A stretch of DNA of 64,000 bases from Lachnospiraceae bacterium. GTDB taxonomy: Bacteria; Bacillota; Clostridia; Lachnospirales; Lachnospiraceae. Below the pieces are notes generated by a model. The model was not told the origin of the DNA. It saw only the letters and a list, made by a program, of their open reading frames with translations, and made no database searches. The stretch is taken from positions 62,001 through 126,000 of the forward strand of contig JAFTWC010000035.1 of NCBI GenBank assembly GCA_017465475.1, written 5' to 3'. Shown piece after piece: positions 1 to 64,000 of the stretch. A program made the position numbers and the translations under genes. Within the stretch, counting starts at the first letter, position 1; each line of letters opens with the position of its first letter.

Positions 1-88
1 CCTGGGTTGCATCAAATACTGTTACAATTAAGTCATTACTTTCAATTTGTTCCGTTTTAAATCTTACCGTTCTATTCAGCTCGTCCAT
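1..88 (-). CDS. Partial CDS, N-terminus of an unknown protein downstream of the Ser/Thr kinase
   Basis: Reading leftwards, an ATG at 86-88 opens a frame (MDELNRTVRFKT...) that stays open to the window edge. A purine-rich AAGGAAAAG lies about 8 bases upstream. It begins 40 bases after the kinase stop, so it is probably the third gene of the phosphatase-kinase operon. Only about 29 residues are visible and no family can be assigned. In related clusters this position often holds a vWA- or FHA-type protein, but that is inference from context only. Confidence 0.5.
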   Translation of the reverse strand, partial: MDELNRTVRFKTEQIESNDLIVTVFDATQ

Positions 89-128
89 AATAAACTCTTT
101 TCCTTTTCGGTATCATTATCGTCTGGTA

Positions 129-3100
129 CTATTTTTCTTTGTAGAACTTGTGATCTGTGTAATTCTTTGTTAAATCGGTTGCAATTTCATAGGAATCACC
201 AAAAGTAATGGATGTCTGGTACATTCCGGTGATGCGCCAATTATTTGTATCCTTCATGTTGACATTTCTTAAAGAAGCACAATTAGAAAATGCATACGGC
301 TGAATTTCTTTCAGTGTTTTCGGAAGAGTAAATTCTTTGATTTCTTTATTGTAGTAGAATGCATACTCGCCGATAACTTCCAGTCCTTCATTAAAAGAAA
401 CATCTCTCATATTCTTACAGTAATAAAACGCATGACTTCCGATTTTGGTTGTCTTTTTTCCTTTAAATGATAAAGAAATAATGTTTGCAAAACCATATTC
501 GGAACCGTTAAAAATATTGTCCGGAATTACTTTTACCTCTTCGCCGATTTTTAAAGCAATTCCTTTGCTAGCTTGTCCGACGCTGGCAAAAGCCCCCGCT
601 TTATCTAAGGAACAATTGATGGCATTATACTGGATAAATTCCAATCCGGTCATATTATTAAATGCATTTTTGTCAATGAAGGTTACTGTAGTCGGGATAG
701 ATAATAAGGTTGCTCCCGAACAATTTTCAAAAGCAGACTTAGAAATTGCAGTAACACCTTCACCGATATTTACGGAACCAAGATTTCTACAGTTATAGAA
801 TGCAGATTCTCCAATGGTTTCCACCGCTGTTCCCGCAAACTTTAAGGTGGACAGATTAATAAAGGAGGAATCTGTTCCGGCAAATAAACGTGCAGGAATG
901 TTTTTCACTTTTTCACCGATTGTAAGTTTGATTCCTGTGCTGTTTTTACCGGCATCCTGAATCCAGCCGGAAGCCGGAATGCTTACATTTGCCACATTGT
1001 ACTGCAAATCCGTAAGACCGTACATATTGTTAAACGCACCTTCTGCAATGGTGGTAACCGTAGACGGTATTACTAAGGATTTTGCCCCGGAGCAATTATC
1101 GAATGCGAAACTATCGATTTTTGTCACGCCCTCCGGAAGTTTTATTTCTTTCAGGTTTTTACAGTTCTGGAATGCCTGGACACCGATTGTTTTTACTTTT
1201 TTACCTTTAAACGTTACGGAAGAAAGGTTTACATAAGCACTTGCATCGCCAAAGAACAAACCATCCGGAATTTGTTTTACTTTAGAGCCAATGGTTAACG
1301 CAATTCCCTTTCCGCTTTGTCCGGCAGATTTAAAGGTTCCGTTAAAGTAACATGTGCTGTTGATTGCATTGTATTCAATTGTATTCAGTTTTTTCATGTT
1401 ACTGAACGCGTTATCTCCGATATGTATAATCGTAGACGGAATCACCACTTTTGTAATCTTTGATAAGCCTTTGAATGCTTCTTTTTCAATTTCAGCCACT
1501 GTGATTCCTTCGTATTCCGAAGGAATAATGATTTCGGTTCCCGTTGCGCTTCCGATACCGGTTACGATGTAATAATCTCCCGGATTGTAGTATTCATAAC
1601 TTAATCCCTTTGTATAAGACACCGAACCACAAGAACAAACATAATTCTCGTCATAACTATGGGTGTGAGCTGCCGGTTTCGGTGTTGCGGTAGCCTTTGG
1701 CTTTGGAGTACCGGTAGCCTTCGGTTTCGGTGTGTTAGTTGCTTTCGGTGCCTCTGTCATTGCCGGTGCTTCCGTAGCTTCCGGAGCCTCCGTTATTTCA
1801 GGTTCTTCGGTGGTCTTCGGCACATCGGTGGCTTTTGGAGCTTCCGTCACTGCCTTTGGCGGCTCGGTGGCTTTGGGTGCATCGGTTGCCTTTACAGATT
1901 CGGTTGGAGTAGGCTTTTGAGCCTCCTCTGTTTGTTCTTCTAACTTTTCTTTATAGTATTCGAGCTTTTCCTCTAACTTATCAGAATCCGGGTATTTATC
2001 TAACCCTTCTTCAATAATATCAATTGCATCATAATAGTCTCGTTGCATCGCTTCTGTATTAGCTTTTGTCAGAATATCTGCAATCTCATCTTCTTGCTTC
2101 GTATTTTCAGAAGAAAGAAGAACATAGACTCCCACTCCTCCTGCTATAAGAAGAAGGAGAATTAATAAAATCAGCGGAAGTTTTGATTTTTTCTTTCCGA
2201 ATGTATTCTTCGTTTCTTTTTTTGATCCATTTTCATTCCCGTTATTTGCAGAGGCACTGCTGTTACCACCGGCAGAATGTACAGCCATTGTAGCGTTCAA
2301 ATCTACGGAGGCATGTTGTACCGCCACGGTTGCGTCCGGATTGATGTCTGCATTATGTATGGAAACCGTAGCATCCGGATTCGTTTCGGAATGAACGGAC
2401 ACCGTTGCATCATCCGCAGAAACAGAAGTATGATGAATCGATATCGTTGCGTCAAGATCCGGTTCCGGCGTTGCTTGATGTATAGACGAATGATTCGTAC
2501 TTAACTCGTTTAAAACAAGAGTTAACGCATTTTTCATGGCTTTTGCCGAACCGAAGCGTTTTGACGGATCGTGGGCACAGGCTGATAAAATAATAGATGC
2601 CATTTTTGGAGAAGCTTCACACGGCGGCGGAAGTTCTTCTCCTTTTAGACGACGCTCCAAAACAGCTTTTCTTTCATTCGGATCCATCAACTGTTTGTCC
2701 GTATTAAGAAAAGGCAGACGATTTTTATTTAACAAACGATATAATACAATACCCAAAGAATAAAGGTCGACTCTGGCATCGTACGGACTACCGTTATATA
2801 CCTCCGGTGCCATGTAGTTATAGGTTCCCTTTTGGGATAAACCACTGGTCATATTTTCCATTTTGCGGGCAATGCCGAAATCCCCCAGCTTATAAAAACC
2901 AAAATCATTTACAAAAATATTTTCCGGTTTAATATCACGATGAATAATGTTACGCTTTGCACAAATCTCCAACGCTGTACAAATGTCGCAGCCCAGTTTT
3001 GCAACCTCTTCTTCTGTAATCTTTCTGTCACGGATATAGGTGTTAAACGGTGTTAAAAGCTCCATACGAATATAGATATCCCAACCGATTTCATCCTGAC

Positions 3101-3416
3101 GCTCTACTACTTTATAATCTTCTACGCTTACAATATTCTGAATTCCTTTAAAGGACTCCATCAACTTGATTTCATTGGCAAAATCATCTACGATTCCTTT
3201 AAAATACACTTTGGTAGCATCAACGGTAAGACCTTCAGAACGCAATGAATCAATTTCTGCATAATCTTGCGGAATTGAAATTACTTTGATTGCAGCTTTA
3301 CTGGTGATGCCGTTGTCGGTACGTACTGCCTCATATACAACTCCGTAGGATCCCTTCCCTAACTGTCTTTCGACGTGCCATTCCGGCCAGACTTTAGAAA
3401 TCTTCTCGCTTGACAT
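129..3416 (-). CDS. Membrane Ser/Thr protein kinase with extracellular leucine-rich repeats
   Basis: A 1095-aa transmembrane kinase. The N-terminal catalytic domain (about residues 12-300) has a glycine loop GKGSYG (20-25), an AIK lysine near 44, the catalytic loop HRDIKPEN (159-166) and DFG (179-181). Residues 322-380 hold five DATV-type repeats. One TM helix spans about 412-434. Outside follow a charged TPR-like helical segment (440-495) and a Pro/Thr/Glu-rich linker with TEAPKAT-type repeats (500-582). The C-terminus to 1095 is BspA-like LRR_5 repeats (for example EAFKGLSKITKVVIP). The start ATG has AGAGGT upstream. The gene lies 25 bases after the PP2C stop, so the pair is a kinase/phosphatase switch in one operon. 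The LRR part replaces the PASTA domains of PrkC/Stk-type kinases, so it probably reads a different extracellular cue. Substrates are unknown. Confidence 0.93.
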   Translation of the reverse strand: MSSEKISKVWPEWHVERQLGKGSYGVVYEAVRTDNGITSKAAIKVISIPQDYAEIDSLRSEGLTVDATKVYFKGIVDDFANEIKLMESFKGIQNIVSVEDYKVVERQDEIGWDIYIRMELLTPFNTYIRDRKITEEEVAKLGCDICTALEICAKRNIIHRDIKPENIFVNDFGFYKLGDFGIARKMENMTSGLSQKGTYNYMAPEVYNGSPYDARVDLYSLGIVLYRLLNKNRLPFLNTDKQLMDPNERKAVLERRLKGEELPPPCEASPKMASIILSACAHDPSKRFGSAKAMKNALTLVLNELSTNHSSIHQATPEPDLDATISIHHTSVSADDATVSVHSETNPDATVSIHNADINPDATVAVQHASVDLNATMAVHSAGGNSSASANNGNENGSKKETKNTFGKKKSKLPLILLILLLLIAGGVGVYVLLSSENTKQEDEIADILTKANTEAMQRDYYDAIDIIEEGLDKYPDSDKLEEKLEYYKEKLEEQTEEAQKPTPTESVKATDAPKATEPPKAVTEAPKATDVPKTTEEPEITEAPEATEAPAMTEAPKATNTPKPKATGTPKPKATATPKPAAHTHSYDENYVCSCGSVSYTKGLSYEYYNPGDYYIVTGIGSATGTEIIIPSEYEGITVAEIEKEAFKGLSKITKVVIPSTIIHIGDNAFSNMKKLNTIEYNAINSTCYFNGTFKSAGQSGKGIALTIGSKVKQIPDGLFFGDASAYVNLSSVTFKGKKVKTIGVQAFQNCKNLKEIKLPEGVTKIDSFAFDNCSGAKSLVIPSTVTTIAEGAFNNMYGLTDLQYNVANVSIPASGWIQDAGKNSTGIKLTIGEKVKNIPARLFAGTDSSFINLSTLKFAGTAVETIGESAFYNCRNLGSVNIGEGVTAISKSAFENCSGATLLSIPTTVTFIDKNAFNNMTGLEFIQYNAINCSLDKAGAFASVGQASKGIALKIGEEVKVIPDNIFNGSEYGFANIISLSFKGKKTTKIGSHAFYYCKNMRDVSFNEGLEVIGEYAFYYNKEIKEFTLPKTLKEIQPYAFSNCASLRNVNMKDTNNWRITGMYQTSITFGDSYEIATDLTKNYTDHKFYKEK

Positions 3417-3441
3417 ATGTATTTACCTCTGCCTTCTTATG

Positions 3442-4200
3442 TTAAATGTGAAATAATGACTTTTTCTTTATATATAGTACAATAAAGGTAATGTTATCTT
3501 TTCCTCCGTGTCCCAATGCACTTTGTAATAAAAGCTCGGAAGCGGTATCCGGAGATGCTGTAGTTAGTATTTGTTTCAGTTCTTCTACCGGAACCATGTC
3601 GGATAATCCGTCGGAACATATCAAATAAACATCATTATTATGATACTCTCCTTCTGCATAATAAGGCGAAAGAGTTAATTCTTCTTCCGGAATACCTAAA
3701 TTCTGTGTAAGCGGTGGTTTCCTGCCGTTTATGGAGAAAAGCACATGGTCATATGAAATTTGTTGTAATTCATTATTCGATAACAGAAAAATTTTGCTGT
3801 CACCTATATTACAAAGGGAGATTTTTTTCTTATGTAACAACAAAACCGCCATGGTCGTTCCCATGGAGGTAAGTTGATGACGCTTTGTATAGTTACATAT
3901 TTCTGCATTGGCTTGTTTACAATATTCATCAAAAGTATCTTTCGGATTATCCGTAAAGGAGACTTTCATAATATTTTTTGCTGCGATATATGCAGCAACT
4001 TCTCCTTTTTCTTCGCCACCCATACCGTCAAAAATACCAAAAATCGCAGAATCAGAAGGTTTTACCGAACCGTGAATTGTCTTTTTTGTTCCTTTTGTCC
4101 CGATATACAAATATTTCCCGTTACAGTAAAAATTATCCTGATTGCTTTTTCGGCAGTTTCCGATATGGCTGACGCAATAGTACTCGATTTCGTATCCCAT
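3442..4200 (-). CDS. PP2C-family protein Ser/Thr phosphatase
   Basis: A 252-aa PPM/PP2C phosphatase that should reverse phosphorylation by the kinase encoded next. Metal-binding motifs are visible: GIFDGMGG (the D-G-M-G-G signature), SMGTT, NIGDSKIF and CSDGLSDMV near the C-terminus, then GGKDNITFIVL. The start is placed at the ATG of MGYEIEYY, preceded by GGAGAG. A longer in-frame upstream extension (to 4302) lacks a ribosome site and is basic and unlike the family. A promoter-like TTGTAT-17-TATTAT lies upstream and probably drives the phosphatase-kinase operon. Confidence 0.92.
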   Translation of the reverse strand: MGYEIEYYCVSHIGNCRKSNQDNFYCNGKYLYIGTKGTKKTIHGSVKPSDSAIFGIFDGMGGEEKGEVAAYIAAKNIMKVSFTDNPKDTFDEYCKQANAEICNYTKRHQLTSMGTTMAVLLLHKKKISLCNIGDSKIFLLSNNELQQISYDHVLFSINGRKPPLTQNLGIPEEELTLSPYYAEGEYHNNDVYLICSDGLSDMVPVEELKQILTTASPDTASELLLQSALGHGGKDNITFIVLYIKKKSLFHI

Positions 4201-4273
4201 ATGTACTCTCCGTCTTTTTTTGAGTAAAATATATAAATATTTTACTAGTTTGTATTCTAATTTTCCGTATATC

Positions 4274-4302
4274 ATAATATCATATTCAGTTATAAAATAC
4301 AA
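4274..4302 (-). promoter_or_regulatory. Putative promoter of the phosphatase-kinase operon
   Basis: On the minus strand, TTGTAT (4297-4302) and TATTAT (4274-4279) are separated by 17 bases, about 75 bases upstream of the PP2C start. It fits a housekeeping sigma promoter. It was found by eye. Confidence 0.5.
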
Positions 4303-4394
4303 TAGACATTCCTATTATGTTAGGCAATTTGTACTATGAGTATAAAAATAAAGGGGATTTTTGTTATTCAAGATAAAATATACGATTATTTTTG

Positions 4395-4436
4395 AAAAAA
4401 AACAAGGAACGCTCTGTTGTAAAAAGAACGTTCCCT
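4395..4436 (-). terminator. Rho-independent terminator after ddh
   Basis: On the minus strand a GGAACGTTC / GAGCGTTCC stem with an A/U-rich loop is followed by a run of T. It lies about 45 bases past the ddh stop and separates ddh from the phosphatase promoter. Confidence 0.75.
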
Positions 4437-4480
4437 TCATAATAGTTTACATAAAATATTTATATGCACTAATTTGTGTA

Positions 4481-5464
4481 CTATAACAAATTCTTTCTGA
4501 GTTCTTCACCGCTCTGCGGGTGCAAATATGCCGGTGCAATGTCGAGTACGGTTTTACAACCATATTGTCCTTCTTTGGATAACCGATAGGCCGCTCTTGC
4601 ATATGCTACCAGTACACTGGAAGTGAACTCGGGATTAGAATCCAGCTGTAAACGATATTCGATCACATGATGATTTTCGTTATTTGCTCCGGTGGTGCCG
4701 GAACGAAATACCATACCGCCATGAGCAATACCGCTATGATCACGTGCAAGCTCTTCTTCACTAATAAAATGAACTGTAGTGTTGTAATCCGCAAAATAAT
4801 TCGGCATAGTAACAATCGCCTTTTCAATGGCTGCAAGGTCCGCCCCTTCTTCTGCCACAACAAAACATTCTCTTGTGTGCTTATCGCGGGTTGTGAGCTC
4901 CGGATTCTCGCCTGCACGAACATTCGCCACTGCCGAATCTACAGGAATCGTATACTGTTTTGCGTTCTTTACACCGGGAATTCGACGAATGGCATCGGAA
5001 TGGCCCTGACTTACGCCCTTTCCCCAAAAAGTATAGTCCTTACCGTTTGGTAAAATTGCCTGCCCGTAACAACGATTTAATGAAAACATTCCCGGGTCCC
5101 AACCTACTGAAATAATACTGATTTTTTTTGCTTCTTTGCTTGCTGCATCTACCTTTGCAAAATGCTCCGGAATACGAGCATGGGTATCAAAGCTGTCAAT
5201 CACATTAAAATACTTTGCAAATTCAGGTGTCTGTTCCGGTAAATCATTGGCACTGCCACCGCACAACACCATAACATCTATTTGATCTTGCATGTTCACC
5301 GCATCTTCCATTTTATAAACCGGAATACCTGTACGAGTCTTAATTGTACTCGGATCTCTTCTTGTAAAAAGTGCCACCAACTCACAATCGGAAGAAGCAA
5401 CGACTGCATTTTCTACTCCACGGCCAAGATTACCGTAACCTACGATTCCAATTCTAATCTTCAT
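4481..5464 (-). CDS. ddh: meso-diaminopimelate D-dehydrogenase
   Basis: A 327-aa NADPH-dependent enzyme that makes meso-diaminopimelate in one step from tetrahydrodipicolinate, ammonia and NADPH, for lysine and peptidoglycan synthesis. An N-terminal Rossmann fold starts GIVGYGNLGRGVE, followed by the MVLCGGSAND segment. The central ISVGWDPGMFSLNR and GKGVSQGHSDAIRR stretches are characteristic of the Ddh family, and the length is typical. The gene has its own consensus promoter and a GGGAGG ribosome site, and its own terminator, so it is monocistronic. No lysine riboswitch is visible between the promoter and the start. Confidence 0.95.
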   Translation of the reverse strand: MKIRIGIVGYGNLGRGVENAVVASSDCELVALFTRRDPSTIKTRTGIPVYKMEDAVNMQDQIDVMVLCGGSANDLPEQTPEFAKYFNVIDSFDTHARIPEHFAKVDAASKEAKKISIISVGWDPGMFSLNRCYGQAILPNGKDYTFWGKGVSQGHSDAIRRIPGVKNAKQYTIPVDSAVANVRAGENPELTTRDKHTRECFVVAEEGADLAAIEKAIVTMPNYFADYNTTVHFISEEELARDHSGIAHGGMVFRSGTTGANNENHHVIEYRLQLDSNPEFTSSVLVAYARAAYRLSKEGQYGCKTVLDIAPAYLHPQSGEELRKNLL

Positions 5465-5493
5465 AATCGATATCCTCCCAAAAAGATGTTTTT

Positions 5494-5522
5494 ATTATAA
5501 TCCTGTACAAAATAAATGTCAA
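5494..5522 (-). promoter_or_regulatory. Consensus promoter of ddh
   Basis: On the minus strand TTGACA (5517-5522), a 17-base spacer and TATAAT (5494-5499) are a perfect sigma-A type promoter, about 30 bases upstream of the ddh start. A near-palindromic TTGTATACAAT lies just upstream of the -35 at about 5530-5540 and might be an operator. Confidence 0.85.
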
Positions 5523-5602
5523 TGAGAAATTGTATACAATTATACATTTTCAAAAAAAGAAACATTTCTGGGAGGTTTAGCATACGAATTTTATTTTCGG
5601 TA

Positions 5603-6115
5603 TTACTTTTCTGTCAGCTTTTCAATCTCCTTTGTAATATACTCCTGAACTCCCTGTTTCTCGATTCCCAGCGCAATTGCCAGTTCTCCATACAGAGAAT
5701 CTTCTGCTTGTTTTAAATAGCGTTCATCCAGACCGATACTCTTCTGCCCTTTTGCTAAACGGTCCTGCTTACGTAAATATAGAGTCTTTATGATTCTTAC
5801 ATAGTCTTCGCAGGTGTTTTGTTTTAAACATTCTTTATAGGTAAGCTCACGTTGCTTTTCGTTTTCCACCCATATCAGTTCTAAGGACGGAATCTTTGCA
5901 ATTAAATCATGTGTTTCTTTTTCGGTCAGTGCCGGACGAATGGAAACCTTATGGTTATCTACCGGAATATACACTGTGCTGGACTCTGCATATACCGGTT
6001 TTAAAATATAGTACAAACGGTCTTTCGGTGCACTTGTCATGTTGAGTGTTGTTACATCCGTAACTTTACAAATACCGTTATTTCCACATACTACATACTC
6101 ACCTTTTTTAAACAT
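5603..6115 (-). CDS. CarD-family transcriptional regulator
   Basis: A 170-aa protein starting MFKKGEYVVCGNNGICKV, the SH3-like CarD/TRCF RNA-polymerase-interaction domain (about 1-60: beta strands, KDRLYYILKPV, YIPVDN). It is followed by an all-helical basic C-terminal domain as in Mycobacterium CarD and Bacillus YdeB. Such proteins bind the RNA polymerase beta subunit and stabilise open complexes. It stands alone: its own promoter lies upstream and a 5' leader hairpin precedes it. The start ATG has AGGTTGG upstream. Which promoters it controls cannot be seen here. Confidence 0.88.
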   Translation of the reverse strand: MFKKGEYVVCGNNGICKVTDVTTLNMTSAPKDRLYYILKPVYAESSTVYIPVDNHKVSIRPALTEKETHDLIAKIPSLELIWVENEKQRELTYKECLKQNTCEDYVRIIKTLYLRKQDRLAKGQKSIGLDERYLKQAEDSLYGELAIALGIEKQGVQEYITKEIEKLTEK

Positions 6116-6206
6116 TATTCCAACCTACTTTCTGTTTTTGGGTAAAGTGAAACGCCTGTTCCTACAACTGTAAGAAAGGCGTTTCAGTTCTCTTTTATTT
6201 AAGCTA

Positions 6207-6236
6207 ATTATAACATACAATTTTTGAAAATGTCAG
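6207..6236 (-). promoter_or_regulatory. Putative carD promoter
   Basis: On the minus strand CTGACA (6231-6236) and TATAAT (6207-6212) are 18 bases apart, about 90 bases upstream of the carD start. The transcript would carry a GAAACGCCT / AGGCGTTTC hairpin (6149-6185) in its leader. Confidence 0.6.
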
Positions 6237-6304
6237 TGTTAATTCTTTCACAAGTAAATTTTGTGCAAAATGCGCATAAAATGCTGTCTTTATTAAATTA
6301 CACT

Positions 6305-8026
6305 TTACAAGTTTTTAAAGGTCTGCACCTGCGTCTGCAATGTGTTACTGATTTCACTGTTCTTTTCCATGGTTTCATTGATTCTACCCATACTTGCAAC
6401 CAGATCAGTGGAGTTATTTGCCACATTCTCAATGGTATGGCTACTCTCTTCAATAGTAACGGTAATCTGATCGATGGACTCAGCCATTTCGGTCATGGTT
6501 TGTGACAAGCGAACCGTGTTATCATAGAAACCGGATAAAATTTCATCAAAGGAATTCGCATCTGTATTATACTGGTCGACCATATCTGCCAACATGTCGT
6601 AATCCTTCATAACATCCGTATTAATAAACTCAATCATACTGTTTGCATTGGCACTAAGCTCATTTACCGCACCGGTTACCATTGCGTTAATTTCCTGAAT
6701 CTTATTTGCGGTAGCATTACTGTTATCTGCAAGAGATCTGATTTCGTTTGCAACAACCGCAAATCCCTTTCCTGCCTCTCCGGCTCTTGCGGCTTCTATG
6801 GATGCATTCAGAGAAAGAAGCGTTGTCTGTTCGGAAATAGATAAAATCTCATGGGTCATTTCATTAATTAATTGAACCTTGGTACAATTCTGAATTGCTT
6901 TTTCAAGGTTTTCTTTGATACCGTTGATAAGCTGTAGTGTCTTATTCTTACTTTCGATAGCGGCATCTTTCATCTTGTCGGCATTTGTCCGGATATTCTT
7001 AGCATAATCGGAACCGCTTTGTGCTTCCTTATTCATATCCTGCATTTCCTGATTGATGATATTTGCCTGTTCTGTCAGAGATACTGTGGTAGCGGTTGTT
7101 TCTTCCATACTTGCGGACAATTCTTCCATGGATGCAGAAGTTTCACTTACATTTTCATTTGCATTTCCTACCTGACGGAAGACAGAATCTACGCTGATTT
7201 TTAAGTCTTCGGAATAGGTACGTACCTGTAACATAATATCCTGTAAACTTTCGATTAAGCTGTTGATACCGGAAACCAACTGACCCACCTCATCCTTGGA
7301 GGATGCTTTTAAACGAACCGTTAAGTCGCCTTCTCCCTTTTTGATGTCCGTAATCATGGAATTTAAGCTCTTTGTTGCCTTTCTTAACGGACCGGAAACC
7401 TTCGACGAAATATAAATCATGGAAATCGCCATAAGTACAAGTAAAGCAACAATGGATACGGCGATTACAACATAAGAACTTTTTACCGTATCATTCTGTA
7501 TTGCTTTTGCTTCATCTACGACTGCATAGTTAATATCAATCAATTCTTCGATTAAACCTTCGATTTCAGTGGCAATCGGTCCGATTTCCGTGTTCATCAC
7601 CTGAAATGCACCGTAGCTATCGCCGGAATTGCTTAATTCAATGATTTTCGGAGAAATTTCAAAATACGCTTTGATATCATTGAACATTAAGGTAAACTTA
7701 TCTCTGTCCGTATCATCTATATAGGTACTATATTCCTGCGTATTTGCCTTCAGGCTTTCACCTGTAGCTGAAATCTGTTCTTCAAATGCAGATTTTTCCT
7801 GAGGCATAAACGTAATCAGATGAGAGTTCATGAATTTTTGCAATGCCTGATAGTCTCTGGCAATTTCACCCAGTTCGGTTACTTTGACCAGGTACTTTTC
7901 ACTCACATCCTTATTACTTTGACTTACCTTATTTAAAGATTGGATACTAAAAAGGTTAGAAACTAAAATAAAGACAAGAAATATTGCTAAAATTGTAAAA
8001 ATTTTACTACCGATTGTTTTCATCAT
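6305..8026 (-). CDS. Methyl-accepting chemotaxis protein (4HB-type sensor)
   Basis: A 573-aa transmembrane chemoreceptor. TM1 (about 7-28) is followed by a roughly 160-residue extracytoplasmic helical region resembling a four-helix-bundle MCP sensor, then TM2 (about 183-205), a HAMP domain ([16 protein letters not shown] onwards) and a long cytoplasmic coiled coil. The signalling tip [19 protein letters not shown] is clear, with [16 protein letters not shown] after it. The chosen ATG is preceded by AGGAGG at 7 bases; the longer TTG-initiated reading has no such site. No che or flagellar genes are in the window. Ligand unknown. It is divergent from the SGNH lipoprotein gene. Confidence 0.93.
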
Positions 8027-8149
8027 ATGTTGTCCTCCTGTTACAAATTCAGCATACAAACCTTCTAAAAAAGATGTTTAAATTATTATATCACATGTTT
8101 CTTGTTTTGTAAATTGTTATTTTCAGAAAAAGAAAATAACAAAATAGAA

Positions 8150-8178
8150 TTGCAGAATAATTCAATCTATGCTATAAT
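8150..8178 (+). promoter_or_regulatory. Promoter of the SGNH lipoprotein gene
   Basis: TTGCAG (8150-8155), a 17-base spacer and TATAAT (8173-8178), about 75 bases before the start codon. The leader between has a loose CACAT/ATGTG inverted repeat. Confidence 0.65.
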
Positions 8179-8254
8179 GTGTTCAACTCACATGGATGAG
8201 ATGTTAAAATTACTATGTGATGTGAAAAACATACTAAGAAAGGACAGATAAAGT

Positions 8255-10183
8255 ATGATGAAGAAAAAATTGAAATCAATGTTACTTGGTGTTATGCTGG
8301 TTGCTTCTTTGTGCCTTCAGGCATGTGGCGGTTCTCCGGCAGAAGATACACCAACCGCAACCCCGACCCCGGCATTCTCTTTTGATGAGCCGGCTGCAAC
8401 AGAAACTCCGGCTCCGACAGAAGCACCGGCTGCTACTGCTACTCCGGTACCGACAGAAGCACCTGTTGCTACAGAAGCACCGGTGGCTACCGAGGCTCCG
8501 CAAGCGACTGCAACTCCTGAACCGACCAAAGCTCCGGAAGGTCCTGCTACACTTCCGGTTGACTTAACTTCCAGAGTATCCGTTTGGGGACAGGGAACCG
8601 GTACGGATAATGCCGATGGTTCTGTTACATTTGCAGGAGGCACCATTGATAAGTGTTCCTTCCTGCTTCCGTCCACTTTAAAGGCAAATGACAAGATTGA
8701 TGTTACCGTAAAGCTCAAGTTTGACTCTGCCGATGATGCCGGTGTTCGTTTTTATTTAACGGATGATTCTTTTAATAACTGCGCTGTTGAAGTAATTACC
8801 GTTGCAAATACCGGTGCGGAAGTAACCGAAACCATTACATTACAGGCAGCACAGGATGTTAATGCTATTTTATTAGCAGCTTCTGCTTATGGTGTACAGA
8901 TTCAGAATGTTACTCTTTGCTCCATGACGATTTCCGGTGACGCTGTAAAGGCTCCGGCTACCCCTTCTGTTCCGGTGGATTCCGGCGACTGGTTAACCAC
9001 TTGGGCAACTACAGAAGAAAAATGTAACCTGTCCGGTCCTACTGACTCTGCAATGCCGAAGAAAGCATTGGAAGGTACCACGATTCGTCAGATTATCCGT
9101 GTTACTGCAGGCGGTTCCCAAATCAGATTCAGACTTTCCAACCAGTTTGGTGAAAGTGATGTAGAAATTAATGCAATGCACGTTGCAAAGCAGTCTCCGG
9201 ATGCATTGGCAGACGGAAAGGGTTACGGTAACGCAAAGGTACATATGTCTTCTATCGTAACCTCTACCGACACTCCGGTTACCGTTAACGGACAGGCTTC
9301 TTTCGTGATTCCGAAGGGTGAAGTAATTCTTACCGACCCGATTAATCTTGCGGTTGACGGTTTGGACAACATTGCTGTTTCCATGTTCTTCGGAAAAGCT
9401 CCGAAGACCAACATCACCGGTCACAGAGGTGCTCGTGCAACCACCTACCAGATTGACGGAAACAAAGTTTCTGATGAGAAACTCGCTACAGCTCAGACAA
9501 CCACCGCTTGGTATTTCCTTGCAGACTGTTCCGTTGTATGTCCGGGAGGTAAAGCAATTGTCGTATTTGGTGACTCCATTATCGACGGTTACGGTACGGA
9601 TGCAAGCTACTTAGGAAAGAAGCCGGACAGTTACACCAGATGTACCGACTATCTTGCAAAGAGACTTCAGGCGAACGAAGCAACCAAGAATGTTTCTATT
9701 TTAAATGAAGGACTCGGTTCTAACTCTATTTTAGGTATGTATCCTACTCTCTCCGGTAGACAGCGTTTCTCCAGAGATGTTTTGGAACATGATAATGTAG
9801 AATATGTCATCATCCTCTTTGGTGTAAATGACATCGGTAAGGTAACCGATACCTCTTTATACAGCAAGTTGATTCCGGAGTATGAAAAGATGGTTAAGAC
9901 TTGCCACGATAATAACCTTAAAGTATTTGCAGCTCCGATTCTTCCGTTCGGTACAAGTAGCTACTATACTGCAGCCGCAGAAGAATTAAGAACCATGATT
10001 AATGATTGGATGCGTTCTGATGCATCCGGTTTTGACGGAGTAATTGACTTTGATAAGGCTGTTGCCGATCCGGCAAATCCGATTAACATTCAGTACAAGT
10101 ATACAAAGTCTGACGGATTACATCCGTACGAAGGCTACAGCGCAATGGCTGATTGTGTAGACCTTAGCATTTTTACAAAGTAA
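8255..10183 (+). CDS. Secreted SGNH/GDSL esterase lipoprotein
   Basis: A 642-aa exported hydrolase. A signal peptide ends in the lipobox LQAC with the lipidated Cys at 24. A Thr/Pro/Ala-rich linker (about 30-98) carries repeated TEAP units. Residues about 100-232 form a beta-rich module that looks like a carbohydrate-binding jelly roll. The catalytic SGNH part starts near 245 (WLTTWATTEE), with block I GDS at 439-441 (nucleophile Ser441), a GVND Asn at 525 and the D620-x-x-H623 pair in SDGLHP. The family deacylates carbohydrate or lipid esters; acetyl-ester removal from polysaccharide is likely but not shown. It has its own promoter, an AAAGGACAG ribosome site and a strong terminator, so it is monocistronic. 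Confidence 0.9.
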   Translation: MMKKKLKSMLLGVMLVASLCLQACGGSPAEDTPTATPTPAFSFDEPAATETPAPTEAPAATATPVPTEAPVATEAPVATEAPQATATPEPTKAPEGPATLPVDLTSRVSVWGQGTGTDNADGSVTFAGGTIDKCSFLLPSTLKANDKIDVTVKLKFDSADDAGVRFYLTDDSFNNCAVEVITVANTGAEVTETITLQAAQDVNAILLAASAYGVQIQNVTLCSMTISGDAVKAPATPSVPVDSGDWLTTWATTEEKCNLSGPTDSAMPKKALEGTTIRQIIRVTAGGSQIRFRLSNQFGESDVEINAMHVAKQSPDALADGKGYGNAKVHMSSIVTSTDTPVTVNGQASFVIPKGEVILTDPINLAVDGLDNIAVSMFFGKAPKTNITGHRGARATTYQIDGNKVSDEKLATAQTTTAWYFLADCSVVCPGGKAIVVFGDSIIDGYGTDASYLGKKPDSYTRCTDYLAKRLQANEATKNVSILNEGLGSNSILGMYPTLSGRQRFSRDVLEHDNVEYVIILFGVNDIGKVTDTSLYSKLIPEYEKMVKTCHDNNLKVFAAPILPFGTSSYYTAAAEELRTMINDWMRSDASGFDGVIDFDKAVADPANPINIQYKYTKSDGLHPYEGYSAMADCVDLSIFTK

Positions 10184-10207
10184 TATTTTAAAATAAGAGA
10201 ATGAAAA

Positions 10208-10243
10208 AGAGGTGCAGTCTGAATCAGATTGCACCTCTTTTTT
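10208..10243 (+). terminator. Terminator between the SGNH gene and RNase G (bidirectional)
   Basis: A long near-perfect stem AGAGGTGCAGTCTG / CAGATTGCACCTCT with an AAT loop is followed by a T6 run on the plus strand and T5 on the minus strand. It should serve both convergent genes. Confidence 0.9.
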
Positions 10244-10262
10244 CAATACACTTCTATTCTGT

Positions 10263-11444
10263 TTATGATAGTATTTCGTGTAACGGTTTCTTTACTTTTT
10301 TACGGGTTAATTCCACCAAACGTAGCCCTGTCATATCAACTACATTCACCGGAATGCGATCTTTTGCTGCAAGTTCTTTTAAAAGATTCATCAATCGTTC
10401 GTTAAAGATTTCATTTTCCATATTGATAAAATCAATCAATATCATACCGGATAGATTCCGTAGACGAAGTTGTCGCATGCACTCTATCGCTGCCTCTTCG
10501 TTGATTTTATAAAAAGCTTCATCTCCGGCCCTTTTCCCACTAATGGCTTTTCCTGTATTTACATCAATCACTGTCAATGTTTCTGTCGGTTCTATGACCA
10601 GGGATGCTCCTGATTTTAACCAAACATGTTTAGACAATGCATCCTTTTCTACTTTTTGTAAAGAATACAATGCCGCTAATGATAAGTTTTCATCTTGATA
10701 CAAACGAATCTTTTCGACATCTTCCGCCTGGAACAATTTAGCATACTCTATAAACGAAGCATAAATATCTGTATCATCCGTGATTACTTCCGTCAATTTG
10801 TCCTGAGGCAAATCCCGTAGTAAATCAATATACCACGGAAAACTTTGAAAAAGCAGGCTACCTTTCGTTTTATGAATCCCTGTTTCAGTGAGTTCGCGAT
10901 AAAAAGAAACCAATCGCTCTTCTTCCGCTTTTAGTCGTTCGTTCGACACGAGTAGTGCATTAGTCCTAATGATTAATCCATAATTCTCATTTTCACAATT
11001 AGAAAATAGGACCTTTAGCCTATTAACTTCTGCTTTGTCTTTGATTTTATTTGAAATCCGAACACCTTTCATTCCGTGCACTAACACGATATATTTACCG
11101 GTAAATTGTAATTTTCCCGTAACGGAAGGTTGTTTTGTTTTGATGTCTTCCCGTTCTACCTGCACCAAAACATAGTCCCCCATACATAGCCTTTCACTAT
11201 TAGCATGCGGTCCGAAGAGATAAGGGGTTTTTTCTTTTAATGAATTGTAACAGATACAGCCGTCTTCTATTTCGATAAAAGCGGCATCAATATTTTTGAC
11301 AATATTGTTTACGTGACCGACATAAATGTTTCCAAGCCTCGACGGAGTATCCGCCGATTCGGCGGATAACTCCAAAGGCTGATTGTTCTCATCAAACAAT
11401 ACAGAATAAATATATTGATCTTTTTTTGTTACAACAAGACGCAT
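10263..11444 (-). CDS. rng: Ribonuclease E/G family protein (short form)
   Basis: A 393-aa endoribonuclease of the RNase G type. An N-terminal S1-like RNA-binding domain is visible (about 35-125, NIYVGHVNNIVKNIDAAFIEI). The DNase I-like catalytic part has the metal-binding VIDVNTGKA motif and MILIDFINM with its second Asp. The protein ends at KKPLHEILS, just before the place where the E. coli family members carry the CPxC zinc-link, so no zinc-link cysteines are present. In many Clostridia this gene follows the TIGR03960/TIGR03936 pair directly; here a sugar kinase gene is interposed. Role: RNA processing and decay. Confidence 0.88.
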   Translation of the reverse strand: MRLVVTKKDQYIYSVLFDENNQPLELSAESADTPSRLGNIYVGHVNNIVKNIDAAFIEIEDGCICYNSLKEKTPYLFGPHANSERLCMGDYVLVQVEREDIKTKQPSVTGKLQFTGKYIVLVHGMKGVRISNKIKDKAEVNRLKVLFSNCENENYGLIIRTNALLVSNERLKAEEERLVSFYRELTETGIHKTKGSLLFQSFPWYIDLLRDLPQDKLTEVITDDTDIYASFIEYAKLFQAEDVEKIRLYQDENLSLAALYSLQKVEKDALSKHVWLKSGASLVIEPTETLTVIDVNTGKAISGKRAGDEAFYKINEEAAIECMRQLRLRNLSGMILIDFINMENEIFNERLMNLLKELAAKDRIPVNVVDMTGLRLVELTRKKVKKPLHEILS

Positions 11445-11493
11445 ATATTTCGCTCCTATTCTGCACTAAATCAAATAAATCGCCAAGATATAT

Positions 11494-13086
11494 TTATTTC
11501 CAGTTATCTACTGCTCCGTGTTCTGCTGCAAAACATGCCTTATAATTTTCTACAAATGCATCAAAACCTGCTACATCTGCAGCATCCGGTGCTAACGTGG
11601 TGCCGCTTTGTCCTGCGAACACCTTGTCGTTTAAGTAAGCACTCAATGTTTCACCTTCTGCTTTGTTTGCCATGTATGCTGCAAGAACAGCCATACCCCA
11701 AGGACCGCCTTCACTTGCTGTATCCATTACGGTTACGGAAGTATTTAATGCAGCTGCCAAAAGCTTCTGTCCCACTACCGGAGTCTTAAATAAACCGCCA
11801 TGACCCATAATGCTGTCTACCTTAACGCCCTCTTCCTTAATCAAAATATCGTTACCGATTTTAATTGTTGCAAGAGAAGATAAAATATGGCTTCTCATAA
11901 AGTTTGCAAGATTAAATTTAGCATCCGGCTTACGCACAAACATCGGACGACCTTCCGCAAAACCGGTTACCGGCTCACCGGAGAAGTAGTTAAAGGAAAC
12001 CAAACCGCCACAGTCTGCATCTCCTTCCAATGCTTTACGATACAGTGTGCCGTATAACTCATTCATATCTACCTTCATCCCAAACGTATCTGCAAATTCC
12101 TTAAACAGATTTACCCAAGCGTTCAAATCGGAGGTACAGTTATTGCAATGTACCATTGCTACCGGCTTGCCGTCCGGCGTAGTTACCATATCGATTTCTT
12201 CATGTACACCGTCTAAATCCTTTTCGGTAACAATCATAGAGAAAATAGAGGTTCCTGCGGATACATTACCGGTTCCTACCGCTACCGCATTGGTTGCTAC
12301 CATGCCGGTACCTGCATCACCTTCCGGCGGACAAAGCGGAATTCCAGCACAAAGCTTACCGGAAACGTCCAAAAGCTTTGCACCTTCTGCTGTTAATACG
12401 CCTGCATTTTCACCCGCATTCAGACTTTTCGGGAGAATATCCGCCAACTTCCAGGAAAATCCTTCTCCTGCCACAAGTTCATCAAACTGTGCTATCATCT
12501 TCTTGTTGTAATCATTGGTAGTTGCATCAATCGGGAACATCCCGGAAGCATCGCCTACACCCAGTACCTTTTCTCCGGTTAACTTATAATGTATGTATCC
12601 TGCCAACGTTGTAAAGAAAGCAACATCTTTTACATGAGTTTCTTTATTTAAAACTGCCTGGTACAAATGGGAAATACTCCATCTCTGCGGGATATTAAAA
12701 CCTAACTTCTCAGTTAAAATTGCACTGCTCTGTGCGGTGATAGTATTTCTCCAGGTACGGAACGGTACCAACAAGTTATCATTTTTGTCAAATGCAAGGT
12801 AACCGTGCATCATCGCGGAAAAACCGATAGCGGAAAGCTTTGTTATTTCTATATCGTACTTTGCTTTTACATCCGCAATCATACTTGCATAACAATCCTG
12901 TAAACCGCCCCAAATATCATCCAGAGTATAGGTCCAAATACCGTCCACCAGACGATTTTCCCAGTCATGGGTTCCGAGTGCTAATGTTTCATGGTTCTCT
13001 CCGATTAAAACTGCCTTGATTCTGGTAGACCCGAATTCAATACCAAGTGCGGCTTTTCCGTTTAAAATAATTTCTTTTGCGTTCAT
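11494..13086 (-). CDS. FGGY-family carbohydrate kinase
   Basis: A 530-aa sugar kinase of the hexokinase/actin fold. The N-terminal phosphate-1 loop is [13 protein letters not shown]. The central part contains [10 protein letters not shown] and [13 protein letters not shown], with the nucleotide-binding [11 protein letters not shown] and [13 protein letters not shown] near the C-terminus. The length fits xylulokinase/ribulokinase-like members, but the substrate cannot be told. No sugar isomerase, epimerase or transporter is adjacent, which is unusual. A strong AGAAGGAGAG ribosome site precedes the start, and a weak hairpin terminator lies upstream, so it may be transcribed on its own. Confidence 0.88.
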
Positions 13087-13137
13087 TCTTTTTTCTCTCC
13101 TTCTATCTTTTTAATCTATTTTGACATTGCAATATGC

Positions 13138-13160
13138 CTAAAACCGTAAAATACGGCTTT
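13138..13160 (-). terminator. Short hairpin terminator upstream of the FGGY kinase
   Basis: A CCGTA/TACGG stem with an AAA loop is flanked by T4-T5 runs on both strands, directly after the stop of the TIGR03936 gene. The stem is short, so termination is probably partial. Confidence 0.45.
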
Positions 13161-13167
13161 TTCCTGA

Positions 13168-13986
13168 TTATAATTGTACCAGCAACGGATACGCTCCGCT
13201 ATACATATTCAGTCTGTGAATTTGGAACCGCAATACATCCGTGTTTTCACAGCCGAGAAATTTTGCAAATGCTTCCAGTACAAGCTCCGGCTTAATGTTA
13301 TCCGCACTTCCGGCCGAAACTCGAAGAAGAACTGAAAACAATCCCTTTTTTTTGCAATCCTCTTCCTGATCAAATGAAAACTCCGGAATCGGCTCCACTG
13401 TATAAAAGTCCTTTGTATTCTTTCTCGGTCCTACTTTCTTCAGTGTTTCTGATGTTATGGAAGCCTCATACAAAAACGGTTTTAAATCAATGGTGGTTTC
13501 TGTATTGGATTTCTTTACTAATTTTATTACCGGAATGCTTTCCTGATGATAAAAGCATGTCCATTGTTCCTGTAACTCCGACAAAGGTCTTTTTGAAAAA
13601 AATCCGTCTGTTTCTTTTACCGTTACCAAATAATCCGCTACAGTTACCAATGACATGGCAGTTTCCCTCTTCCTGCCGTTTTCCGGTTCGGGAAGAATGC
13701 GGGCCGAAAGCACCGTAAATCCTTCTACCATCGCTGAATTTAAAGCGTCCACAATTTCTTTCGGCGTATATTCCGCTGTAAGTTCCATATCCATATATTC
13801 TCCTTCGCTGGTTATACCTACTCCCAACGGAGAAGCAAAGGACATAATCTGATGGGGATGAAATCCTTGAGAATAAGCAATCTTTAAACCTGCTCTGCGA
13901 ACGGCCTTTTGGAAATAACGCAGTACATCCAAATGGCCGATAAATTTCACCGCACCGTATTTTGCAAAACGTACTCTGACATTCAT
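13168..13986 (-). CDS. TIGR03936-family radical-SAM-linked protein (DUF2344)
   Basis: A 272-aa protein with the family signature at its N-terminus (MNVRVRFAKYGAVKFIGHLD, then RYFQKAVRRAGL and YSQGFHPHQIMSFASPLGVG). The family is found almost always next to a TIGR03960 radical SAM protein, as here, where its start lies 15 bases after that gene's stop. The biochemical function is not established; a joint role in RNA or protein modification is inferred from conserved pairing, sometimes as a fused gene. The start ATG has AAAAGGAG upstream. Confidence 0.88.
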   Translation of the reverse strand: MNVRVRFAKYGAVKFIGHLDVLRYFQKAVRRAGLKIAYSQGFHPHQIMSFASPLGVGITSEGEYMDMELTAEYTPKEIVDALNSAMVEGFTVLSARILPEPENGRKRETAMSLVTVADYLVTVKETDGFFSKRPLSELQEQWTCFYHQESIPVIKLVKKSNTETTIDLKPFLYEASITSETLKKVGPRKNTKDFYTVEPIPEFSFDQEEDCKKKGLFSVLLRVSAGSADNIKPELVLEAFAKFLGCENTDVLRFQIHRLNMYSGAYPLLVQL

Positions 13987-14001
13987 ACTTTTTCTCCTTT
14001 T

Positions 14002-15936
14002 CTAACAGTCCGGAATTAATACTTCATTTAATGTACTTTCTCCGGCCTCGTTACGCGGTTCATAGCATACTCCGCCATGAAATTGTGCTGCACCGCATCC
14101 TGCACAGCCCTTACGGCAATTCGGTGTCACAATACCTTGCTTGCTCTTTTCATACTCTCTGTATAAGAAACTTCGAGAAATTCCCGCATCTATGAAATCC
14201 CACGGCAATAATTCATCTTTCTCCCGTTCTCTGGATGTATAAAATTCCAAAGAAAGCCCGGTCTTTTCAAACTGTTTCATCCATATATCGTTACGGAAAT
14301 ACTCTGACCATGAATCAAACAAACAACCGTCTTTGTATGCGCCTTCAATCAAAGCCGCACATCGTCTGTCTCCTCGTGCGAACACGCCTTCTAACATGGT
14401 AACATCCGTATCATGCCAGTTATACTTAATACTCTTTGCATTCAACTGTTCTTTTATAGACGCTGAAAGCACCTTTCTTGCTTCCATAAACTCTTCTGCC
14501 GTGGCCATACGTACCCACTGGAACGGAGTGAACGGTTTAGGCACAAAAAAGGAGGTGCTGGTCGTAATCTGTACCTTCCCTTTGCGCTCCGATTTTGGAA
14601 TGGTATCATAATAAGCCTTTGCAATTACATTACTGAGTTCTGCAATGGCACGAATATCTTCTTCCTGCTCTCCCGGCAATCCAAGCATAAAGTATAATTT
14701 AACCTTGTTCCATCCCCCCTTAAAAGCTTCTGTGGCACCGTTTAAAATTACTTCTTCCGTAAGCCCTTTGTTGATTACATCACGCATCCGCTGACTTCCT
14801 GCTTCCGGCGCAAAAGTCAAACTTGATTTTGTAATATCCTGCACCTTATTCATTACATCCAGTGCAAAGGCATCAATACGCAAAGACGGCAAGGAAATAT
14901 TAACACCATCATTTTGGAAGGTATCAATAAGATAATATACCAGTTCCTTTAAACAGGAATAATCACTGGAGCTTAAGGAGGATAAAGAAATCTCTTCATG
15001 TCCGGTGGAACGCAACATTTTTGTTGCCAAATCCTTTAAAAACTCCACGTTACGCTCTCTAATCGGACGATACAGCATGCCTGCCTGACAAAAACGGCAT
15101 CCTCGGATACAGCCACGTTGGATTTCCAGTACCACACGATCCTGAATGGCGCGAATAAACGGTACCAAAGGCTTTTCAGGATAAAAAGTATCGGAAAGCT
15201 CCATTTCTACCTGTTTACGAATGGTTTTCCTTGCATGAACATTATTTGGTTCAAAGGAAGCTAACGTTCCGTCTTCATGATATGTCACATCGTAAAATTG
15301 CGGTACATACATACCTTCGATATCCGCTACCAGTTCAAGAAATTCGCGTCGATTTCCGCCCTTCGCTTTATGCACTTTATATTTATCTAATATTTCGTTG
15401 TATACGGTTTCTCCTTCGCCCAAATAGAAAAAATCAAAAAAATCTGCCAAAGGTTCCGGATTATACGCACACGGCCCGCCTCCGATTACAATCGGGTCTT
15501 CTTCCGTACGGTCACTTGCATGAAGCGGAATTCCGGCAAGATCTAAAATTTGCAAAATGTTGGTATAACACATTTCATACTGTAACGTAATCCCCAGAAA
15601 ATCAAACTGCTTTAAAGGTTCCTGAGACTCCAGGGCAAACAACGGGATCTGCTTTTCTCTTAAAATCTTATCTAAATCCGGCCACGGGGAATATACTCGT
15701 TCGCAATAGGTGTCTTCTCTTTTATTGAACATATCATATAAAATCTGAATCCCCAAATGAGACATTCCTACTTCATAGACATCCGGAAAGCACATGCAAA
15801 AACGAATATCCACATCCCTTGGATTTTTCTTTACCATATTTACTTCGCCACCGATATATCGTGCCGGCTTATCTACCGACATCAAAATTTCATCAGTAAG
15901 TGCTAATTTTTGCATATAATTTGTTACATCAGACAT
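14002..15936 (-). CDS. TIGR03960-family B12-binding radical SAM protein
   Basis: A 644-aa radical SAM enzyme. An N-terminal B12-binding-like region (GMSHLGIQILYDM) precedes the radical SAM core, whose cluster motif is C-x3-C-x2-C in RGCIRGCRFCQAG. ERNVEF and the SLSSLSSSDYS stretch follow. The C-terminal part has a second cysteine group (CRKGCAGCGAAQFHGGVC) that could hold another metal site. The substrate is unknown for the family. It is co-transcribed with the TIGR03936 gene. The start ATG has ACGGAGG upstream. It is divergent from the zinc-ribbon gene. Confidence 0.92.
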   Translation of the reverse strand: MSDVTNYMQKLALTDEILMSVDKPARYIGGEVNMVKKNPRDVDIRFCMCFPDVYEVGMSHLGIQILYDMFNKREDTYCERVYSPWPDLDKILREKQIPLFALESQEPLKQFDFLGITLQYEMCYTNILQILDLAGIPLHASDRTEEDPIVIGGGPCAYNPEPLADFFDFFYLGEGETVYNEILDKYKVHKAKGGNRREFLELVADIEGMYVPQFYDVTYHEDGTLASFEPNNVHARKTIRKQVEMELSDTFYPEKPLVPFIRAIQDRVVLEIQRGCIRGCRFCQAGMLYRPIRERNVEFLKDLATKMLRSTGHEEISLSSLSSSDYSCLKELVYYLIDTFQNDGVNISLPSLRIDAFALDVMNKVQDITKSSLTFAPEAGSQRMRDVINKGLTEEVILNGATEAFKGGWNKVKLYFMLGLPGEQEEDIRAIAELSNVIAKAYYDTIPKSERKGKVQITTSTSFFVPKPFTPFQWVRMATAEEFMEARKVLSASIKEQLNAKSIKYNWHDTDVTMLEGVFARGDRRCAALIEGAYKDGCLFDSWSEYFRNDIWMKQFEKTGLSLEFYTSREREKDELLPWDFIDAGISRSFLYREYEKSKQGIVTPNCRKGCAGCGAAQFHGGVCYEPRNEAGESTLNEVLIPDC

Positions 15937-16051
15937 TGTTTTCCTCCGTATAATCAGCTCGCTTTCAACTATTTTTTAATTCCCGAATTGAAAGACCAAC
16001 GTTAGTATAACACAAAAAAAAGTAGACGTAAAGAATCCATTGGAATTATAG

Positions 16052-16080
16052 TTGAATTTCTTTTCGAACTACGCTATACT
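16052..16080 (+). promoter_or_regulatory. Promoter of the zinc-ribbon/DUF2007 gene
   Basis: TTGAAT (16052-16057), a 17-base spacer and TATACT (16075-16080), about 45 bases upstream of the chosen start. Confidence 0.65.
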
Positions 16081-16124
16081 AAATCTATGTGAAATTAATT
16101 ACGAAACGAATGGAGGAAGTTACT

Positions 16125-17069
16125 ATGCCGTGGTGTCCGAACTGTAAAACGGAGTATCGTGAAGGGGTTACTCATTGCGCAGATTGTAAAGCAGAACTTG
16201 TAAACGATTTTAATGAGGTTCTGCTCTATAATGCAACTGCAATGCTTGTAAAGGTTGATGCAGAACATGGTCCGTTTACAATAAAATTAAAGGAGTTCTT
16301 GGACTATTCCGGAATATCATCCGTGATTCGCCAAGAAGAAACGGAAATAGGGGTTTATGTTACTCCGGAGGATTTTAATAAAGCAAAAAAATTGTTTAAA
16401 GCATTTTATTCCGTGGAAATGGAGCGTGAAGCACAAAGAATGCAGGAAATACAAGAAGCAGGTTCCCAAGCCACGGCTGCATACAATGATTATTTCGGAG
16501 ATGATGAGGATGACATTGAGGATGATTTGAATGAAAAAAGTGCGCCTCTTTCTTCTGACGGAGACAACGTACCTACTGCATGTGCATGCAAACAAGCCAA
16601 AGAATATGTCAGTGCCGCAGCCCGCTATGAAGATTACAAGTCTTCCGGTACCACCTTTACCGTACTCGGTGTAATTGGATTAATCGTAGGAATTTTAAGT
16701 CTTGCCGATGTAATAACCTTCTTTGGTTCCGGTTACTCTTCTCTTGTTTTAGTATTAATATTTGGCGTATTTCTTGTGTTGGGTGTTGTTTCCTACATAA
16801 AAGCCGGTCAATTAAAACAAGGTGCTGTAGATGAAAAGCAATTGATTGCCGAGGTAAAAGAATGGATGTCTCAAAACATCACCAAAGAAGCACTTGCTGC
16901 ATTAAACCCGGAAGAGGAAGATTCCGAAACAGCAGAACTCCTCTATTTAGACTGTATGGACAGCTTAGTAAATACTATACTTGCTGCATTTCCAAACGTA
17001 CATGCATCACTTGCAGAGCAATTAATAGAGGAGCTCTCTGAAATTTATCAATCAAAGGAAACAAACTAA
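16125..17069 (+). CDS. Zinc-ribbon, DUF2007-like membrane protein of unknown function
   Basis: A 314-aa protein. It begins MPWCPNCKTEY and has a second pair in HCADCKAEL, a four-Cys zinc ribbon. Residues about 38-90 (AEHGPFTIKLKEFL, IGVYVTPEDFNKAKKL) resemble DUF2007, a putative signal-transducing domain. An acidic linker (about 125-145) follows, then two TM helices (about 180-230) and an acidic helical C-terminus. The start is set by GGAGGAAG immediately upstream of this ATG; a longer in-frame ATG 36 bases upstream lacks one. The stop lies 2 bases before the convergent SNF2 gene's stop. Function unknown. Confidence 0.8.
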   Translation: MPWCPNCKTEYREGVTHCADCKAELVNDFNEVLLYNATAMLVKVDAEHGPFTIKLKEFLDYSGISSVIRQEETEIGVYVTPEDFNKAKKLFKAFYSVEMEREAQRMQEIQEAGSQATAAYNDYFGDDEDDIEDDLNEKSAPLSSDGDNVPTACACKQAKEYVSAAARYEDYKSSGTTFTVLGVIGLIVGILSLADVITFFGSGYSSLVLVLIFGVFLVLGVVSYIKAGQLKQGAVDEKQLIAEVKEWMSQNITKEALAALNPEEEDSETAELLYLDCMDSLVNTILAAFPNVHASLAEQLIEELSEIYQSKETN

Positions 17070-17071
17070 GT

Positions 17072-20000
17072 TTATTCTGTTTCCGGATCGGCAAACAATT
17101 CACGGATTTCTTCTTCCGTCAGTTTGTTTAAAAATGTTTCGCCGGCTTCTATTACAGCATTGAATAAATCCTGTTTCTTTTGCTGTAAACGGAAAATTTT
17201 TTCTTCAATGGTACCCTTTGTAAGAAGTTTGATAATATGCACATTCTTTTCCTGTCCGATACGGTGGGCACGGTCGGAAGCCTGGTCTTCCACTGCCGGA
17301 TTCCACCAAGGATCAAAATGAATGACAGTATCGGCGCCGGTCAGATTCAGACCGGTGCCGCCTGCTTTTAAGGAGATTAAAAACAGGTCACCTTCTCCTT
17401 CGTTAAAACGTTTTACAAGTTCCCGTCGTTCTTCCGGTTTTGTGGCACCGCATAAATAAAAGAACGGAACTTCTGCCTCGTTTAACGCATCTTTTAATAG
17501 TTCTAACATAGAAGTGAACTGAGAAAACACCAAAATACGATGCCCATTCTCCCGAAGTTCTTCCATAATCTCTAAAAACAGGGAAACTTTCCCGCTTCCG
17601 CCTTCATACTCTTCCAAAAACATTCCCGGATGACAGCAAATCTGACGCAGGCGAGTTAACGCAGCCAAAATTTGCATTCTGCTTCGTTCGAATCCCACGC
17701 GGGAGATTTCATCAGAAATATCATCACGAGCCTGTTTTGCATAAGAAAGATACAATTTACGCTGTTCATCAGTTAATTCTGTCACCAGCTTTGTTTCAAT
17801 CTTATCCGGCAACTCCGCCAAAACATCCTTTTTCATACGACGAAGTAAAAACGGTTTGATTCTACGGCTTAACTGCTGCAAAACTTCTGTTTCACCTTTT
17901 GCTGCAGGACGCTCAAATCGTTTTGCAAATCTTGTGTAAGAAAACAGGTACCCCGGCATTATAAAATCAAAAATAGACCACAACTCCGATAATGAGTTTT
18001 CAATCGGTGTACCGGTTAAGGCAATTTTTGTCTTAGAATGCAATGCTTTTACCGAGCGTGCATTCCCGGTCATGGCATTTTTTATAAACTGTGCTTCATC
18101 AATAAACACGGTATGGAATTGTTTTGACTCATAGGCAGTTAAATCCCTGCGCAACAAAGGATAAGAGGTAATAAACAAATCACAATCGGAGGAATCCGCA
18201 AGCATTGCGCGACGCTCTTCCGGTGTTCCGTGTATGATTTTTGCCCGAAGCTCAGGGGCGTAATTTTCCACTTCATCCAACCAGTTGTAAACCAATGATG
18301 TCGGGCAAACCACTAAAAACGGAACTTCCGTGAAGCTTTCTTCTTTTACGATTGATGCCATATAAGTAATGGATTGTAAAGTTTTTCCCAATCCCATATC
18401 ATCTGCCAAAATCCCCCCAAAGCCGTTGTCGGACAGCATACGTAACCAGGAAAAACCTGTTTTCTGGTAGCCGCGAAGCGGAATTCTGATTTGCTCAGGC
18501 ACCTGATAATCAGACGCTTCCGGAGAATGAAGCTTTTCTAAAAATGCGCTGAAGTTCTCTCCCTTTGTTACTTCAAAGCCATATTCCTGCGGTGTGGATT
18601 CTAAATAAACCGCATGACTTTTGGAAATCTTTAACATGCCGTTTTTGTCAAAGTCACGGTAAGATAAATTCATATTATCCAATAAATCCGCAGCTTTAAC
18701 AAACATTTCATCCGTCAAATCCAAAAAGCTTCCGTCGTTTAAACGATGATATTTTTTCTTCTGACGATAAGAGTAGAAAATGGCTCGCAATTCTGCTCCT
18801 GAAATATCATCATATTGAAATTCCACCTGAAGTAAATCTTCGCCCTTCGGCAAAGAAATCCCCATGCGAACTCCGGTATTTCTGCGTAAACGCATTGCTG
18901 CAAAAGCATCAGATGAAAATAATTCCGCATGGTTTGCTAACTCATTCAAACCTTCCGTCAGCAACGTGTAAATCTGTTCTTCCTGCTTTAATAAATAAAA
19001 TCCGTTATGAGGCTCGAATCCATAGGATGCCAGTGTGGCGCACACTTCCTCTTCTTTTTCTTTTTCACGCACCAAAATGTATCCGCCTTTTACATTTGGT
19101 GAGTCGAACATATTAAACTCATAATCACCGTACACAAAAGAAACCGTAGCTTGTACTCCGTCGTGGAACAAATCAAAATAAAACTTTGCAGAAAACGGCA
19201 AGGATAAATAGCGGTCCTGTACTTCTTCCGGAATTTCTACCTGCATGGAATCATGAATCACCGGAAGCACATATTCCAAAAAATTGTCTCGTTCCGTCTC
19301 TTCAAACACCAAAGCCGGTTTGTCATCTCCCAAACTGGAATAAAACGGCAAATAGGTTTTCATGAAACGAGCATCCGGTAAATATAAAGCGTTATCTCTT
19401 AATAACAAAGAACCGTCTGCCGTAATCGGAATTACTTTTTCGTTTTCCTTATAGTCCATGGTCAAAAATCCGTCCTGCATGGAAATATCATACTCAATCC
19501 GAGGATTCCCTTTTATAAAGCGAACTTGTTCCAACTCATTTCCGGAAAGATTTAATGAATAAATCAGCCCCTTGCATTGAGACAGAATTTTTGCCAATAA
19601 TCTTCGGTTCAATTGAATCTTGGACTTTTGAAATAATTGCATACTGCCGGAACCGTCCAACACTTCTAATATTTCCAAATATGCAAGCAGCTCCTGCAGA
19701 AAACGCTCCGAAGCGTGGTCAAAACTGCTTTCATTCGGCAAGTAACAGAATTCCTTACCGAGAACAATACTTTTTTTATCTTTATAATCCATCAGGAACC
19801 GTTTTAACATCTGTACGCGATATAACTTTGTATTTCCGACCCGTAAAGATATATACACCGGGTCATTGTCGGTACGTAAAAGTCCCGGAATTTCAATGCA
19901 GGGTTCAATCCGATACACATCTTTATCATAATGAGGTTCTCCTGCATCCATAAAATAACGAATAATCCTGCCGGTGCGACTGTCGCCGTTTGCAGGTGTA

Positions 20001-20308
20001 CCGGTTTTCTTCTCTTTTTGTTCTAAATATTGTTGTAAATATAAAAGTGCGGCAACAGAATGTTTACATGCACCTTTCTGACTGTACATGGCAGGACAAT
20101 TACAAGCAACTTCCACATCCTGCTCCGGGGTTTCTTCTACGGTTACACGATACTTCTGATTGCCTTGTATGGTAAATGTATATAGTTTCTTGTTTTTTGA
20201 GCAGGCAGCATGAACAACTCGCTTATCCTTAAAATAAGCAAGTCCACGTTGAAATACCGCCTCATTTGCAGCAAGACTTTGAATTTTACTTCTGGTAAGT
20301 CGAATCAT
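17072..20308 (-). CDS. SWIM zinc-finger SNF2-family helicase/ATPase
   Basis: A 1078-aa DNA-dependent ATPase. The N-terminal SWIM zinc finger shows C-x-C...C-x-H (CNCPAMYSQKGACKHS, about 68-83). A long SNF2-associated middle region follows. The helicase core begins near 630: Walker A DDMGLGKT, Walker B DEAQ in FIDEAQFIKN, motif III LTGTPIENS, and the C-terminal lobe with ISLKAGGTGLNL and the SNF2 signature SDRAHRIGQ. This is the bacterial HepA/RapA-like group, thought to remodel protein-DNA or RNA polymerase complexes. The start ATG has GAGAGGTG upstream. It is monocistronic on the minus strand between convergent and divergent neighbours. Confidence 0.93.
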   Translation of the reverse strand: MIRLTRSKIQSLAANEAVFQRGLAYFKDKRVVHAACSKNKKLYTFTIQGNQKYRVTVEETPEQDVEVACNCPAMYSQKGACKHSVAALLYLQQYLEQKEKKTGTPANGDSRTGRIIRYFMDAGEPHYDKDVYRIEPCIEIPGLLRTDNDPVYISLRVGNTKLYRVQMLKRFLMDYKDKKSIVLGKEFCYLPNESSFDHASERFLQELLAYLEILEVLDGSGSMQLFQKSKIQLNRRLLAKILSQCKGLIYSLNLSGNELEQVRFIKGNPRIEYDISMQDGFLTMDYKENEKVIPITADGSLLLRDNALYLPDARFMKTYLPFYSSLGDDKPALVFEETERDNFLEYVLPVIHDSMQVEIPEEVQDRYLSLPFSAKFYFDLFHDGVQATVSFVYGDYEFNMFDSPNVKGGYILVREKEKEEEVCATLASYGFEPHNGFYLLKQEEQIYTLLTEGLNELANHAELFSSDAFAAMRLRRNTGVRMGISLPKGEDLLQVEFQYDDISGAELRAIFYSYRQKKKYHRLNDGSFLDLTDEMFVKAADLLDNMNLSYRDFDKNGMLKISKSHAVYLESTPQEYGFEVTKGENFSAFLEKLHSPEASDYQVPEQIRIPLRGYQKTGFSWLRMLSDNGFGGILADDMGLGKTLQSITYMASIVKEESFTEVPFLVVCPTSLVYNWLDEVENYAPELRAKIIHGTPEERRAMLADSSDCDLFITSYPLLRRDLTAYESKQFHTVFIDEAQFIKNAMTGNARSVKALHSKTKIALTGTPIENSLSELWSIFDFIMPGYLFSYTRFAKRFERPAAKGETEVLQQLSRRIKPFLLRRMKKDVLAELPDKIETKLVTELTDEQRKLYLSYAKQARDDISDEISRVGFERSRMQILAALTRLRQICCHPGMFLEEYEGGSGKVSLFLEIMEELRENGHRILVFSQFTSMLELLKDALNEAEVPFFYLCGATKPEERRELVKRFNEGEGDLFLISLKAGGTGLNLTGADTVIHFDPWWNPAVEDQASDRAHRIGQEKNVHIIKLLTKGTIEEKIFRLQQKKQDLFNAVIEAGETFLNKLTEEEIRELFADPETE

Positions 20309-20434
20309 AAGCTACACCTCTCTTACAAAAACAAGATATAATCCGTAACAACTCATTATACCATGGATTTTAGCGGTTTTCCATATCTTTTCTTTAAAAA
20401 ATATATATTTTTCTAAGAAGTTTTGATTTTCTAC

Positions 20435-20463
20435 TTGAATTTTACAAAAAACAGTATTACAAT
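20435..20463 (+). promoter_or_regulatory. Promoter of the SulP transporter gene
   Basis: TTGAAT (20435-20440), a 17-base spacer and TACAAT (20458-20463), about 30 bases before the start codon. Confidence 0.6.
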
Positions 20464-20491
20464 TAAGCCCGCACAAAGGAGGATTTTACAA

Positions 20492-22171
20492 ATGAAACCG
20501 AAACTGTTCAGTGTTTTAAAACACTACAATGCAAAACAATTTTTCTTAGATATGAAAGCCGGTATTATTGTGGCTATTATTGCTCTTCCGCTCTCCATTG
20601 CTTTTGCCCTTGGTTGCGGTGTTTCTCCGGAAAAGGGCATCTATTCCGCTATTATTTCCGGCATTATTGTAGCATTCCTTGGCGGAAGCCGTGTACAGAT
20701 TACCGGACCTACCGGCGCATTTATTGTAATCACCCAGTCCGTAATTACGGGATACGGTACCCAAGGCCTCATTATTTCTACTATTTTAGCAGGTATTATG
20801 TTGGTGCTGTTTGGTGTATTCCACTTAGGAAAGCTTATTAAATTTATTCCGTCTCCGATTACCATCGGCTTTACCGGAGGTATTGCAATTACGATTGCAA
20901 CCCTTGAAGTAAAGGATTTTTTAGGCTTTACGATTGATAAAATGCCCACTTCTTTTCTTGGCAAATGGAGTACCTACATTGCAAACATTTCAAATATTAA
21001 TTGGCAGGCACTGATTCTTGGTCTTGTTAGTATTGTTATTCTTGTTGTATGGCCAAAAATTAATAAAACCATTCCGAATTCTTTCGTAGCATTGGTGATT
21101 GGTACTGCAGCAACTTACTTTTTAAAATTAGACGTGGCTCTTCTCGGAGATATTCCAAAAAACTTATCTGTGGCTAAATTTGAAGGATTAACGTTTGATA
21201 CTATCTTTCAATTGATGTCTCCGGCTTTTACCATCGCAATTTTGGTTGCCATGCAGGCACTGTTATCCGCAGTAGTTACGGATGGCATGATAAACAGTAA
21301 ACATAAACCAAATGCAGAACTTGTAGGCCAGGGTGTTGCCAACATCTTACTTGGTGTATTCGGATGTATTCCGGCCACCGGTGGTGTGGCTCGTTCCATT
21401 GCAAATGCAAAAAATGGCGGACGTACACCGATTGCTCTTATGTTCCACAGCTTAACCTTACTTGCTATGCTGTTGTTCGGTATGCCACTTATCAAACTTG
21501 TACCGCGTCCTGTTTTAGCTGCCATTCTTTTGGTGGTTTCCTATAACATGTTTAATGTAAAGGCATTTTTAGCATACCGTAAGGCACCGAAGTCCGATGC
21601 CATTGTGCTTATCACATCCTGTGTTTTGACCTTTGCATTCGATCTTGTAATTGCAATTGAAGTCGGTATCGTTCTTTCCTGTGTTCTTTTCATGAAGCGT
21701 ATGTCAGATGTTACCGATGTTTCCGGTTGGAAATATGTTCGTGATACTCATCTTCCGGAGGAAGAAAATGACCCGGAACACATTTCCTTAAAGGAAGTAC
21801 CGGAAGGTACAGAAGTATTCGAAGTTAACGGTCCGATGTTTTTCGGTGCAGTCGATAAACTCCTTCGCTTAAAACATCAGACCATGAAGAAAGACACAAA
21901 AGTGGTTATTATTCGTATGCGTGGTGTTCCGGCTATTGACGTTACCGCTATGAATACGTTACGAGATGTAACAAACGACTTAAATGAGTATGGTATTACC
22001 GTTATCTTCTCTCATGTATTGGAGCAGCCTCGTTCCATTATGGAAAAGAACGGTTTTATTTCCGTAGTCGGCAGTGATAACTTCTGTGAAAACATTGATG
22101 CGGCGCTTCTCCGTGCGAATGCACTTATTTCTTCCTCAGAGGCTATGAAAGAAGCTGCTGCAACACTGTAA
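20492..22171 (+). CDS. SulP-family inorganic anion transporter
   Basis: A 559-aa membrane transporter of the SLC26/SulP family. About 10-14 hydrophobic helices include the family region FLGGSRVQITGPTGAFIV and the GCIPATGGVARSIANAK motif in the second half. A cytoplasmic STAS domain (about 435-545, VFEVNGPMFFGAV, AIDVTAMNTL) ends the protein. Substrates in the family are sulfate, bicarbonate or other anions; none can be assigned here. The start is the ATG with AAAGGAGG upstream; an in-frame extension overlaps the promoter and is rejected. The last 29 bases overlap the 3' end of the convergent dacB gene. Confidence 0.92.
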   Translation: MKPKLFSVLKHYNAKQFFLDMKAGIIVAIIALPLSIAFALGCGVSPEKGIYSAIISGIIVAFLGGSRVQITGPTGAFIVITQSVITGYGTQGLIISTILAGIMLVLFGVFHLGKLIKFIPSPITIGFTGGIAITIATLEVKDFLGFTIDKMPTSFLGKWSTYIANISNINWQALILGLVSIVILVVWPKINKTIPNSFVALVIGTAATYFLKLDVALLGDIPKNLSVAKFEGLTFDTIFQLMSPAFTIAILVAMQALLSAVVTDGMINSKHKPNAELVGQGVANILLGVFGCIPATGGVARSIANAKNGGRTPIALMFHSLTLLAMLLFGMPLIKLVPRPVLAAILLVVSYNMFNVKAFLAYRKAPKSDAIVLITSCVLTFAFDLVIAIEVGIVLSCVLFMKRMSDVTDVSGWKYVRDTHLPEEENDPEHISLKEVPEGTEVFEVNGPMFFGAVDKLLRLKHQTMKKDTKVVIIRMRGVPAIDVTAMNTLRDVTNDLNEYGITVIFSHVLEQPRSIMEKNGFISVVGSDNFCENIDAALLRANALISSSEAMKEAAATL

Positions 22172-23405
22172 CGGATTTTCCCGAGAAAAATAAGTTCAAT
22201 ATTTTTTGAAGATAGAACATATAATCTACCGGTGCAACCGTTTCGGCGGTTTGTACCGGTATTTTTTGTACGCATTCACCGTCTATTTTTACCACCAGTT
22301 CTCCCACTGTTTCTCCGGTTGCAACCGGAGCTTGCAGCATGTTTTTACTTAATTCTATTTCATACGTAATCTTTTCATCTCCTGTACGCAAAAGAGTTTG
22401 TTCTGCCAGTTGTTTTACGGCATCAGCGGAAAAGCATAACGATACGGTACTCTTTTGTCCGTCTGCCACCGGAAGTTTTGGTGGTTTCGGTAAAGAATCA
22501 AGATTGTTAACAAGAGGCATTTTATGAAAGGCATCCACTCCGTAATTCATAAGTGTCTTTGTGTCGCTCCATTTATAGGTTTTATGCGGCGGCCATCCGC
22601 TGGCAAGAACTACACTGATTAACAGCCGGTCTTCCCGTTCTACAGCTCCCACAAAGCAGTAACCTGCTTTCCCTGTAAATCCTGTCTTTACACCGATAGC
22701 TCCCTCCATCATAGATAAAAATGCATCCTTATTGTTCACGGTAAAACTACGTCCCTTTGTTAATTCCGTAAAACTATGGGATTGTGTTGTAGTAATCTTT
22801 CGAAACTCTTCCTGTTTCACTGCATAAGCAGCTAATTTTGCCAGATCGGCAGCGGTTATCCCGTGCCCATCCGCATCAAGCCCATTCGGCGTGACAAAAT
22901 GAGCAGAATATAGTCCCAATGCTTTTGCCTTTGTATTCATCAATTCAGCAAATCCTTCTACAGAACCTCCTACATGTTCTGCCAGAGCCACTGCTGTATC
23001 ATTATGGGATTCCAACATCAAAGAATAGCATAAATCTTTTACGTAATATTGTTCTCCCGTACTCATATTAAGCTGTACATCAGGCTGTTTTGCCGCGTTT
23101 TGCGATACGGTTACGATATCTTCCGGGTTTGTATGTTCTAACACAACCAACAATGTCATAATTTTCGTTGTGCTTGCCATCGGAAGTACTTCATAGCCGT
23201 TTTTTTCATATAACACTCTACCGGCTTCCCCATCATATAGTACTGCGGAATACGCATAAAGGGAGTCTGGCGGCGGAGCACTGACTGCAAATACGACGTT
23301 TTCTGTTCCTGCTCCTTTTATAATCCCTGTAAACAGAAAAAAGAAACACATTAAGAGATGTATTCCTTTTTTTATATATTCTTTCCTGTTTATATATTGT
23401 CTCAT
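22143..23405 (-). CDS. D-alanyl-D-alanine carboxypeptidase (DacB/DacF-type PBP)
   Basis: A 420-aa low-molecular-weight penicillin-binding protein that trims the terminal D-Ala from peptidoglycan stems. An N-terminal hydrophobic export segment is present. Active-site motifs are STTK (SxxK, in PMASTTKIM), SHN (SxN) and KTG in GVKTGFTGKAGYC. A PBP5_C-like C-terminal domain and a final hydrophobic/amphipathic helix follow. The ATG start has GAGG about 10 bases upstream. It is the last gene of the scpAB operon direction, 92 bases after scpB. It is one of two such enzymes here, the other being dacF at 25.8-27.1 kb. Confidence 0.92.
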   Translation of the reverse strand: MRQYINRKEYIKKGIHLLMCFFFLFTGIIKGAGTENVVFAVSAPPPDSLYAYSAVLYDGEAGRVLYEKNGYEVLPMASTTKIMTLLVVLEHTNPEDIVTVSQNAAKQPDVQLNMSTGEQYYVKDLCYSLMLESHNDTAVALAEHVGGSVEGFAELMNTKAKALGLYSAHFVTPNGLDADGHGITAADLAKLAAYAVKQEEFRKITTTQSHSFTELTKGRSFTVNNKDAFLSMMEGAIGVKTGFTGKAGYCFVGAVEREDRLLISVVLASGWPPHKTYKWSDTKTLMNYGVDAFHKMPLVNNLDSLPKPPKLPVADGQKSTVSLCFSADAVKQLAEQTLLRTGDEKITYEIELSKNMLQAPVATGETVGELVVKIDGECVQKIPVQTAETVAPVDYMFYLQKILNLFFSGKSVTVLQQLLS

Positions 23406-23497
23406 CAGCCCAAGCCTCAAACAATCTCTTTAAAAAAAGAATATGCACACAGAATGAAAAATAGGTCAGTGAAAATATCAATCTGATTGCAATTTGT

Positions 23498-24067
23498 TTA
23501 AATCTCCAAGGAAAGCTGCATTTCCTTTTCCGCTTCCAACTTAAAATCTTCCACCTTTTCCGGATTTATGACCGGTAAGTCGTCTAAAGAAACCAATCCA
23601 AAGCTTCGTAAAAACTCTTCTGTGGTACCGAATAAAATCGGCCGCCCCGGAGCATCCATACGACCAACTTCCTGAATTAAATTATACTCCACCAGTTTAT
23701 TTACCGCATGATCGCAGGAAACACCGCGAATAGCTTCAATTTCCTGTCTGTTAATCGGTTGCTTATACGCAATTATGGACAACGTTTCCAGTAAAACTTC
23801 CGTTAACACATGCTTCTTCGGTACATGTGCAATCTTTATAATAGACTCGTACATGGAAGATTTGGTACACATCTGAAAAGATCCATCCAACTCGATAATC
23901 TGGATTCCTCTATCATCTGCTTCGTAACGATCCATCATATTTCTGAGTACTCTTCGTACCGTATCCACATCATGTTCCAAGGCAGCGGCTAAACGATCTA
24001 CTTCCACCGCCTCTCCTAACGTAAATAAAATTGCTTCCAATTGTGCTTCTAATTCTTGTAACTCCAT
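23498..24067 (-). CDS. scpB: Segregation and condensation protein B
   Basis: A 189-aa winged-helix partner of ScpA in the SMC complex, which compacts and segregates the chromosome. It starts MELQELEAQLEAILF. The conserved ETLSIIAYKQPINRQEIEAIRG and GRPILFGTTEEFL regions are present. The ATG is preceded by GGCGGAGGAG; an in-frame extension upstream would run deep into scpA and is rejected. It starts 13 bases after the scpA stop. The smc gene itself is not in the window. Confidence 0.95.
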   Translation of the reverse strand: MELQELEAQLEAILFTLGEAVEVDRLAAALEHDVDTVRRVLRNMMDRYEADDRGIQIIELDGSFQMCTKSSMYESIIKIAHVPKKHVLTEVLLETLSIIAYKQPINRQEIEAIRGVSCDHAVNKLVEYNLIQEVGRMDAPGRPILFGTTEEFLRSFGLVSLDDLPVINPEKVEDFKLEAEKEMQLSLEI

Positions 24068-24080
24068 GGTTCTCCTCCGC

Positions 24081-24860
24081 CTAGAAATCCGAATCCTCAA
24101 AGTCGATAATATCATCCGCAAGGTATTCGATTTCAATTTCATCAAAAATTTCTTCCTGCACCACGTGCATTCTGCCGATTTTCATCAGCTCAAGTATACA
24201 TAAAAATGTTACGACAACATCCATCTTTTCGTATTGATCCATTAACAATGCGCGAAACGAAAAACGTTTATTCGCAAGGGCATATGCCTGAATTTCCCGC
24301 ATTTTTTTAGACATACTGACTTCTTCTTTTTCGATTCGGCCGAATTTGCTTCGCACCGGGTCGATTTTCTCCACCTGCTTTTTCATCACCGACTCAAAAA
24401 TCGAATGAAGCTTTTGTAAGGTCAAATCCGATAATAATGCCTGGGTATCAATGGGTTCTTTATAATCCGCGATTTCCGGCGGCAGGCTTCCTTCCTTAAA
24501 CAGAACACGTCCTGCATCCATCTGACGATCAGATAATTCAAAAGAAGCATACTTATACATTTTATACTGTAATAAGCGTTCTACCAATTCCTGACGCGGA
24601 TCTACCGGTTCTTCGGTATCCTCCGGTTCCTCCTGCGGTAACAGCATCTTGGACTTAATATTAAGAAGCGTGGCAGCCATAACCAGGAACTCACTCATGA
24701 CTTCCATATCCTGCTCTTGCATCTGACGAATATAATCCATATATTGCTCGGTTATTTCCACAATCGGAATATCATAAATATTTATTTTGTTTTTTTCGAT
24801 GAGGTGTAACAGCAAATCAAGCGGTCCCTCAAATTTTTCCAGTGTTACGGATAAACTCAT
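24081..24860 (-). CDS. scpA: Segregation and condensation protein A (kleisin)
   Basis: A 259-aa kleisin that bridges the SMC heads. The N-terminal EKFEGPLDLLLHLIEKNKI motif and the C-terminal winged-helix region ending in a highly acidic tail are typical. A variable acidic segment (EEPEDTEEPVD) lies in the middle. The start ATG has AAGAGGAC upstream and its first bases overlap the stop of the phosphoesterase gene by 4 (ATGA), indicating translational coupling. Confidence 0.95.
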   Translation of the reverse strand: MSLSVTLEKFEGPLDLLLHLIEKNKINIYDIPIVEITEQYMDYIRQMQEQDMEVMSEFLVMAATLLNIKSKMLLPQEEPEDTEEPVDPRQELVERLLQYKMYKYASFELSDRQMDAGRVLFKEGSLPPEIADYKEPIDTQALLSDLTLQKLHSIFESVMKKQVEKIDPVRSKFGRIEKEEVSMSKKMREIQAYALANKRFSFRALLMDQYEKMDVVVTFLCILELMKIGRMHVVQEEIFDEIEIEYLADDIIDFEDSDF

Positions 24861-25708
24861 AGTTCTGTCCTCTTTTTTGTATGAATTATACAATACTCAA
24901 TCCGATTAAACAAACGGGCCGGCAGGGAATGGGAACCGATTCCTGCGCTTACGACCATTGTAGAATTGTCCATCTGATAACATCCTCTCGTATACGGCGG
25001 TAAATATAACTGAGGTGAAATCAAGCCTCCCACAAAAGGCAAACGAATAATCCCGCCGTGATTATGTCCCGAAACCACTAACGGAGCCAGCTTTGTATAT
25101 GCCCTAAAATGGTCCGGAAAATGTGCCAAAAGCACGGTACGCTCCGGTCTTGAAATCGTCAGAGCTTCGGTTGCTTCTGCCGGAAGCGGTTTTCGTTCCC
25201 TCTTATAATAATACTCATGCTTAAGCGTAAGTCCCGCAAAATCAACATTCTTCCCTTGTAGAATGAGAGAAACTACTTCGTTGTCAGGAAAGAAAATCCC
25301 CATTTCTTCCACTTGCTTTTTATATTCGGCAAATTTTTTCGGAAAATCAGTCCGAAGCACTTCCTCATGATTACCAAAACCATACACCACCGGTGCAATC
25401 TCGGTTAATGCTTTTAAAAATGCAGGAACACGGAGATTTTCTTTCTTTCCGTATTTGCTGATCATATCTCCCGCAAGCAAAATAACATCGGGAGCTTCGT
25501 TTTTAAGCTGTTGCAGCACACGTTTGTTTTTACATAACAACGGATTACAATGTAAATCGGAAATCAACAACATACGCAAGCCGGAAAGGGGTTCCGGTAC
25601 CTCCACATCGTACTCTCGCCGAACCGGGATGCCATGTTCTGCCAGTTGATATACTGTGGCACAAACTACAGCTGTAGCACCTAACCAAAACAGCTTTTTT
25701 CCTGACAT
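24857..25708 (-). CDS. Membrane-anchored metallophosphoesterase
   Basis: A 283-aa calcineurin-like phosphoesterase (YkuE/YaeI-like). An N-terminal hydrophobic anchor (about 5-25) is followed by metal-ligand motifs ISDLHCNP, LLAGDMI, GNHE and SGHNHGG in the usual order. The family acts on phosphodiesters or lipid-linked phosphates outside the membrane; the substrate here is unknown. The start is set at the ATG of MSGKKLFW, with AAAGGA upstream. An in-frame ATG 45 bases upstream has GAGG only one base away and is less likely. It is coupled to scpA. Confidence 0.88.
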   Translation of the reverse strand: MSGKKLFWLGATAVVCATVYQLAEHGIPVRREYDVEVPEPLSGLRMLLISDLHCNPLLCKNKRVLQQLKNEAPDVILLAGDMISKYGKKENLRVPAFLKALTEIAPVVYGFGNHEEVLRTDFPKKFAEYKKQVEEMGIFFPDNEVVSLILQGKNVDFAGLTLKHEYYYKRERKPLPAEATEALTISRPERTVLLAHFPDHFRAYTKLAPLVVSGHNHGGIIRLPFVGGLISPQLYLPPYTRGCYQMDNSTMVVSAGIGSHSLPARLFNRIEYCIIHTKKRTEL

Positions 25709-25774
25709 TTGTACCACCGTCCTTTCCAATCTTGCACTGTTATATACTTTCATGCCTCACGTAACTATCATACT

Positions 25775-27094
25775 TTATTTTTGAGGCGGTGTCAATGAAA
25801 GTTTCTCTTCCTGATGACTCTGTTTTTCTCCCAAAAAGAGATTTTTACACTTTAGAAAACTTGCGCCGAAGGACATTTTCTTTACTTCTTCCGAACAGAT
25901 AATATCAACCTTTCCCAAAAGAGTTCCGTTCAAGCTGTAACGATACTCTCCGATTACATCCCCCTTTGCAAGAGGTGCTTCTATTGTTTCCGGTAACACC
26001 ACGTTTCGTTCCACAGCATTCATATCTTCTCCGTTGGTAAATACATACGAAAAGGGCTGTTTTAACTGTACTTTTACACTATTTTTCTGCCCTTTTGTAA
26101 CCGTTACTTCCGAAACCGGTAAATCAGTGCCGTCATCTTTATAGACTGTACATCTGGCAAATCCGTAGTCAAGCAAAGCGGCAGCTTCACGGAATCTGGT
26201 TTTTGTGTCCGGAGCGGCCAATACAACCGCTACTAATTTCAGCCCGTTTCTCTCTGCTGTGGCAGAAAGACAATACTTTGCTTCATCCGTGGAACCTGTT
26301 TTTAAGCCGGTAATCCCATTATACTGCTTTAACAGCTTGTTGGTATTGGCCAGTCCGAATTCACTGGCTCCGCGTCGTGTAGTATGTATAATTGTGTCCA
26401 TCCAGGTAGTAGAATATTTCGTAATGGTCGGGTGGTTCTTCATTAATTCCGTTGACATAAGAGCTACATCTCTTGCACTGGAAACATGACCTGATACATC
26501 CAATCCGCAACAATTTAGAAATGTTGTATTTTTCATTCCTAACGTCTTTGCTTTTGCATTCATTTGTTCCACAAATGCCTTTTCCGAACCGGCTAAATGC
26601 TCTGCCATTGCCACGCAGGCATCATTTGCACTGGAAATACAGATACATTTTATCATAGTCTCCACATCCTGTGTTTCTCCCGGTTCCAAAAACACCTGGG
26701 AACCACCCATGGATGCTGCGTATTCGCTTACGGTTACTGTATCTGTCAGTTTCATTTTGCCGGAATCTACTGCCTCCAAAATAAGAAGCAGTGTCATAAT
26801 CTTTGTAACGCTGGCAATGGGTCTTGCTTTATCGGCCTCTTTTTCAGCAATAACCGCACCAGACTCCATCTCCATCAAAATAACGGATTCCGAAGAAATG
26901 ACAAGTCCTTCCGGGGCTGCTGTACTTACACTTTCTTCTTCCAAAATAACACCTGCCCATGCTTTTTCTGTATTTGCCATCGGAAGCATCAGGAATTCTG
27001 CCATTAGAAAAACAGAAAGGATACCGGAAAGCACGCGTCTTCCCCATATCCTTCTTTTGGTAGTTCTTTTCACTTTACGTAAATACTGTTTCAT
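25775..27094 (-). CDS. dacF: D-alanyl-D-alanine carboxypeptidase (DacF type)
   Basis: A 439-aa penicillin-binding protein paralogous to the one at 22.1-23.4 kb. The basic N-terminus and hydrophobic segment (about 18-38) form an export signal. Catalytic motifs are SVTK in IASVTKIM, SAN in SSANDACVA and KTG in GLKTGSTDEAKYC, then a PBP5_C domain and a C-terminal helix. The start ATG has GCGGAG at 7 bases. It sits between pdp and the phosphoesterase, 50 bases after the pdp stop. In B. subtilis dacF also follows nucleoside-phosphorylase genes near xerD, so the neighbourhood is conserved in outline. Confidence 0.92.
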   Translation of the reverse strand: MKQYLRKVKRTTKRRIWGRRVLSGILSVFLMAEFLMLPMANTEKAWAGVILEEESVSTAAPEGLVISSESVILMEMESGAVIAEKEADKARPIASVTKIMTLLLILEAVDSGKMKLTDTVTVSEYAASMGGSQVFLEPGETQDVETMIKCICISSANDACVAMAEHLAGSEKAFVEQMNAKAKTLGMKNTTFLNCCGLDVSGHVSSARDVALMSTELMKNHPTITKYSTTWMDTIIHTTRRGASEFGLANTNKLLKQYNGITGLKTGSTDEAKYCLSATAERNGLKLVAVVLAAPDTKTRFREAAALLDYGFARCTVYKDDGTDLPVSEVTVTKGQKNSVKVQLKQPFSYVFTNGEDMNAVERNVVLPETIEAPLAKGDVIGEYRYSLNGTLLGKVDIICSEEVKKMSFGASFLKCKNLFLGEKQSHQEEKLSLTPPQK

Positions 27095-27144
27095 AGTATC
27101 GCTCCGCAATATCTCTTTTTATAAGATATTCGGCGAAGTCCAAA

Positions 27145-28455
27145 CTATGCCTGTTCCACTACACCTAAAATATGCGGAATCGGTGTTACCGGTGTCTGTC
27201 CGATTGTAATAGCTTTCTGAAGCCTGGAAGCTGCCGCAGAAAGCTTTTCTCTATCATTTGCATGAAGAACTGCTATGGTGTCACCTTTTTGCACCTTTGC
27301 ACCGATTTTCTTTTTAAATACAATACCAACCGTCAAATCAATTTCACTTTCTTTTGTTTCTCTTCCGCCTCCGAGTAATAAGGACGTCAGTCCGATTTCT
27401 TCTGTATTCATGGCAGAAATGAAACCATCCGTCTGTGCTTTCACCTCGCCGGTCAGACTTGCCTTTGAAAAGCGATCCGGTTCATATACAAAGCGTTCGT
27501 CGCCTCCCTGGGCTTTAACAAATTCTGCAAATTTAGTAAGTGCCTTGCCGGAACGAATGGTTTCTGCAAGTAACTCTCTTGCTTCTGCAATTTCTTTTAC
27601 CCTACCTGCTCCAAGCAACATATAAGAAGCAAGTGCCATGCAAGCATCACTTAAATCTTCCGGTGCTCTGCCGTTTAAAGCCTCGATTGCCTCTTTTACT
27701 TCTAAAATATTACCTACCGCATACCCTAGCGGTTGATTCATATCGGAAATAACAGCATATGTTTTTCTTCCGGCACCGTTACCGATTTTTACCATAGTTT
27801 CGGCTAATGCTCTGGCATCCTCGTAGGTTTTCATAAAAGCTCCGCTTCCGGCTTTTACATCAAGTACAATCACATCAGCCCCTGCCGCCAGCTTCTTACT
27901 CATAATACTGCCGGCGATAAGTGACAACTGGTCTACTGTAGCTGTTACATCACGAAGAGCATACAATTTCTTATCTGCCGGCGCCAAATCAGCCGTCTGT
28001 CCCATAATAGCCAACTTCATCCGATTCACATTATCAATAAATGTTTGATTTGAAATTGATACGGAAAATCCCGGGAAACTTTCCAGTTTATCAATGGTTC
28101 CGCCGGTATGCCCAAGGCCCCGTCCCGACATCTTTGCCACCGGGACCCCTAAAGATGCCACCATAGGTCCTAAAATCAAAGAGGTTTTATCGCCCACTCC
28201 GCCGGTACTATGTTTATCTGCTTTTTTTCCGTGAATTGCCGACAAATCTAACAGTTCCCCGCTTTCTGCCATGGCCATGGTCAGGGAAAGTGTTTCTGCC
28301 TCGTTCATACCGTGAAAACATACTGCCATTAAAAATGCAGACATCTGATAGTCAGGAATCTCGTCTTTTGTATATCCGTTTACTAAAAATCGAATTTCTG
28401 TATCTGTCAATGTCCCGCCGTGTTTCTTTTTCATAATTAAATCATACATTCGCAT
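27145..28455 (-). CDS. pdp: Pyrimidine-nucleoside phosphorylase
   Basis: A 436-aa enzyme that phosphorolyses uridine, thymidine and deoxyuridine. The glycosyltransferase family signature SGRGLGHTGGTIDKLESFPG is intact. The KHSTGGVGDKTSL phosphate-binding loop and GSGAFMKT are present, as is the C-terminal PYNP_C domain. The start ATG lies about 10 bases after AGGAG; a GTG 12 bases upstream would overlap that site. It is the first gene of the probable operon pdp-dacF-phosphoesterase-scpA-scpB-dacB. In Bacillus, deoB and pupG occupy the equivalent place. Confidence 0.94.
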   Translation of the reverse strand: MRMYDLIMKKKHGGTLTDTEIRFLVNGYTKDEIPDYQMSAFLMAVCFHGMNEAETLSLTMAMAESGELLDLSAIHGKKADKHSTGGVGDKTSLILGPMVASLGVPVAKMSGRGLGHTGGTIDKLESFPGFSVSISNQTFIDNVNRMKLAIMGQTADLAPADKKLYALRDVTATVDQLSLIAGSIMSKKLAAGADVIVLDVKAGSGAFMKTYEDARALAETMVKIGNGAGRKTYAVISDMNQPLGYAVGNILEVKEAIEALNGRAPEDLSDACMALASYMLLGAGRVKEIAEARELLAETIRSGKALTKFAEFVKAQGGDERFVYEPDRFSKASLTGEVKAQTDGFISAMNTEEIGLTSLLLGGGRETKESEIDLTVGIVFKKKIGAKVQKGDTIAVLHANDREKLSAAASRLQKAITIGQTPVTPIPHILGVVEQA

Positions 28456-28589
28456 ACAAAATTCCACTCCTTTTTATTTCTTTCCCTGTCTTGCCGTATT
28501 ATAAATTTTCCGTTTTACTTTACATCAACAAAGTTCCGTTACTTATAAAAATAGTTTACCATATCCGTAAATATTACGCAATACAGCTA

Positions 28590-28618
28590 TTGACACTGTT
28601 CTTTTTAAGTTTTATAAT
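28590..28618 (+). promoter_or_regulatory. Consensus promoter of DAHP synthase
   Basis: TTGACA (28590-28595), 17 bases and TATAAT (28613-28618): a perfect consensus. A TGTATGTAGAAAAATACA hairpin lies in the roughly 75-base leader. No trp or phe leader peptide was recognised. Confidence 0.85.
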
Positions 28619-28700
28619 GTCTTTTGTATGTAGAAAAATACATTATTTATGATAAATTACATGGCATATTCTATATTACATGTCAGGAAAGGAATACATT

Positions 28701-29732
28701 ATGAGTTTTACAAAAATCAGAGAAGTTATTTCCCCGGAAGTTTTAAAAGATTTGTATCCGTTATCTGCGGAAGGAACTGTTGTAAAAGCAGCCCGCGATG
28801 AAGAGATGAAAAAAATTATTACCGGAGAATCCGATAAGTTTATGGTTATCATCGGACCTTGTTCTGCGGATAACGAAACGGCGGTACTGGATTACATACA
28901 TCGTCTTGCCAAGGTACAGGAAAAGGTGGCAGACAAGTTGTTTTTAGTTCCGCGTATTTATACCAATAAGCCACGCACCACCGGTGAAGGATATAAAGGT
29001 ATTGCTCACCAACCGAACCCGGAACAGGCTCCGAATATGCAGGAAGGTTTAATTGCAGTTCGTAAGATGCATTTGCGTGCCATTGAAGAAACACATCTTA
29101 CTCCGGCAGACGAAATGCTTTATCCGGAAAACTGGCCGTATTTGGATGATATTCTTTCTTATGTTGCAGTAGGCGCTCGATCTGTTGAGGATCAGCAGCA
29201 TCGTCTTGCCGTCAGTGGTATGGACATTCCGGCAGGTATGAAAAACCCTACCAGTGGTGATTTCTCTGTTATGATGAACTCCGTTATTGCCGCACAACAT
29301 GCCCATACGTTCCTCTTCCGTCAATGGGAAGTGGCAACTACCGGAAATCCGTATGCTCATACAATTTTACGAGGTGCCGTAAATAAACACGGACAGAGTC
29401 AACCGAACTATCACTACGAAGATTTAATGCGCCTTCTTGATATGTATGCACAGCATCCGCAGTTAAAGAATCCTGCAGTTATCGTAGATGCCAACCACAA
29501 TAATTCCAACAAAAAGTTCGGAGAACAACCTCGTATTGTTTCCGAGATTTTACATAGTCGTAAAGTAAATCCTGATGTTGCTAAGCTTGTAAAAGGCGTT
29601 ATGGTGGAAAGTTATATTGAAGAAGGTTGCCAGAAAATCGGTGAACATATTTATGGCAAGTCCATTACCGACCCGTGTTTGGGCTGGAATGATACCGAAG
29701 AACTGCTCTACCGCATTGCAGAGAGAGTATAG
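28701..29732 (+). CDS. 3-deoxy-7-phosphoheptulonate synthase (class I, AroG/F/H type)
   Basis: A 343-aa enzyme that condenses phosphoenolpyruvate and erythrose 4-phosphate, the first step of the shikimate pathway. Signature elements are VIIGPCSADN, PRIYTNKPRTTGEGYKG, the GARSVEDQQHR and GMKNPTSGDF segments and VDANHNNSNKK. Length and sequence fit the feedback-regulated enteric type rather than the AroA(beta) type common in Bacillus. It has its own consensus promoter, and AGGAAAGGA precedes the chosen ATG. The foldback element starts 4 bases after the stop. No other aromatic-pathway genes are adjacent. Confidence 0.94.
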   Translation: MSFTKIREVISPEVLKDLYPLSAEGTVVKAARDEEMKKIITGESDKFMVIIGPCSADNETAVLDYIHRLAKVQEKVADKLFLVPRIYTNKPRTTGEGYKGIAHQPNPEQAPNMQEGLIAVRKMHLRAIEETHLTPADEMLYPENWPYLDDILSYVAVGARSVEDQQHRLAVSGMDIPAGMKNPTSGDFSVMMNSVIAAQHAHTFLFRQWEVATTGNPYAHTILRGAVNKHGQSQPNYHYEDLMRLLDMYAQHPQLKNPAVIVDANHNNSNKKFGEQPRIVSEILHSRKVNPDVAKLVKGVMVESYIEEGCQKIGEHIYGKSITDPCLGWNDTEELLYRIAERV

Positions 29733-29735
29733 GGT

Positions 29736-29977
29736 CGATTTTTCTATCGTTAAGGTTTCCTAATACGAACCCCTCCCACTGAATATAATTTTTTGCTTAG
29801 CGCAACGCTTCGTCAAACTTCCTCTAACCGGTTCTAAACGTCTCTCGGGTGAGTCCTCGAGACTTAGAACCGCTAAGAGGTGATTTCGACTCAGCTAAAA
29901 GCGCGCCCCTTCGGGAATGCAAAAAACATACTCAGTGGGAGGGTTTCTTCTTTTCAAATATTTTCGATAGAAAAATC
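29736..29977. repeat. 242-bp foldback (MITE-like) element or structured RNA
   Basis: Nested inverted repeats close on each other. The outer 13-bp pair is perfect (29737-29749 and 29965-29977, GATTTTTCTATCG). The next pair is 12 bp (29771-29782, CCCTCCCACTGA, with 29932-29943), followed by TTTTTTGC (29789-29796) with GCAAAAAA (29919-29926). In the middle a long hairpin spans 29812-29890, with GGTTCTAA/TTAGAACC and GTCTC..GAGAC arms. It lies between convergent genes. A plus-strand ORF here (29849-30163) looks non-coding. The rest of the 338-base gap (29978-30070) is AT-rich with nothing else recognised. Confidence 0.75.
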
Positions 29978-30070
29978 TCGGTTTATATGGGGCATCTTTC
30001 CAAAAGCAAACCGGACAAATATTATAATTCGTATAAAAATATCGTCTCACTATATATAAGCAGTTTTCTA

Positions 30071-30952
30071 TCACGCTCTCGGATGGGCCTGTTTATACAT
30101 ATCAGGTATGGTCTGAGTCTGACGTTCAAAGTTCATAGCGGCGGACAGACGTTTTGTTCCTAAAAGCTGGTGGACACCTGCATAAGACGCTCCGTTACAC
30201 ATCATATGATGTACCATAGAGTTTCGCAGAATGCGGGGCGTAATATTCGGTAGTCCAGCCTTTTTTGCATATTCCGTTATCCGTTTAAAGAAGCCTTGTC
30301 GTGTCATTTCTTCTCCGGCTTTGTTATAAAATAACAGGTCCGGGTCTGAATTTTGTTTCATCAGCGCCTCTCTTCCCTGTTCCAAGTAAGCTTCTAACGC
30401 CTCGCATGCCGGCTGTCCCAGGGGAAGCACACGATTTTGATCTCCCACAGAGACAAATAATACTTTATATCTGAGATGCACCTGGGAAATTTTTAGACTT
30501 AACAATGTATTCAAATGTATTCCGGTAGCATACAAAAGCTCCAGCATGGCCCTGTCACGCAGCCCCTTCGGGGTGTCGGTTTCCGGCGCGGAAAGTAAGG
30601 TTTCCAGTTCATTTACCGATATAATCTCCTGTTGTGCCTGTTCCGCTTTCGGTGCTTTAATACGTTCTGCCGGGTCGTCTTTTAATACACCCTTTTTTGT
30701 CAGAAAATCAAAAAAATTATGGATACTGGAAATTAAGCGCACAATGGAAGATGCCTTTAATCCTTCCCGTTCTGCAGAAAGGATAAAAGAGTTTAACTGG
30801 GTTTCTGTTACCTGTTCGAAGGATGTAACCCCGTTGTTTCGAAGATGCGACACCATTCGTGTCAAGTCCGACCGATAGGCAAGTCTGGTATTATCTGAAA
30901 CTTGCTTTTTTTCTTTCCGATACTCGCAAAATGCCTGAATATAGGTTTCCAT
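30071..30952 (-). CDS. XerD-like tyrosine recombinase fold protein lacking catalytic residues
   Basis: A 293-aa protein that aligns along its whole length with XerC/XerD: a SAM-like N-terminal core-binding domain (1-95), then the catalytic fold with LRDRAMLELLYATG and the terminal HPRA. The active-site residues are changed. His146 replaces the first Arg, Arg240 replaces the first His, Thr266 replaces the second His/Trp and Phe275 replaces the nucleophilic Tyr. Only Arg243 remains. It cannot cleave DNA by the known mechanism, and a DNA-binding or structural role is likely. A XerD-like protein with non-canonical residues is linked to scpAB in streptococci, and scpAB lies 6 kb away here. It starts 16 bases after the NUDIX stop, with GGGAGGG as ribosome site. 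Confidence 0.85.
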   Translation of the reverse strand: METYIQAFCEYRKEKKQVSDNTRLAYRSDLTRMVSHLRNNGVTSFEQVTETQLNSFILSAEREGLKASSIVRLISSIHNFFDFLTKKGVLKDDPAERIKAPKAEQAQQEIISVNELETLLSAPETDTPKGLRDRAMLELLYATGIHLNTLLSLKISQVHLRYKVLFVSVGDQNRVLPLGQPACEALEAYLEQGREALMKQNSDPDLLFYNKAGEEMTRQGFFKRITEYAKKAGLPNITPRILRNSMVHHMMCNGASYAGVHQLLGTKRLSAAMNFERQTQTIPDMYKQAHPRA

Positions 30953-30968
30953 ACATGCCCTCCCTTCC

Positions 30969-31511
30969 TTATATCTCGTTTCGTTTCTTTAACTCCTGAT
31001 ACGCGAACAAGCCTGCTACCGTTTTGGAATCAGCAATCTTTCCGCTTAAAATCATTTCAATAAGTTCTTCCAAAGAATACCGTTCAATGGTCACATATTC
31101 GTTTTCGTCCAATTCTAACTCCGAATACCCTGTCACCTTACAATAAAACATATGAACCTTCTCGTCGTTATATGCCGGGGAAGGCTGAATCATCAGTAAT
31201 GGGATTGCGTTCTCGCACAATGCTCCTGTTTCTTCACGAAGTTCTCTGACCGCCGCATCTATCGGCTCTTCTCCCTGATTAATTCCGCCGGCAGGAAGTT
31301 CTAAAATCTCTCTTTCCGCACCGGGACGCCACTGACGAATCATTACAATCCGTCCGTCAGCCTCTTCTGCCACCATGGCTGCCGCACCATTATGATGAAT
31401 AAAGTCCCAGTCGGCAAAATTTCCGTTGGCAAAGGCCATAGAATCGGTGTACATGGAAATCCATGCTCCTTTATAGACTAAGGAACGGTCAATACGTTTT
31501 ATTTTCTCCAT
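30969..31511 (-). CDS. nudF: NUDIX hydrolase, ADP-ribose pyrophosphatase-like
   Basis: A 180-aa NUDIX enzyme. The Nudix box is complete: GG...E...AAVRELREETG (GGINQGEEPIDAAVREL, then REETGAL). RQWRPGAEREILELPAG upstream of it is the ADP-ribose/NDP-sugar subgroup pattern. It probably cleaves ADP-ribose to AMP and ribose 5-phosphate. The start is the ATG of MEKIKRID with GAGGAG upstream. It lies 34 bases after proC and directly before the XerD-like gene, matching the nudF-xerD neighbourhood of Bacillus. Confidence 0.88.
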   Translation of the reverse strand: MEKIKRIDRSLVYKGAWISMYTDSMAFANGNFADWDFIHHNGAAAMVAEEADGRIVMIRQWRPGAEREILELPAGGINQGEEPIDAAVRELREETGALCENAIPLLMIQPSPAYNDEKVHMFYCKVTGYSELELDENEYVTIERYSLEELIEMILSGKIADSKTVAGLFAYQELKKRNEI

Positions 31512-31545
31512 TCTCGGCTCCTCTATGTTCGTATTCACAAACCAT

Positions 31546-32343
31546 TTACTTCTGCATGGATTTTACTTTATCAAAGGTAGCAATACACGCTTCCATCACC
31601 GCGCTGCGGAATCCGTTCTCTTCCAAAGCGCGAATACCTGCAATGGTGGTTCCACCCGGAGTACATACGTTATCCTTAAGTTTTCCAGGGTGTTCGCCGG
31701 TTTCAAGTACCATCTTTGCAGCACCAAGTACGGTCTGTGCCGTCATTTTATAGGCGGTATCTCTCGGAATACCGCAGCAAACCGCTGCATCCGCCATAGC
31801 CTCAATAAACACATATACAAAAGCAGAAGAACTGCCGGAAGCCAGAATAGCAGCATCCTGCAGATTTTCCGGAAGTACGACATACTTGCCGAAGGAATCA
31901 AAAAACTCACCTACCACCTTCTTTTCCTCAGCAGTGAAGGAAGAACCTTCGTCAAAGGTCACTGCAGACATACCTTCCCCTACCATGGCAGGAGTGTTCG
32001 GCATCACACGTACCACCTTAATTTGCCCGCCAAGAGCCTCTTTTATGTAAGAAATTGTTATTCCGGCAGCCACGGTTACCACAATGGCACCGGTCTTTAC
32101 CTTTCCTTTGATTTCAGAAAGCACCGTGTCATACACATACGGTTTAACAACAAGCACTACCATATCTGCCTGTGCAGCCAACTCTGCATTGCTGTCGCAA
32201 TACACCGCACCGGCTGCCTTGCCTCTTTCCTTGTCCGACTCACTCATACAGGTAAAATAAACATTTTCTCCACCTGCCACCTTTACTGCTCCGCATAACA
32301 TCGGGTAACCCATGTTGCCCGCACCGATAATACCGATTTTCAT
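31546..32343 (-). CDS. proC: Pyrroline-5-carboxylate reductase
   Basis: A 265-aa enzyme that makes the last step of proline synthesis, reducing pyrroline 5-carboxylate with NAD(P)H. The Rossmann start is MKIGIIGAGNMGYPM; VVRVMPNTPAMVGEGMSAV and the C-terminal signature VCTPGGTTIAGIRALEENGF are intact. It has a perfect consensus promoter and a GGAACG ribosome site. proB and proA are 20 kb away, so the pathway is split over two loci. Confidence 0.95.
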   Translation of the reverse strand: MKIGIIGAGNMGYPMLCGAVKVAGGENVYFTCMSESDKERGKAAGAVYCDSNAELAAQADMVVLVVKPYVYDTVLSEIKGKVKTGAIVVTVAAGITISYIKEALGGQIKVVRVMPNTPAMVGEGMSAVTFDEGSSFTAEEKKVVGEFFDSFGKYVVLPENLQDAAILASGSSSAFVYVFIEAMADAAVCCGIPRDTAYKMTAQTVLGAAKMVLETGEHPGKLKDNVCTPGGTTIAGIRALEENGFRSAVMEACIATFDKVKSMQK

Positions 32344-32438
32344 AGTTTTCGTTCCTTTCTTTTCTATCTTCGTAACGCTTGATTTGTTTAAAAAGCATTG
32401 CGTCCCGTTTTTTACTTTACATAAAATACTACTCTTTC

Positions 32439-32467
32439 ATTATAATCATATCTAAAAACAGTGTCAA
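32439..32467 (-). promoter_or_regulatory. Consensus promoter of proC
   Basis: On the minus strand TTGACA (32462-32467), 17 bases and TATAAT (32439-32444), about 95 bases upstream of the proC start. Confidence 0.85.
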
Positions 32468-32495
32468 GAATGCTGAATGGATTATTATCAAAGAG

Positions 32496-32538
32496 AAAGA
32501 ACGTACCTTTCTCGGATACCGTAAAAGATACGTTCTTT
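32496..32538 (-). terminator. Hairpin after the giant M56 gene
   Basis: A 10-bp perfect stem AAAGAACGTA / TACGTTCTTT with a roughly 23-base loop, followed on the minus strand by CTCTTTGAT. The T-tract is poor, so it is a probable but not classical terminator. Confidence 0.55.
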
Positions 32539-32588
32539 GAATTACTATTATTGGATTTTGCTTACATCTATCCGGATAACCGGACGAA

Positions 32589-35500
32589 TCAATACATACT
32601 CTCTGTATTTTCCTCGACAAAAATCTTATGGAAGGACGCACATGCCTTGACCCGCTCAAACTGCTCCGCATCTACGGAACTGAATGGCTTGATTCCATGT
32701 CCGTCAAACACCTCCGGAGAGCCTGTTCCGTACTCTATGGTAGTATCTTCCGAATAGTTTTCGGAATAATACGCCTTATAAAGTGTATAGAAATCACTTA
32801 GAGTAGTTTCAAATACTTCGGTATTGTTAATAATTAAGTATACATATGGATATAAATTCTTCTTCATGTCACAGGCGGAAACAATGGCTTCTATCCGAAG
32901 GTCATCTCCGTAACCGTTTGCCTTTAAATCAGAATAAATAAAAGAAACAGCTTCTGTATAATCAACTTCTTCTTCATAGGAAGGTCTCTTTACTGCCGGT
33001 ACATAAAGTTCATCGCTTCCGATACTAACAACTTTACCGTTTTTTATTTGTTCCTTCATTTCAGCTGTATTTTGCGAAACTACTCGAACCGGAGTATCCG
33101 TTAGGAAATATGCATCCGGATCAAACAGAACCCAATGCTCTGTTTCATTGAGCACGGTTTTTAAATACACACGCTTTGCATAGGACTCCGCTGTGCAATA
33201 AATCTCATAGGAGCACTGATAGCTTTCCTGAGGATACACCGACGGATATAACCATGCCTGATGATTCAGGTACTCTAAAAACAATGACTTCAGTTCTTCG
33301 TAATTATAGCGTGCCGGCAATCCCATCACAAGCTCCGGCACCGCTCCTGCCATCAGCACCTTTCCGTCTTTTGTAATACCGATTGTCACTTTGCCGTTTG
33401 TATTTACTGCAATCACATCAGTCCAGTCATCCACGTCACACTGGCCCACATCGCTTCTTCCCGGGCAAACCGCAACTACCGTACCGTCGCCTTTTAAGCC
33501 CACCACCGTTTCTTTTGCCACTGCAAGTTTTACGATACCGTTCCACTTTTCCTTTGTGTTAATTAAATAGTCCAGTTGTATTCCTTCGGAAATTACGGTA
33601 CCGTCCTCGCATAGCCCAACTAAAACGGTGGCTCTTGCCGCATCATCTTCACCAAAACAAATCTGTTTTAATTTTTTCGGCCATGTATCCAGCTTTTTCT
33701 TACGAAGCACATCACTGATTTCCGTCATTACCACGGTTCCGTCAGCTTTGATTCCCGCCAGGATACCGTTTACATCCTTAGTAATCTGTACCGCACCCTC
33801 CAATTCTTCCTGTTCTCCGTAATGATATACGGTGCCGTCTTCAAAAAGTACCGTATAAGAACTGTACGGATAGGTAGAGAACACTTGCTTTACACCGGAC
33901 ATTCCCTCAAAGTCTCTTGCAATCCAATCCTGCGGTCCGCCAAGGCCATAGGTTCCCCCTGCCGCCATTGCTTCCTCTGCGGCTTTCCTTGTATATTCTG
34001 CCAGTTCTTCCGCTGTCATGTGATAAGATACCGAAAGTCTTCCTTCTTCATCAATTGTCACCAGACGCCACGGGTCTGTTCCTAGTGCCTTGTATGTTTT
34101 GGATGTGTCAATACCTCCCGTAGCTCCCACCGGATCATATTCATCCTTATGCGAGGTATCATACAGCACATGCAGCTTCCCTTCTTCATCCAAATAGGCT
34201 GCATACTTATCTCCGATTGCAATGGAGATGTTCGTGCTTTCGATTTCATCTGTCAAATCATCTGCAACCGACGGTATATCTACAATTCCCACTGATGAAC
34301 CATTTGAATTTCCAGTTAACCCTGACAAATCCACCCAAATAGCCGGTCGAAGCAGTGCCTCTACTGTTTCATATTCATGACCGGTTCCGTCAGTTCTAAC
34401 GGTACCTTCCTTCGTCACCCATGTTTTATACATATTAGTTCCTTTGGATCGTAACAGCCATTTCGTTTGGATACCGTCCCAGTCATCATTTTCACAATCA
34501 CTGTACATCCAGGCATCGATTCCGTACATTGGAACAGGAATCGTCAACCTTGCCTCTTTATCCTTAAAGTACCGTGTTCCGTCCTGTGCTTTCCCTTCCA
34601 AAACCTCCGATTCACTGAGTAAAAATACATAGTCCTCGGTAACGATATCGATACCGGTATCATTCGGAGTTTTGATGGCAGTTTTCACGATTTTCTCCCG
34701 TTCCTTAGGCGAAAAGGCATCCACGTAAAAAAATTCATTCAATTCTCTTCTTACTCCGGATTCCTCCCATGTACCATGCTGATAATACCAATAGTATTCT
34801 AAACCAAATCTGCTAAGAAGAAGCGCCTTATCCCCTACACGGTCCAGTACAATCCATTCCAACGGTTCCTTGCCGTTAGAAAAATCAAAGTCCTGTTCGT
34901 AAGAACCGAATACAACCGAGGTTCCCACAGCAGCATTCGCTAAAGCTACCTTCGGCTTGTCTGCCTGCTCCGGCATACTCCAAGTTACTCCGCCATCTTC
35001 GGAAAAATAACAACTGCTATGGCAACTGGTTCCGACCTTGTTAAAATAGCATACCACATACTCATCATCTTCCGGTATTTTAATTGCTGCGAGTTCTTCC
35101 GCATTGGTCTCAAAGTCCTTGGAAACCAGACTCCATCTCTCTCCACCGTCGGTACTGCGGTATATATGATACCGGGTAATATCTCCGGTGGTTTCCTGTG
35201 GTACAAAGGCAATACTGTTAAAGTCTTCCCATTTGATTTTCACGTTTTGCTTCGGAAGAGTTATCTCCTTTCCGTCAACAGTAATCGTCACGGAAAATTT
35301 CGGTTCATGTACATAATGCAGTACCGCACAATTCTTTACATGCTCCAACTGCACTTGATCCATGTCTGCAAGTTTTTTTATGCTTCTGCCGTCAAATTCG
35401 TCCGGCATATATACCTGTTCTCCGAAATGATGTTCCAAGGAATGGTCCTTTGTATAGTTGTCATTATAGAAGGTGGTATAGAGCCCTTTGTACTTCGTAA

Positions 35501-38500
35501 AGCTTGTCTCGTACACATAGGAATCGTTGATGATAATGTAGGCATGCGGATACAGCTTCTTTTCCATATCAAACTCAGAAACCCAAGCCTCCAGCTTTAT
35601 GACATCCGTACCCGTTTCATCCTTTAATAAATATCCGTTTTTACAAAGCTCATCGGAAATCAAGGCAATACTTTCTTTATAGCCGTTGGTGTCGAGTTCA
35701 GTATTTTTATGATATTCCGGTGCTTTTGCTGCCGCCACCTTTACTGTATCGGTTCCGAGACGAGTGACAACTCCTGAGGAACGTATACTCTCCACCGATT
35801 CGACATCCATAGGAAGGATTGTAAGCGGTGATTCCTCTTCCAGATATACCGTCGGTGTACACAAATACCAACGTTCCTCCCCGTTTACGTTCGCTTTTAA
35901 ATAAACCCGTTTCATTTTGGAATCGGCGGTACTGTATATCTCAAAAGCACACTCCCACTTTTCCTGGGAATAATCCGCCGGATATAAATAGGCCTGATGA
36001 TTCAGATATTCCAAAAAGGTCTCTTTTACCTCCTTGTACTCATAGCGTTCCGGAAGCTTGGAGGAAAGAAAGAGGGATATTTTCTTATCGCTCTCATTGT
36101 TCTTTTTCTCGTTTTTCTTTGCAATTTTATCCAAATCCCCCAGTTCCACCCAGATGGCCGGACGAACTCCCCTTTCATCATAGCTTGTATTGCCGATGGT
36201 ATTGTTTGCGCCCGTATCAAGGCTTCCGTCAATGGTAATTCCCGCAACGACCAGATGCGGGGCTTCCTTCTTGGTATCGTCCGGTTCATATTCTGTGCGT
36301 GAGGATGCCCGCAGCCAGTAAGCTCCATACGGCATACCGTCAAAATCATATAAACGGTATCCATCTCCATAGTAAATCCACTGGTCCTCCTCGTACACGC
36401 CTCTTGCCATACGCTCGGTATCATTCATAAAATATCCGTCAAAGGTGTATGCTGCGCTTTCCGGTGCCTTTTCCGTATAGAAATAGTCTCCCGACAACAT
36501 ATCCTCCATGGACGGTAAAAACACCTTATCCTCCGTATATTCATAGGTTGCAAAGGTATTCCACGGGTTCCATACGTTTTCCAAAAGAGTCGTGGAAATG
36601 CGTTTCTTTTCCTCGTCATTAAACGCTAAGTCATAAAAGGTTCCGTTCAGCCATTCCCGCAGGGTACAATTCTTCCAGGAGATTTCTTCTTTATATTTAT
36701 GATACGGCATATTTTCCAGTATGTATTTGGAAAGAAGCAATGCCCTTCCGTCCTTTACGTCAAGCACATACCACTCGATAGGCTCTGCACCGTCGCCGGT
36801 ATCCTTATTTTGCTCATAGGTACCAAACTCCACCAAATAGCCCGGTTTTGCCTTTTCCAACGAGACCATATCTTTAAAACGGCCGCTTCCGGTATATAAG
36901 GTATCATTGGAATTCTCTGTTTCCGCCTCCGAATCGGACGCAGAAAGAAGCTCATACTCCGCCTGCTCCAAATCAATCCTTATTGCCGGACGAAGGGCAC
37001 ATCCGCCGTAATTATTGCTTACCTCATGGGAAAGTTCTCCGTAAGTGTTCACTCTGCAAACAGAAGCATAATTGACTCCCAGGGTACGTAATAACCACGG
37101 ACAAGCTTCTGAACCGTCCTCCGTCTTTCCTTCCCATACGCCCTGTGCTTTAGCATAGGCGGTAGCTGTGGTAACGCCGGCTTTATTGCGGTATTTCGAC
37201 TCATTCACCCCCGCTTCCGGTTTATAAATCTGATATAATTCATCAATACTGAGGAGATATACCTTATCTTCGGTAACCGCTCCGTCCTTCACATTGTAAG
37301 ATGCATTGCTATGATTGTCTAATCTTGTGGTAATAATTTGTTCCCGTTCTTTTTCATCGAATGCAATCTCGAAAAACTCCGAATTTAACCAGCTTCGTAA
37401 GGAACAGTCCTCCCAGTAGATGCCCTTCGAACCATCCTCGTGAAACGGCTTTGCATCCAGCCCGTGCTTACTGAGAAGCGTTGCCTTTCCGTCAAATACA
37501 TCCACTACAATCCATTCAATGGGCTCGGCACCGTTTTCCGTCACGTTGTCCTGCTCATAAGTACCGAAGGTAATAATATCTCCGGCCTTCGGTAAATCCT
37601 TCTCCCCTTTCGGATTCGTCAGAAAACAAACCACCATAACAATACAAAGAAGTGCCGATGCCACAATAATCCAAAATGCCGGCTTTTTATACTGTAATAC
37701 GGATTTTACACGACCCTTTACTCCGGTTTCACCGAAGGCTAACGGGCAGGCGGAAATCATTTTTCTGGATACACTGCAATTAATCAGCGCCGTGGAGTAG
37801 TTCTTTTTCCGATCTGCTCCCAGTTCCTTAATGACCTTTTCATCACAGGCATACTCGATGTCCTTACATAAAAGGATATACGCCACCCACAAAAGCGGAT
37901 GAAACCAATAGACACTGAGCAAAAGGAATCCGAGCGGTTTCCATATATGGTCAAACCGCTTTAAATGCGCTCTTTCATGGGCAAGCACAAACTCTCTGTC
38001 TGCCTCATTGATATCCGACGGCAGATAAATCTTCGGTCTGACAATTCCTAAAATAAAGGGACTGTCAATTCGGTCACACACACGTACATTTTTAAAAAAC
38101 GGTGCCGACTCCTTTACCCTTTTATAAATCCGCAAATAGCTGATGGCGGTATACAAAAGCATACAACCGATACCACACAGCCATATCATTGCAAATACTG
38201 CGGATAAATCCGTACGTTTCATGATAAATTCCGTTCCGTTTTCTCCTTGTTCGGTATAGGTAACAGAAAACGGTGTTTCTTTTATGATACTGTCAGCGTT
38301 TCCGGATACTACCTGACCTTCAAGATTATCCTTAGATGCTATGCCCTCCGTTTCTTGATACTCCGCTTCGCCCGATCCATTCAGAGTGCCGATAAACTCC
38401 TCTTCAAATTCCGGTGTACCAATCTCAATAAAATTATCTCCGGCCAGCAGCTCCTTCGGAATCTCCACCGGTTCCGCCTCCTCCGGCAAAGGTTTCTTCT

Positions 38501-38762
38501 CCGAAGGAGTATGTACTGTTTCTTTCTGTAAAAAAACTTCCGGATGAGCTGACTGTTCCACCGGTTCCGCATTCCGTATCAAACTGAAATTACTTTCAAA
38601 GGTCACCGGACACACAAGGCATACTGCTACCATAGCCCAAAGAATCGGAAACAATGCCTTCGGTGCCTTTTTCTTAAACAAAAGACGCACCAATAACACC
38701 GCCAGCACAAGAAAACCTGCGGTTAAACTCATATTTAAAATCTTAATAAAAACTTCTCCCAT
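32589..38762 (-). CDS. Giant BlaR1/MecR1-type M56 membrane sensor with multi-domain extracellular region
   Basis: About 2057 aa; ordinary BlaR1 proteins are near 600. TM1 and TM2 (about 8-57), an acidic loop (60-185), TM3 (188-210) and the M56 metalloprotease core with HERAH (HExxH, about 262-266) and the EYACDE motif (about 303-308) come first. A TM helix spans 363-382. Then follow DUF6273-like modules at about 394-600, 640-875 and 1276-1480 (shared FGTYEQ...EPIEW and LRPAIW motifs). Two copies of an unnamed domain lie at about 901-1155 and 1815-2055. A BNR-like DGGERW/DGGVTW pair is at 1205-1262 and an RCC1-like region at 1515-1808. In the known mechanism such a receptor cleaves BlaI on ligand binding. 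The start ATG has GAGGAGGAG upstream, 5 bases after blaI. The ligand is unknown and there is no penicillin-binding domain. Confidence 0.88.
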   Translation of the reverse strand: MGEVFIKILNMSLTAGFLVLAVLLVRLLFKKKAPKALFPILWAMVAVCLVCPVTFESNFSLIRNAEPVEQSAHPEVFLQKETVHTPSEKKPLPEEAEPVEIPKELLAGDNFIEIGTPEFEEEFIGTLNGSGEAEYQETEGIASKDNLEGQVVSGNADSIIKETPFSVTYTEQGENGTEFIMKRTDLSAVFAMIWLCGIGCMLLYTAISYLRIYKRVKESAPFFKNVRVCDRIDSPFILGIVRPKIYLPSDINEADREFVLAHERAHLKRFDHIWKPLGFLLLSVYWFHPLLWVAYILLCKDIEYACDEKVIKELGADRKKNYSTALINCSVSRKMISACPLAFGETGVKGRVKSVLQYKKPAFWIIVASALLCIVMVVCFLTNPKGEKDLPKAGDIITFGTYEQDNVTENGAEPIEWIVVDVFDGKATLLSKHGLDAKPFHEDGSKGIYWEDCSLRSWLNSEFFEIAFDEKEREQIITTRLDNHSNASYNVKDGAVTEDKVYLLSIDELYQIYKPEAGVNESKYRNKAGVTTATAYAKAQGVWEGKTEDGSEACPWLLRTLGVNYASVCRVNTYGELSHEVSNNYGGCALRPAIRIDLEQAEYELLSASDSEAETENSNDTLYTGSGRFKDMVSLEKAKPGYLVEFGTYEQNKDTGDGAEPIEWYVLDVKDGRALLLSKYILENMPYHKYKEEISWKNCTLREWLNGTFYDLAFNDEEKKRISTTLLENVWNPWNTFATYEYTEDKVFLPSMEDMLSGDYFYTEKAPESAAYTFDGYFMNDTERMARGVYEEDQWIYYGDGYRLYDFDGMPYGAYWLRASSRTEYEPDDTKKEAPHLVVAGITIDGSLDTGANNTIGNTSYDERGVRPAIWVELGDLDKIAKKNEKKNNESDKKISLFLSSKLPERYEYKEVKETFLEYLNHQAYLYPADYSQEKWECAFEIYSTADSKMKRVYLKANVNGEERWYLCTPTVYLEEESPLTILPMDVESVESIRSSGVVTRLGTDTVKVAAAKAPEYHKNTELDTNGYKESIALISDELCKNGYLLKDETGTDVIKLEAWVSEFDMEKKLYPHAYIIINDSYVYETSFTKYKGLYTTFYNDNYTKDHSLEHHFGEQVYMPDEFDGRSIKKLADMDQVQLEHVKNCAVLHYVHEPKFSVTITVDGKEITLPKQNVKIKWEDFNSIAFVPQETTGDITRYHIYRSTDGGERWSLVSKDFETNAEELAAIKIPEDDEYVVCYFNKVGTSCHSSCYFSEDGGVTWSMPEQADKPKVALANAAVGTSVVFGSYEQDFDFSNGKEPLEWIVLDRVGDKALLLSRFGLEYYWYYQHGTWEESGVRRELNEFFYVDAFSPKEREKIVKTAIKTPNDTGIDIVTEDYVFLLSESEVLEGKAQDGTRYFKDKEARLTIPVPMYGIDAWMYSDCENDDWDGIQTKWLLRSKGTNMYKTWVTKEGTVRTDGTGHEYETVEALLRPAIWVDLSGLTGNSNGSSVGIVDIPSVADDLTDEIESTNISIAIGDKYAAYLDEEGKLHVLYDTSHKDEYDPVGATGGIDTSKTYKALGTDPWRLVTIDEEGRLSVSYHMTAEELAEYTRKAAEEAMAAGGTYGLGGPQDWIARDFEGMSGVKQVFSTYPYSSYTVLFEDGTVYHYGEQEELEGAVQITKDVNGILAGIKADGTVVMTEISDVLRKKKLDTWPKKLKQICFGEDDAARATVLVGLCEDGTVISEGIQLDYLINTKEKWNGIVKLAVAKETVVGLKGDGTVVAVCPGRSDVGQCDVDDWTDVIAVNTNGKVTIGITKDGKVLMAGAVPELVMGLPARYNYEELKSLFLEYLNHQAWLYPSVYPQESYQCSYEIYCTAESYAKRVYLKTVLNETEHWVLFDPDAYFLTDTPVRVVSQNTAEMKEQIKNGKVVSIGSDELYVPAVKRPSYEEEVDYTEAVSFIYSDLKANGYGDDLRIEAIVSACDMKKNLYPYVYLIINNTEVFETTLSDFYTLYKAYYSENYSEDTTIEYGTGSPEVFDGHGIKPFSSVDAEQFERVKACASFHKIFVEENTESMY

Positions 38763-38767
38763 CACTT

Positions 38768-39133
38768 CTACTCCTCCTCATATTCCGCCACCATACGCCG
38801 TAGCTCGTCAACCTCCGTTTTTGATAATTTCCCTCTTCTTGACGTAAATGCCGCCAAAAAGGCCGGTAAAGACCCTGCAAAGGTATCCTGTACAAACTGC
38901 TCACTTTGCATTGCAAAAAACTCGTCACGCTTGATTTTGGACGTTACAATACAATTATTGTTTTCAAAAATCCCCTTATCACAAAGACGTTTTAACACCG
39001 TATACGTCGTTGACTTTTTCCAGTCTAACTTCTCCCCGGCAAGCCGTACCAGTTCTCTGGAATGAACCGGCTCCAACTCCCATATCATATCGGCAAACTG
39101 TGATTCCACCGCTCCCATTTGTAATTCAGCCAT
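38768..39133 (-). CDS. blaI: BlaI/MecI-family transcriptional repressor
   Basis: A 121-aa winged-helix repressor: LGAVESQF-like N-terminus (GAVESQFADMIWEL), KKSTTYTVLKRLCDKG recognition helix region and an acidic C-terminal dimerisation part. It represses by binding dyad operators and is inactivated by proteolysis through the partner M56 receptor encoded 5 bases downstream. A large inverted repeat overlaps its own promoter, fitting autorepression of the two-gene operon. The ribosome site is AAAGGAGGG. No beta-lactamase or other obvious target gene is next to it. Confidence 0.92.
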   Translation of the reverse strand: MAELQMGAVESQFADMIWELEPVHSRELVRLAGEKLDWKKSTTYTVLKRLCDKGIFENNNCIVTSKIKRDEFFAMQSEQFVQDTFAGSLPAFLAAFTSRRGKLSKTEVDELRRMVAEYEEE

Positions 39134-39149
39134 ATGTTCCCTCCTTTTA

Positions 39150-39197
39150 CACTCGACATCACGTAGATTGTAACTTCAGTCTACATGATGTGGAGTG
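39150..39197. promoter_or_regulatory. Candidate BlaI operator (inverted repeat over the blaI promoter)
   Basis: Two 21-base arms (39150-39170 and 39177-39197) around a 6-base centre match at 18 of 21 positions as an inverted repeat. Each arm contains its own small dyad, ACATCACGT (39156-39164) and ACATGATGT (39184-39192). This resembles the ACA/TGT-type BlaI/MecI operators. It covers the -10 and most of the spacer of the blaI promoter. Confidence 0.75.
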
Positions 39198-39206
39198 TTT
39201 TGTCAA
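39178..39206 (-). promoter_or_regulatory. Promoter of the blaI-M56 operon
   Basis: On the minus strand TTGACA (39201-39206), 17 bases and TAGACT (39178-39183), buried in the inverted repeat, about 45 bases before the blaI start. Confidence 0.75.
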
Positions 39207-39351
39207 GTAGTATTATAACTATTTCTTAATTTCTTTTCTGTAGCAAAAAAGAACCGTCATAACAAGCATATTTAAACCTAAATTTGCCTGTCAGCAGTTC
39301 TTTTATGATACAGATATTTGTGTGATTCTTATGCCGTTCCGACTGTATCAG

Positions 39352-39732
39352 CTACTTCAACAACTCATCCGTAAGCCGCAATACCTCCGGTGCAATTTTT
39401 TCACGTTCCTTTTTTGTGACCTGTAAATATACCGGATATGCAATTGCCACTACTACAATCCCAAGCAGCCCAATCAAGATTCCCGGCACAAACCACGTAG
39501 TCTGCCATACCATAACGCAACACATTCCCAATCCGAGAATCAGTGTTCCGATGACACCTACAACAATAGACAAAAGCGTTCCCTTTTTTGTAGCACTCTC
39601 GTCCAGTCGGCGCAAATAAGCCATTTTGTCTTCCTTCGGTTCTTCATATTTGCTTCGGATATTCTTAATTTCCTCCTGTTGCTTTGCGGAATAAGAATAT
39701 TGAAATCTCTCCGCTTTATTGTTCTGCTCCAT
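39352..39732 (-). CDS. Small two-TM protein of unknown function (paralogue 1)
   Basis: A 126-aa protein with a charged N-terminal helix (QQEEIKNIRSKYEEPKEDKM), two TM helices (about 52-75 and 80-104) and a charged C-terminal tail. It is similar throughout to the 121-aa protein at 45968-46333: both have KIRSxY-like helices, a Leu/Gly-rich first TM and an AYPVY / NYPIY motif after the second TM. It is the last gene of the response-regulator operon and overlaps its upstream neighbour by 17 bases. The ribosome site is AAGGAG. No family was recognised. Confidence 0.75.
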   Translation of the reverse strand: MEQNNKAERFQYSYSAKQQEEIKNIRSKYEEPKEDKMAYLRRLDESATKKGTLLSIVVGVIGTLILGLGMCCVMVWQTTWFVPGILIGLLGIVVVAIAYPVYLQVTKKEREKIAPEVLRLTDELLK

Positions 39733-40645
39733 TTTGCTTACTCCTTAACTTTTTTATTTCCTTTGCCGACTTCACAATCATCAAGCAAGACATACTCACA
39801 ACCGCCACACTGACACCGCCACCGGTGGCAGCAATCAAAATCTGCTTTTGCAATTCTTCCATTTCTGCTCCGAATTCCGTTAACATGGCTGTTTCCAACG
39901 AAAGCATGGACACCAACGCTGCCGACAAAGCTATCATTTTTGCCATCAGCATCACCGGACTGTTGTATTTCCGATACTTAATCACATTTATAATGGCATA
40001 TATGGTCACATAAAAAGTATACAGTGCCACAACATAAATTAGGATTCCATGATAAAAGAATCCTCTTCCTTCATACAATATCATCAAAACTGCACCGGAA
40101 AGTATGACATTCACAAACAGTAATATAACCGCACAAAGGATTGCCCGATATAACTCTCCCTTACGATTTGTTCCGATCTCGTGCTTTGCCTTATAACGCA
40201 GTAAAAGAAAACGCATCCATGCAAGAATTCCGTAATAGGCTGCTAAAATCACAAACCACATGGAATCATATAAGAAATACATCACTACATTGACACTGAC
40301 ATAAAGTATATTAACCATTAATGTGGCATATAACGACACTTGATTTTTAAACACAGCATCCGTCATATATCGATTACCATATTTGCTGTTATAAATCCAT
40401 GTTTTTATACGTTTATACTGTTTCGGAAAGGTGATTCCGCAGGCAATTCCCAAGACGGAAACAGTATAAAACGATAGTACATAAATACCGTATGCCACCG
40501 GATGGGTCTCCAAATGCTTTATAAATACAAGCAGCAATAATATTCCACTTACTACAGTTAATAATACAATCAGCCATACAGGAGGAAACAGCCATTTTTT
40601 CCATTGCTTCTTCTCTTCCGTTTTATGATTTACATTCTGTTCCAT
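39716..40645 (-). CDS. Polytopic membrane protein of unknown function
   Basis: A 309-aa integral membrane protein with roughly 7-8 hydrophobic helices and a short basic cytoplasmic start. No catalytic or transporter motif was recognised. It starts 3 bases after the histidine kinase stop with GGAGAGAG as ribosome site, and its 3' end overlaps the small two-TM gene. The tight coupling suggests that it works with the two-component system, perhaps as an accessory sensor or effector; this is inference. Confidence 0.75.
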   Translation of the reverse strand: MEQNVNHKTEEKKQWKKWLFPPVWLIVLLTVVSGILLLLVFIKHLETHPVAYGIYVLSFYTVSVLGIACGITFPKQYKRIKTWIYNSKYGNRYMTDAVFKNQVSLYATLMVNILYVSVNVVMYFLYDSMWFVILAAYYGILAWMRFLLLRYKAKHEIGTNRKGELYRAILCAVILLFVNVILSGAVLMILYEGRGFFYHGILIYVVALYTFYVTIYAIINVIKYRKYNSPVMLMAKMIALSAALVSMLSLETAMLTEFGAEMEELQKQILIAATGGGVSVAVVSMSCLMIVKSAKEIKKLRSKQNGAEQ

Positions 40646-40648
40646 TGC

Positions 40649-41722
40649 TTACTCTCTCCGAATCTTTACCGTAAACGTTGTTCCTACGCCCGGAACACTC
40701 TCCACCCTGATTTCTCCCTGCATAATGTCAATGACACGCTTCACAAGGGCAAGACCAAGGCCGTTTCCTTCCGTAGCATGAGACGTATCTCCCTGATAAA
40801 ATTTATCAAAAATATGGGCACCCACCTCCGGTGACATCCCGCACCCGGTATCCGCCACCGTAACAATTGCATGATGCTCTGTGGTGTTTAGTTTCAGCGA
40901 TACCGTACCTCCGTCATCTGTAAACTTAAAGGCATTGGAAAGTAAGTTATTCCATACAAGGGTCAACAGTTCCTGATCCGCAGTTACCGTTACTCCGTCT
41001 TCCAACTCTGTATCAATCTCAATATTTCGTCGTTCCCATACATCTTCAAATTGAAGCAGGCACTCACATAATTGCTCGCTTAAATCATATTCTGCTGTCT
41101 TTGGATAGATTTGTTGATTTTCCAGACGATTCAGCTTTAACATATTTGTCATCATATTTGCCATTCGTCTGGCGCCATCGGTAACGCCTTTGGCGTATTC
41201 CATCCGTTTTTCATCAGAAAGCCCCGGTGTCTGTAATAAGGTCCCGAAATTTTGCATCACTGCCAAAGGGGTTTTCATTTCATGCGACACATTTGCCACA
41301 AAATCTGTTCGTAGTGTTTCCACTCCGGACAATTCCGTAGCCATCTGGTTAAAGCAATGGATAATCTCATTAAACTTATCATTAGCTCCCACACCCTTCA
41401 TCGGTTTAATCCGTACCGAAAAGTCCCCCTGTGTCATCTGTTCCGCCGCTTCGGTAATCCGTCGCACCGGACGATCTACCGTTACTTTTCTTCGGAGCAT
41501 ATCAATCACTGCAAACAAAACACTTAACACAATTACATTCACAAAAGTCAATTTTGCAGCCACATTCAGATTTTCCGTATTTAAGAGAAGTCCCATGTTA
41601 TCGGACATAATTCGAATAAACAATATCAGACAACAGGTAATCGGAAATGCAACTACAAGAAAAAACACCGTATAGCGACTTATGGCTTTTAAGCATTTAT
41701 GAATCCGTTTTTCATGCTTCAT
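40649..41722 (-). CDS. Sensor histidine kinase
   Basis: A 357-aa membrane kinase. Two TM helices (about 16-38 and 56-76) leave only a short extracytoplasmic loop, so it is an intramembrane-sensing type. HAMP (77-135), HisKA with His147 in NVSHEMKTPL, and HATPase with NLLSNAFKF (N box), DTGCGMSP (G1) and GNGLGLALVK (G2) follow. It overlaps the response regulator stop by 4 bases. The signal is probably membrane or envelope state, inferred from the short loop and the neighbours. Confidence 0.93.
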   Translation of the reverse strand: MKHEKRIHKCLKAISRYTVFFLVVAFPITCCLILFIRIMSDNMGLLLNTENLNVAAKLTFVNVIVLSVLFAVIDMLRRKVTVDRPVRRITEAAEQMTQGDFSVRIKPMKGVGANDKFNEIIHCFNQMATELSGVETLRTDFVANVSHEMKTPLAVMQNFGTLLQTPGLSDEKRMEYAKGVTDGARRMANMMTNMLKLNRLENQQIYPKTAEYDLSEQLCECLLQFEDVWERRNIEIDTELEDGVTVTADQELLTLVWNNLLSNAFKFTDDGGTVSLKLNTTEHHAIVTVADTGCGMSPEVGAHIFDKFYQGDTSHATEGNGLGLALVKRVIDIMQGEIRVESVPGVGTTFTVKIRRE

Positions 41723-42390
41723 TTAATCACCGCCTTATACCCCAAACCGTGTACCGTTACAATCTCAAAATCCTCACAGGCAGAAAGTTTTCCTCTAAGC
41801 TTTGTCATATACACATCCACGGCCCTGGTTGTCGTCTCTGTGTCCACGTCCCAAAATTCGTCCATTAGCTGCATTCTGGTAAATGTCTTTTTGGGATAAG
41901 AAAGAAGCTTGTACAAAATGCTGAATTCTCTGTTTGTCATGGATATTTCTTCCTCATTCAGGTAAGCCGTATGTTCATCCGCATCCATTACAAAACTGCC
42001 GATTTCAAGCTTTCTGCTGGCTGCAATCTTGGCACGACGAAGAAGTGCACCAATACGCAAAAACAACTCATCCAAATCAATTGGTTTTACCATATAATCA
42101 TCTACACCAATACGGAAGCCTCTTTGCTTGGATGCCATGTCATCCCTTGCTGTCATAAACAAAATCGGAATGTTTTCGTTCTGGGTCCGAACAGTTCTGG
42201 CAAACTCAAATCCATCCGTTCCCGGCATCATGATATCCGAAATAATCAGGTCGAACATTGTCTCATATAAAGCATCATAGGCTTCGTTAGCGTTTAAACA
42301 TCCCACCGCTTCGTATCCACTATGATTTAAAAAGGAACAAACAGTTTTGTTTAAATCTTTGTCATCCTCAACCACTAAAATCTTAAACAT
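41719..42390 (-). CDS. OmpR/PhoB-family response regulator
   Basis: A 223-aa DNA-binding regulator. The receiver domain has the acidic pair EDD (8-10), the phospho-acceptor Asp52 in IISDIMMPG and the conserved Lys in DDYMVKP. The C-terminal winged helix includes TNREFSILYKLLSYP and TRAVDVYMTKLRGKL. The start ATG has ACGGAGG upstream; an upstream in-frame reading to 42444 lacks a site. Direct-repeat boxes spaced 11 bases lie in front of the gene, and similar boxes lie before 44341 and 46333, suggesting autoregulation and control of those genes. Confidence 0.93.
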   Translation of the reverse strand: MFKILVVEDDKDLNKTVCSFLNHSGYEAVGCLNANEAYDALYETMFDLIISDIMMPGTDGFEFARTVRTQNENIPILFMTARDDMASKQRGFRIGVDDYMVKPIDLDELFLRIGALLRRAKIAASRKLEIGSFVMDADEHTAYLNEEEISMTNREFSILYKLLSYPKKTFTRMQLMDEFWDVDTETTTRAVDVYMTKLRGKLSACEDFEIVTVHGLGYKAVIK

Positions 42391-42454
42391 GAGAAATCCT
42401 CCGTTTCCATATGGTTTTATCGCTTGATGTCTCATACCTACCATACCATAGAAA

Positions 42455-42491
42455 TGTTAAAGTTTTGTTTCTGTTTTTACTATTTTGTTAC
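42455..42491 (-). promoter_or_regulatory. Candidate response-regulator boxes upstream of the RR operon
   Basis: On the minus strand GTAACA (42486-42491) and GTAAAA (42475-42480) are 11 bases apart, and GAAACA (42466-42471) and TTAACA (42455-42460) are again 11 apart. This is the geometry of PhoB-family tandem sites. CAGAAACA occurs also in the two other candidate promoters. Confidence 0.5.
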
Positions 42492-42495
42492 TGTT

Positions 42496-44061
42496 TTATA
42501 ACATTGGCGCAAAAATCCGTACTACCGAACAAATAAAACGCTGTATAAAATTAGTTTTTAAAATATCCGGTGTCACCTCTATACACTTGGAAAGTGTATC
42601 TTCCATATCTGTTTTTAACACATTTAGTGCATCACACCGATACATCCAAACTCCGTTTTCGAAATGATGTACCAGACTCCGATAATCCAGATTAATGGTG
42701 CCGATCATGGCATATGCATCGTCTACCAGGTAACTTTTTGCATGAAGAAAGCCGGGTTCATATTCATAAATCTTCACGCCTGCCGCCATCAAACGATGAT
42801 AAAAACTTCTGGTCATTGCAAATACCAGCTTTTTGTCCGGAATATGCGGAACCATAATCCGCACATCCACACCTCGAAGCGCCGCATTTTCAAAATCGGT
42901 ACACAGGTCATTGTCAATAATAAGATAGGGAGATGTCATCCATGCATACTTTGTGGCTCCGGACAGCATATTCTGAATGACACTCTTTCCGACTCTGCGT
43001 TCATAAATCGGATGAGGTCCGTCACCGAAAGGAATAAGATATCCCGATTCAGAAATCTCCGGTTGCTCCGGATATAAATCCGTTCTCGGATCCGGAAGTT
43101 TTTTCACATTGATACCGAAGTCCACCATGAAAAGTCTGGTCAGTTCCCATACCGCAGCTCCTTGAAGTCGTAACGCAATATCCTTCCAATGTCCGAATTT
43201 TACAATCTCATTAATATACTCATCTGCGATATTCACTCCGCCGGTATATCCTATTTTACCGTCAATGACCAATATTTTCCGGTGACTGCGGTTATTGAAC
43301 TCACTATCCGCATTTCCCTTCAATCTGGAAAACGGTGTTGCTTCAATCCCGTATTTTTTTAATATTTTGTGGTAATCGCCCGGTAAAGTCATCATACAGC
43401 CGATATCATCGTACAACACTTTAACTTCTACTCCGACAGCGGCCTTCTTTTTTAAAATATCCAATATAGAATTCCAAAATTTACCTTCTTCAACAATAAA
43501 ATATTCCATGTAAATAAACTTTTCTGCAGACCCCAAATCTTCAAGGACACGTTTAAACATTTCTTCGCCCAATGAAAAATACTCTTGTTTTGTATTTGTA
43601 AACAGATGAGTATCTGCAATGTTACAAAGCATTCTCGCCTGTGCGGCGGCCGTAGAATTTTCATCCTGCAGCTTAACAAACAACTTTCTGTCATCCTGCT
43701 CATAGGTATAACGTTTCATTTCATTTAAACGCTTGATATACTTTCTTTGCAACTTTCTTGAGTAAAATAAGAAGTATAACATAAATCCGGCCACCGGAAT
43801 AATCAGCACCATCAAAAGCCACGGTACTTTATAGTCCGGATTATCATCGGATGCAATAATCCGAATCACACAAAAAATTTGTGTCGCCCAGGCAGCCAGA
43901 TAAAAATACGGTACATAATAACACAACGCCATTACAATTCCGATTACCGCCAATACTTCAAATAACGCAATACATACTGCCAGAATATACCTTACCGGAA
44001 TATAATTTATCTCACGTTCCACTTTTTTCTGATTCACATCATATGTTATCGTTTTCTTCAT
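42496..44061 (-). CDS. cls: Cardiolipin synthase (phospholipase D family)
   Basis: A 521-aa membrane enzyme that condenses two phosphatidylglycerols to cardiolipin. Two or three N-terminal TM helices (about 25-95) precede two HKD motifs, HRKILVIDGKIGYTGG and HAKSYLVDDAYAMIGT. A C-terminal amphipathic helix ends the protein, as in the family. It lies 64 bases after a 71-aa gene in the same direction. Its Shine-Dalgarno (GCGAGGTG) sits inside a hairpin that can exchange with another one. Control by the adjacent two-component system is inferred from the promoter of the 71-aa gene. Confidence 0.94.
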   Translation of the reverse strand: MKKTITYDVNQKKVEREINYIPVRYILAVCIALFEVLAVIGIVMALCYYVPYFYLAAWATQIFCVIRIIASDDNPDYKVPWLLMVLIIPVAGFMLYFLFYSRKLQRKYIKRLNEMKRYTYEQDDRKLFVKLQDENSTAAAQARMLCNIADTHLFTNTKQEYFSLGEEMFKRVLEDLGSAEKFIYMEYFIVEEGKFWNSILDILKKKAAVGVEVKVLYDDIGCMMTLPGDYHKILKKYGIEATPFSRLKGNADSEFNNRSHRKILVIDGKIGYTGGVNIADEYINEIVKFGHWKDIALRLQGAAVWELTRLFMVDFGINVKKLPDPRTDLYPEQPEISESGYLIPFGDGPHPIYERRVGKSVIQNMLSGATKYAWMTSPYLIIDNDLCTDFENAALRGVDVRIMVPHIPDKKLVFAMTRSFYHRLMAAGVKIYEYEPGFLHAKSYLVDDAYAMIGTINLDYRSLVHHFENGVWMYRCDALNVLKTDMEDTLSKCIEVTPDILKTNFIQRFICSVVRIFAPML

Positions 44062-44111
44062 ACTACACCTCGCAAACCCGACAACAGCGAGATGTAGTAT
44101 AACACCTCGCT
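44062..44111 (-). promoter_or_regulatory. Mutually exclusive leader hairpins before cls
   Basis: In the minus-strand RNA, hairpin 1 pairs 44102-44111 with 44086-44095 (10 bp, one G-U, 6-base loop). Hairpin 2 pairs 44087-44098 with 44062-44073 (12 bp, one G-U, 13-base loop). They share 44087-44095, so only one can form. Hairpin 2 hides the cls Shine-Dalgarno GCGAGGTG and ends right before the ATG. Confidence 0.55.
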
Positions 44112-44125
44112 GATTCCTTTGTTTT

Positions 44126-44341
44126 TTATTTGTTGTTGGAAAGTCTCTTTTTTGCTTCTTCTACCGTTTCTCCCTCTTTAGCAAAAAGCTTTTCTACACA
44201 CTTATCGGATACCTTGTTAAATCCATCCACGGCACCCTTCTCGATTTTCTTATAGCCGGAAACCACTCCGTCCTCAATCTTCTTATACCCCTCTACTACT
44301 GCCTCTGCGATTTTTTCATTTGCTTCTACTAACTTAGACAT
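44126..44341 (-). CDS. 71-aa amphipathic 11-residue-repeat protein
   Basis: A small protein built from four 11-residue repeats (residues 11-54): IAEAVVEGYKK, IEDGVVSGYKK, IEKGAVDGFNK and VSDKCVEKLFA. Hydrophobic residues fall on one face of an 11/3 helix with lysines at the flanks, the pattern of peripheral membrane-binding helices such as synuclein or apolipoprotein repeats. A short charged tail follows. No TM or signal peptide is present. The ribosome site is AAGGAG. Its promoter shares two blocks with that of the gene at 46333, and cardiolipin synthase follows, so a role at the membrane under stress is a reasonable inference. Confidence 0.8.
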   Translation of the reverse strand: MSKLVEANEKIAEAVVEGYKKIEDGVVSGYKKIEKGAVDGFNKVSDKCVEKLFAKEGETVEEAKKRLSNNK

Positions 44342-44376
44342 ATTTCTTTTCTCCTTTTCCTTTATATATTATTTTG

Positions 44377-44452
44377 TTTCATTTGATGAGTTCATTTTAC
44401 AAGCGGAATGTTTATCTTTCATTTATGATTTGTTTCTGAATTATTAAAAATA
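44377..44452 (-). promoter_or_regulatory. Conserved promoter of the 71-aa gene
   Basis: Block 1 (44377-44396, 20 bases) is identical to 46381-46400. Block 2 (44431-44452, 22 bases) matches 46435-46456 with one difference. Both pairs are 34 bases apart. A TAAAAT -10 (44394-44399) overlaps block 1, there is no good -35, and CAGAAACA with an 11-base-period repeat lies upstream: an activator-dependent layout. Confidence 0.7.
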
Positions 44453-44488
44453 AAAATCAAACCATCATTTTCATTATTTATTCTAAAC

Positions 44489-44531
44489 AAAAAAAGACCG
44501 GCTTGGCTTTCTATGCCCCAACCGGTCTTTT
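44489..44531 (-). terminator. Terminator after the second chemotaxis receptor
   Basis: On the minus strand a stem of about 14 bp (AAGACCGGTTGG / CCAAGCCGGTCTT) is followed by a T7 run, 17 bases past the stop. Confidence 0.9.
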
Positions 44532-44547
44532 CGTTTATTGCTTGCGA

Positions 44548-45849
44548 TTATACAATAATCTTTTCTTTAATGGAATCCTCACTGAATTCTTTAATATACC
44601 CGATCAGTTCTTTGGAAACACTAACAACCACTTCCGTTGCACTATTACATTCATTGACGATTTGCCGGAACTCTTCCATATTTTCCATGGTTACTTCTGC
44701 ACTCTGCGCATTTTGCTGTGCGGAAGCTTCTAATTCATCGATACCGGTTTCAATTACATTCTTATGTACATTTAATTCATCCACTTCGCCGGTAATCTCC
44801 TTTATGGAAGAACTTACTTTTCCGATTTCCTGATTAAGAGAACCGAAAATCTCTTCCGTTTCCCGAATTTTCTCGTTCTGCTTTAAGAAAGCTTCCGAAA
44901 CTTCCTTCGTAATCTCCACACTGACCGCAGAATTTTCCAACAATGCCGCCACTACAGCTTCTATCTGTTGTGTAGACTCCCTGGACTGGTCTGCCAATGC
45001 ACGAATTTCATCCGCAACAACCGCAAAACCTTTTCCGTGTTCTCCCGCTCTTGCCGCTTCGATACTTGCATTTAAAGCAAGCAAATTAGTCTGTCCGGAA
45101 ATACCTGCAATAATCTCTGTGGCCGTACGAATTTTCTGCGCAGATTCATTGGTAAGCTCGGTCTGCTGTCTTACATTTTCTACGGATTCGCTACTCTTCT
45201 GGCTGATGGAAACGAGCTCACCTAAAATCTTTTCCACCGCTTCATCATATTGCTTCATGATACCGGCACTATTTGCCAAGGCTTCAATATTCACTGAGAT
45301 TTTTTCAATTGCATCACTGATGGAAACAATCTTGTCTTTCATATCAGAGGTTCGGTCTGACTGCGCGGTTGTATTGGATACAATAGAATCCACTTCCTCT
45401 CCGGTCTGCTCTACCGCCTGTTCCATACTGTTAAAGATATCGGTAAAACTTTTGGACACATCACTCAGCTCATCGGATGCGATACGGATTCCATTGATTA
45501 CGGTGCCAATGGAAGAAAACATATCCTGTATGTAGCGTGCCATTTCACCAATTTCATCTTTTCTTTCTGCTAACTTGTTTGCGCCCTTATCAAGTTTCTC
45601 ATCCGTTGTATCCTTCAGTCCGCTGAAAATCTGAACAAATTTTCCGACTATAAAGCGAACCACCATAAAAATGCCGCCTAAAATAAATAAAATAACACCA
45701 ACAATGGAAATAGAGGCTAACGTAGTACTTATCGTTCCCTTCTCCAGCAACTTTAAAACAAAAATAACCCATCCCACAATTGCCAAAAAGCAAATCGACA
45801 TTCCTAAAATCAGTTTACGAAGCAGCGTTTTTTTCTTTTTTACATCCAT
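44548..45849 (-). CDS. Methyl-accepting chemotaxis protein with minimal sensor
   Basis: A 433-aa receptor with two closely spaced TM helices (about 10-33 and 40-65) and practically no extracytoplasmic domain. A cytoplasmic coiled coil and the signalling tip [18 protein letters not shown] with [16 protein letters not shown] follow. Such receptors sense intracellular or membrane-associated cues. The ATG start has ACGGAGG upstream; an in-frame extension to 45909 lies in the promoter region. A TATAAT (45889-45894) inside a TGGTATA-type palindrome probably is its -10. Confidence 0.92.
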
Positions 45850-45916
45850 AGCTTTATCCTCCGTTAAATATTTATTACTATGGTATATATTATACCACTT
45901 TTTTGGCATAATACCA

Positions 45917-45952
45917 TAAAAACTTTCGAAAAATTTATTTCTTTTCGAAAGT
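45917..45952 (-). terminator. Terminator after the second two-TM gene
   Basis: On the minus strand an ACTTTCGAAAA / TTTTTCGAAAGT stem is followed by TTTTATGG, directly after the stop at 45968. Confidence 0.75.
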
Positions 45953-45967
45953 CTTTATAAATATTTA

Positions 45968-46333
45968 TTAACCTTCCATCAATTTATTGCTTAATTCAAT
46001 AATCTGCTCCGCATACTTTTCTTTTCTGGAACTGAGTAACTTTTTGTATATCGGGTAATTCATGAGTACAAGTACCAGACCAATCACACCGATGACCACC
46101 CCCGGAATCATTGCATCGCCCATACCGAGTTTTTCTCCCAAGTCTGTCATAACAAGACTCATACCGCTTCCCATAATGATTGCTCCGATGCTGCCGAATA
46201 CATAGGCAAACACATTCACCGGTGTCTTTACCTTTTTATCCAGTTCCTTTAACTCGTCAAGCTGCGTACTTTCCTTCTCCGTATACTGGCTACGAATCTT
46301 CTGCACTAAAAACTCCTGATCATTCTTGTTCAT
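45968..46333 (-). CDS. Small two-TM protein of unknown function (paralogue 2)
   Basis: A 121-aa paralogue of the protein at 39352-39732: charged N-terminal helix (VQKIRSQYTEKES), two TM helices (about 37-60 and 70-93), NYPIYKKL after the second and a helical tail. It is monocistronic with its own terminator. The ribosome site is CGGAGG. Its promoter shares two blocks and their spacing with that of the 71-aa gene. No known family was recognised. Confidence 0.78.
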   Translation of the reverse strand: MNKNDQEFLVQKIRSQYTEKESTQLDELKELDKKVKTPVNVFAYVFGSIGAIIMGSGMSLVMTDLGEKLGMGDAMIPGVVIGVIGLVLVLMNYPIYKKLLSSRKEKYAEQIIELSNKLMEG

Positions 46334-46380
46334 TTTCTTTTCCTCCGTTTTGTGTTTTGTTTTCTGTTCTTATTGCTTTA

Positions 46381-46456
46381 TTTCATTTGATGAGTTCATT
46401 CTAAAGGCAGATTGTTTGGAAAAGATTTAAGAAATGTTTCTGAAATATTAAAAATA
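46381..46456 (-). promoter_or_regulatory. Conserved promoter of the two-TM gene
   Basis: It carries the same two blocks as 44377-44452. TAGAAT (46398-46403) is the likely -10. Upstream the minus strand reads as three or four units with an 11-base period (TTCAGAAACAT, TTCTTAAATCT, TTTCCAAACAA), typical of a PhoB-type binding region next to a missing -35. Confidence 0.7.
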
Positions 46457-46478
46457 TAGGTTTTGCTCTTCTGGCACG

Positions 46479-46511
46479 AAAAAAACTGCCGGAATTTCTT
46501 CCGACAGTTTT
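46479..46511 (-). terminator. Terminator after the aspartate aminotransferase gene
   Basis: On the minus strand AAAACTGTCGGAA / TTCCGGCAGTTTT with a 4-base loop, followed by a T7 run. Confidence 0.9.
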
Positions 46512-46543
46512 GCTTTATTCTGTATCGTTTTCTTGTTGATTAT

Positions 46544-47743
46544 TTACTGTACATCCTTAATGAATTGCTCAATTCTGTCTAAGCCCTTCTTAATCTGCTC
46601 CATGGAAATTGCGTAGGACAGACGAATATGATCGTCAAAACCAAAGTCTGCGCAAGGAATTACAGCAGTCATGTAATCCTCAATAAGAATCTTTGCAAGC
46701 TTGCTGACATCCGCAATCTTCTCTCCCTTGTAGGATTTCTCCAAAAGCTTGCTTACATCAATAAATACATAGAATGCTCCAAGCGGTTTTAATGCATCTA
46801 CCAAATCCATCTTGGACACACGGTCATACATGTAAATTCGACGCTTATCGAACTCTTTGTTCATCTCCTTAACCGTATCCTGCGGTCCCAAAAGAGCCTC
46901 TACGGTTGCCTTCTGTGCAATGGAGTTCGGGTTGGAGGTCTGATGACTCTGTACACTGCCCATCAATTTTGCAATCTCTGCAGAAGAACCGGTATAACCG
47001 ATTCTCCAACCGGTCATAGCATAGCTCTTTGCCACACCGCTACAGGTAATGGTTCTCTTATAAATCTCCTCGTTTAAGGATGCGATGCTGACAGCCTCAT
47101 TTCCTTCATAAATAAGGTTCTCATACATTTCATCAGCTACACAGTAGATGTCCTTCTCTACGATTACCTTTGCCAATGCCTCTAATTCCTCACGGCTGTA
47201 AATCATACCGGTCGGGTTGTTCGGGGTATTCAAAACCACCGCCTTGGTGTTCTCGGTGCATGCTGCCGCAAGCTGCTCTGCTGTCATCTTATAGCCCTGC
47301 TCCTTGCCGCAACGTACAATTACCGGTACACCGTCAGCCAAACGAACGATTTCCGGGTAACTAAGCCAGAACGGTGCCGGAATAATTACTTCATCTCCCG
47401 GATTTAAAATTGCGGAAAATATATTAGTTAAAGAATGCTTTCCTCCGTTACTTACTACAATCTGATTCGGTTCATAGTGAAGCTTATTAAAAGTCTCGAA
47501 CTTCTTACAGATTGCCTGCTTTAACTCTACCGTACCTGCAGCCGGAGTATACTTTGTAAAACCGGCACGAATTGCATGAATTGCAGCATCGCAGATATTA
47601 TCCGGAGTATTAAAATCCGGCTCACCTGCACCGAAACCTACTACATCAAGTCCCTTCGCCTTTAACTCATTCGCCTTTGCGGTAATTGCAAGTGTGGAAG
47701 ACGGCTTTACAGCCTGCGCTTTTTTCGATAACGTAAGTGCCAT
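46544..47743 (-). CDS. aspB: Aspartate aminotransferase (class I, AspB-like)
   Basis: A 399-aa PLP enzyme that interconverts aspartate/2-oxoglutarate and oxaloacetate/glutamate. VVSNGGKHSLTN, NTPNNPTGMIYS and the Schiff-base lysine in SGVAKSYAMTGWRIGY are present, with a final RLSYA arginine. Length and motifs fit the I-gamma group. The ribosome site is AAGGAGAG. It has its own terminator and is probably monocistronic. Confidence 0.93.
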   Translation of the reverse strand: MALTLSKKAQAVKPSSTLAITAKANELKAKGLDVVGFGAGEPDFNTPDNICDAAIHAIRAGFTKYTPAAGTVELKQAICKKFETFNKLHYEPNQIVVSNGGKHSLTNIFSAILNPGDEVIIPAPFWLSYPEIVRLADGVPVIVRCGKEQGYKMTAEQLAAACTENTKAVVLNTPNNPTGMIYSREELEALAKVIVEKDIYCVADEMYENLIYEGNEAVSIASLNEEIYKRTITCSGVAKSYAMTGWRIGYTGSSAEIAKLMGSVQSHQTSNPNSIAQKATVEALLGPQDTVKEMNKEFDKRRIYMYDRVSKMDLVDALKPLGAFYVFIDVSKLLEKSYKGEKIADVSKLAKILIEDYMTAVIPCADFGFDDHIRLSYAISMEQIKKGLDRIEQFIKDVQ

Positions 47744-47915
47744 ATCTTATCTCTCCTTCATCATTCTGCGCCTTCAAATGTATCATTGTATACAATCGCA
47801 CAGAGTATTCTAATGTATTATAATGTAAGACCCGGAAAAAAGCAAGTATTTTTTTATAAAACTGGAAATCTTTTCTTTCAAAGGATTGTTCATATTCTTT
47901 TTTCGCAAGAGCAAC

Positions 47916-47950
47916 AAAAAAGGGCCACGCATTTTCTGCGACAGCCCTTC
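47916..47950 (-). terminator. Terminator after rny
   Basis: On the minus strand AAGGGCTGTCGCA / TGCGTGGCCCTT with an A-rich loop, followed by a T6 run, about 10 bases past the rny stop. Confidence 0.85.
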
Positions 47951-47958
47951 TTCCGTCA

Positions 47959-49518
47959 TTACTTTGCGTAATCCGTAGCCTTTGTCTCACGAACCACATT
48001 AATCTTAATCTGTCCCGGATACTCCAGTTCAGATTCAATCTTTTTCGATAAGTCACGAGCGAGCAATACTAAATCGTCATCGGATACCTGTTCCGGTACT
48101 ACCATGACACGTACTTCTCGACCTGCCTGAATTGCAAAGGACTTATCTACCCCCTTAAAGCTGTTGGCAATATCTTCTAACTGTTTCAATCTGTTGGTGT
48201 ACGCTTCTAACGTCTCACGTCTTGCGCCCGGACGGGCAGCGGAAATCGTATCGGCTGCCTGTACAATACATGCAACCAAAGTCTGCGGCTCAACATCACC
48301 GTGGTGTGCTTCTACCGCATTAATAACATTTGCGGACTCCTTGTACTTACGGCATAAATCAACACCGATTTGTACGTGAGTACCTTCCATTTCATGGTCA
48401 ACAGACTTACCGATATCATGCAATAAACCTGCACGCTTCGCAAGTCGGGTATCAACACCGATTTCGCCGGCAATGAGACCGGATAAAATCGCAACTTCAA
48501 TGGAGTGCTTTAATGCATTCTGACCGTAGCTTGTACGGAACTTCATACGACCAAGGAGTTTAATCAACTCCGGATGGATGCCGTGTACGCCTACCTCAAG
48601 AGCAGCGGATTCGCCTTCTTCGCGAATCATGGTATCCACTTCCTTTTGCGCTTTCTCTACCATCTCTTCGATTCTAGCCGGATGAATACGGCCGTCAATA
48701 ATGAGCTTTTCAAGCGCAATTCTTGCAACCTCTCTCCGAATCGGATCGAACCCGGACAGCACTACTGCTTCCGGTGTATCGTCAATGATAAGTTCCACGC
48801 CTGTTAAGGTTTCCAATGTACGGATGTTACGGCCTTCACGACCGATAATACGTCCCTTCATTTCGTCGTTCGGTAACGGAACAACAGAAATGGTAGATTC
48901 TGCCACATGGTCAGCCGCACATTTTTGAATAGCGGTTACGACGTATTCTTTCGCCTTCTTATCCGCTTCTTCCTTGGCACGATTTTCCATTTCCTTAATC
49001 ATAATGGCAGTTTCATGCTTTACATCTTCCTCAACAGATTTAATAAGATATTCCTTTGCTTGTTCGGAGGTTAAACCGGAAATTTTTTCAAGCTCTTGGA
49101 GCTGCTTCTGGTGGAACTCTTCCATTTCTGCTTTGAGTTTGTCCATCTCAGCTTCCTTGAGACTTAACTTGCTTTCCTTCTTTTCCAATGCAGTAGCCTT
49201 CTTATCGATGGCTTCTTCCTTCGACAAGACACGCTGCTCATAGCGATGTAAATCGGCGCGTTGCTCTTTTGCTTCTTTCTCAAGTTCGTTCTGCGTCTTC
49301 AGCTTCTCTTCCTTGATTTCGAGCATTGCTTCCTTCTTCATTGCTTCTGCTGCTTTTAAAGCATCATTCTTTATGTCCCTTGCCATACTCTCTGCGGAAC
49401 CGATTTTTGCCTCAACAATCTTCTTGCGATAAGCGATTGCCAAAAACCAACATACAACACCGGCCACAACTGCAGCGAGTACACATGCAACAATAAGCAC
49501 AATCAAATCTACTTGCAC
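47959..49518 (-). CDS. rny: Ribonuclease Y
   Basis: A 519-aa membrane-anchored endoribonuclease that starts mRNA decay. An N-terminal TM helix (about 3-25), a long Lys/Glu-rich coiled coil (30-190), a KH domain with [15 protein letters not shown], and an HD domain with the [12 protein letters not shown] metal motif are in the standard order. The start is a GTG at 49516-49518 directly behind AAAGGAGG; a TTG 21 bases upstream would include the ribosome site and is rejected. It has its own TTGACA-17-TAAAAT promoter. Confidence 0.96.
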
Positions 49519-49567
49519 GGAAACACCTCCTTTATTCAATTTTCATTGTACAAAATACAACATAATA

Positions 49568-49596
49568 ATTTTATACTTTTTTAAACTTTATGTCAA
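49568..49596 (-). promoter_or_regulatory. Promoter of rny
   Basis: On the minus strand TTGACA (49591-49596), 17 bases and TAAAAT (49568-49573), about 50 bases before the GTG start. Confidence 0.75.
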
Positions 49597-49647
49597 GTAT
49601 AACATGAATTGATTTTATTTTTTCGAACAATTTTTTCAACTTAATAC

Positions 49648-51078
49648 CTACTCTGCCAAAGAGCCCAGATAATAAAACCCTTTACATTCCGAAAGTTTCA
49701 CCTTAACCAGTTTACCGATAAGCGTCTCAGCTCCCGGGAAATGTACCAAAAGATTGTTGCTTAATCGTCCGGTCAAAAGAGAAGCATCCTGTTCATTCCG
49801 CTCCTCTACCAGCACTTCCGCCACTTCTCCCGTGTGACGCTCCGTAAGCTTTGCAGACTGTTCCGACACCAAGGCAAGCAAACGATTAAAACGCTCCTTT
49901 GCCACTTCATCGGTTACCTGATTTTCCATGATTGCTGCCGGTGTTCCTGTACGCTTGGAATACAGGAAGGTATATGCGGAATCAAAGCCGGCCTTTGCCA
50001 CCACATCCAAGGTGTCACAAAAATCTTCTTCCGTTTCTCCCGGGAATCCCACAATAATATCCGTGGTAAGAGAAATCTCCGGCATGGCAGTTTTTATTTT
50101 CTCAACCAAAGCAAGATAATCATCCTTCGTATATTTCCGGTTCATACGACGTAAAACGTCCGTACTTCCGGACTGCATCGGCAAATGAAGATGTCTGCAA
50201 ATCTTCTTAGAATTTTTCATCACTTCAATCAGTTCATCGGATAAATCCTTCGGATGGGACGTCATAAAACGAATTCGTTCAATGCCGTCTACTTTTTCTA
50301 CTTCACGCAGAAGCTCAGCAAAACTCATAGGATTGTCCAAAGTCTTTCCGTAAGAATTTACATTCTGTCCTAGAAGCATAACTTCCACAATGCCTTCTGC
50401 CGCCAGCTTCTGTACTTCTGCAATAATATCTTCCGGCTTACGGGAACGTTCCCTTCCCCGAACATAGGGCACAATACAATAGCTGCAGAAATTATTACAG
50501 CCATACATAATATTTACACCGGCCTTAAAACCGTATTTATGCTCACTCGGTAAATCTTCTACAATCTTATCTGTACCGTCCAAAATCTCAAATACCCGCT
50601 TTTGTCCCGACACCTTGCGCCAGATCAGCTCCGCCAGCATATAAATATTATGGGTTCCGAATACGATATCCACAAAATGATAACTTTTCTTAATCTTTTC
50701 AATGACATGAGGTTCCTGCATCATACAGCCACACAGGGCAATCTTCATCTCCGGATTCTTTTTCTTTAAATTACCCAAATACCCGATACGACCGTACACC
50801 TTCGTATTGGCATTTTCACGAACGGTACAGGTATTATACAGTACGAAATCAGCCTGTTCGGACTCCACCGGCACATAACCCGCTGTTTCCAAAATCCCTG
50901 CCAGCTTCTCGGAATCCTTGGCATTCATCTGACACCCGAAGGTTTCAATATGATACGTCAGTTTTCTTCCGAGTTCTGCACTCTTCTTTTCATTATACTC
51001 CCGCAACAAATCCATGAAATAAAACTGTCTGGCAGGCTCTAAGGTCGGTACCTGAGTCTTATTATTTGTCATCTCCAT
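49648..51078 (-). CDS. miaB: tRNA-2-methylthio-N6-dimethylallyladenosine synthase
   Basis: A 476-aa radical SAM methylthiotransferase that modifies A37 of tRNAs reading UNN codons. The N-terminal UPF0004 domain has its three cluster cysteines (TFGCQMN, NTCTVR, CGCM). The radical SAM motif is CNNFCSYC, with MLLGQNVNSYG and MTSHPKDL, and a C-terminal TRAM domain follows. The start is the ATG with GAGAGGAT about 12 bases upstream. It is the last gene of the long cluster and is separated from proA by two hairpins. Confidence 0.96.
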   Translation of the reverse strand: MEMTNNKTQVPTLEPARQFYFMDLLREYNEKKSAELGRKLTYHIETFGCQMNAKDSEKLAGILETAGYVPVESEQADFVLYNTCTVRENANTKVYGRIGYLGNLKKKNPEMKIALCGCMMQEPHVIEKIKKSYHFVDIVFGTHNIYMLAELIWRKVSGQKRVFEILDGTDKIVEDLPSEHKYGFKAGVNIMYGCNNFCSYCIVPYVRGRERSRKPEDIIAEVQKLAAEGIVEVMLLGQNVNSYGKTLDNPMSFAELLREVEKVDGIERIRFMTSHPKDLSDELIEVMKNSKKICRHLHLPMQSGSTDVLRRMNRKYTKDDYLALVEKIKTAMPEISLTTDIIVGFPGETEEDFCDTLDVVAKAGFDSAYTFLYSKRTGTPAAIMENQVTDEVAKERFNRLLALVSEQSAKLTERHTGEVAEVLVEERNEQDASLLTGRLSNNLLVHFPGAETLIGKLVKVKLSECKGFYYLGSLAE

Positions 51079-51110
51079 ACTATTTCTCAATCCTCTCTAT
51101 AACCTACAAA

Positions 51111-51202
51111 ATTCGGGGCAAAGAATACCTTCGTCGATCCAAAAATATTCTTATTCCCCGAATCTGCTTTTCGTAACAGGAAAACTTCCGTTTCCTGTTA
51201 CG
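51111..51202 (-). promoter_or_regulatory. Two strong hairpins between proA and miaB
   Basis: Hairpin 1 pairs 51111-51127 (ATTCGGGG, AAGAATA) with 51146-51163. Hairpin 2 pairs CGTAACAGGAAA (51172-51183) perfectly with 51191-51202. Neither has a T-run on the minus strand, so they are not classical terminators. An RNA-processing or attenuation role is possible. Confidence 0.5.
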
Positions 51203-51213
51203 TTAACTATCGA

Positions 51214-52458
51214 TTACCGAATCTGTCCGTTACCGAAAATAATATACTTCGTAGTGGTCAATGCCTCCAAGCCCATCGGTCCTCTTGCGTGAAGTTTCTG
51301 AGTACTGATTCCGATTTCAGCACCGAAGCCAAACTCTTCTCCGTCGGTAAAACGGGTAGACGCATTTACATACACAGCAGCCGCATCAATTTCATTTAAA
51401 AACTTCATAGACGCTTCGTAATTATCCGTTACAATAGCTTCAGAATGTCCTGTATTGTACTTATTAATGTGAACGATGGCTTCTTCAATAGAATCTACTG
51501 TCTTTACGGAAATCAGACGATCTAAGTACTCCTTTGCAAAATCTTCTTCCGTAGCCGCCTCCGTCTTCGGACAAATTGCTCTGGCACGTTCATCCGCACG
51601 GAACACTACATTCTTTTCAGTCAAACGATCATAGACAAGCGGCATAAACTTATCAAGCACTGCAGAATGAATTACCAAAGACTCACAGGCATTACATACA
51701 CCCAGACGCTGAGTCTTCGCATTATCAATAATATTCAGTGCCATATCAAAATTTGCATCCTTATCCACGTAAACATGACAGTTCCCGGTACCGGTCTCAA
51801 TAACCGGAATGGTACTGTTCTGCACCACAGAAGAAATGAGTCCTGCGCCGCCTCTCGGAATCAATACATCTACATACTGATTGAGTTTCATAAACTTCGT
51901 TGCGGTTTCTCTGCTGGTATCTGTAAGAAGCTGCACCGCATCCGGCGTGATTTGGCAAGCCTCTAATGCTTCACGAATCACCTTTACAATCACAATATTG
52001 GAATGAATACAATCGCTACCACCACGCAAAATCACGGCATTTCCGGTCTTAAAGCACAGACCGAATACATCCGATGTTACATTCGGACGAGACTCATAAA
52101 TCACACCTACCACACCAAGCGGTACACGCTTCTTTCCTACCAGGAGACCGTTGGGACGCTGATCCATGGAAAGCACCGTTCCGATTGGGTCCGGCAAGGA
52201 TGCTACCTTACGAAGACCGTTTGCCAAAGCCTCAATGCGGGTCGTAGTCAAAGTAAGACGATCCAACAATCCTTCCGACATGCCGTTTGCTTTCGCTGCT
52301 TCCACATCAACCTTGTTTCCTTCTAAAATTTCCGCACCGTTAGCACAAAGTGCATCCGCCACGGCACATAAAGTCTCATTTTTCTTTGTTTGTCCCAAAA
52401 GCCCTAAAGAAACCTTTGCTTCTTTCGCTTTTTGTCCGATAATTTCTAATGCTTCCAT
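51214..52458 (-). CDS. proA: Glutamate-5-semialdehyde dehydrogenase (gamma-glutamyl phosphate reductase)
   Basis: A 414-aa enzyme of proline synthesis that reduces gamma-glutamyl phosphate with [24 protein letters not shown], the catalytic-Cys region [12 protein letters not shown] and [14 protein letters not shown] are conserved. It follows proB and the DUF896 gene. The ribosome site is AAGGGG. Confidence 0.96.
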
Positions 52459-52536
52459 TTTATTATCCCCTTTTCCGTAACCTCAAATTTTTTATAAACA
52501 TACTTTATCTTAATAACACATAGCCGGCAACTCATT

Positions 52537-52749
52537 TTAGTTCTTTATGCTCTTTTTGGGTGTCGTTACCGACCCGTCGGGTTCTAAAATCGAAACGTTG
52601 TCTAAGGTTGCCCGAAGGTTTTCCCTGAAAGAACGTACATAATCCGCGCGTAATGCCTTTTGTTCTTCCTTTTCCTCCTCTGACAAGCCTTCTGCTTTAG
52701 CTTTATGATATAATTCGTTGATTCTTGCAATTTTCTCATCCATTGTCAT
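52537..52749 (-). CDS. DUF896-family small protein (YnzC-like)
   Basis: A 70-aa protein: MDEKIARINELYHKAKAEGL, EEEKEEQKALRADYV and SFRENLRATLDNV match the DUF896/YnzC helical hairpin family, whose role is unclear. The start is the ATG 10 bases after AGGAG; an upstream reading to 52785 lacks one. It lies between proB and proA. Confidence 0.88.
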   Translation of the reverse strand: MTMDEKIARINELYHKAKAEGLSEEEKEEQKALRADYVRSFRENLRATLDNVSILEPDGSVTTPKKSIKN

Positions 52750-52810
52750 GGAAGTCACTCTCCTGTCTAAACTGTTTTCTGTCAATATTTTTTTGCCACA
52801 ATCTTAGAGA

Positions 52811-53656
52811 CTATTCCTCTTGTCCGGACAAATAATTTGTCAAATGAAAGTGTGGAATTTTGTGAGCAAGAAATAAGGTTCCTGTCGATTCTCCTTTTAA
52901 TATTCTCCGAATATTCTCCACATCATTTCCGTTTGTTATCACCATGTCCGCGCCGGAATCTGCTGCAATCCGGGCAGCGGAAATCTTTGTCTTCATACCA
53001 CCGGTACCAAGGGTGGTTCCTGCTCCTTTTCCCATACTTATGTATTCCTCGGTAAGCTCCGGTACGAGTTCAATGAACTTTGCATCCGGATTCTTACGCG
53101 GGTCGTCGGTATAAAGCCCGTCAATATCCGATAATAAAATCAATAAATCTGCGTGAATCAGTGCCGCTACAATAGCAGACAACGTATCATTATCGCCTAC
53201 CGCTAATTCATCGGTGGAAATGGTATCATTTTCGTTTACAATCGGAATCACACCAAGCTCATTTAACTTCTCAAATGTATTTCTTGCATTTATACGGCTG
53301 GTATCATCAATCATAGTATACTTCGTCATTAAAATCTGCGCAGCATTCTGATGATACTCGGAAAACAGTTTCTGATAAACAGTCATAAGACTTGCCTGTC
53401 CGATAGCTGCACATGCTTGCTTTTCCGAGGTTTCCGTCGGCTTGTGCTGTAATCCCAGGGCTTTTCTTCCTACCGCAATTGCACCGGAAGACACTAACAC
53501 CACTTCTTTTCCCCCATTTCGAAGATCCGTAAGCAAACGTACCAAACGTTCCATTTTCTCTAAATTCAAGTGTCCGGTTTCCTCATGAGTCAAAGAGGAA
53601 GAACCGATTTTAATGACAATTCTCTTTTTATCCTTTAACGCGTCTCTGTAATCCAT
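52811..53656 (-). CDS. proB: Glutamate 5-kinase (without PUA domain)
   Basis: A 281-aa amino-acid kinase that phosphorylates glutamate for proline synthesis. IVIKIGSSSLTHEETG, VLVSSGAIAVGRKAL, NENDTISTDELAVGDNDTLS and GTGGMKTKISAA are present. It stops after the kinase fold, so it lacks the C-terminal PUA domain of the E. coli enzyme, as in several Firmicutes. The ribosome site is AAAGGAAAAC. Confidence 0.95.
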   Translation of the reverse strand: MDYRDALKDKKRIVIKIGSSSLTHEETGHLNLEKMERLVRLLTDLRNGGKEVVLVSSGAIAVGRKALGLQHKPTETSEKQACAAIGQASLMTVYQKLFSEYHQNAAQILMTKYTMIDDTSRINARNTFEKLNELGVIPIVNENDTISTDELAVGDNDTLSAIVAALIHADLLILLSDIDGLYTDDPRKNPDAKFIELVPELTEEYISMGKGAGTTLGTGGMKTKISAARIAADSGADMVITNGNDVENIRRILKGESTGTLFLAHKIPHFHLTNYLSGQEE

Positions 53657-53679
53657 TTTGTTTTCCTTTCCACCTATGT

Positions 53680-55284
53680 TCAAACGCTTCCCGGCCGATA
53701 CCGTTCCGCGATTTTTTCATATACTTTTATACCGTCCACTGCCGCCGATACAATACCGCCCGCATAGCCGGCCCCTTCACCGCATGGATAAAGCCCTGCA
53801 ACCGTCGACATCAACATCTCATCTCGCTCGATACGTATCGGTGAAGAAGTTCTTGCTTCCACACCAAGAAGAACGGCTTCTTCATCGGCGAATCCTTTGA
53901 TTTTCTTATCAAACGCAGAGATTCCATCAATCAAACTTTCCGTTATAAAAGACGGCAGACATTCTTCTAAGGAAGTGAGCTTATAAGCTCCCTTTGTATT
54001 CGGAATAATATGACCTATTGTAACAGATGGTTTGTGATTTAACAAGTCCCCAAACAACTGAACCGGGATTTTTCCTTCTCCGGCACGATACGCCGCCCCT
54101 TCCAGTCTTCTCTGGAACTCCACACCGGCAAGTACATCCTCTGTATCTCCGCCGAAATCTTCCGGGGTTACAGTTACAATCATGGCACTGTTGGCATTTC
54201 GTTCATCTCTGGCATGATTGCTCATTCCGTTTACCGTCAGACGTTCTGCCTCCGAAGATGCATTTACTACAAATCCTCCCGGACACATGCAGAAGGAATA
54301 GACTCCCCTGCCGTTTGCAGCGGTATGAGTCAACTTATAGTCCGCCGCCGGAAGCAACTCCGCCGCTTCTCCGTATTGAGCTCTGTTAATCAGTTCCTGT
54401 TCATGCTCGATTCGTACACCTACCGCAAAAGCTTTCTTAGACATAGGAACCGAATGCTTCTTTAACATGGAAAATGTATCTCTTGCACTGTGTCCAATGG
54501 CAAGGACTGCCACTTCGCAAGGAAGAAACTCTTCTCCAAGATACAGACCGCTAAGCCTGTTATTTTCAATGGCTAAGTCGGTAACCTTTGCATGAAACCG
54601 CACTTCTCCTCCCAGACGAATCAGTTCCTTTCGCATATTCACGATAACATTCCGTAAACAATCGGTGCCGATATGAGGCTTATTTAAATATGTAATCTCC
54701 TCCGGTGCACCAAATGCGGTAAAGGTCTCGAGCACCGAACGAATCCGTCCCGTGGTCTCCTTTACCATGGTATTTAATTTTCCGTCGGAAAACGTGCCTG
54801 CGCCGCCTTCTCCGAATTGTACGTTGGTTTCCGTATCAAGTGTTCCGTTTTTCCAGAATGTATTTACAATCCCGACACGTTCCTCCACCGAAGCTCCCCG
54901 TTCCAAAAGAATCGGTGCATATCCGTTAAGAGCCAGACGGTAGGCACAAAAAAGCCCTGCCGGTCCTGCACCGATCACCACCGGGCGATGAGACAAACTT
55001 TCTGTTCCCGACGGGATGTGTGTATACACCATGGGTTCCGCTTTTATCGCAATCTGCGGCTTTACACGGCGAAGAACTTTTTCTTCCAATTCCTTTGTAC
55101 GCAGTTTTGCTTCACATACATAGGAATAATGAATATCATCTTTCTTTCTGGCATCCAAAGAACGCTTCACCGGACGAAGTTCTGTAATATCCTCCGGTTT
55201 CACCGAAAGCATCTTTGCCGCTTTTTTCCGCAACTCCTCTTTATTATGCTCGATTTTTATTTTCAGCTGTTGAATGCGAAGCAT
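53680..55284 (-). CDS. FAD-dependent oxidoreductase (COG2509 family)
   Basis: A 534-aa flavoprotein. An N-terminal helical region (LRIQQLKIKIEH) precedes the FAD-binding GAGPAGLFCAYRLA, with NVQFGEGGAGTFSDGKLNT, VLAIGHSARDTF, CMCPGGFVVNASSE and a C-terminal LYPCGEGAGYAGGI. The substrate is unknown for the family. The start ATG has ATCGGAGG upstream and lies 41 bases inside the preceding flavoprotein gene, so the two are translationally linked. proB follows after 23 bases. Confidence 0.88.
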   Translation of the reverse strand: MLRIQQLKIKIEHNKEELRKKAAKMLSVKPEDITELRPVKRSLDARKKDDIHYSYVCEAKLRTKELEEKVLRRVKPQIAIKAEPMVYTHIPSGTESLSHRPVVIGAGPAGLFCAYRLALNGYAPILLERGASVEERVGIVNTFWKNGTLDTETNVQFGEGGAGTFSDGKLNTMVKETTGRIRSVLETFTAFGAPEEITYLNKPHIGTDCLRNVIVNMRKELIRLGGEVRFHAKVTDLAIENNRLSGLYLGEEFLPCEVAVLAIGHSARDTFSMLKKHSVPMSKKAFAVGVRIEHEQELINRAQYGEAAELLPAADYKLTHTAANGRGVYSFCMCPGGFVVNASSEAERLTVNGMSNHARDERNANSAMIVTVTPEDFGGDTEDVLAGVEFQRRLEGAAYRAGEGKIPVQLFGDLLNHKPSVTIGHIIPNTKGAYKLTSLEECLPSFITESLIDGISAFDKKIKGFADEEAVLLGVEARTSSPIRIERDEMLMSTVAGLYPCGEGAGYAGGIVSAAVDGIKVYEKIAERYRPGSV

Positions 55285-56512
55285 AGGTTCCTCCGATTTT
55301 CTTTCCGGCAGCCGCGCCGCTGCTCCAAGCCCATTGCAGGTTGTAGCCGCCGCAGGTACCGTCAATATCCGCTAATTCTCCGGTCACAAAAAGTCCGGTC
55401 AAAAGTTTGGATTCCATGTGTTCCGTTAATTCCGTAAGGGGAACTCCACCGGTACAGGCTTGTGCCTGTTCAAACCCATTGGTATCCGTTATTTTCACAG
55501 TAAAATGTTTTATTTTTTCTGCCAAGGCCGCAGCTTCCTTCTTTCCGTAAGCAACCGCTTGTTTCGTAGGCTCCAGACCGCACTGTTGTAAAAGAACATA
55601 ATTCAATTTATGATTACAAAGTCCCGCTAAAGCCTCTTCCGCCGTCGTCTGTTTCATTCTACTGAATCTGCGTAAAATTTCCTCCGCAAGCTCGGTCTCT
55701 GATAGATTTAAAAACAAATCGAGTTCTGCAGTCACTGATTGCTTTTTGGCCAGAGCAACCGATGCATAACGGCTCACCTGCATTACCGGAATTCCGGAAA
55801 TTCCGTAAGCAGCAAACAAAAGCTCTCCTTCTTCCTTGTAGCGTTCCTTTCCGATACAAAGGGTAACACTGCCTTCCGTACGAACACCTGCTAAGGTCTT
55901 AAAAAACTTTCCTTCCGCTTTTAACTGAACAATAGCCGGCAAGGGCTGAATGATCCGATGACCGAAACTTTTTGCAAAAAAATATCCGCTTCCGTCGGAA
56001 CCGTGGGCCGGAGAAGCTTTCCCTCCGGTAGCAAGTACCATACTTTTTCCGTAATATACTCCGTTTTCTGTTTCGGCTGCGAATCTCCCTTCCTTATCTT
56101 TATATACCCCGGACACTTTTACGTCGGTCACATACTGCACGCCCAACCGCTCTGCTTCTCGTATCAGATTTTCCGCTACAGAAGCCGCCTGTTCCGAATT
56201 TGGATAATAATACCCGTTGCGCTCTTTCGGATAAACACCGATTTTTTTAAAAAACTCCAGTGTATCCGTAAGAGAAAACGCACGTAAAACCGGCTCAGCA
56301 AGAGAAGGAGCCTCACCTCTGAAATAAGCCGGTTGCCACTCCTTATTTGTAAAATTACACTTTCCGTTTCCGGTAGCATATATTTTTTTACACAGCTTTT
56401 CTTTTTGTTCCAGTATAAGTACGTTGCATCCGCCTCCTGCGGCAAAAATTGCTGCCGAAAGCCCGGATGCACCGCCACCGATTATAATGGTATCAAATAC
56501 CTTATTTTTCAT
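55244..56512 (-). CDS. FAD-dependent oxidoreductase (HI0933/BaiN-like)
   Basis: A 422-aa flavoprotein with the N-terminal dinucleotide fold IIGGGASGLSAAIFAAGGG, ATGNGKCNFTNKEW (HI0933 family hallmark), ATGGKASPAHGSDGSG and the C-terminal GELADIDGTCGGYNLQWAWSSG. Some family members reduce bile-acid intermediates, but most have no assigned substrate. The ribosome site is GGGGAGG. It overlaps the next flavoprotein gene by 41 bases. Confidence 0.9.
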   Translation of the reverse strand: MKNKVFDTIIIGGGASGLSAAIFAAGGGCNVLILEQKEKLCKKIYATGNGKCNFTNKEWQPAYFRGEAPSLAEPVLRAFSLTDTLEFFKKIGVYPKERNGYYYPNSEQAASVAENLIREAERLGVQYVTDVKVSGVYKDKEGRFAAETENGVYYGKSMVLATGGKASPAHGSDGSGYFFAKSFGHRIIQPLPAIVQLKAEGKFFKTLAGVRTEGSVTLCIGKERYKEEGELLFAAYGISGIPVMQVSRYASVALAKKQSVTAELDLFLNLSETELAEEILRRFSRMKQTTAEEALAGLCNHKLNYVLLQQCGLEPTKQAVAYGKKEAAALAEKIKHFTVKITDTNGFEQAQACTGGVPLTELTEHMESKLLTGLFVTGELADIDGTCGGYNLQWAWSSGAAAGKKIGGTYASHSTAENKNRA

Positions 56513-56539
56513 CCGTACCTCCCCTTATATCTTAAACTC

Positions 56540-57253
56540 TTAACTGGAAAAGCCTTCCAATATAGAGTACAATTCTTCTCTGTCCTTTACATAGATGCCT
56601 TCAATTAAGGATAATCTGTCCTCTTCCGATAAATCCACTGCCGGTATATGGGTATACTCATATACCGACTCCATATCACTGTAAAATACCGTAACCATAC
56701 CGTCAGATATGTTTACATAATATTTATATGGAACCTCAGACGCATCATAGGTCTTTCGAAGTACTACTTTGTTTTCGGAAAAAGAAACTACTTCGTATGC
56801 CTGTAATCCTGCTTCGTATTCCGCCAAGGAAAGATTCTCCATATAGGCAGTTACATACTCTGTCAGTTCCTCTTTTGTCATTCCGATTAGAAACCCCGGA
56901 GCTGTTTTACTCACTGAGTCCAATTGCTTTGTTACCAGATTATAGGTTTCCTCAATATAAGACACCGTCGGTAAAACAGTGTTCCGTGGAACAAGTCCTG
57001 CTGCAATTGCTTCCTTTCCGTTTTCGGCCTCTTCCATGGCAACTTCCAGTTCTTTTTCCTGTTCCGCCAAACGATGCAGTAATGCACTATTTTCTTCGCT
57101 GACACGTTCTAACTGGGAATAAAAACTGCTTTCCTGCTCCTTAGCCTTCCTGTTAAAATCTTTTAAAGCACTTTTATAGCTGGTATAATAACACACGCAA
57201 AACAAAAGACAAAGAACCGTAGTTCCTCCGAAATACAATGCTATTTTTTTCAC
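56540..57253 (-). CDS. Membrane-anchored coiled-coil protein with BofC-like C-terminus
   Basis: A 237-aa protein. One N-terminal TM helix (about 3-25), a coiled coil (about 32-85), then a globular part. The last 60 residues, with VFYSDMESVYEYTHIPAVDL and GIYVKDREELYSILEGFSS, resemble the C-terminal domain of the forespore regulator BofC; the match is by eye and moderate. The start is the GTG following AGGAGGT by 6 bases; an earlier GTG would overlap this site. A sporulation or envelope role is inferred from the neighbouring spoVB-like gene. Confidence 0.7.
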   Translation of the reverse strand: MKKIALYFGGTTVLCLLFCVCYYTSYKSALKDFNRKAKEQESSFYSQLERVSEENSALLHRLAEQEKELEVAMEEAENGKEAIAAGLVPRNTVLPTVSYIEETYNLVTKQLDSVSKTAPGFLIGMTKEELTEYVTAYMENLSLAEYEAGLQAYEVVSFSENKVVLRKTYDASEVPYKYYVNISDGMVTVFYSDMESVYEYTHIPAVDLSEEDRLSLIEGIYVKDREELYSILEGFSS

Positions 57254-57309
57254 GGTTAACACCTCCTGTATGAAGTGTTTCCGTATTTTATTCGGACTAT
57301 ACCAAAAAC

Positions 57310-58953
57310 TTACATCAAATGAAACTTTTTGGCAAGCTTCACCAATACCGTACCCTTCGGCATATCCGAAAGTTCTTCTTCATTTACCGCACGGAATAAG
57401 AACAACAGAACAAAATAAACAAGTATTGCTATAAAAATCGCAACACAAAGGGAAATCCCGTTGCTTTTCGATAAGAATAACATTCCTCTGTAGGTTAACA
57501 AAGCAAGTACAGCCATGAATGCCGTACAAATTCCGATACGAATAAATGTCTTATCCAGCTCCTGTACATACCCCACGTCTTTTTTTAAGGTAAGCCAGTT
57601 CAGTACACTGATTACAAGCGGGAACACCATATTTCCCACTACTAAAGAATACACTCCCAACGGAGTAAACAATAAAAGAACCACATCTAATACAAGATAA
57701 AATGCCAATGACAGTACTCCGTGAAGCACCGGCACACGCATCTTGTTTACGCCCTGCAAAATACTGTTTGTAGCGGTAGAATATGCAAAAAAGATAATGG
57801 ATGCCGCTCCGATATACATCATACGGGATGTAATTTGAAGGGATTCACCCGTATCTCCGAATACAAACTGCATAATAGGACCTGCCAATACCGCCATTCC
57901 TGCCGCACAAGGAAATGCAATTAACATATTAAGCTTAATCGCCTGTGCAATACGTCCGTGCAACAATTCCTTGTTCTTTAACGTAAATGCCTGTACTACA
58001 CTCGGCAAGGTTGCCATCCCGATGGAAGATGCAATGGCAATGGGCACATTTGTCATCAAACGATATTTACCGGAATACAAACCAAATAATTCTCTGCGCA
58101 CGGTTTCTCCGATTCCTTTATAATCAAAAATCTGATTTAACAACACACTATCCAACAAGCTGCTGATGGAATACACGGTCTGATTTAATATAATCGGAAC
58201 CGTTGTAAGTAACAGCATCTTTAATAAAAATGCCCGGTCTTCATATGCTCCGATACGATCTTTTCTCAGCCTTCGCTTTAAATAGGGAAAGTAAGCAAAA
58301 AAGATAATCAACAAAAATACCAAAGCAACCAAGGCACCGCATAAAGTTCCCAGGGTACCGCCGGCTGCTCCGTATGCGGAAATCTTCGGAGAAGCACTAA
58401 AGTGACTAATTAACAGTTTTGCGGCTACAACACTGACCACCGCATTCACAATCTGCTCCAAAATCTGGGAAACTGTGGTCGGGATTACCGTATGTTTTCC
58501 CTGGAAGAACCCACGGATTACTCCTATAATGGAAAACACAAATATGGTAGGTGCCAACACCTTTAATGGAATAGCCGTACTAAGGTCCGCCTCTTTAAAC
58601 ACATAAAGCGCAATAAAATCCGCACCTAAAAACAACAATAAAGAAGCAAGGAAACCTAAGACTGTTGCAAAAATCAATCCTACCTGCAGCATATGATAGG
58701 AATTTCCGTATTCTTTTTTATCTTCACGCTCCGAAATTAACTTTGAAATTGCAGTAGGAATACTATACGTTGATAACAACAATGCGATACTGTATACCTC
58801 ATATGCATTGGAATAGGCTCCCAAACCGTCATTTCCGATGGTCTTTGCAAGCGGAATACGATATACCAATCCGATTAAACGTACCACTACAGATGCCGCC
58901 GCAAGTATAATTCCCTGAGATAAAAAACTAGTTTGTTTTTCTCTTCCTGACAT
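57310..58953 (-). CDS. SpoVB-like MOP-superfamily flippase
   Basis: A 547-aa membrane protein with about 14 TM helices, of the MATE/MOP polysaccharide-export type (KTIGNDGLGAYSNAYEVYSIA near the start and FPCAAGMAVLAGPIM in the second half). SpoVB and MurJ-like members move lipid-linked cell-wall or cortex precursors across the membrane. Which of these roles it has cannot be told. It lies 13 bases after ybeY, with a weak ACGGGG ribosome site. Confidence 0.88.
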   Translation of the reverse strand: MSGREKQTSFLSQGIILAAASVVVRLIGLVYRIPLAKTIGNDGLGAYSNAYEVYSIALLLSTYSIPTAISKLISEREDKKEYGNSYHMLQVGLIFATVLGFLASLLLFLGADFIALYVFKEADLSTAIPLKVLAPTIFVFSIIGVIRGFFQGKHTVIPTTVSQILEQIVNAVVSVVAAKLLISHFSASPKISAYGAAGGTLGTLCGALVALVFLLIIFFAYFPYLKRRLRKDRIGAYEDRAFLLKMLLLTTVPIILNQTVYSISSLLDSVLLNQIFDYKGIGETVRRELFGLYSGKYRLMTNVPIAIASSIGMATLPSVVQAFTLKNKELLHGRIAQAIKLNMLIAFPCAAGMAVLAGPIMQFVFGDTGESLQITSRMMYIGAASIIFFAYSTATNSILQGVNKMRVPVLHGVLSLAFYLVLDVVLLLFTPLGVYSLVVGNMVFPLVISVLNWLTLKKDVGYVQELDKTFIRIGICTAFMAVLALLTYRGMLFLSKSNGISLCVAIFIAILVYFVLLFLFRAVNEEELSDMPKGTVLVKLAKKFHLM

Positions 58954-58966
58954 AACAAAACCCCGT

Positions 58967-59464
58967 CTAACGATATATTTTAAGCATGTCCATAATCTGA
59001 CGTTGCTTTTCCTCCATAATCATGCGTTCTTCTTCTTCCATATGGTCAAAACCGCATAAATGTAATACACTGTGAGCCAGTAAAAAGCCCAGCTCACGCT
59101 CTATTGAATGTCCGAACTCTTCCGCCTGAGACACCACCCGTTCCACGGAAATCACAATATCGCCTAACATCAGCTCTCCTGTATCCGGGTGAAACACCTC
59201 CGGTTGTTCTTCTTCCAAATCATCAAAAAAACCCGGAACCGGATACTCTCCTATCGGAAAAGACAACACATCCGTCGGTGCATCTATCTCTCGATTCTCA
59301 CGATTGATTTCCCGAATGGAATCATTATCCGTAAATAATACGTTTACTTCCGCTTCGTAAGGGCATTCAACAAAATCTAACGTTCCGTTAATCACCAGCT
59401 CTGTTAAAGCGGTATAATCAAAGGTAAAAGGTACTTTTGTCTCTTCTTCAATGGTAATTGTCAA
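58967..59464 (-). CDS. ybeY: rRNA maturation endoribonuclease YbeY
   Basis: A 165-aa single-strand RNase for 16S rRNA 3'-end maturation and ribosome quality control. The zinc motif H-x3-H-x5-H is present in AHSVLHLCGFDH, with DVLSFP upstream. The start codon is TTG, overlapping the TGA of the HD gene (TTGA), with AAGGAGG 8 bases before it. The position after phoH and the HD gene is conserved in Firmicutes. Confidence 0.95.
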   Translation of the reverse strand: MTITIEEETKVPFTFDYTALTELVINGTLDFVECPYEAEVNVLFTDNDSIREINRENREIDAPTDVLSFPIGEYPVPGFFDDLEEEQPEVFHPDTGELMLGDIVISVERVVSQAEEFGHSIERELGFLLAHSVLHLCGFDHMEEEERMIMEEKQRQIMDMLKIYR

Positions 59465-60771
59465 AACATATCCTCCTTTATCACCTCTGCCATTGTATTC
59501 CGAATGACAGTCAAATCTGCGGCGGTAAGCCCGCTGTAACTTAAATCACCTTTGGAAAGCCGGAGATTCAACGCCCGGTCAATAACCTTTGTAATCAAAA
59601 GTCTTCCGTTTTGCGTCTTTTTTAAGTGTTCACACATACCGCAGATATTGTCAGCCAATAACACCAACGCAGCCTCTTTCGATGTAGGCTTCTCTCCGTC
59701 TACCGTATGCTCTTTTAACACCTTTTGAAGTGCATAAGGGAATTTCTCCTCCTTTGCGACAGCCAAGGTATTTTCAACCGATTTGTCACCGCGTAACCGT
59801 CCGATTTCGTGAAAATATCCGCCGCACTTTACAAGAAGTGTATCTACCTCTTCCATCCGTTCTGCCACATCAGAGGCCACAATCGCCACGCGACGGGAAT
59901 GTAAAAAGGATTTCGGATACTTCTTTGAAAACAATGTAAGAAGCTCTGCTTGTTCGTCACACAAACGCTCCAACGCACTTCTTTGCTCCGAATCTAACAG
60001 AAGCGGTTCCGGCACCGGACGATATCCCGTATAAGACACCTGCACGCCACTGCCGTCACCATACTGTTCCTCTGTTCCGGCTGCTAATTCTTCCAAAAAA
60101 TCAAAACTTTCGTTCTGCTCCCGAAGCAGTACGGTCTCCTGTAACACCTTAGAAAGAAGCAACACCGCAAAAATCACAACCACATACACAATGGCCACGC
60201 TGAAAATATCATTTGTCAAAGAGGCCTTGTCCATGGTGAAATAACAAAGAATTCGTACACTGACTAAAACTGCAGCCACGGAAATCAAAATGTTGACTCC
60301 GTCTTTCCATGACTTAGCATACGGCATTACAAAACCAAATAATAACAGGCAAACAACCTGCACAATCAACACTTCGGAAAGTATCATCTCTTGCATACTT
60401 CCAAGAATAAACAAGAAATAGATATTTAAAAACATACCGTACCGCAAACGAAATGCACATAACAGAAGTACACCTCCGAAGGTCCAAAACGGAAAAGTAA
60501 ACGGATTGTCAAATAACAGCATAAATGCCACGGAAATAAGAAATACCAGGGGAATCAGCCAAAATGCCACACCATCTGCCGCTTTTGCTTCAAAAAACAA
60601 GACATATCCTGCTGCTCCCAAAGTAAGTACGGATGCCAGTCCCAAATACACCGGATGAAAGGCTTGTCCGCTTTCCTTTAAAAACGGTATCAAAACCGCG
60701 CTTCCCATCATGAGTAAACACATGAAAAGATTCCAAAACACGGTCTTTTTCTTTACACTTGCATAACTCAT
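59461..60771 (-). CDS. Membrane HD-domain protein (PgpH/YqfF-like, reduced)
   Basis: A 436-aa protein with about 7-8 TM helices (15-215) and a cytoplasmic HD domain (about 260-430). In Firmicutes a larger c-di-AMP phosphodiesterase, PgpH/YqfF (about 700 aa), sits between phoH and ybeY. This one lacks the large extracellular domain. The metal residues differ: His291 and Asp374 (LADN) are there, but the HD doublet reads His321-Glu322 (YFHEIGRL). It may be a weakened or non-catalytic descendant. It starts 6 bases after the phoH stop. Confidence 0.78.
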   Translation of the reverse strand: MSYASVKKKTVFWNLFMCLLMMGSAVLIPFLKESGQAFHPVYLGLASVLTLGAAGYVLFFEAKAADGVAFWLIPLVFLISVAFMLLFDNPFTFPFWTFGGVLLLCAFRLRYGMFLNIYFLFILGSMQEMILSEVLIVQVVCLLLFGFVMPYAKSWKDGVNILISVAAVLVSVRILCYFTMDKASLTNDIFSVAIVYVVVIFAVLLLSKVLQETVLLREQNESFDFLEELAAGTEEQYGDGSGVQVSYTGYRPVPEPLLLDSEQRSALERLCDEQAELLTLFSKKYPKSFLHSRRVAIVASDVAERMEEVDTLLVKCGGYFHEIGRLRGDKSVENTLAVAKEEKFPYALQKVLKEHTVDGEKPTSKEAALVLLADNICGMCEHLKKTQNGRLLITKVIDRALNLRLSKGDLSYSGLTAADLTVIRNTMAEVIKEDMF

Positions 60772-60777
60772 ATACTT

Positions 60778-61929
60778 TTACTTCCGCGCGAAAAAGCGCT
60801 CCCCCTTTTTCCTTGCAGCAGTTTTCTTTCCGCTGCTGTTTTTCTTGTCTAAGACAACGGTCTTTTTGGTAAACTCAACCGGCTTTTTATCACTATTCTC
60901 CGGCTTTTTCCCCGGCTCCGTAACGGTCTTTTTTGCTTCGGTAACCATTTTTTGTCCCGCCGGCTTCTTTGCATTCATCTGCTCATATTCATCGTAAGCA
61001 TGTACAATCTTTTGTACCAACGGATGACGAACCACATCCTGTGAAGTCAATTCACAAATACCGATATCGTCAATCTTTTTCAAAACGCGAAGTGCCACGT
61101 CAAGACCGGAGGTTGCCCCACTCGGCAAATCCTTTTGGGACAAGTCACCGGTAATAATCACCTTGGAACCGAATCCGATACGGGTTAAAAACATCTTCAT
61201 CTGAGCAGGAGTAGTATTCTGCGCTTCATCCAAAATGATAAAGGCATTATCTAAGGTTCTGCCTCGCATATACGCAAGAGGTGCCACCTCAATCAAACCT
61301 TTTTCCATATTTTTCGTAAAACTGTCCGCTCCCATAATCTGATACAACGCATCATAAAGCGGACGCAAGTACGGGTCTACCTTGCTTTGCAAGTCCCCCG
61401 GCAGAAACCCAAGCTTTTCTCCTGCTTCAATGGCCGGACGGGTCAAAATAATTCTGCTTACTTCATCATTTTTAAATGCAGTAATGCCCATGGCCATGGC
61501 AAGATACGTCTTACCGGTACCGGCAGGCCCTACACCGAATACAATCATTTTCTTACGAATCAGATCCACATACTGCTTCTGCCCCAAGGTCTTCGGCTTA
61601 ATCGGCTTTCCCTGAATGGTATGACAAATGGTGTCCTTATCAATCTCTGTAACGGCCGCTTCCTGGGCCTTCGGTAAAAGGGAAAGGGCATAGGACACAT
61701 TCTGCTCCGTAATGGCATTGCCTCGCTCGGATAACAAACAAAGCTGGTCAATGACACGCTTTGCCTGTTCCGCAGCCTCCGGGGTACCTAAAATCTTTAA
61801 CTTATCGTTACGAACAATCAGTGTAACACCTAAATTCTTTTCAATCAACTTGGCATACGCATCGAACTGACCGAAAATATTTCTGCTATGCTCCACCGGA
61901 AGTACCATCGTTGTTTCCACTATACTCAT
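60778..61929 (-). CDS. phoH: PhoH-family ATPase
   Basis: A 383-aa P-loop protein linked to RNA metabolism and ybeY. An N-terminal KH-like part is followed by Walker A GVGPAGTGKTYLA, ILTRPAIEAGEKLGFLPGDL, Walker B FIILDEAQN and ITGDLSQKDLP. After about residue 325 comes a lysine-rich, low-complexity tail (KKTVTEPGKK, KKPVEFTKK...RKKGERFF) that ordinary PhoH proteins do not have; it may bind RNA or membrane. The start is the ATG behind GTGGAGG; it overlaps yqfD by 44 bases. Confidence 0.93.
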   Translation of the reverse strand: MSIVETTMVLPVEHSRNIFGQFDAYAKLIEKNLGVTLIVRNDKLKILGTPEAAEQAKRVIDQLCLLSERGNAITEQNVSYALSLLPKAQEAAVTEIDKDTICHTIQGKPIKPKTLGQKQYVDLIRKKMIVFGVGPAGTGKTYLAMAMGITAFKNDEVSRIILTRPAIEAGEKLGFLPGDLQSKVDPYLRPLYDALYQIMGADSFTKNMEKGLIEVAPLAYMRGRTLDNAFIILDEAQNTTPAQMKMFLTRIGFGSKVIITGDLSQKDLPSGATSGLDVALRVLKKIDDIGICELTSQDVVRHPLVQKIVHAYDEYEQMNAKKPAGQKMVTEAKKTVTEPGKKPENSDKKPVEFTKKTVVLDKKNSSGKKTAARKKGERFFARK

Positions 61930-63154
61930 CTGAATTTTGTAACCTCCACTCATCTTCCTGCACCGGCACCTGTTCCCAGGCTTCTGTAAGCAGGAGTAGT
62001 TTCCCTTCCGTTTTTACCGTATCCTTCTCCACTACTGTGACATGCTCCACGGAAAGCACCGTAGTGCGATGTTGTTCCAGATACGAAATATAACGGTTTA
62101 GTGCCAGTTCTGCCAAATGTTCCGCTTCCTCTTTCGTATATGTCACAACCACCGGAACATACTCCGATATCGTTGTTTTTTGTATCCGAAAGGGCAACGG
62201 AAAATGTTTATGCAACGACAAAACAGCATCTTCTGTTATTATAGCATAATTTGCATAAGAATGACTAGGCATATGAGAAAATATTTTTTTATTTCCGTAT
62301 AAAAGAGTATACCCGTTTTTTGTTTTTCCGGTATAGTTTCGTTCTACTTTTTTTCCGGAAAAGGAATTAGAATAATTTTTTACCGTTTTCAATATAATAT
62401 CCGCTTCCGCCGCCACTCCGTACCGATTTACTTCAACCTCATTATCTCCCACTACGGAAATCACACCACTAACCAGAATATCCCCTTTTTTCACCACATC
62501 TCCTTCTTTAACCAAAGGAGTTCCTGTTCTGCAAACCAGTTGTTCCACCATGCCGTCTGCTGTGGCCACCAAATGAACCGGAGTTTGTGCCTCCTCTTTT
62601 TTTATAGGCATATCCGTCTCTGCCACCCGCAAAAAAAGCTTGGTTCCACGTAACTCCGCAGACACCCAGCCGATATCCGGATAATCAATTCGAAGTTTCC
62701 GTTCGATATCCGTACAATCCACGTCTTCACAGCGCATCCCACAGACGATGCCGGTTCCCTTTAGATATGATAAAAGTTCCTCTTCCGTATGTACAAAACC
62801 TCCTGTTACGGAAATATCCCACACATACCGGGATAACAGCCACATCATCCAAAAGAAATAAATACCGCCGGCAAAAAACACGATCCTCCTACGATGTTTT
62901 TTCACAAAAAACGGTAAGCCGATCCGCTTCCTGATATAAGGAATACAATGTGCCTTTCTAGCCACATGCTTTACTCGAATGTAATCCTTTACTTTCATTT
63001 TTGCAACATAAACCGTTCCTTTTTCGGTTACTCTTGTTCCAATCTCATATAGCGGAATCTTTCGGCTTCGGCAAACATTAAAAAAACGTTCCGGTGAGGT
63101 CCCCTTAAGTTCCACAAACACCGTTCCGCTAAAAAAATCCATCAGTCGTTTCAT
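61886..63154 (-). CDS. yqfD: Sporulation protein YqfD
   Basis: A 422-aa membrane protein of the YqfD family, expressed in the mother cell in Bacillus. An N-terminal domain with VKVKDYIRVKHVARKAHC-like basic region, a TM helix (about 90-110), then a FtsQ/POTRA-like extracytoplasmic part (VCGMRCEDVDCTDIERKLR and DIGWVSAELRGTKL) and SGVISVVGDNEV. It follows yqfC by 12 bases. The ribosome site is AAGGAG. Its presence suggests an endospore-forming lineage. Confidence 0.92.
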   Translation of the reverse strand: MKRLMDFFSGTVFVELKGTSPERFFNVCRSRKIPLYEIGTRVTEKGTVYVAKMKVKDYIRVKHVARKAHCIPYIRKRIGLPFFVKKHRRRIVFFAGGIYFFWMMWLLSRYVWDISVTGGFVHTEEELLSYLKGTGIVCGMRCEDVDCTDIERKLRIDYPDIGWVSAELRGTKLFLRVAETDMPIKKEEAQTPVHLVATADGMVEQLVCRTGTPLVKEGDVVKKGDILVSGVISVVGDNEVEVNRYGVAAEADIILKTVKNYSNSFSGKKVERNYTGKTKNGYTLLYGNKKIFSHMPSHSYANYAIITEDAVLSLHKHFPLPFRIQKTTISEYVPVVVTYTKEEAEHLAELALNRYISYLEQHRTTVLSVEHVTVVEKDTVKTEGKLLLLTEAWEQVPVQEDEWRLQNSDEYSGNNDGTSGGA

Positions 63155-63166
63155 CTGTCTACTCCT

Positions 63167-63532
63167 TTACCCCTTATTTCCCTGATAGGATACTCCGTCA
63201 ATGATTCCCACAATCCGAAGCTCCTCCGGTAAAAAATACTCCAGGCGAAGACAGGTTCCCTCGATACACAGCTCGTATTTTTTTGTTTTTAAGCGAATTC
63301 TGCAAGCGGTATATTCCGTTACGGAAGAAAAATTCCGCACAATCATACAATGTCTGCCTGCTAAATACAACATCATTTCACCGGCCACATCACCGGTTAA
63401 AGAAACCGAATCCGTCAGTCGTTCAAAAAAAGAGGCATATTCTTTCTTTTCCTTCTTTTCCGTGCGTTTCACCTGCAAATAAAGATCTTTTTTTTCCTCG
63501 GGCATCTTACGTCGTACCTTGTACTTTGCCAT
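63167..63532 (-). CDS. yqfC: YabP/YqfC-family sporulation protein
   Basis: A 121-aa protein with the YabP/YqfC beta-rich domain in its second half (DVAGEMMLYLAGRHCMIVRN, LRLEYFLPEELRIVG). The first half is a Lys/Glu-rich helix. In Bacillus YqfC and YqfD are made under sigma-E. The ribosome site is ACGGAGG. It is the first gene of the yqfC-yqfD-phoH-HD-ybeY group. Confidence 0.9.
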   Translation of the reverse strand: MAKYKVRRKMPEEKKDLYLQVKRTEKKEKKEYASFFERLTDSVSLTGDVAGEMMLYLAGRHCMIVRNFSSVTEYTACRIRLKTKKYELCIEGTCLRLEYFLPEELRIVGIIDGVSYQGNKG

Positions 63533-63590
63533 GCCGCCTCCGTATCCTCTCCCTTACTTTCCAGTATATTGCACCAATAAACGTAAAATA

Positions 63591-63614
63591 CCCCTTAATC
63601 CGAAGATTAAGGGG
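63591..63614 (-). terminator. Terminator after rpsU
   Basis: A perfect 10-bp stem CCCCTTAATC / GATTAAGGGG with a 4-base loop. On the plus strand a T6 run follows. On the minus strand, the rpsU side, only TATTTTA follows, so termination there may be incomplete. Confidence 0.75.
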
Positions 63615-63627
63615 CTTTTTTAGCACA

Positions 63628-63804
63628 TTATTTATACTTGCGCTTACGAGCAGCTTCAGACTTCTTCTTACGTCTTACGCTCGGCTTCTCGTAATGCTCT
63701 CTCTTGCGAATCTCCTGCTGAATGCCAGCCTTTGCGCAGTTTCTCTTGAATCTGCGGAGAGCGCTGTCGAGGGATTCATTCTCTTTTACGATAACATTCG
63801 ACAT
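63628..63804 (-). CDS. rpsU: 30S ribosomal protein S21
   Basis: A 58-aa basic protein: [20 protein letters not shown], then [20 protein letters not shown] and a tail [15 protein letters not shown]. This is full-length S21. It was read directly from the minus strand. The ribosome site is GGGAGGTTAGGTGAG. It has its own promoter and a hairpin terminator. Confidence 0.97.
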
Positions 63805-63882
63805 CTTCTCACCTAACCTCCCTCCAGTTGTGTATTGTGCCTATATACAACTGTTTGGGTATTTTATAATAGCACTAATAAG

Positions 63883-63910
63883 ATTATATCATAAAAATTC
63901 CATTCGTCAA
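63883..63910 (-). promoter_or_regulatory. Promoter of rpsU
   Basis: On the minus strand TTGACG (63905-63910), 16 bases and TATAAT (63883-63888), about 80 bases before the start. Confidence 0.7.
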
Positions 63911-63948
63911 TAAGAAATTTAAAATTGTTGGAATTTTTTTGAAAACTT

Positions 63949-64000
63949 TTACTTAATCTGCCCCTTCAGCACCTCTGCTGCCTTGGCGATAGCATCATCG
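63949..64000 (-). CDS. Partial CDS, C-terminal end of an unknown protein
   Basis: The last bases of the window read on the minus strand as DDAIAKAAEVLKGQIK followed by a TAA at 63949-63951. The codon use and the Ala/Lys helix look coding. The rpsU promoter begins about 40 bases further on. The family cannot be told from 16 residues. Confidence 0.45.
   Translation of the reverse strand, partial: DDAIAKAAEVLKGQIK

Follow-up and report, generated by a model that had tools for sequence, protein, structure and literature searches.

The window, a stretch of 64,000 nucleotides from a Lachnospiraceae bacterium, encodes a BlaR1-type protein of 2057 residues in which, as the sequence supports, a penicillin sensor is lacking. 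The reading that we favour, with a confidence only a little above even, is that of a functioning BlaI antirepressor with a sensor head that is subject to exchange through recombination and has a macromolecule or a surface as its ligand.

The receptor and its repressor

The receptor gene is a single intact ORF (32589-38762, minus strand), its 2057 codons being counted from ATG and uninterrupted by a stop; an in-frame GTG sits one codon before this ATG. The initial annotation thus had the size right. The source genome comprises 81 contigs and is 88.8% complete, and the close relatives of the host bacterium are animal gut dwellers. The features of the region are collected in Table 1.

Pfam recognises M56 in the receptor (E 8.8e-46), and the HERAH zinc motif begins at residue 262. 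M56, this motif and a coupled blaI gene had all been noted at the outset; the part that did not stand is the assignment of M56 to the N-terminal third, since it takes up the first ~385 residues, a fifth. In an alignment to the solved BlaR1 that is itself weak (E 0.04-0.08), BlaR1 residues H201, E202, H205, D210, E242, D246 and Y261, whose roles are described in PMC9834060, pair with H262, E263, H266, D271, E303, D307 and Y322 of the receptor. Across an alignment of 30 M56 proteins of the family, equally spaced residues do not vary, nor does an arginine that corresponds to R351. The blaI gene lies upstream, 5 bp apart, and its product keeps the phenylalanine expected at the cut site (Phe96, aligned with Phe102 of S. 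aureus BlaI). An M56 zinc motif with active-site residues, an adjoining blaI-type repressor and a dyad operator at the operon's own promoter are thus all found at the sequence level, as in the BlaR1/MecR1 type.

The penicillin-binding sensor, by contrast, does appear to be replaced, as had been proposed. No Transpeptidase row is seen in Pfam up to E 1, and the receptor scores 73.9 bits against the NCBIfam BlaR1 equivalog, far from its cut-off of 400 for the beta-lactam sensor. For these two reasons the receptor is regarded as a BlaR1-type protein without penicillin sensor.

Table 1. Features of the blaI-M56 region, with positions in the window
Feature	Position	Strand	Basis
M56 receptor, entire ORF, 2057 aa	32589..38762	-	ORF reading
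First two membrane segments, residues 11-62	38577..38732	-	hydropathy, M56 Pfam match
EL1, a long first extracellular loop (residues 63-187), closest to type B	38202..38576	-	sequence comparison
M56 catalytic part together with the last membrane helix, residues 188-384 (H262, E263, H266, D271, E303, D307, Y322, R351)	37611..38201	-	Pfam, alignments
HERAH zinc motif	37965..37979	-	motif match
DUF6273 copy a, residues 392-600	36963..37589	-	Pfam, self-comparison
DUF6273 copy b, residues 638-888	36099..36851	-	Pfam, self-comparison
Unnamed domain C1, residues 899-1160	35283..36068	-	self-comparison, relatives
BNR-like stretch, two Asp-boxes, residues 1166-1284	34911..35267	-	motifs; Pfam sub-threshold
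DUF6273 copy c, residues 1285-1490	34293..34910	-	Pfam, self-comparison
RCC1-like stretch, residues 1500-1785	33408..34265	-	relatives; Pfam sub-threshold here
Unnamed domain C2, residues 1811-2052	32607..33332	-	self-comparison, relatives
Out-of-frame remnant of DUF6273-like end, spanning stop codon	32562..32600	-	alignment to relatives' gene ends
Strong terminator-like hairpin 3' of gene	32496..32538	-	-22.2 kcal/mol, z -5.5; not reported by terminator scan
blaI, 121-aa Penicillinase_R repressor	38768..39133	-	PF03965 E 1.6e-21
Putative double-dyad operator ACATCATGTAGA-N12-TCTACGTGATGT, overlapping blaI promoter	39149..39198	.	dyad search
Promoter-like site TTGACA-17-TAGACT of blaI	39178..39206	-	10/12 matches

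Composition of the head

The modules of the head follow each other in the order DUF6273, DUF6273, C1, BNR-like, DUF6273, RCC1-like, C2, and all of them had already been discerned in the initial annotation. Its three DUF6273-like modules are recovered by Pfam as three stretches above the gathering score (PF19789; E 4.5e-65, 219.1 bits versus 23.5), with a mutual identity of 32-46%. The unnamed domain C is indeed duplicated (residues 899-1149 and 1811-2045, 40% identity, E 3.6e-64). The BNR-like Asp-boxes exist as two SxDGGxxW motifs, at residues 1203 and 1254, with Pfam BNR below threshold (19.5 bits versus 27, over only ~120 residues) and Sortilin-Vps10 likewise (22.2 versus 33). For the RCC1-like stretch only a weak likeness holds: RCC1_2 reaches 12.5 bits here, under the cut-off of 22, and 32.5 bits, above it, in the orthologue of genome G004, which is of type B (see below). 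Compared with solved structures, the DUF6273 profile finds a match in an IgA protease, at the beginning of chain 9qa6 (E 7.6e-11), while for the profile of domain C there is no relative up to E 5.

Different heads at one locus

Orthologous blaI-M56 pairs occupy the same locus in six of the nine other genomes of the genus (7/10 with the window's own), and their BlaI proteins are 94-98% identical. The heads come in two layouts. Type A consists of DUF6273-DUF6273-C-BNR-DUF6273, while type B has an unnamed stretch followed by RCC1-C-BNR and a DUF6273-like end, the latter giving no Pfam DUF6273 match in any of the three proteins concerned. The window protein combines a complete type-A head with the RCC1-C of type B, an arrangement found in one genome only. 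The extracellular region is therefore a mosaic in a stronger sense than was first meant, two sister-genome layouts being joined. The best match switches sharply at residues ~360 and ~1500; beyond the second point, the RCC1-like stretch is 69% identical to G001 and G004 and, over the part that G002 has, 79% identical to this genome; C2 is 57-58% identical to the type-B C across the full domain. An M56 tree places the base with the type-A genome G005 (support 0.69), and yet its identity is higher to type B.

A Pfam tally of 30 sampled M56 proteins of the family contains none with DUF6273, BNR or RCC1, so that the modules are not general in M56 proteins of this group, and three class-level proteins that extend past the M56 part (G449, G661, G394) show M56 only, without DUF6273. 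As far as these sequences go, the lectin-headed BlaR1-type layout is seen in this genus only, the BlaR1-type base itself being already known.

Patchwise variation occurs within the heads as well. Between the close relatives G008 and G007, two DUF6273 domains diverge in patches in their C-terminal parts: one 120-nt window has 54 differences, and none of 500 shuffles gave more than 21. Diversification by a DGR is not favoured, because a DGR-type reverse transcriptase was not identified among the two matches classified and because, in the most divergent block, the rate of difference per site is no lower at third codon positions (20/40) than at the others (29/80). RVT_1 has no match in the window's own, 88.8% complete genome and one match each in G003, G004, G007 and G008 among the ten genomes. 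Two of these four proteins, those of G007 and G008, were inspected for motifs and carry QGxxxSP, which we take not to be the DGR motif.

Operator, gene end and alternative readings

Dyad operators have a role in BlaR1 systems. Here, the putative operator consists of two arms of 22 nt each, 86% complementary, and is present upstream of blaI in 7/7 aligned genomes; promoter-like sites number three in the region, with 0.9 expected in shuffles. When one and two dyads were searched for, only blaI-M56 operons matched, single-dyad sites elsewhere being at chance level, and hence no separate response gene is visible. It could therefore be imagined that the head is the product and not a sensor, a self-inducing operon displaying a large lectin-type adhesin of which M56/BlaI merely sets the amount; in a variant, the head would be shed after autocleavage of the BlaR1 type. 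This idea fits with the occurrence of DUF6273 and C in proteins of the genus that are membrane-anchored or resemble lipoproteins (L049, L050), and with that of DUF6273 in phage adhesins. However, the head stands after the last membrane helix, in the position of the BlaR1 sensor, and a BlaI regulon that consists of its own operon only, with the BlaR1 gene, is reported for BlaI_1845 of C. thermocellum in PMC8457756, so that missing other targets are compatible with sensing. Display without sensing is thus rather unlikely, though it deserves consideration.

The 3' end raises the question of decay, in which a deletion and the added block would have broken sensing and the gene would be on its way to loss. 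C2 ends the window protein, where type B goes on with BNR and a DUF6273-like domain, and the out-of-frame remnant at the stop aligns with the end of the gene in each of G001, G004 and G005 (0/300 shuffles as good for each), the alignments to G007 and G008 not being significant. Judged from these alignments, the remnant marks where a DUF6273-like end has been lost. But the long open frame, the retention of catalytic residues and operator, and type-A proteins that are just as intact without the second cassette make decay improbable. Rfam gave no match anywhere in the window.

Since both head types exist in sister genomes and the A+B layout is confined to one assembly in 81 contigs, a metagenomic chimera of two strains, one per type, must also be weighed. 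The reading frame is nevertheless open over the A/B join, no exact direct repeat within the gene is longer than 14 nt, and its G+C, taken in 600-nt steps, stays evenly between 0.397 and 0.465. The parts are 50-79% identical to the nearest type-A and type-B sequences, so that neither half is supplied by any strain seen here. Moreover, the overlapping layouts of the orthologues at the same locus disfavour an assembly fusion. We consider such a chimera very unlikely. Finally, a decorated beta-lactam sensor, for which the BlaI partner and the Transpeptidase match in 7 of the 30 sampled M56 proteins could be invoked, is practically dismissed by the missing Transpeptidase row and the low BlaR1 score.

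Ligand and working model

DUF6273-like phage domains are reported, in PMC10743442, to be adhesin domains resembling C-type lectins, and the variable regions of DUF6273 map to its C-terminus according to PMC11792537. The reported lectin likeness makes a polymer or something on a surface a plausible ligand. Of the original suggestion that something other than a beta-lactam is detected, the lack of a penicillin sensor holds; the polymer or surface part is plausible only, through the reported lectin likeness. As the sensor is replaced by a patchwork, and relatives have shuffled patchworks at the same place, the sensing of a surface or polymer, and not of penicillin, seems probable.

In the favoured reading of an antirepressor with an exchanged head, the lectin-like DUF6273 domains would bind such a ligand outside the cell, the BNR-, RCC1- and C-modules serving as extra binding surfaces or as a stalk. 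Binding would alter coupling via EL1 and the last membrane helix, upon which the cytoplasmic zinc protease would cut BlaI at Phe96, so lifting repression of the blaI-M56 operon. Selection for new ligands may drive the exchange of heads on the conserved base. More tentatively, and with doubts prevailing, the locus could be a diversifying receptor with a constant BlaI-M56 base, in which lectin-type heads and ligand-facing DUF6273 parts are swapped between species by recombination; commensal gut bacteria would then gain a changeable sensor for phage, host glycans or rival surfaces.

BlaR1-type signalling is known chiefly as a penicillin alarm. At this locus the same base carries large lectin-like heads that can be exchanged, and it would so become a one-step receptor chassis of a general kind. 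Since repressor and operator hardly change between the natural head swaps, reporter fusions would allow a direct test of how a signal from outside reaches the protease inside.

Comparison with known systems

Among the papers listed in literature searches, judged by title and opening of the abstract and with few subscription journals covered, there was none on other M56 receptors with large non-penicillin heads. The autoregulated C. thermocellum operon resembles the present one in its regulon, while a lectin-like head is not mentioned for it in the relevant passage of PMC8457756. The display domain is reminiscent of DUF6273 phage adhesins, that is, tentaclins and other DGR targets (PMC10743442 and PMC11792537). 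As in the targets of PMC11792537, it is the C-terminus of DUF6273 that varies, here patchwise among relatives. Unlike in the adhesins, DUF6273 is fused to a signalling protease, and unlike in DGR targets the variation resembles segment replacement. The IgA protease of 9qa6, which we infer to be ThomasA of PMC12402451 (9qa6 is not named in the passage on it), also has DUF6273 on a gut-bacterial surface protein, but is a secreted M64 protease with DUF6273 as N-terminal domain and without M56 or repressor.

There is also a close likeness to BlaR1/MecR1 with BlaI/MecI of S. aureus and B. licheniformis. Shared are the M56 core with its HExxH...E residues, the C-terminal ectodomain, the coupled repressor with a phenylalanine at its cut site, and the dyad operator at the own promoter. 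The differences are found outside the cell, where EL1 has about 125 residues as compared to residues 56-96 in S. aureus BlaR1, and where there is a head of about 1670 residues in which no penicillin-binding sensor was found.

Architecture of the receptor

The receptor gene (Table) reads through 2057 codons with no internal stop, and its ATG lies 5 bp beyond the end of the upstream blaI. Pfam matches the protein to M56 (8.8e-46) and, over three stretches, to DUF6273 (4.5e-65); Transpeptidase is absent from its Pfam rows, and the BNR, Sortilin-Vps10 and RCC1 signals each fall under their own Pfam cut-off. Hydropathy places the final hydrophobic helix at residues 363-381, so that residues 385 onward occupy the place of the BlaR1 penicillin sensor. 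This head, as opposed to the base formed by the membrane and protease part, holds three DUF6273 copies (a, b and c, residues 392-600, 638-888 and 1285-1490) with 32-46% identity to one another in a within-protein comparison, and a duplicated unnamed domain C (C1, residues 899-1160; C2, residues 1811-2052; 40% identity, E 3.6e-64).

Coordinates of features in the window and in loci cut out from related genomes (L numbers)
Feature	Location	Strand	Remarks
M56 receptor ORF	32589-38762	minus	
Putative operator	39149-39198		imperfect dyad, 22-nt arms; overlaps TTGACA-17-TAGACT promoter-like site
Two-component system, 126-aa and 309-aa proteins	39352-42444		upstream of blaI
Promoter-like site before proC	32439-32467		perfect TTGACA-17-TATAAT; right after post-receptor hairpin
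905-907-codon ORF	L040:10894-13796 and matching gap in L039		membrane-type start
333-aa protein, G006	L050:5608-6609		lipoprotein-like by eye
929-aa protein, G007	L049:4334-7123		

Distribution among M56 and DUF6273 proteins

M56 matches occur in 132 of 200 family genomes, and the 150 M56 frames among the matches listed, the window's own not included, have a median of 627 residues and a maximum of 1035; among the matches listed in a class search, ORFs with an M56 match reach 1210 aa. From 30 family loci, 30 of the 31 M56 ORFs were scanned with Pfam, the one omitted being a 172-aa piece. In this sample, biased toward strong M56 matches and with four ORFs truncated by locus ends, Transpeptidase is found in seven, and DUF4825, DUF5301, DUF4830, Germane, DUF4829 and PPC in one each; DUF6273, BNR and RCC1 are missing from the tally. 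M56 accompanies DUF6273 in one of 31 DUF6273 ORFs (loci L062-L088, with 1.5-kb flanks that could conceal more), namely the G008 orthologue. Among the matches listed for 391 class genomes, the window's protein alone is covered by both domains, and three class matches extending beyond M56 contained no DUF6273 on inspection.

Domain C was found in two genomes, each belonging to this genus, among 299 of the family, and in seven loci of a collection of 84,980 species (77 pattern matches), as six receptors and one lipoprotein-like protein. The G006 protein has C alone (29-32% identity), and the domain thus exists outside the receptor too. The window's own genome encodes four M56 proteins. Paralogous blaI-M56 pairs in the genus (L042, L043, L046, L053) differ in their heads, which show a weak Big_14 match, DUF4825 or a short unnamed region. 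In the G007 protein, one membrane segment is followed by TPR, DUF6273 and BspA-type LRR_5.

Orthologues and locus

Some part of the receptor is matched in all ten genus genomes (G000-G009), and an orthologous receptor in seven, the window's own counted; none was found in G003, G006 and G009, which are 86-94% complete. Two head layouts occur: type A (DUF6273-DUF6273-C-BNR-DUF6273) in G005, G007 and G008 (1454-1527 aa), and type B (an unnamed stretch, RCC1-C-BNR and a DUF6273-like end) in G001 and G004 (1823-1826 aa), with type-B pieces split over two contigs in G002. Identity to the window is 94-98% for BlaI and 74-80% for the M56 catalytic part.

The downstream order proC, NUDIX gene, integrase-family gene and DAHP-synthase gene is kept in all seven receptor genomes, proC following the receptor directly or, in type B, beyond a gap of 2.9-3.1 kb. 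In G001 and G004, the 905-907-codon ORF lies between the M56 gene and proC; it is a candidate output gene of type-B systems, and the window is without it. The window shares its four genes upstream of blaI with G005, G001 and G002, the homologue of the 309-aa protein being in two pieces in G002; these genes were not found within about 6 kb upstream of blaI in G004 and G007, and for G008 just 1.5 kb of upstream sequence is available. Judged by gene order, the blaI-M56 operon is located at a synteny break.

Composite layout of the head

Scanned in 60-residue steps over residues 1-2040, the window's receptor best matches type B at 1-240 and 301-360, type A at 361-1500 and type B again at 1501-2040; residues 241-300 go to type-A G005 by two points, and 1201-1260 are tied with type-B G002. 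In the C-domain tree, C1 groups with G005 (support 0.99), and C2 joins the type-B sequences (0.98). Base identity is 82-83% to type B versus 75-77% to type A, and the first extracellular loop is closest to type B; the base tree groups the window with type-A G005 (support 0.69).

The unnamed stretch that separates base and RCC1 in type B is about 520 residues long, leucine-rich-repeat-like by eye and with no Pfam match. The last domain of type B is 36-38% identical to DUF6273 copy c by BLAST, and Pfam DUF6273 was not found there in any of the three proteins. An out-of-frame DUF6273-like end sits at the stop codon of the window's gene. This remnant scores 48, 43 and 37 against the gene ends of G001, G004 and G005 (each equalled by 0 of 300 plain shuffles), and is not significant against G007 and G008 (55 and 8 of 300 shuffles as good); the spacer past it resembles G002 (score 103, 0 of 300 shuffles).

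The history that these comparisons point to as likely is that a type-B receptor gained a type-A head replacing the unnamed stretch, and then lost its final part by deletion. Alternatives are a type-A receptor that acquired a type-B tail, and differential loss from one long ancestor.

Probable recombination between relatives

Nucleotide differences between G008 and G007, over segments whose limits were picked after the profile was seen, amount to 2.6% (residues 1-400), 3.3% (401-800), 14.5% (801-917), 5.1% (918-1430) and 31.9% (1431-1520). Each of the two peaks coincides with the C-terminal part of a different DUF6273 domain. The 120-nt window in which differences are densest has 54 of them, and none of 500 shuffles gave more than 21. 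Most of the receptor, like blaI, is more similar than the neighbouring genes; the operon was probably transferred between the two species, since three flanking genes are 86-89% identical and blaI 96% (L037/L038). For G004 against G001, identity per nucleotide block is 96-100% over residues 1-440, compared with 94% for blaI and 87% for two flanking genes; past a sharp edge at residue 440, most head blocks fall to 76-94%, and near identity returns at 881-920, at 1561-1600 and over the final approximately 60 residues.

Putative operator

The dyad is present upstream of blaI in all seven aligned genomes. With fixed spacing and up to three mismatches it is a single site in five of the ten genus genomes (G000, G001, G002, G004, G005; control 0), a pattern that misses G007 and G008, where the spacing is 2 nt shorter. 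Two perfect 13-nt dyads are found in none of the ten. A search for one 15-nt dyad, two mismatches being allowed, gives 39 forward and 29 reverse matches (control 25 and 35), so near the control that a regulon outside blaI-M56 operons is not visible. Paralogous blaI-M56 pairs possess, by eye, separate dyads of their own. Pairs may nevertheless cross-talk, because perfect matches to this same 15-mer precede two paralogous pairs in G007 (contigs C7 and C9).

The signalling base compared with BlaR1

When the receptor is aligned by phmmer with the solved BlaR1 structures 8exs/8exp (a weak match, E 0.04-0.08), H262, E263, H266, D271, E303, D307 and Y322 pair with H201, E202, H205, D210, E242, D246 and Y261, whose roles are described in PMC9834060. 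All 30 family M56 proteins in alignment A7 have invariant residues at this same spacing (judged by eye) and an invariant arginine corresponding to R351. F343 is only a candidate for the autocleavage phenylalanine, because it lies 8 residues from R351 and the corresponding distance in BlaR1 is 10. Phe102 of S. aureus BlaI, the residue just past the known cut, has Phe96 as its aligned counterpart in the window's BlaI.
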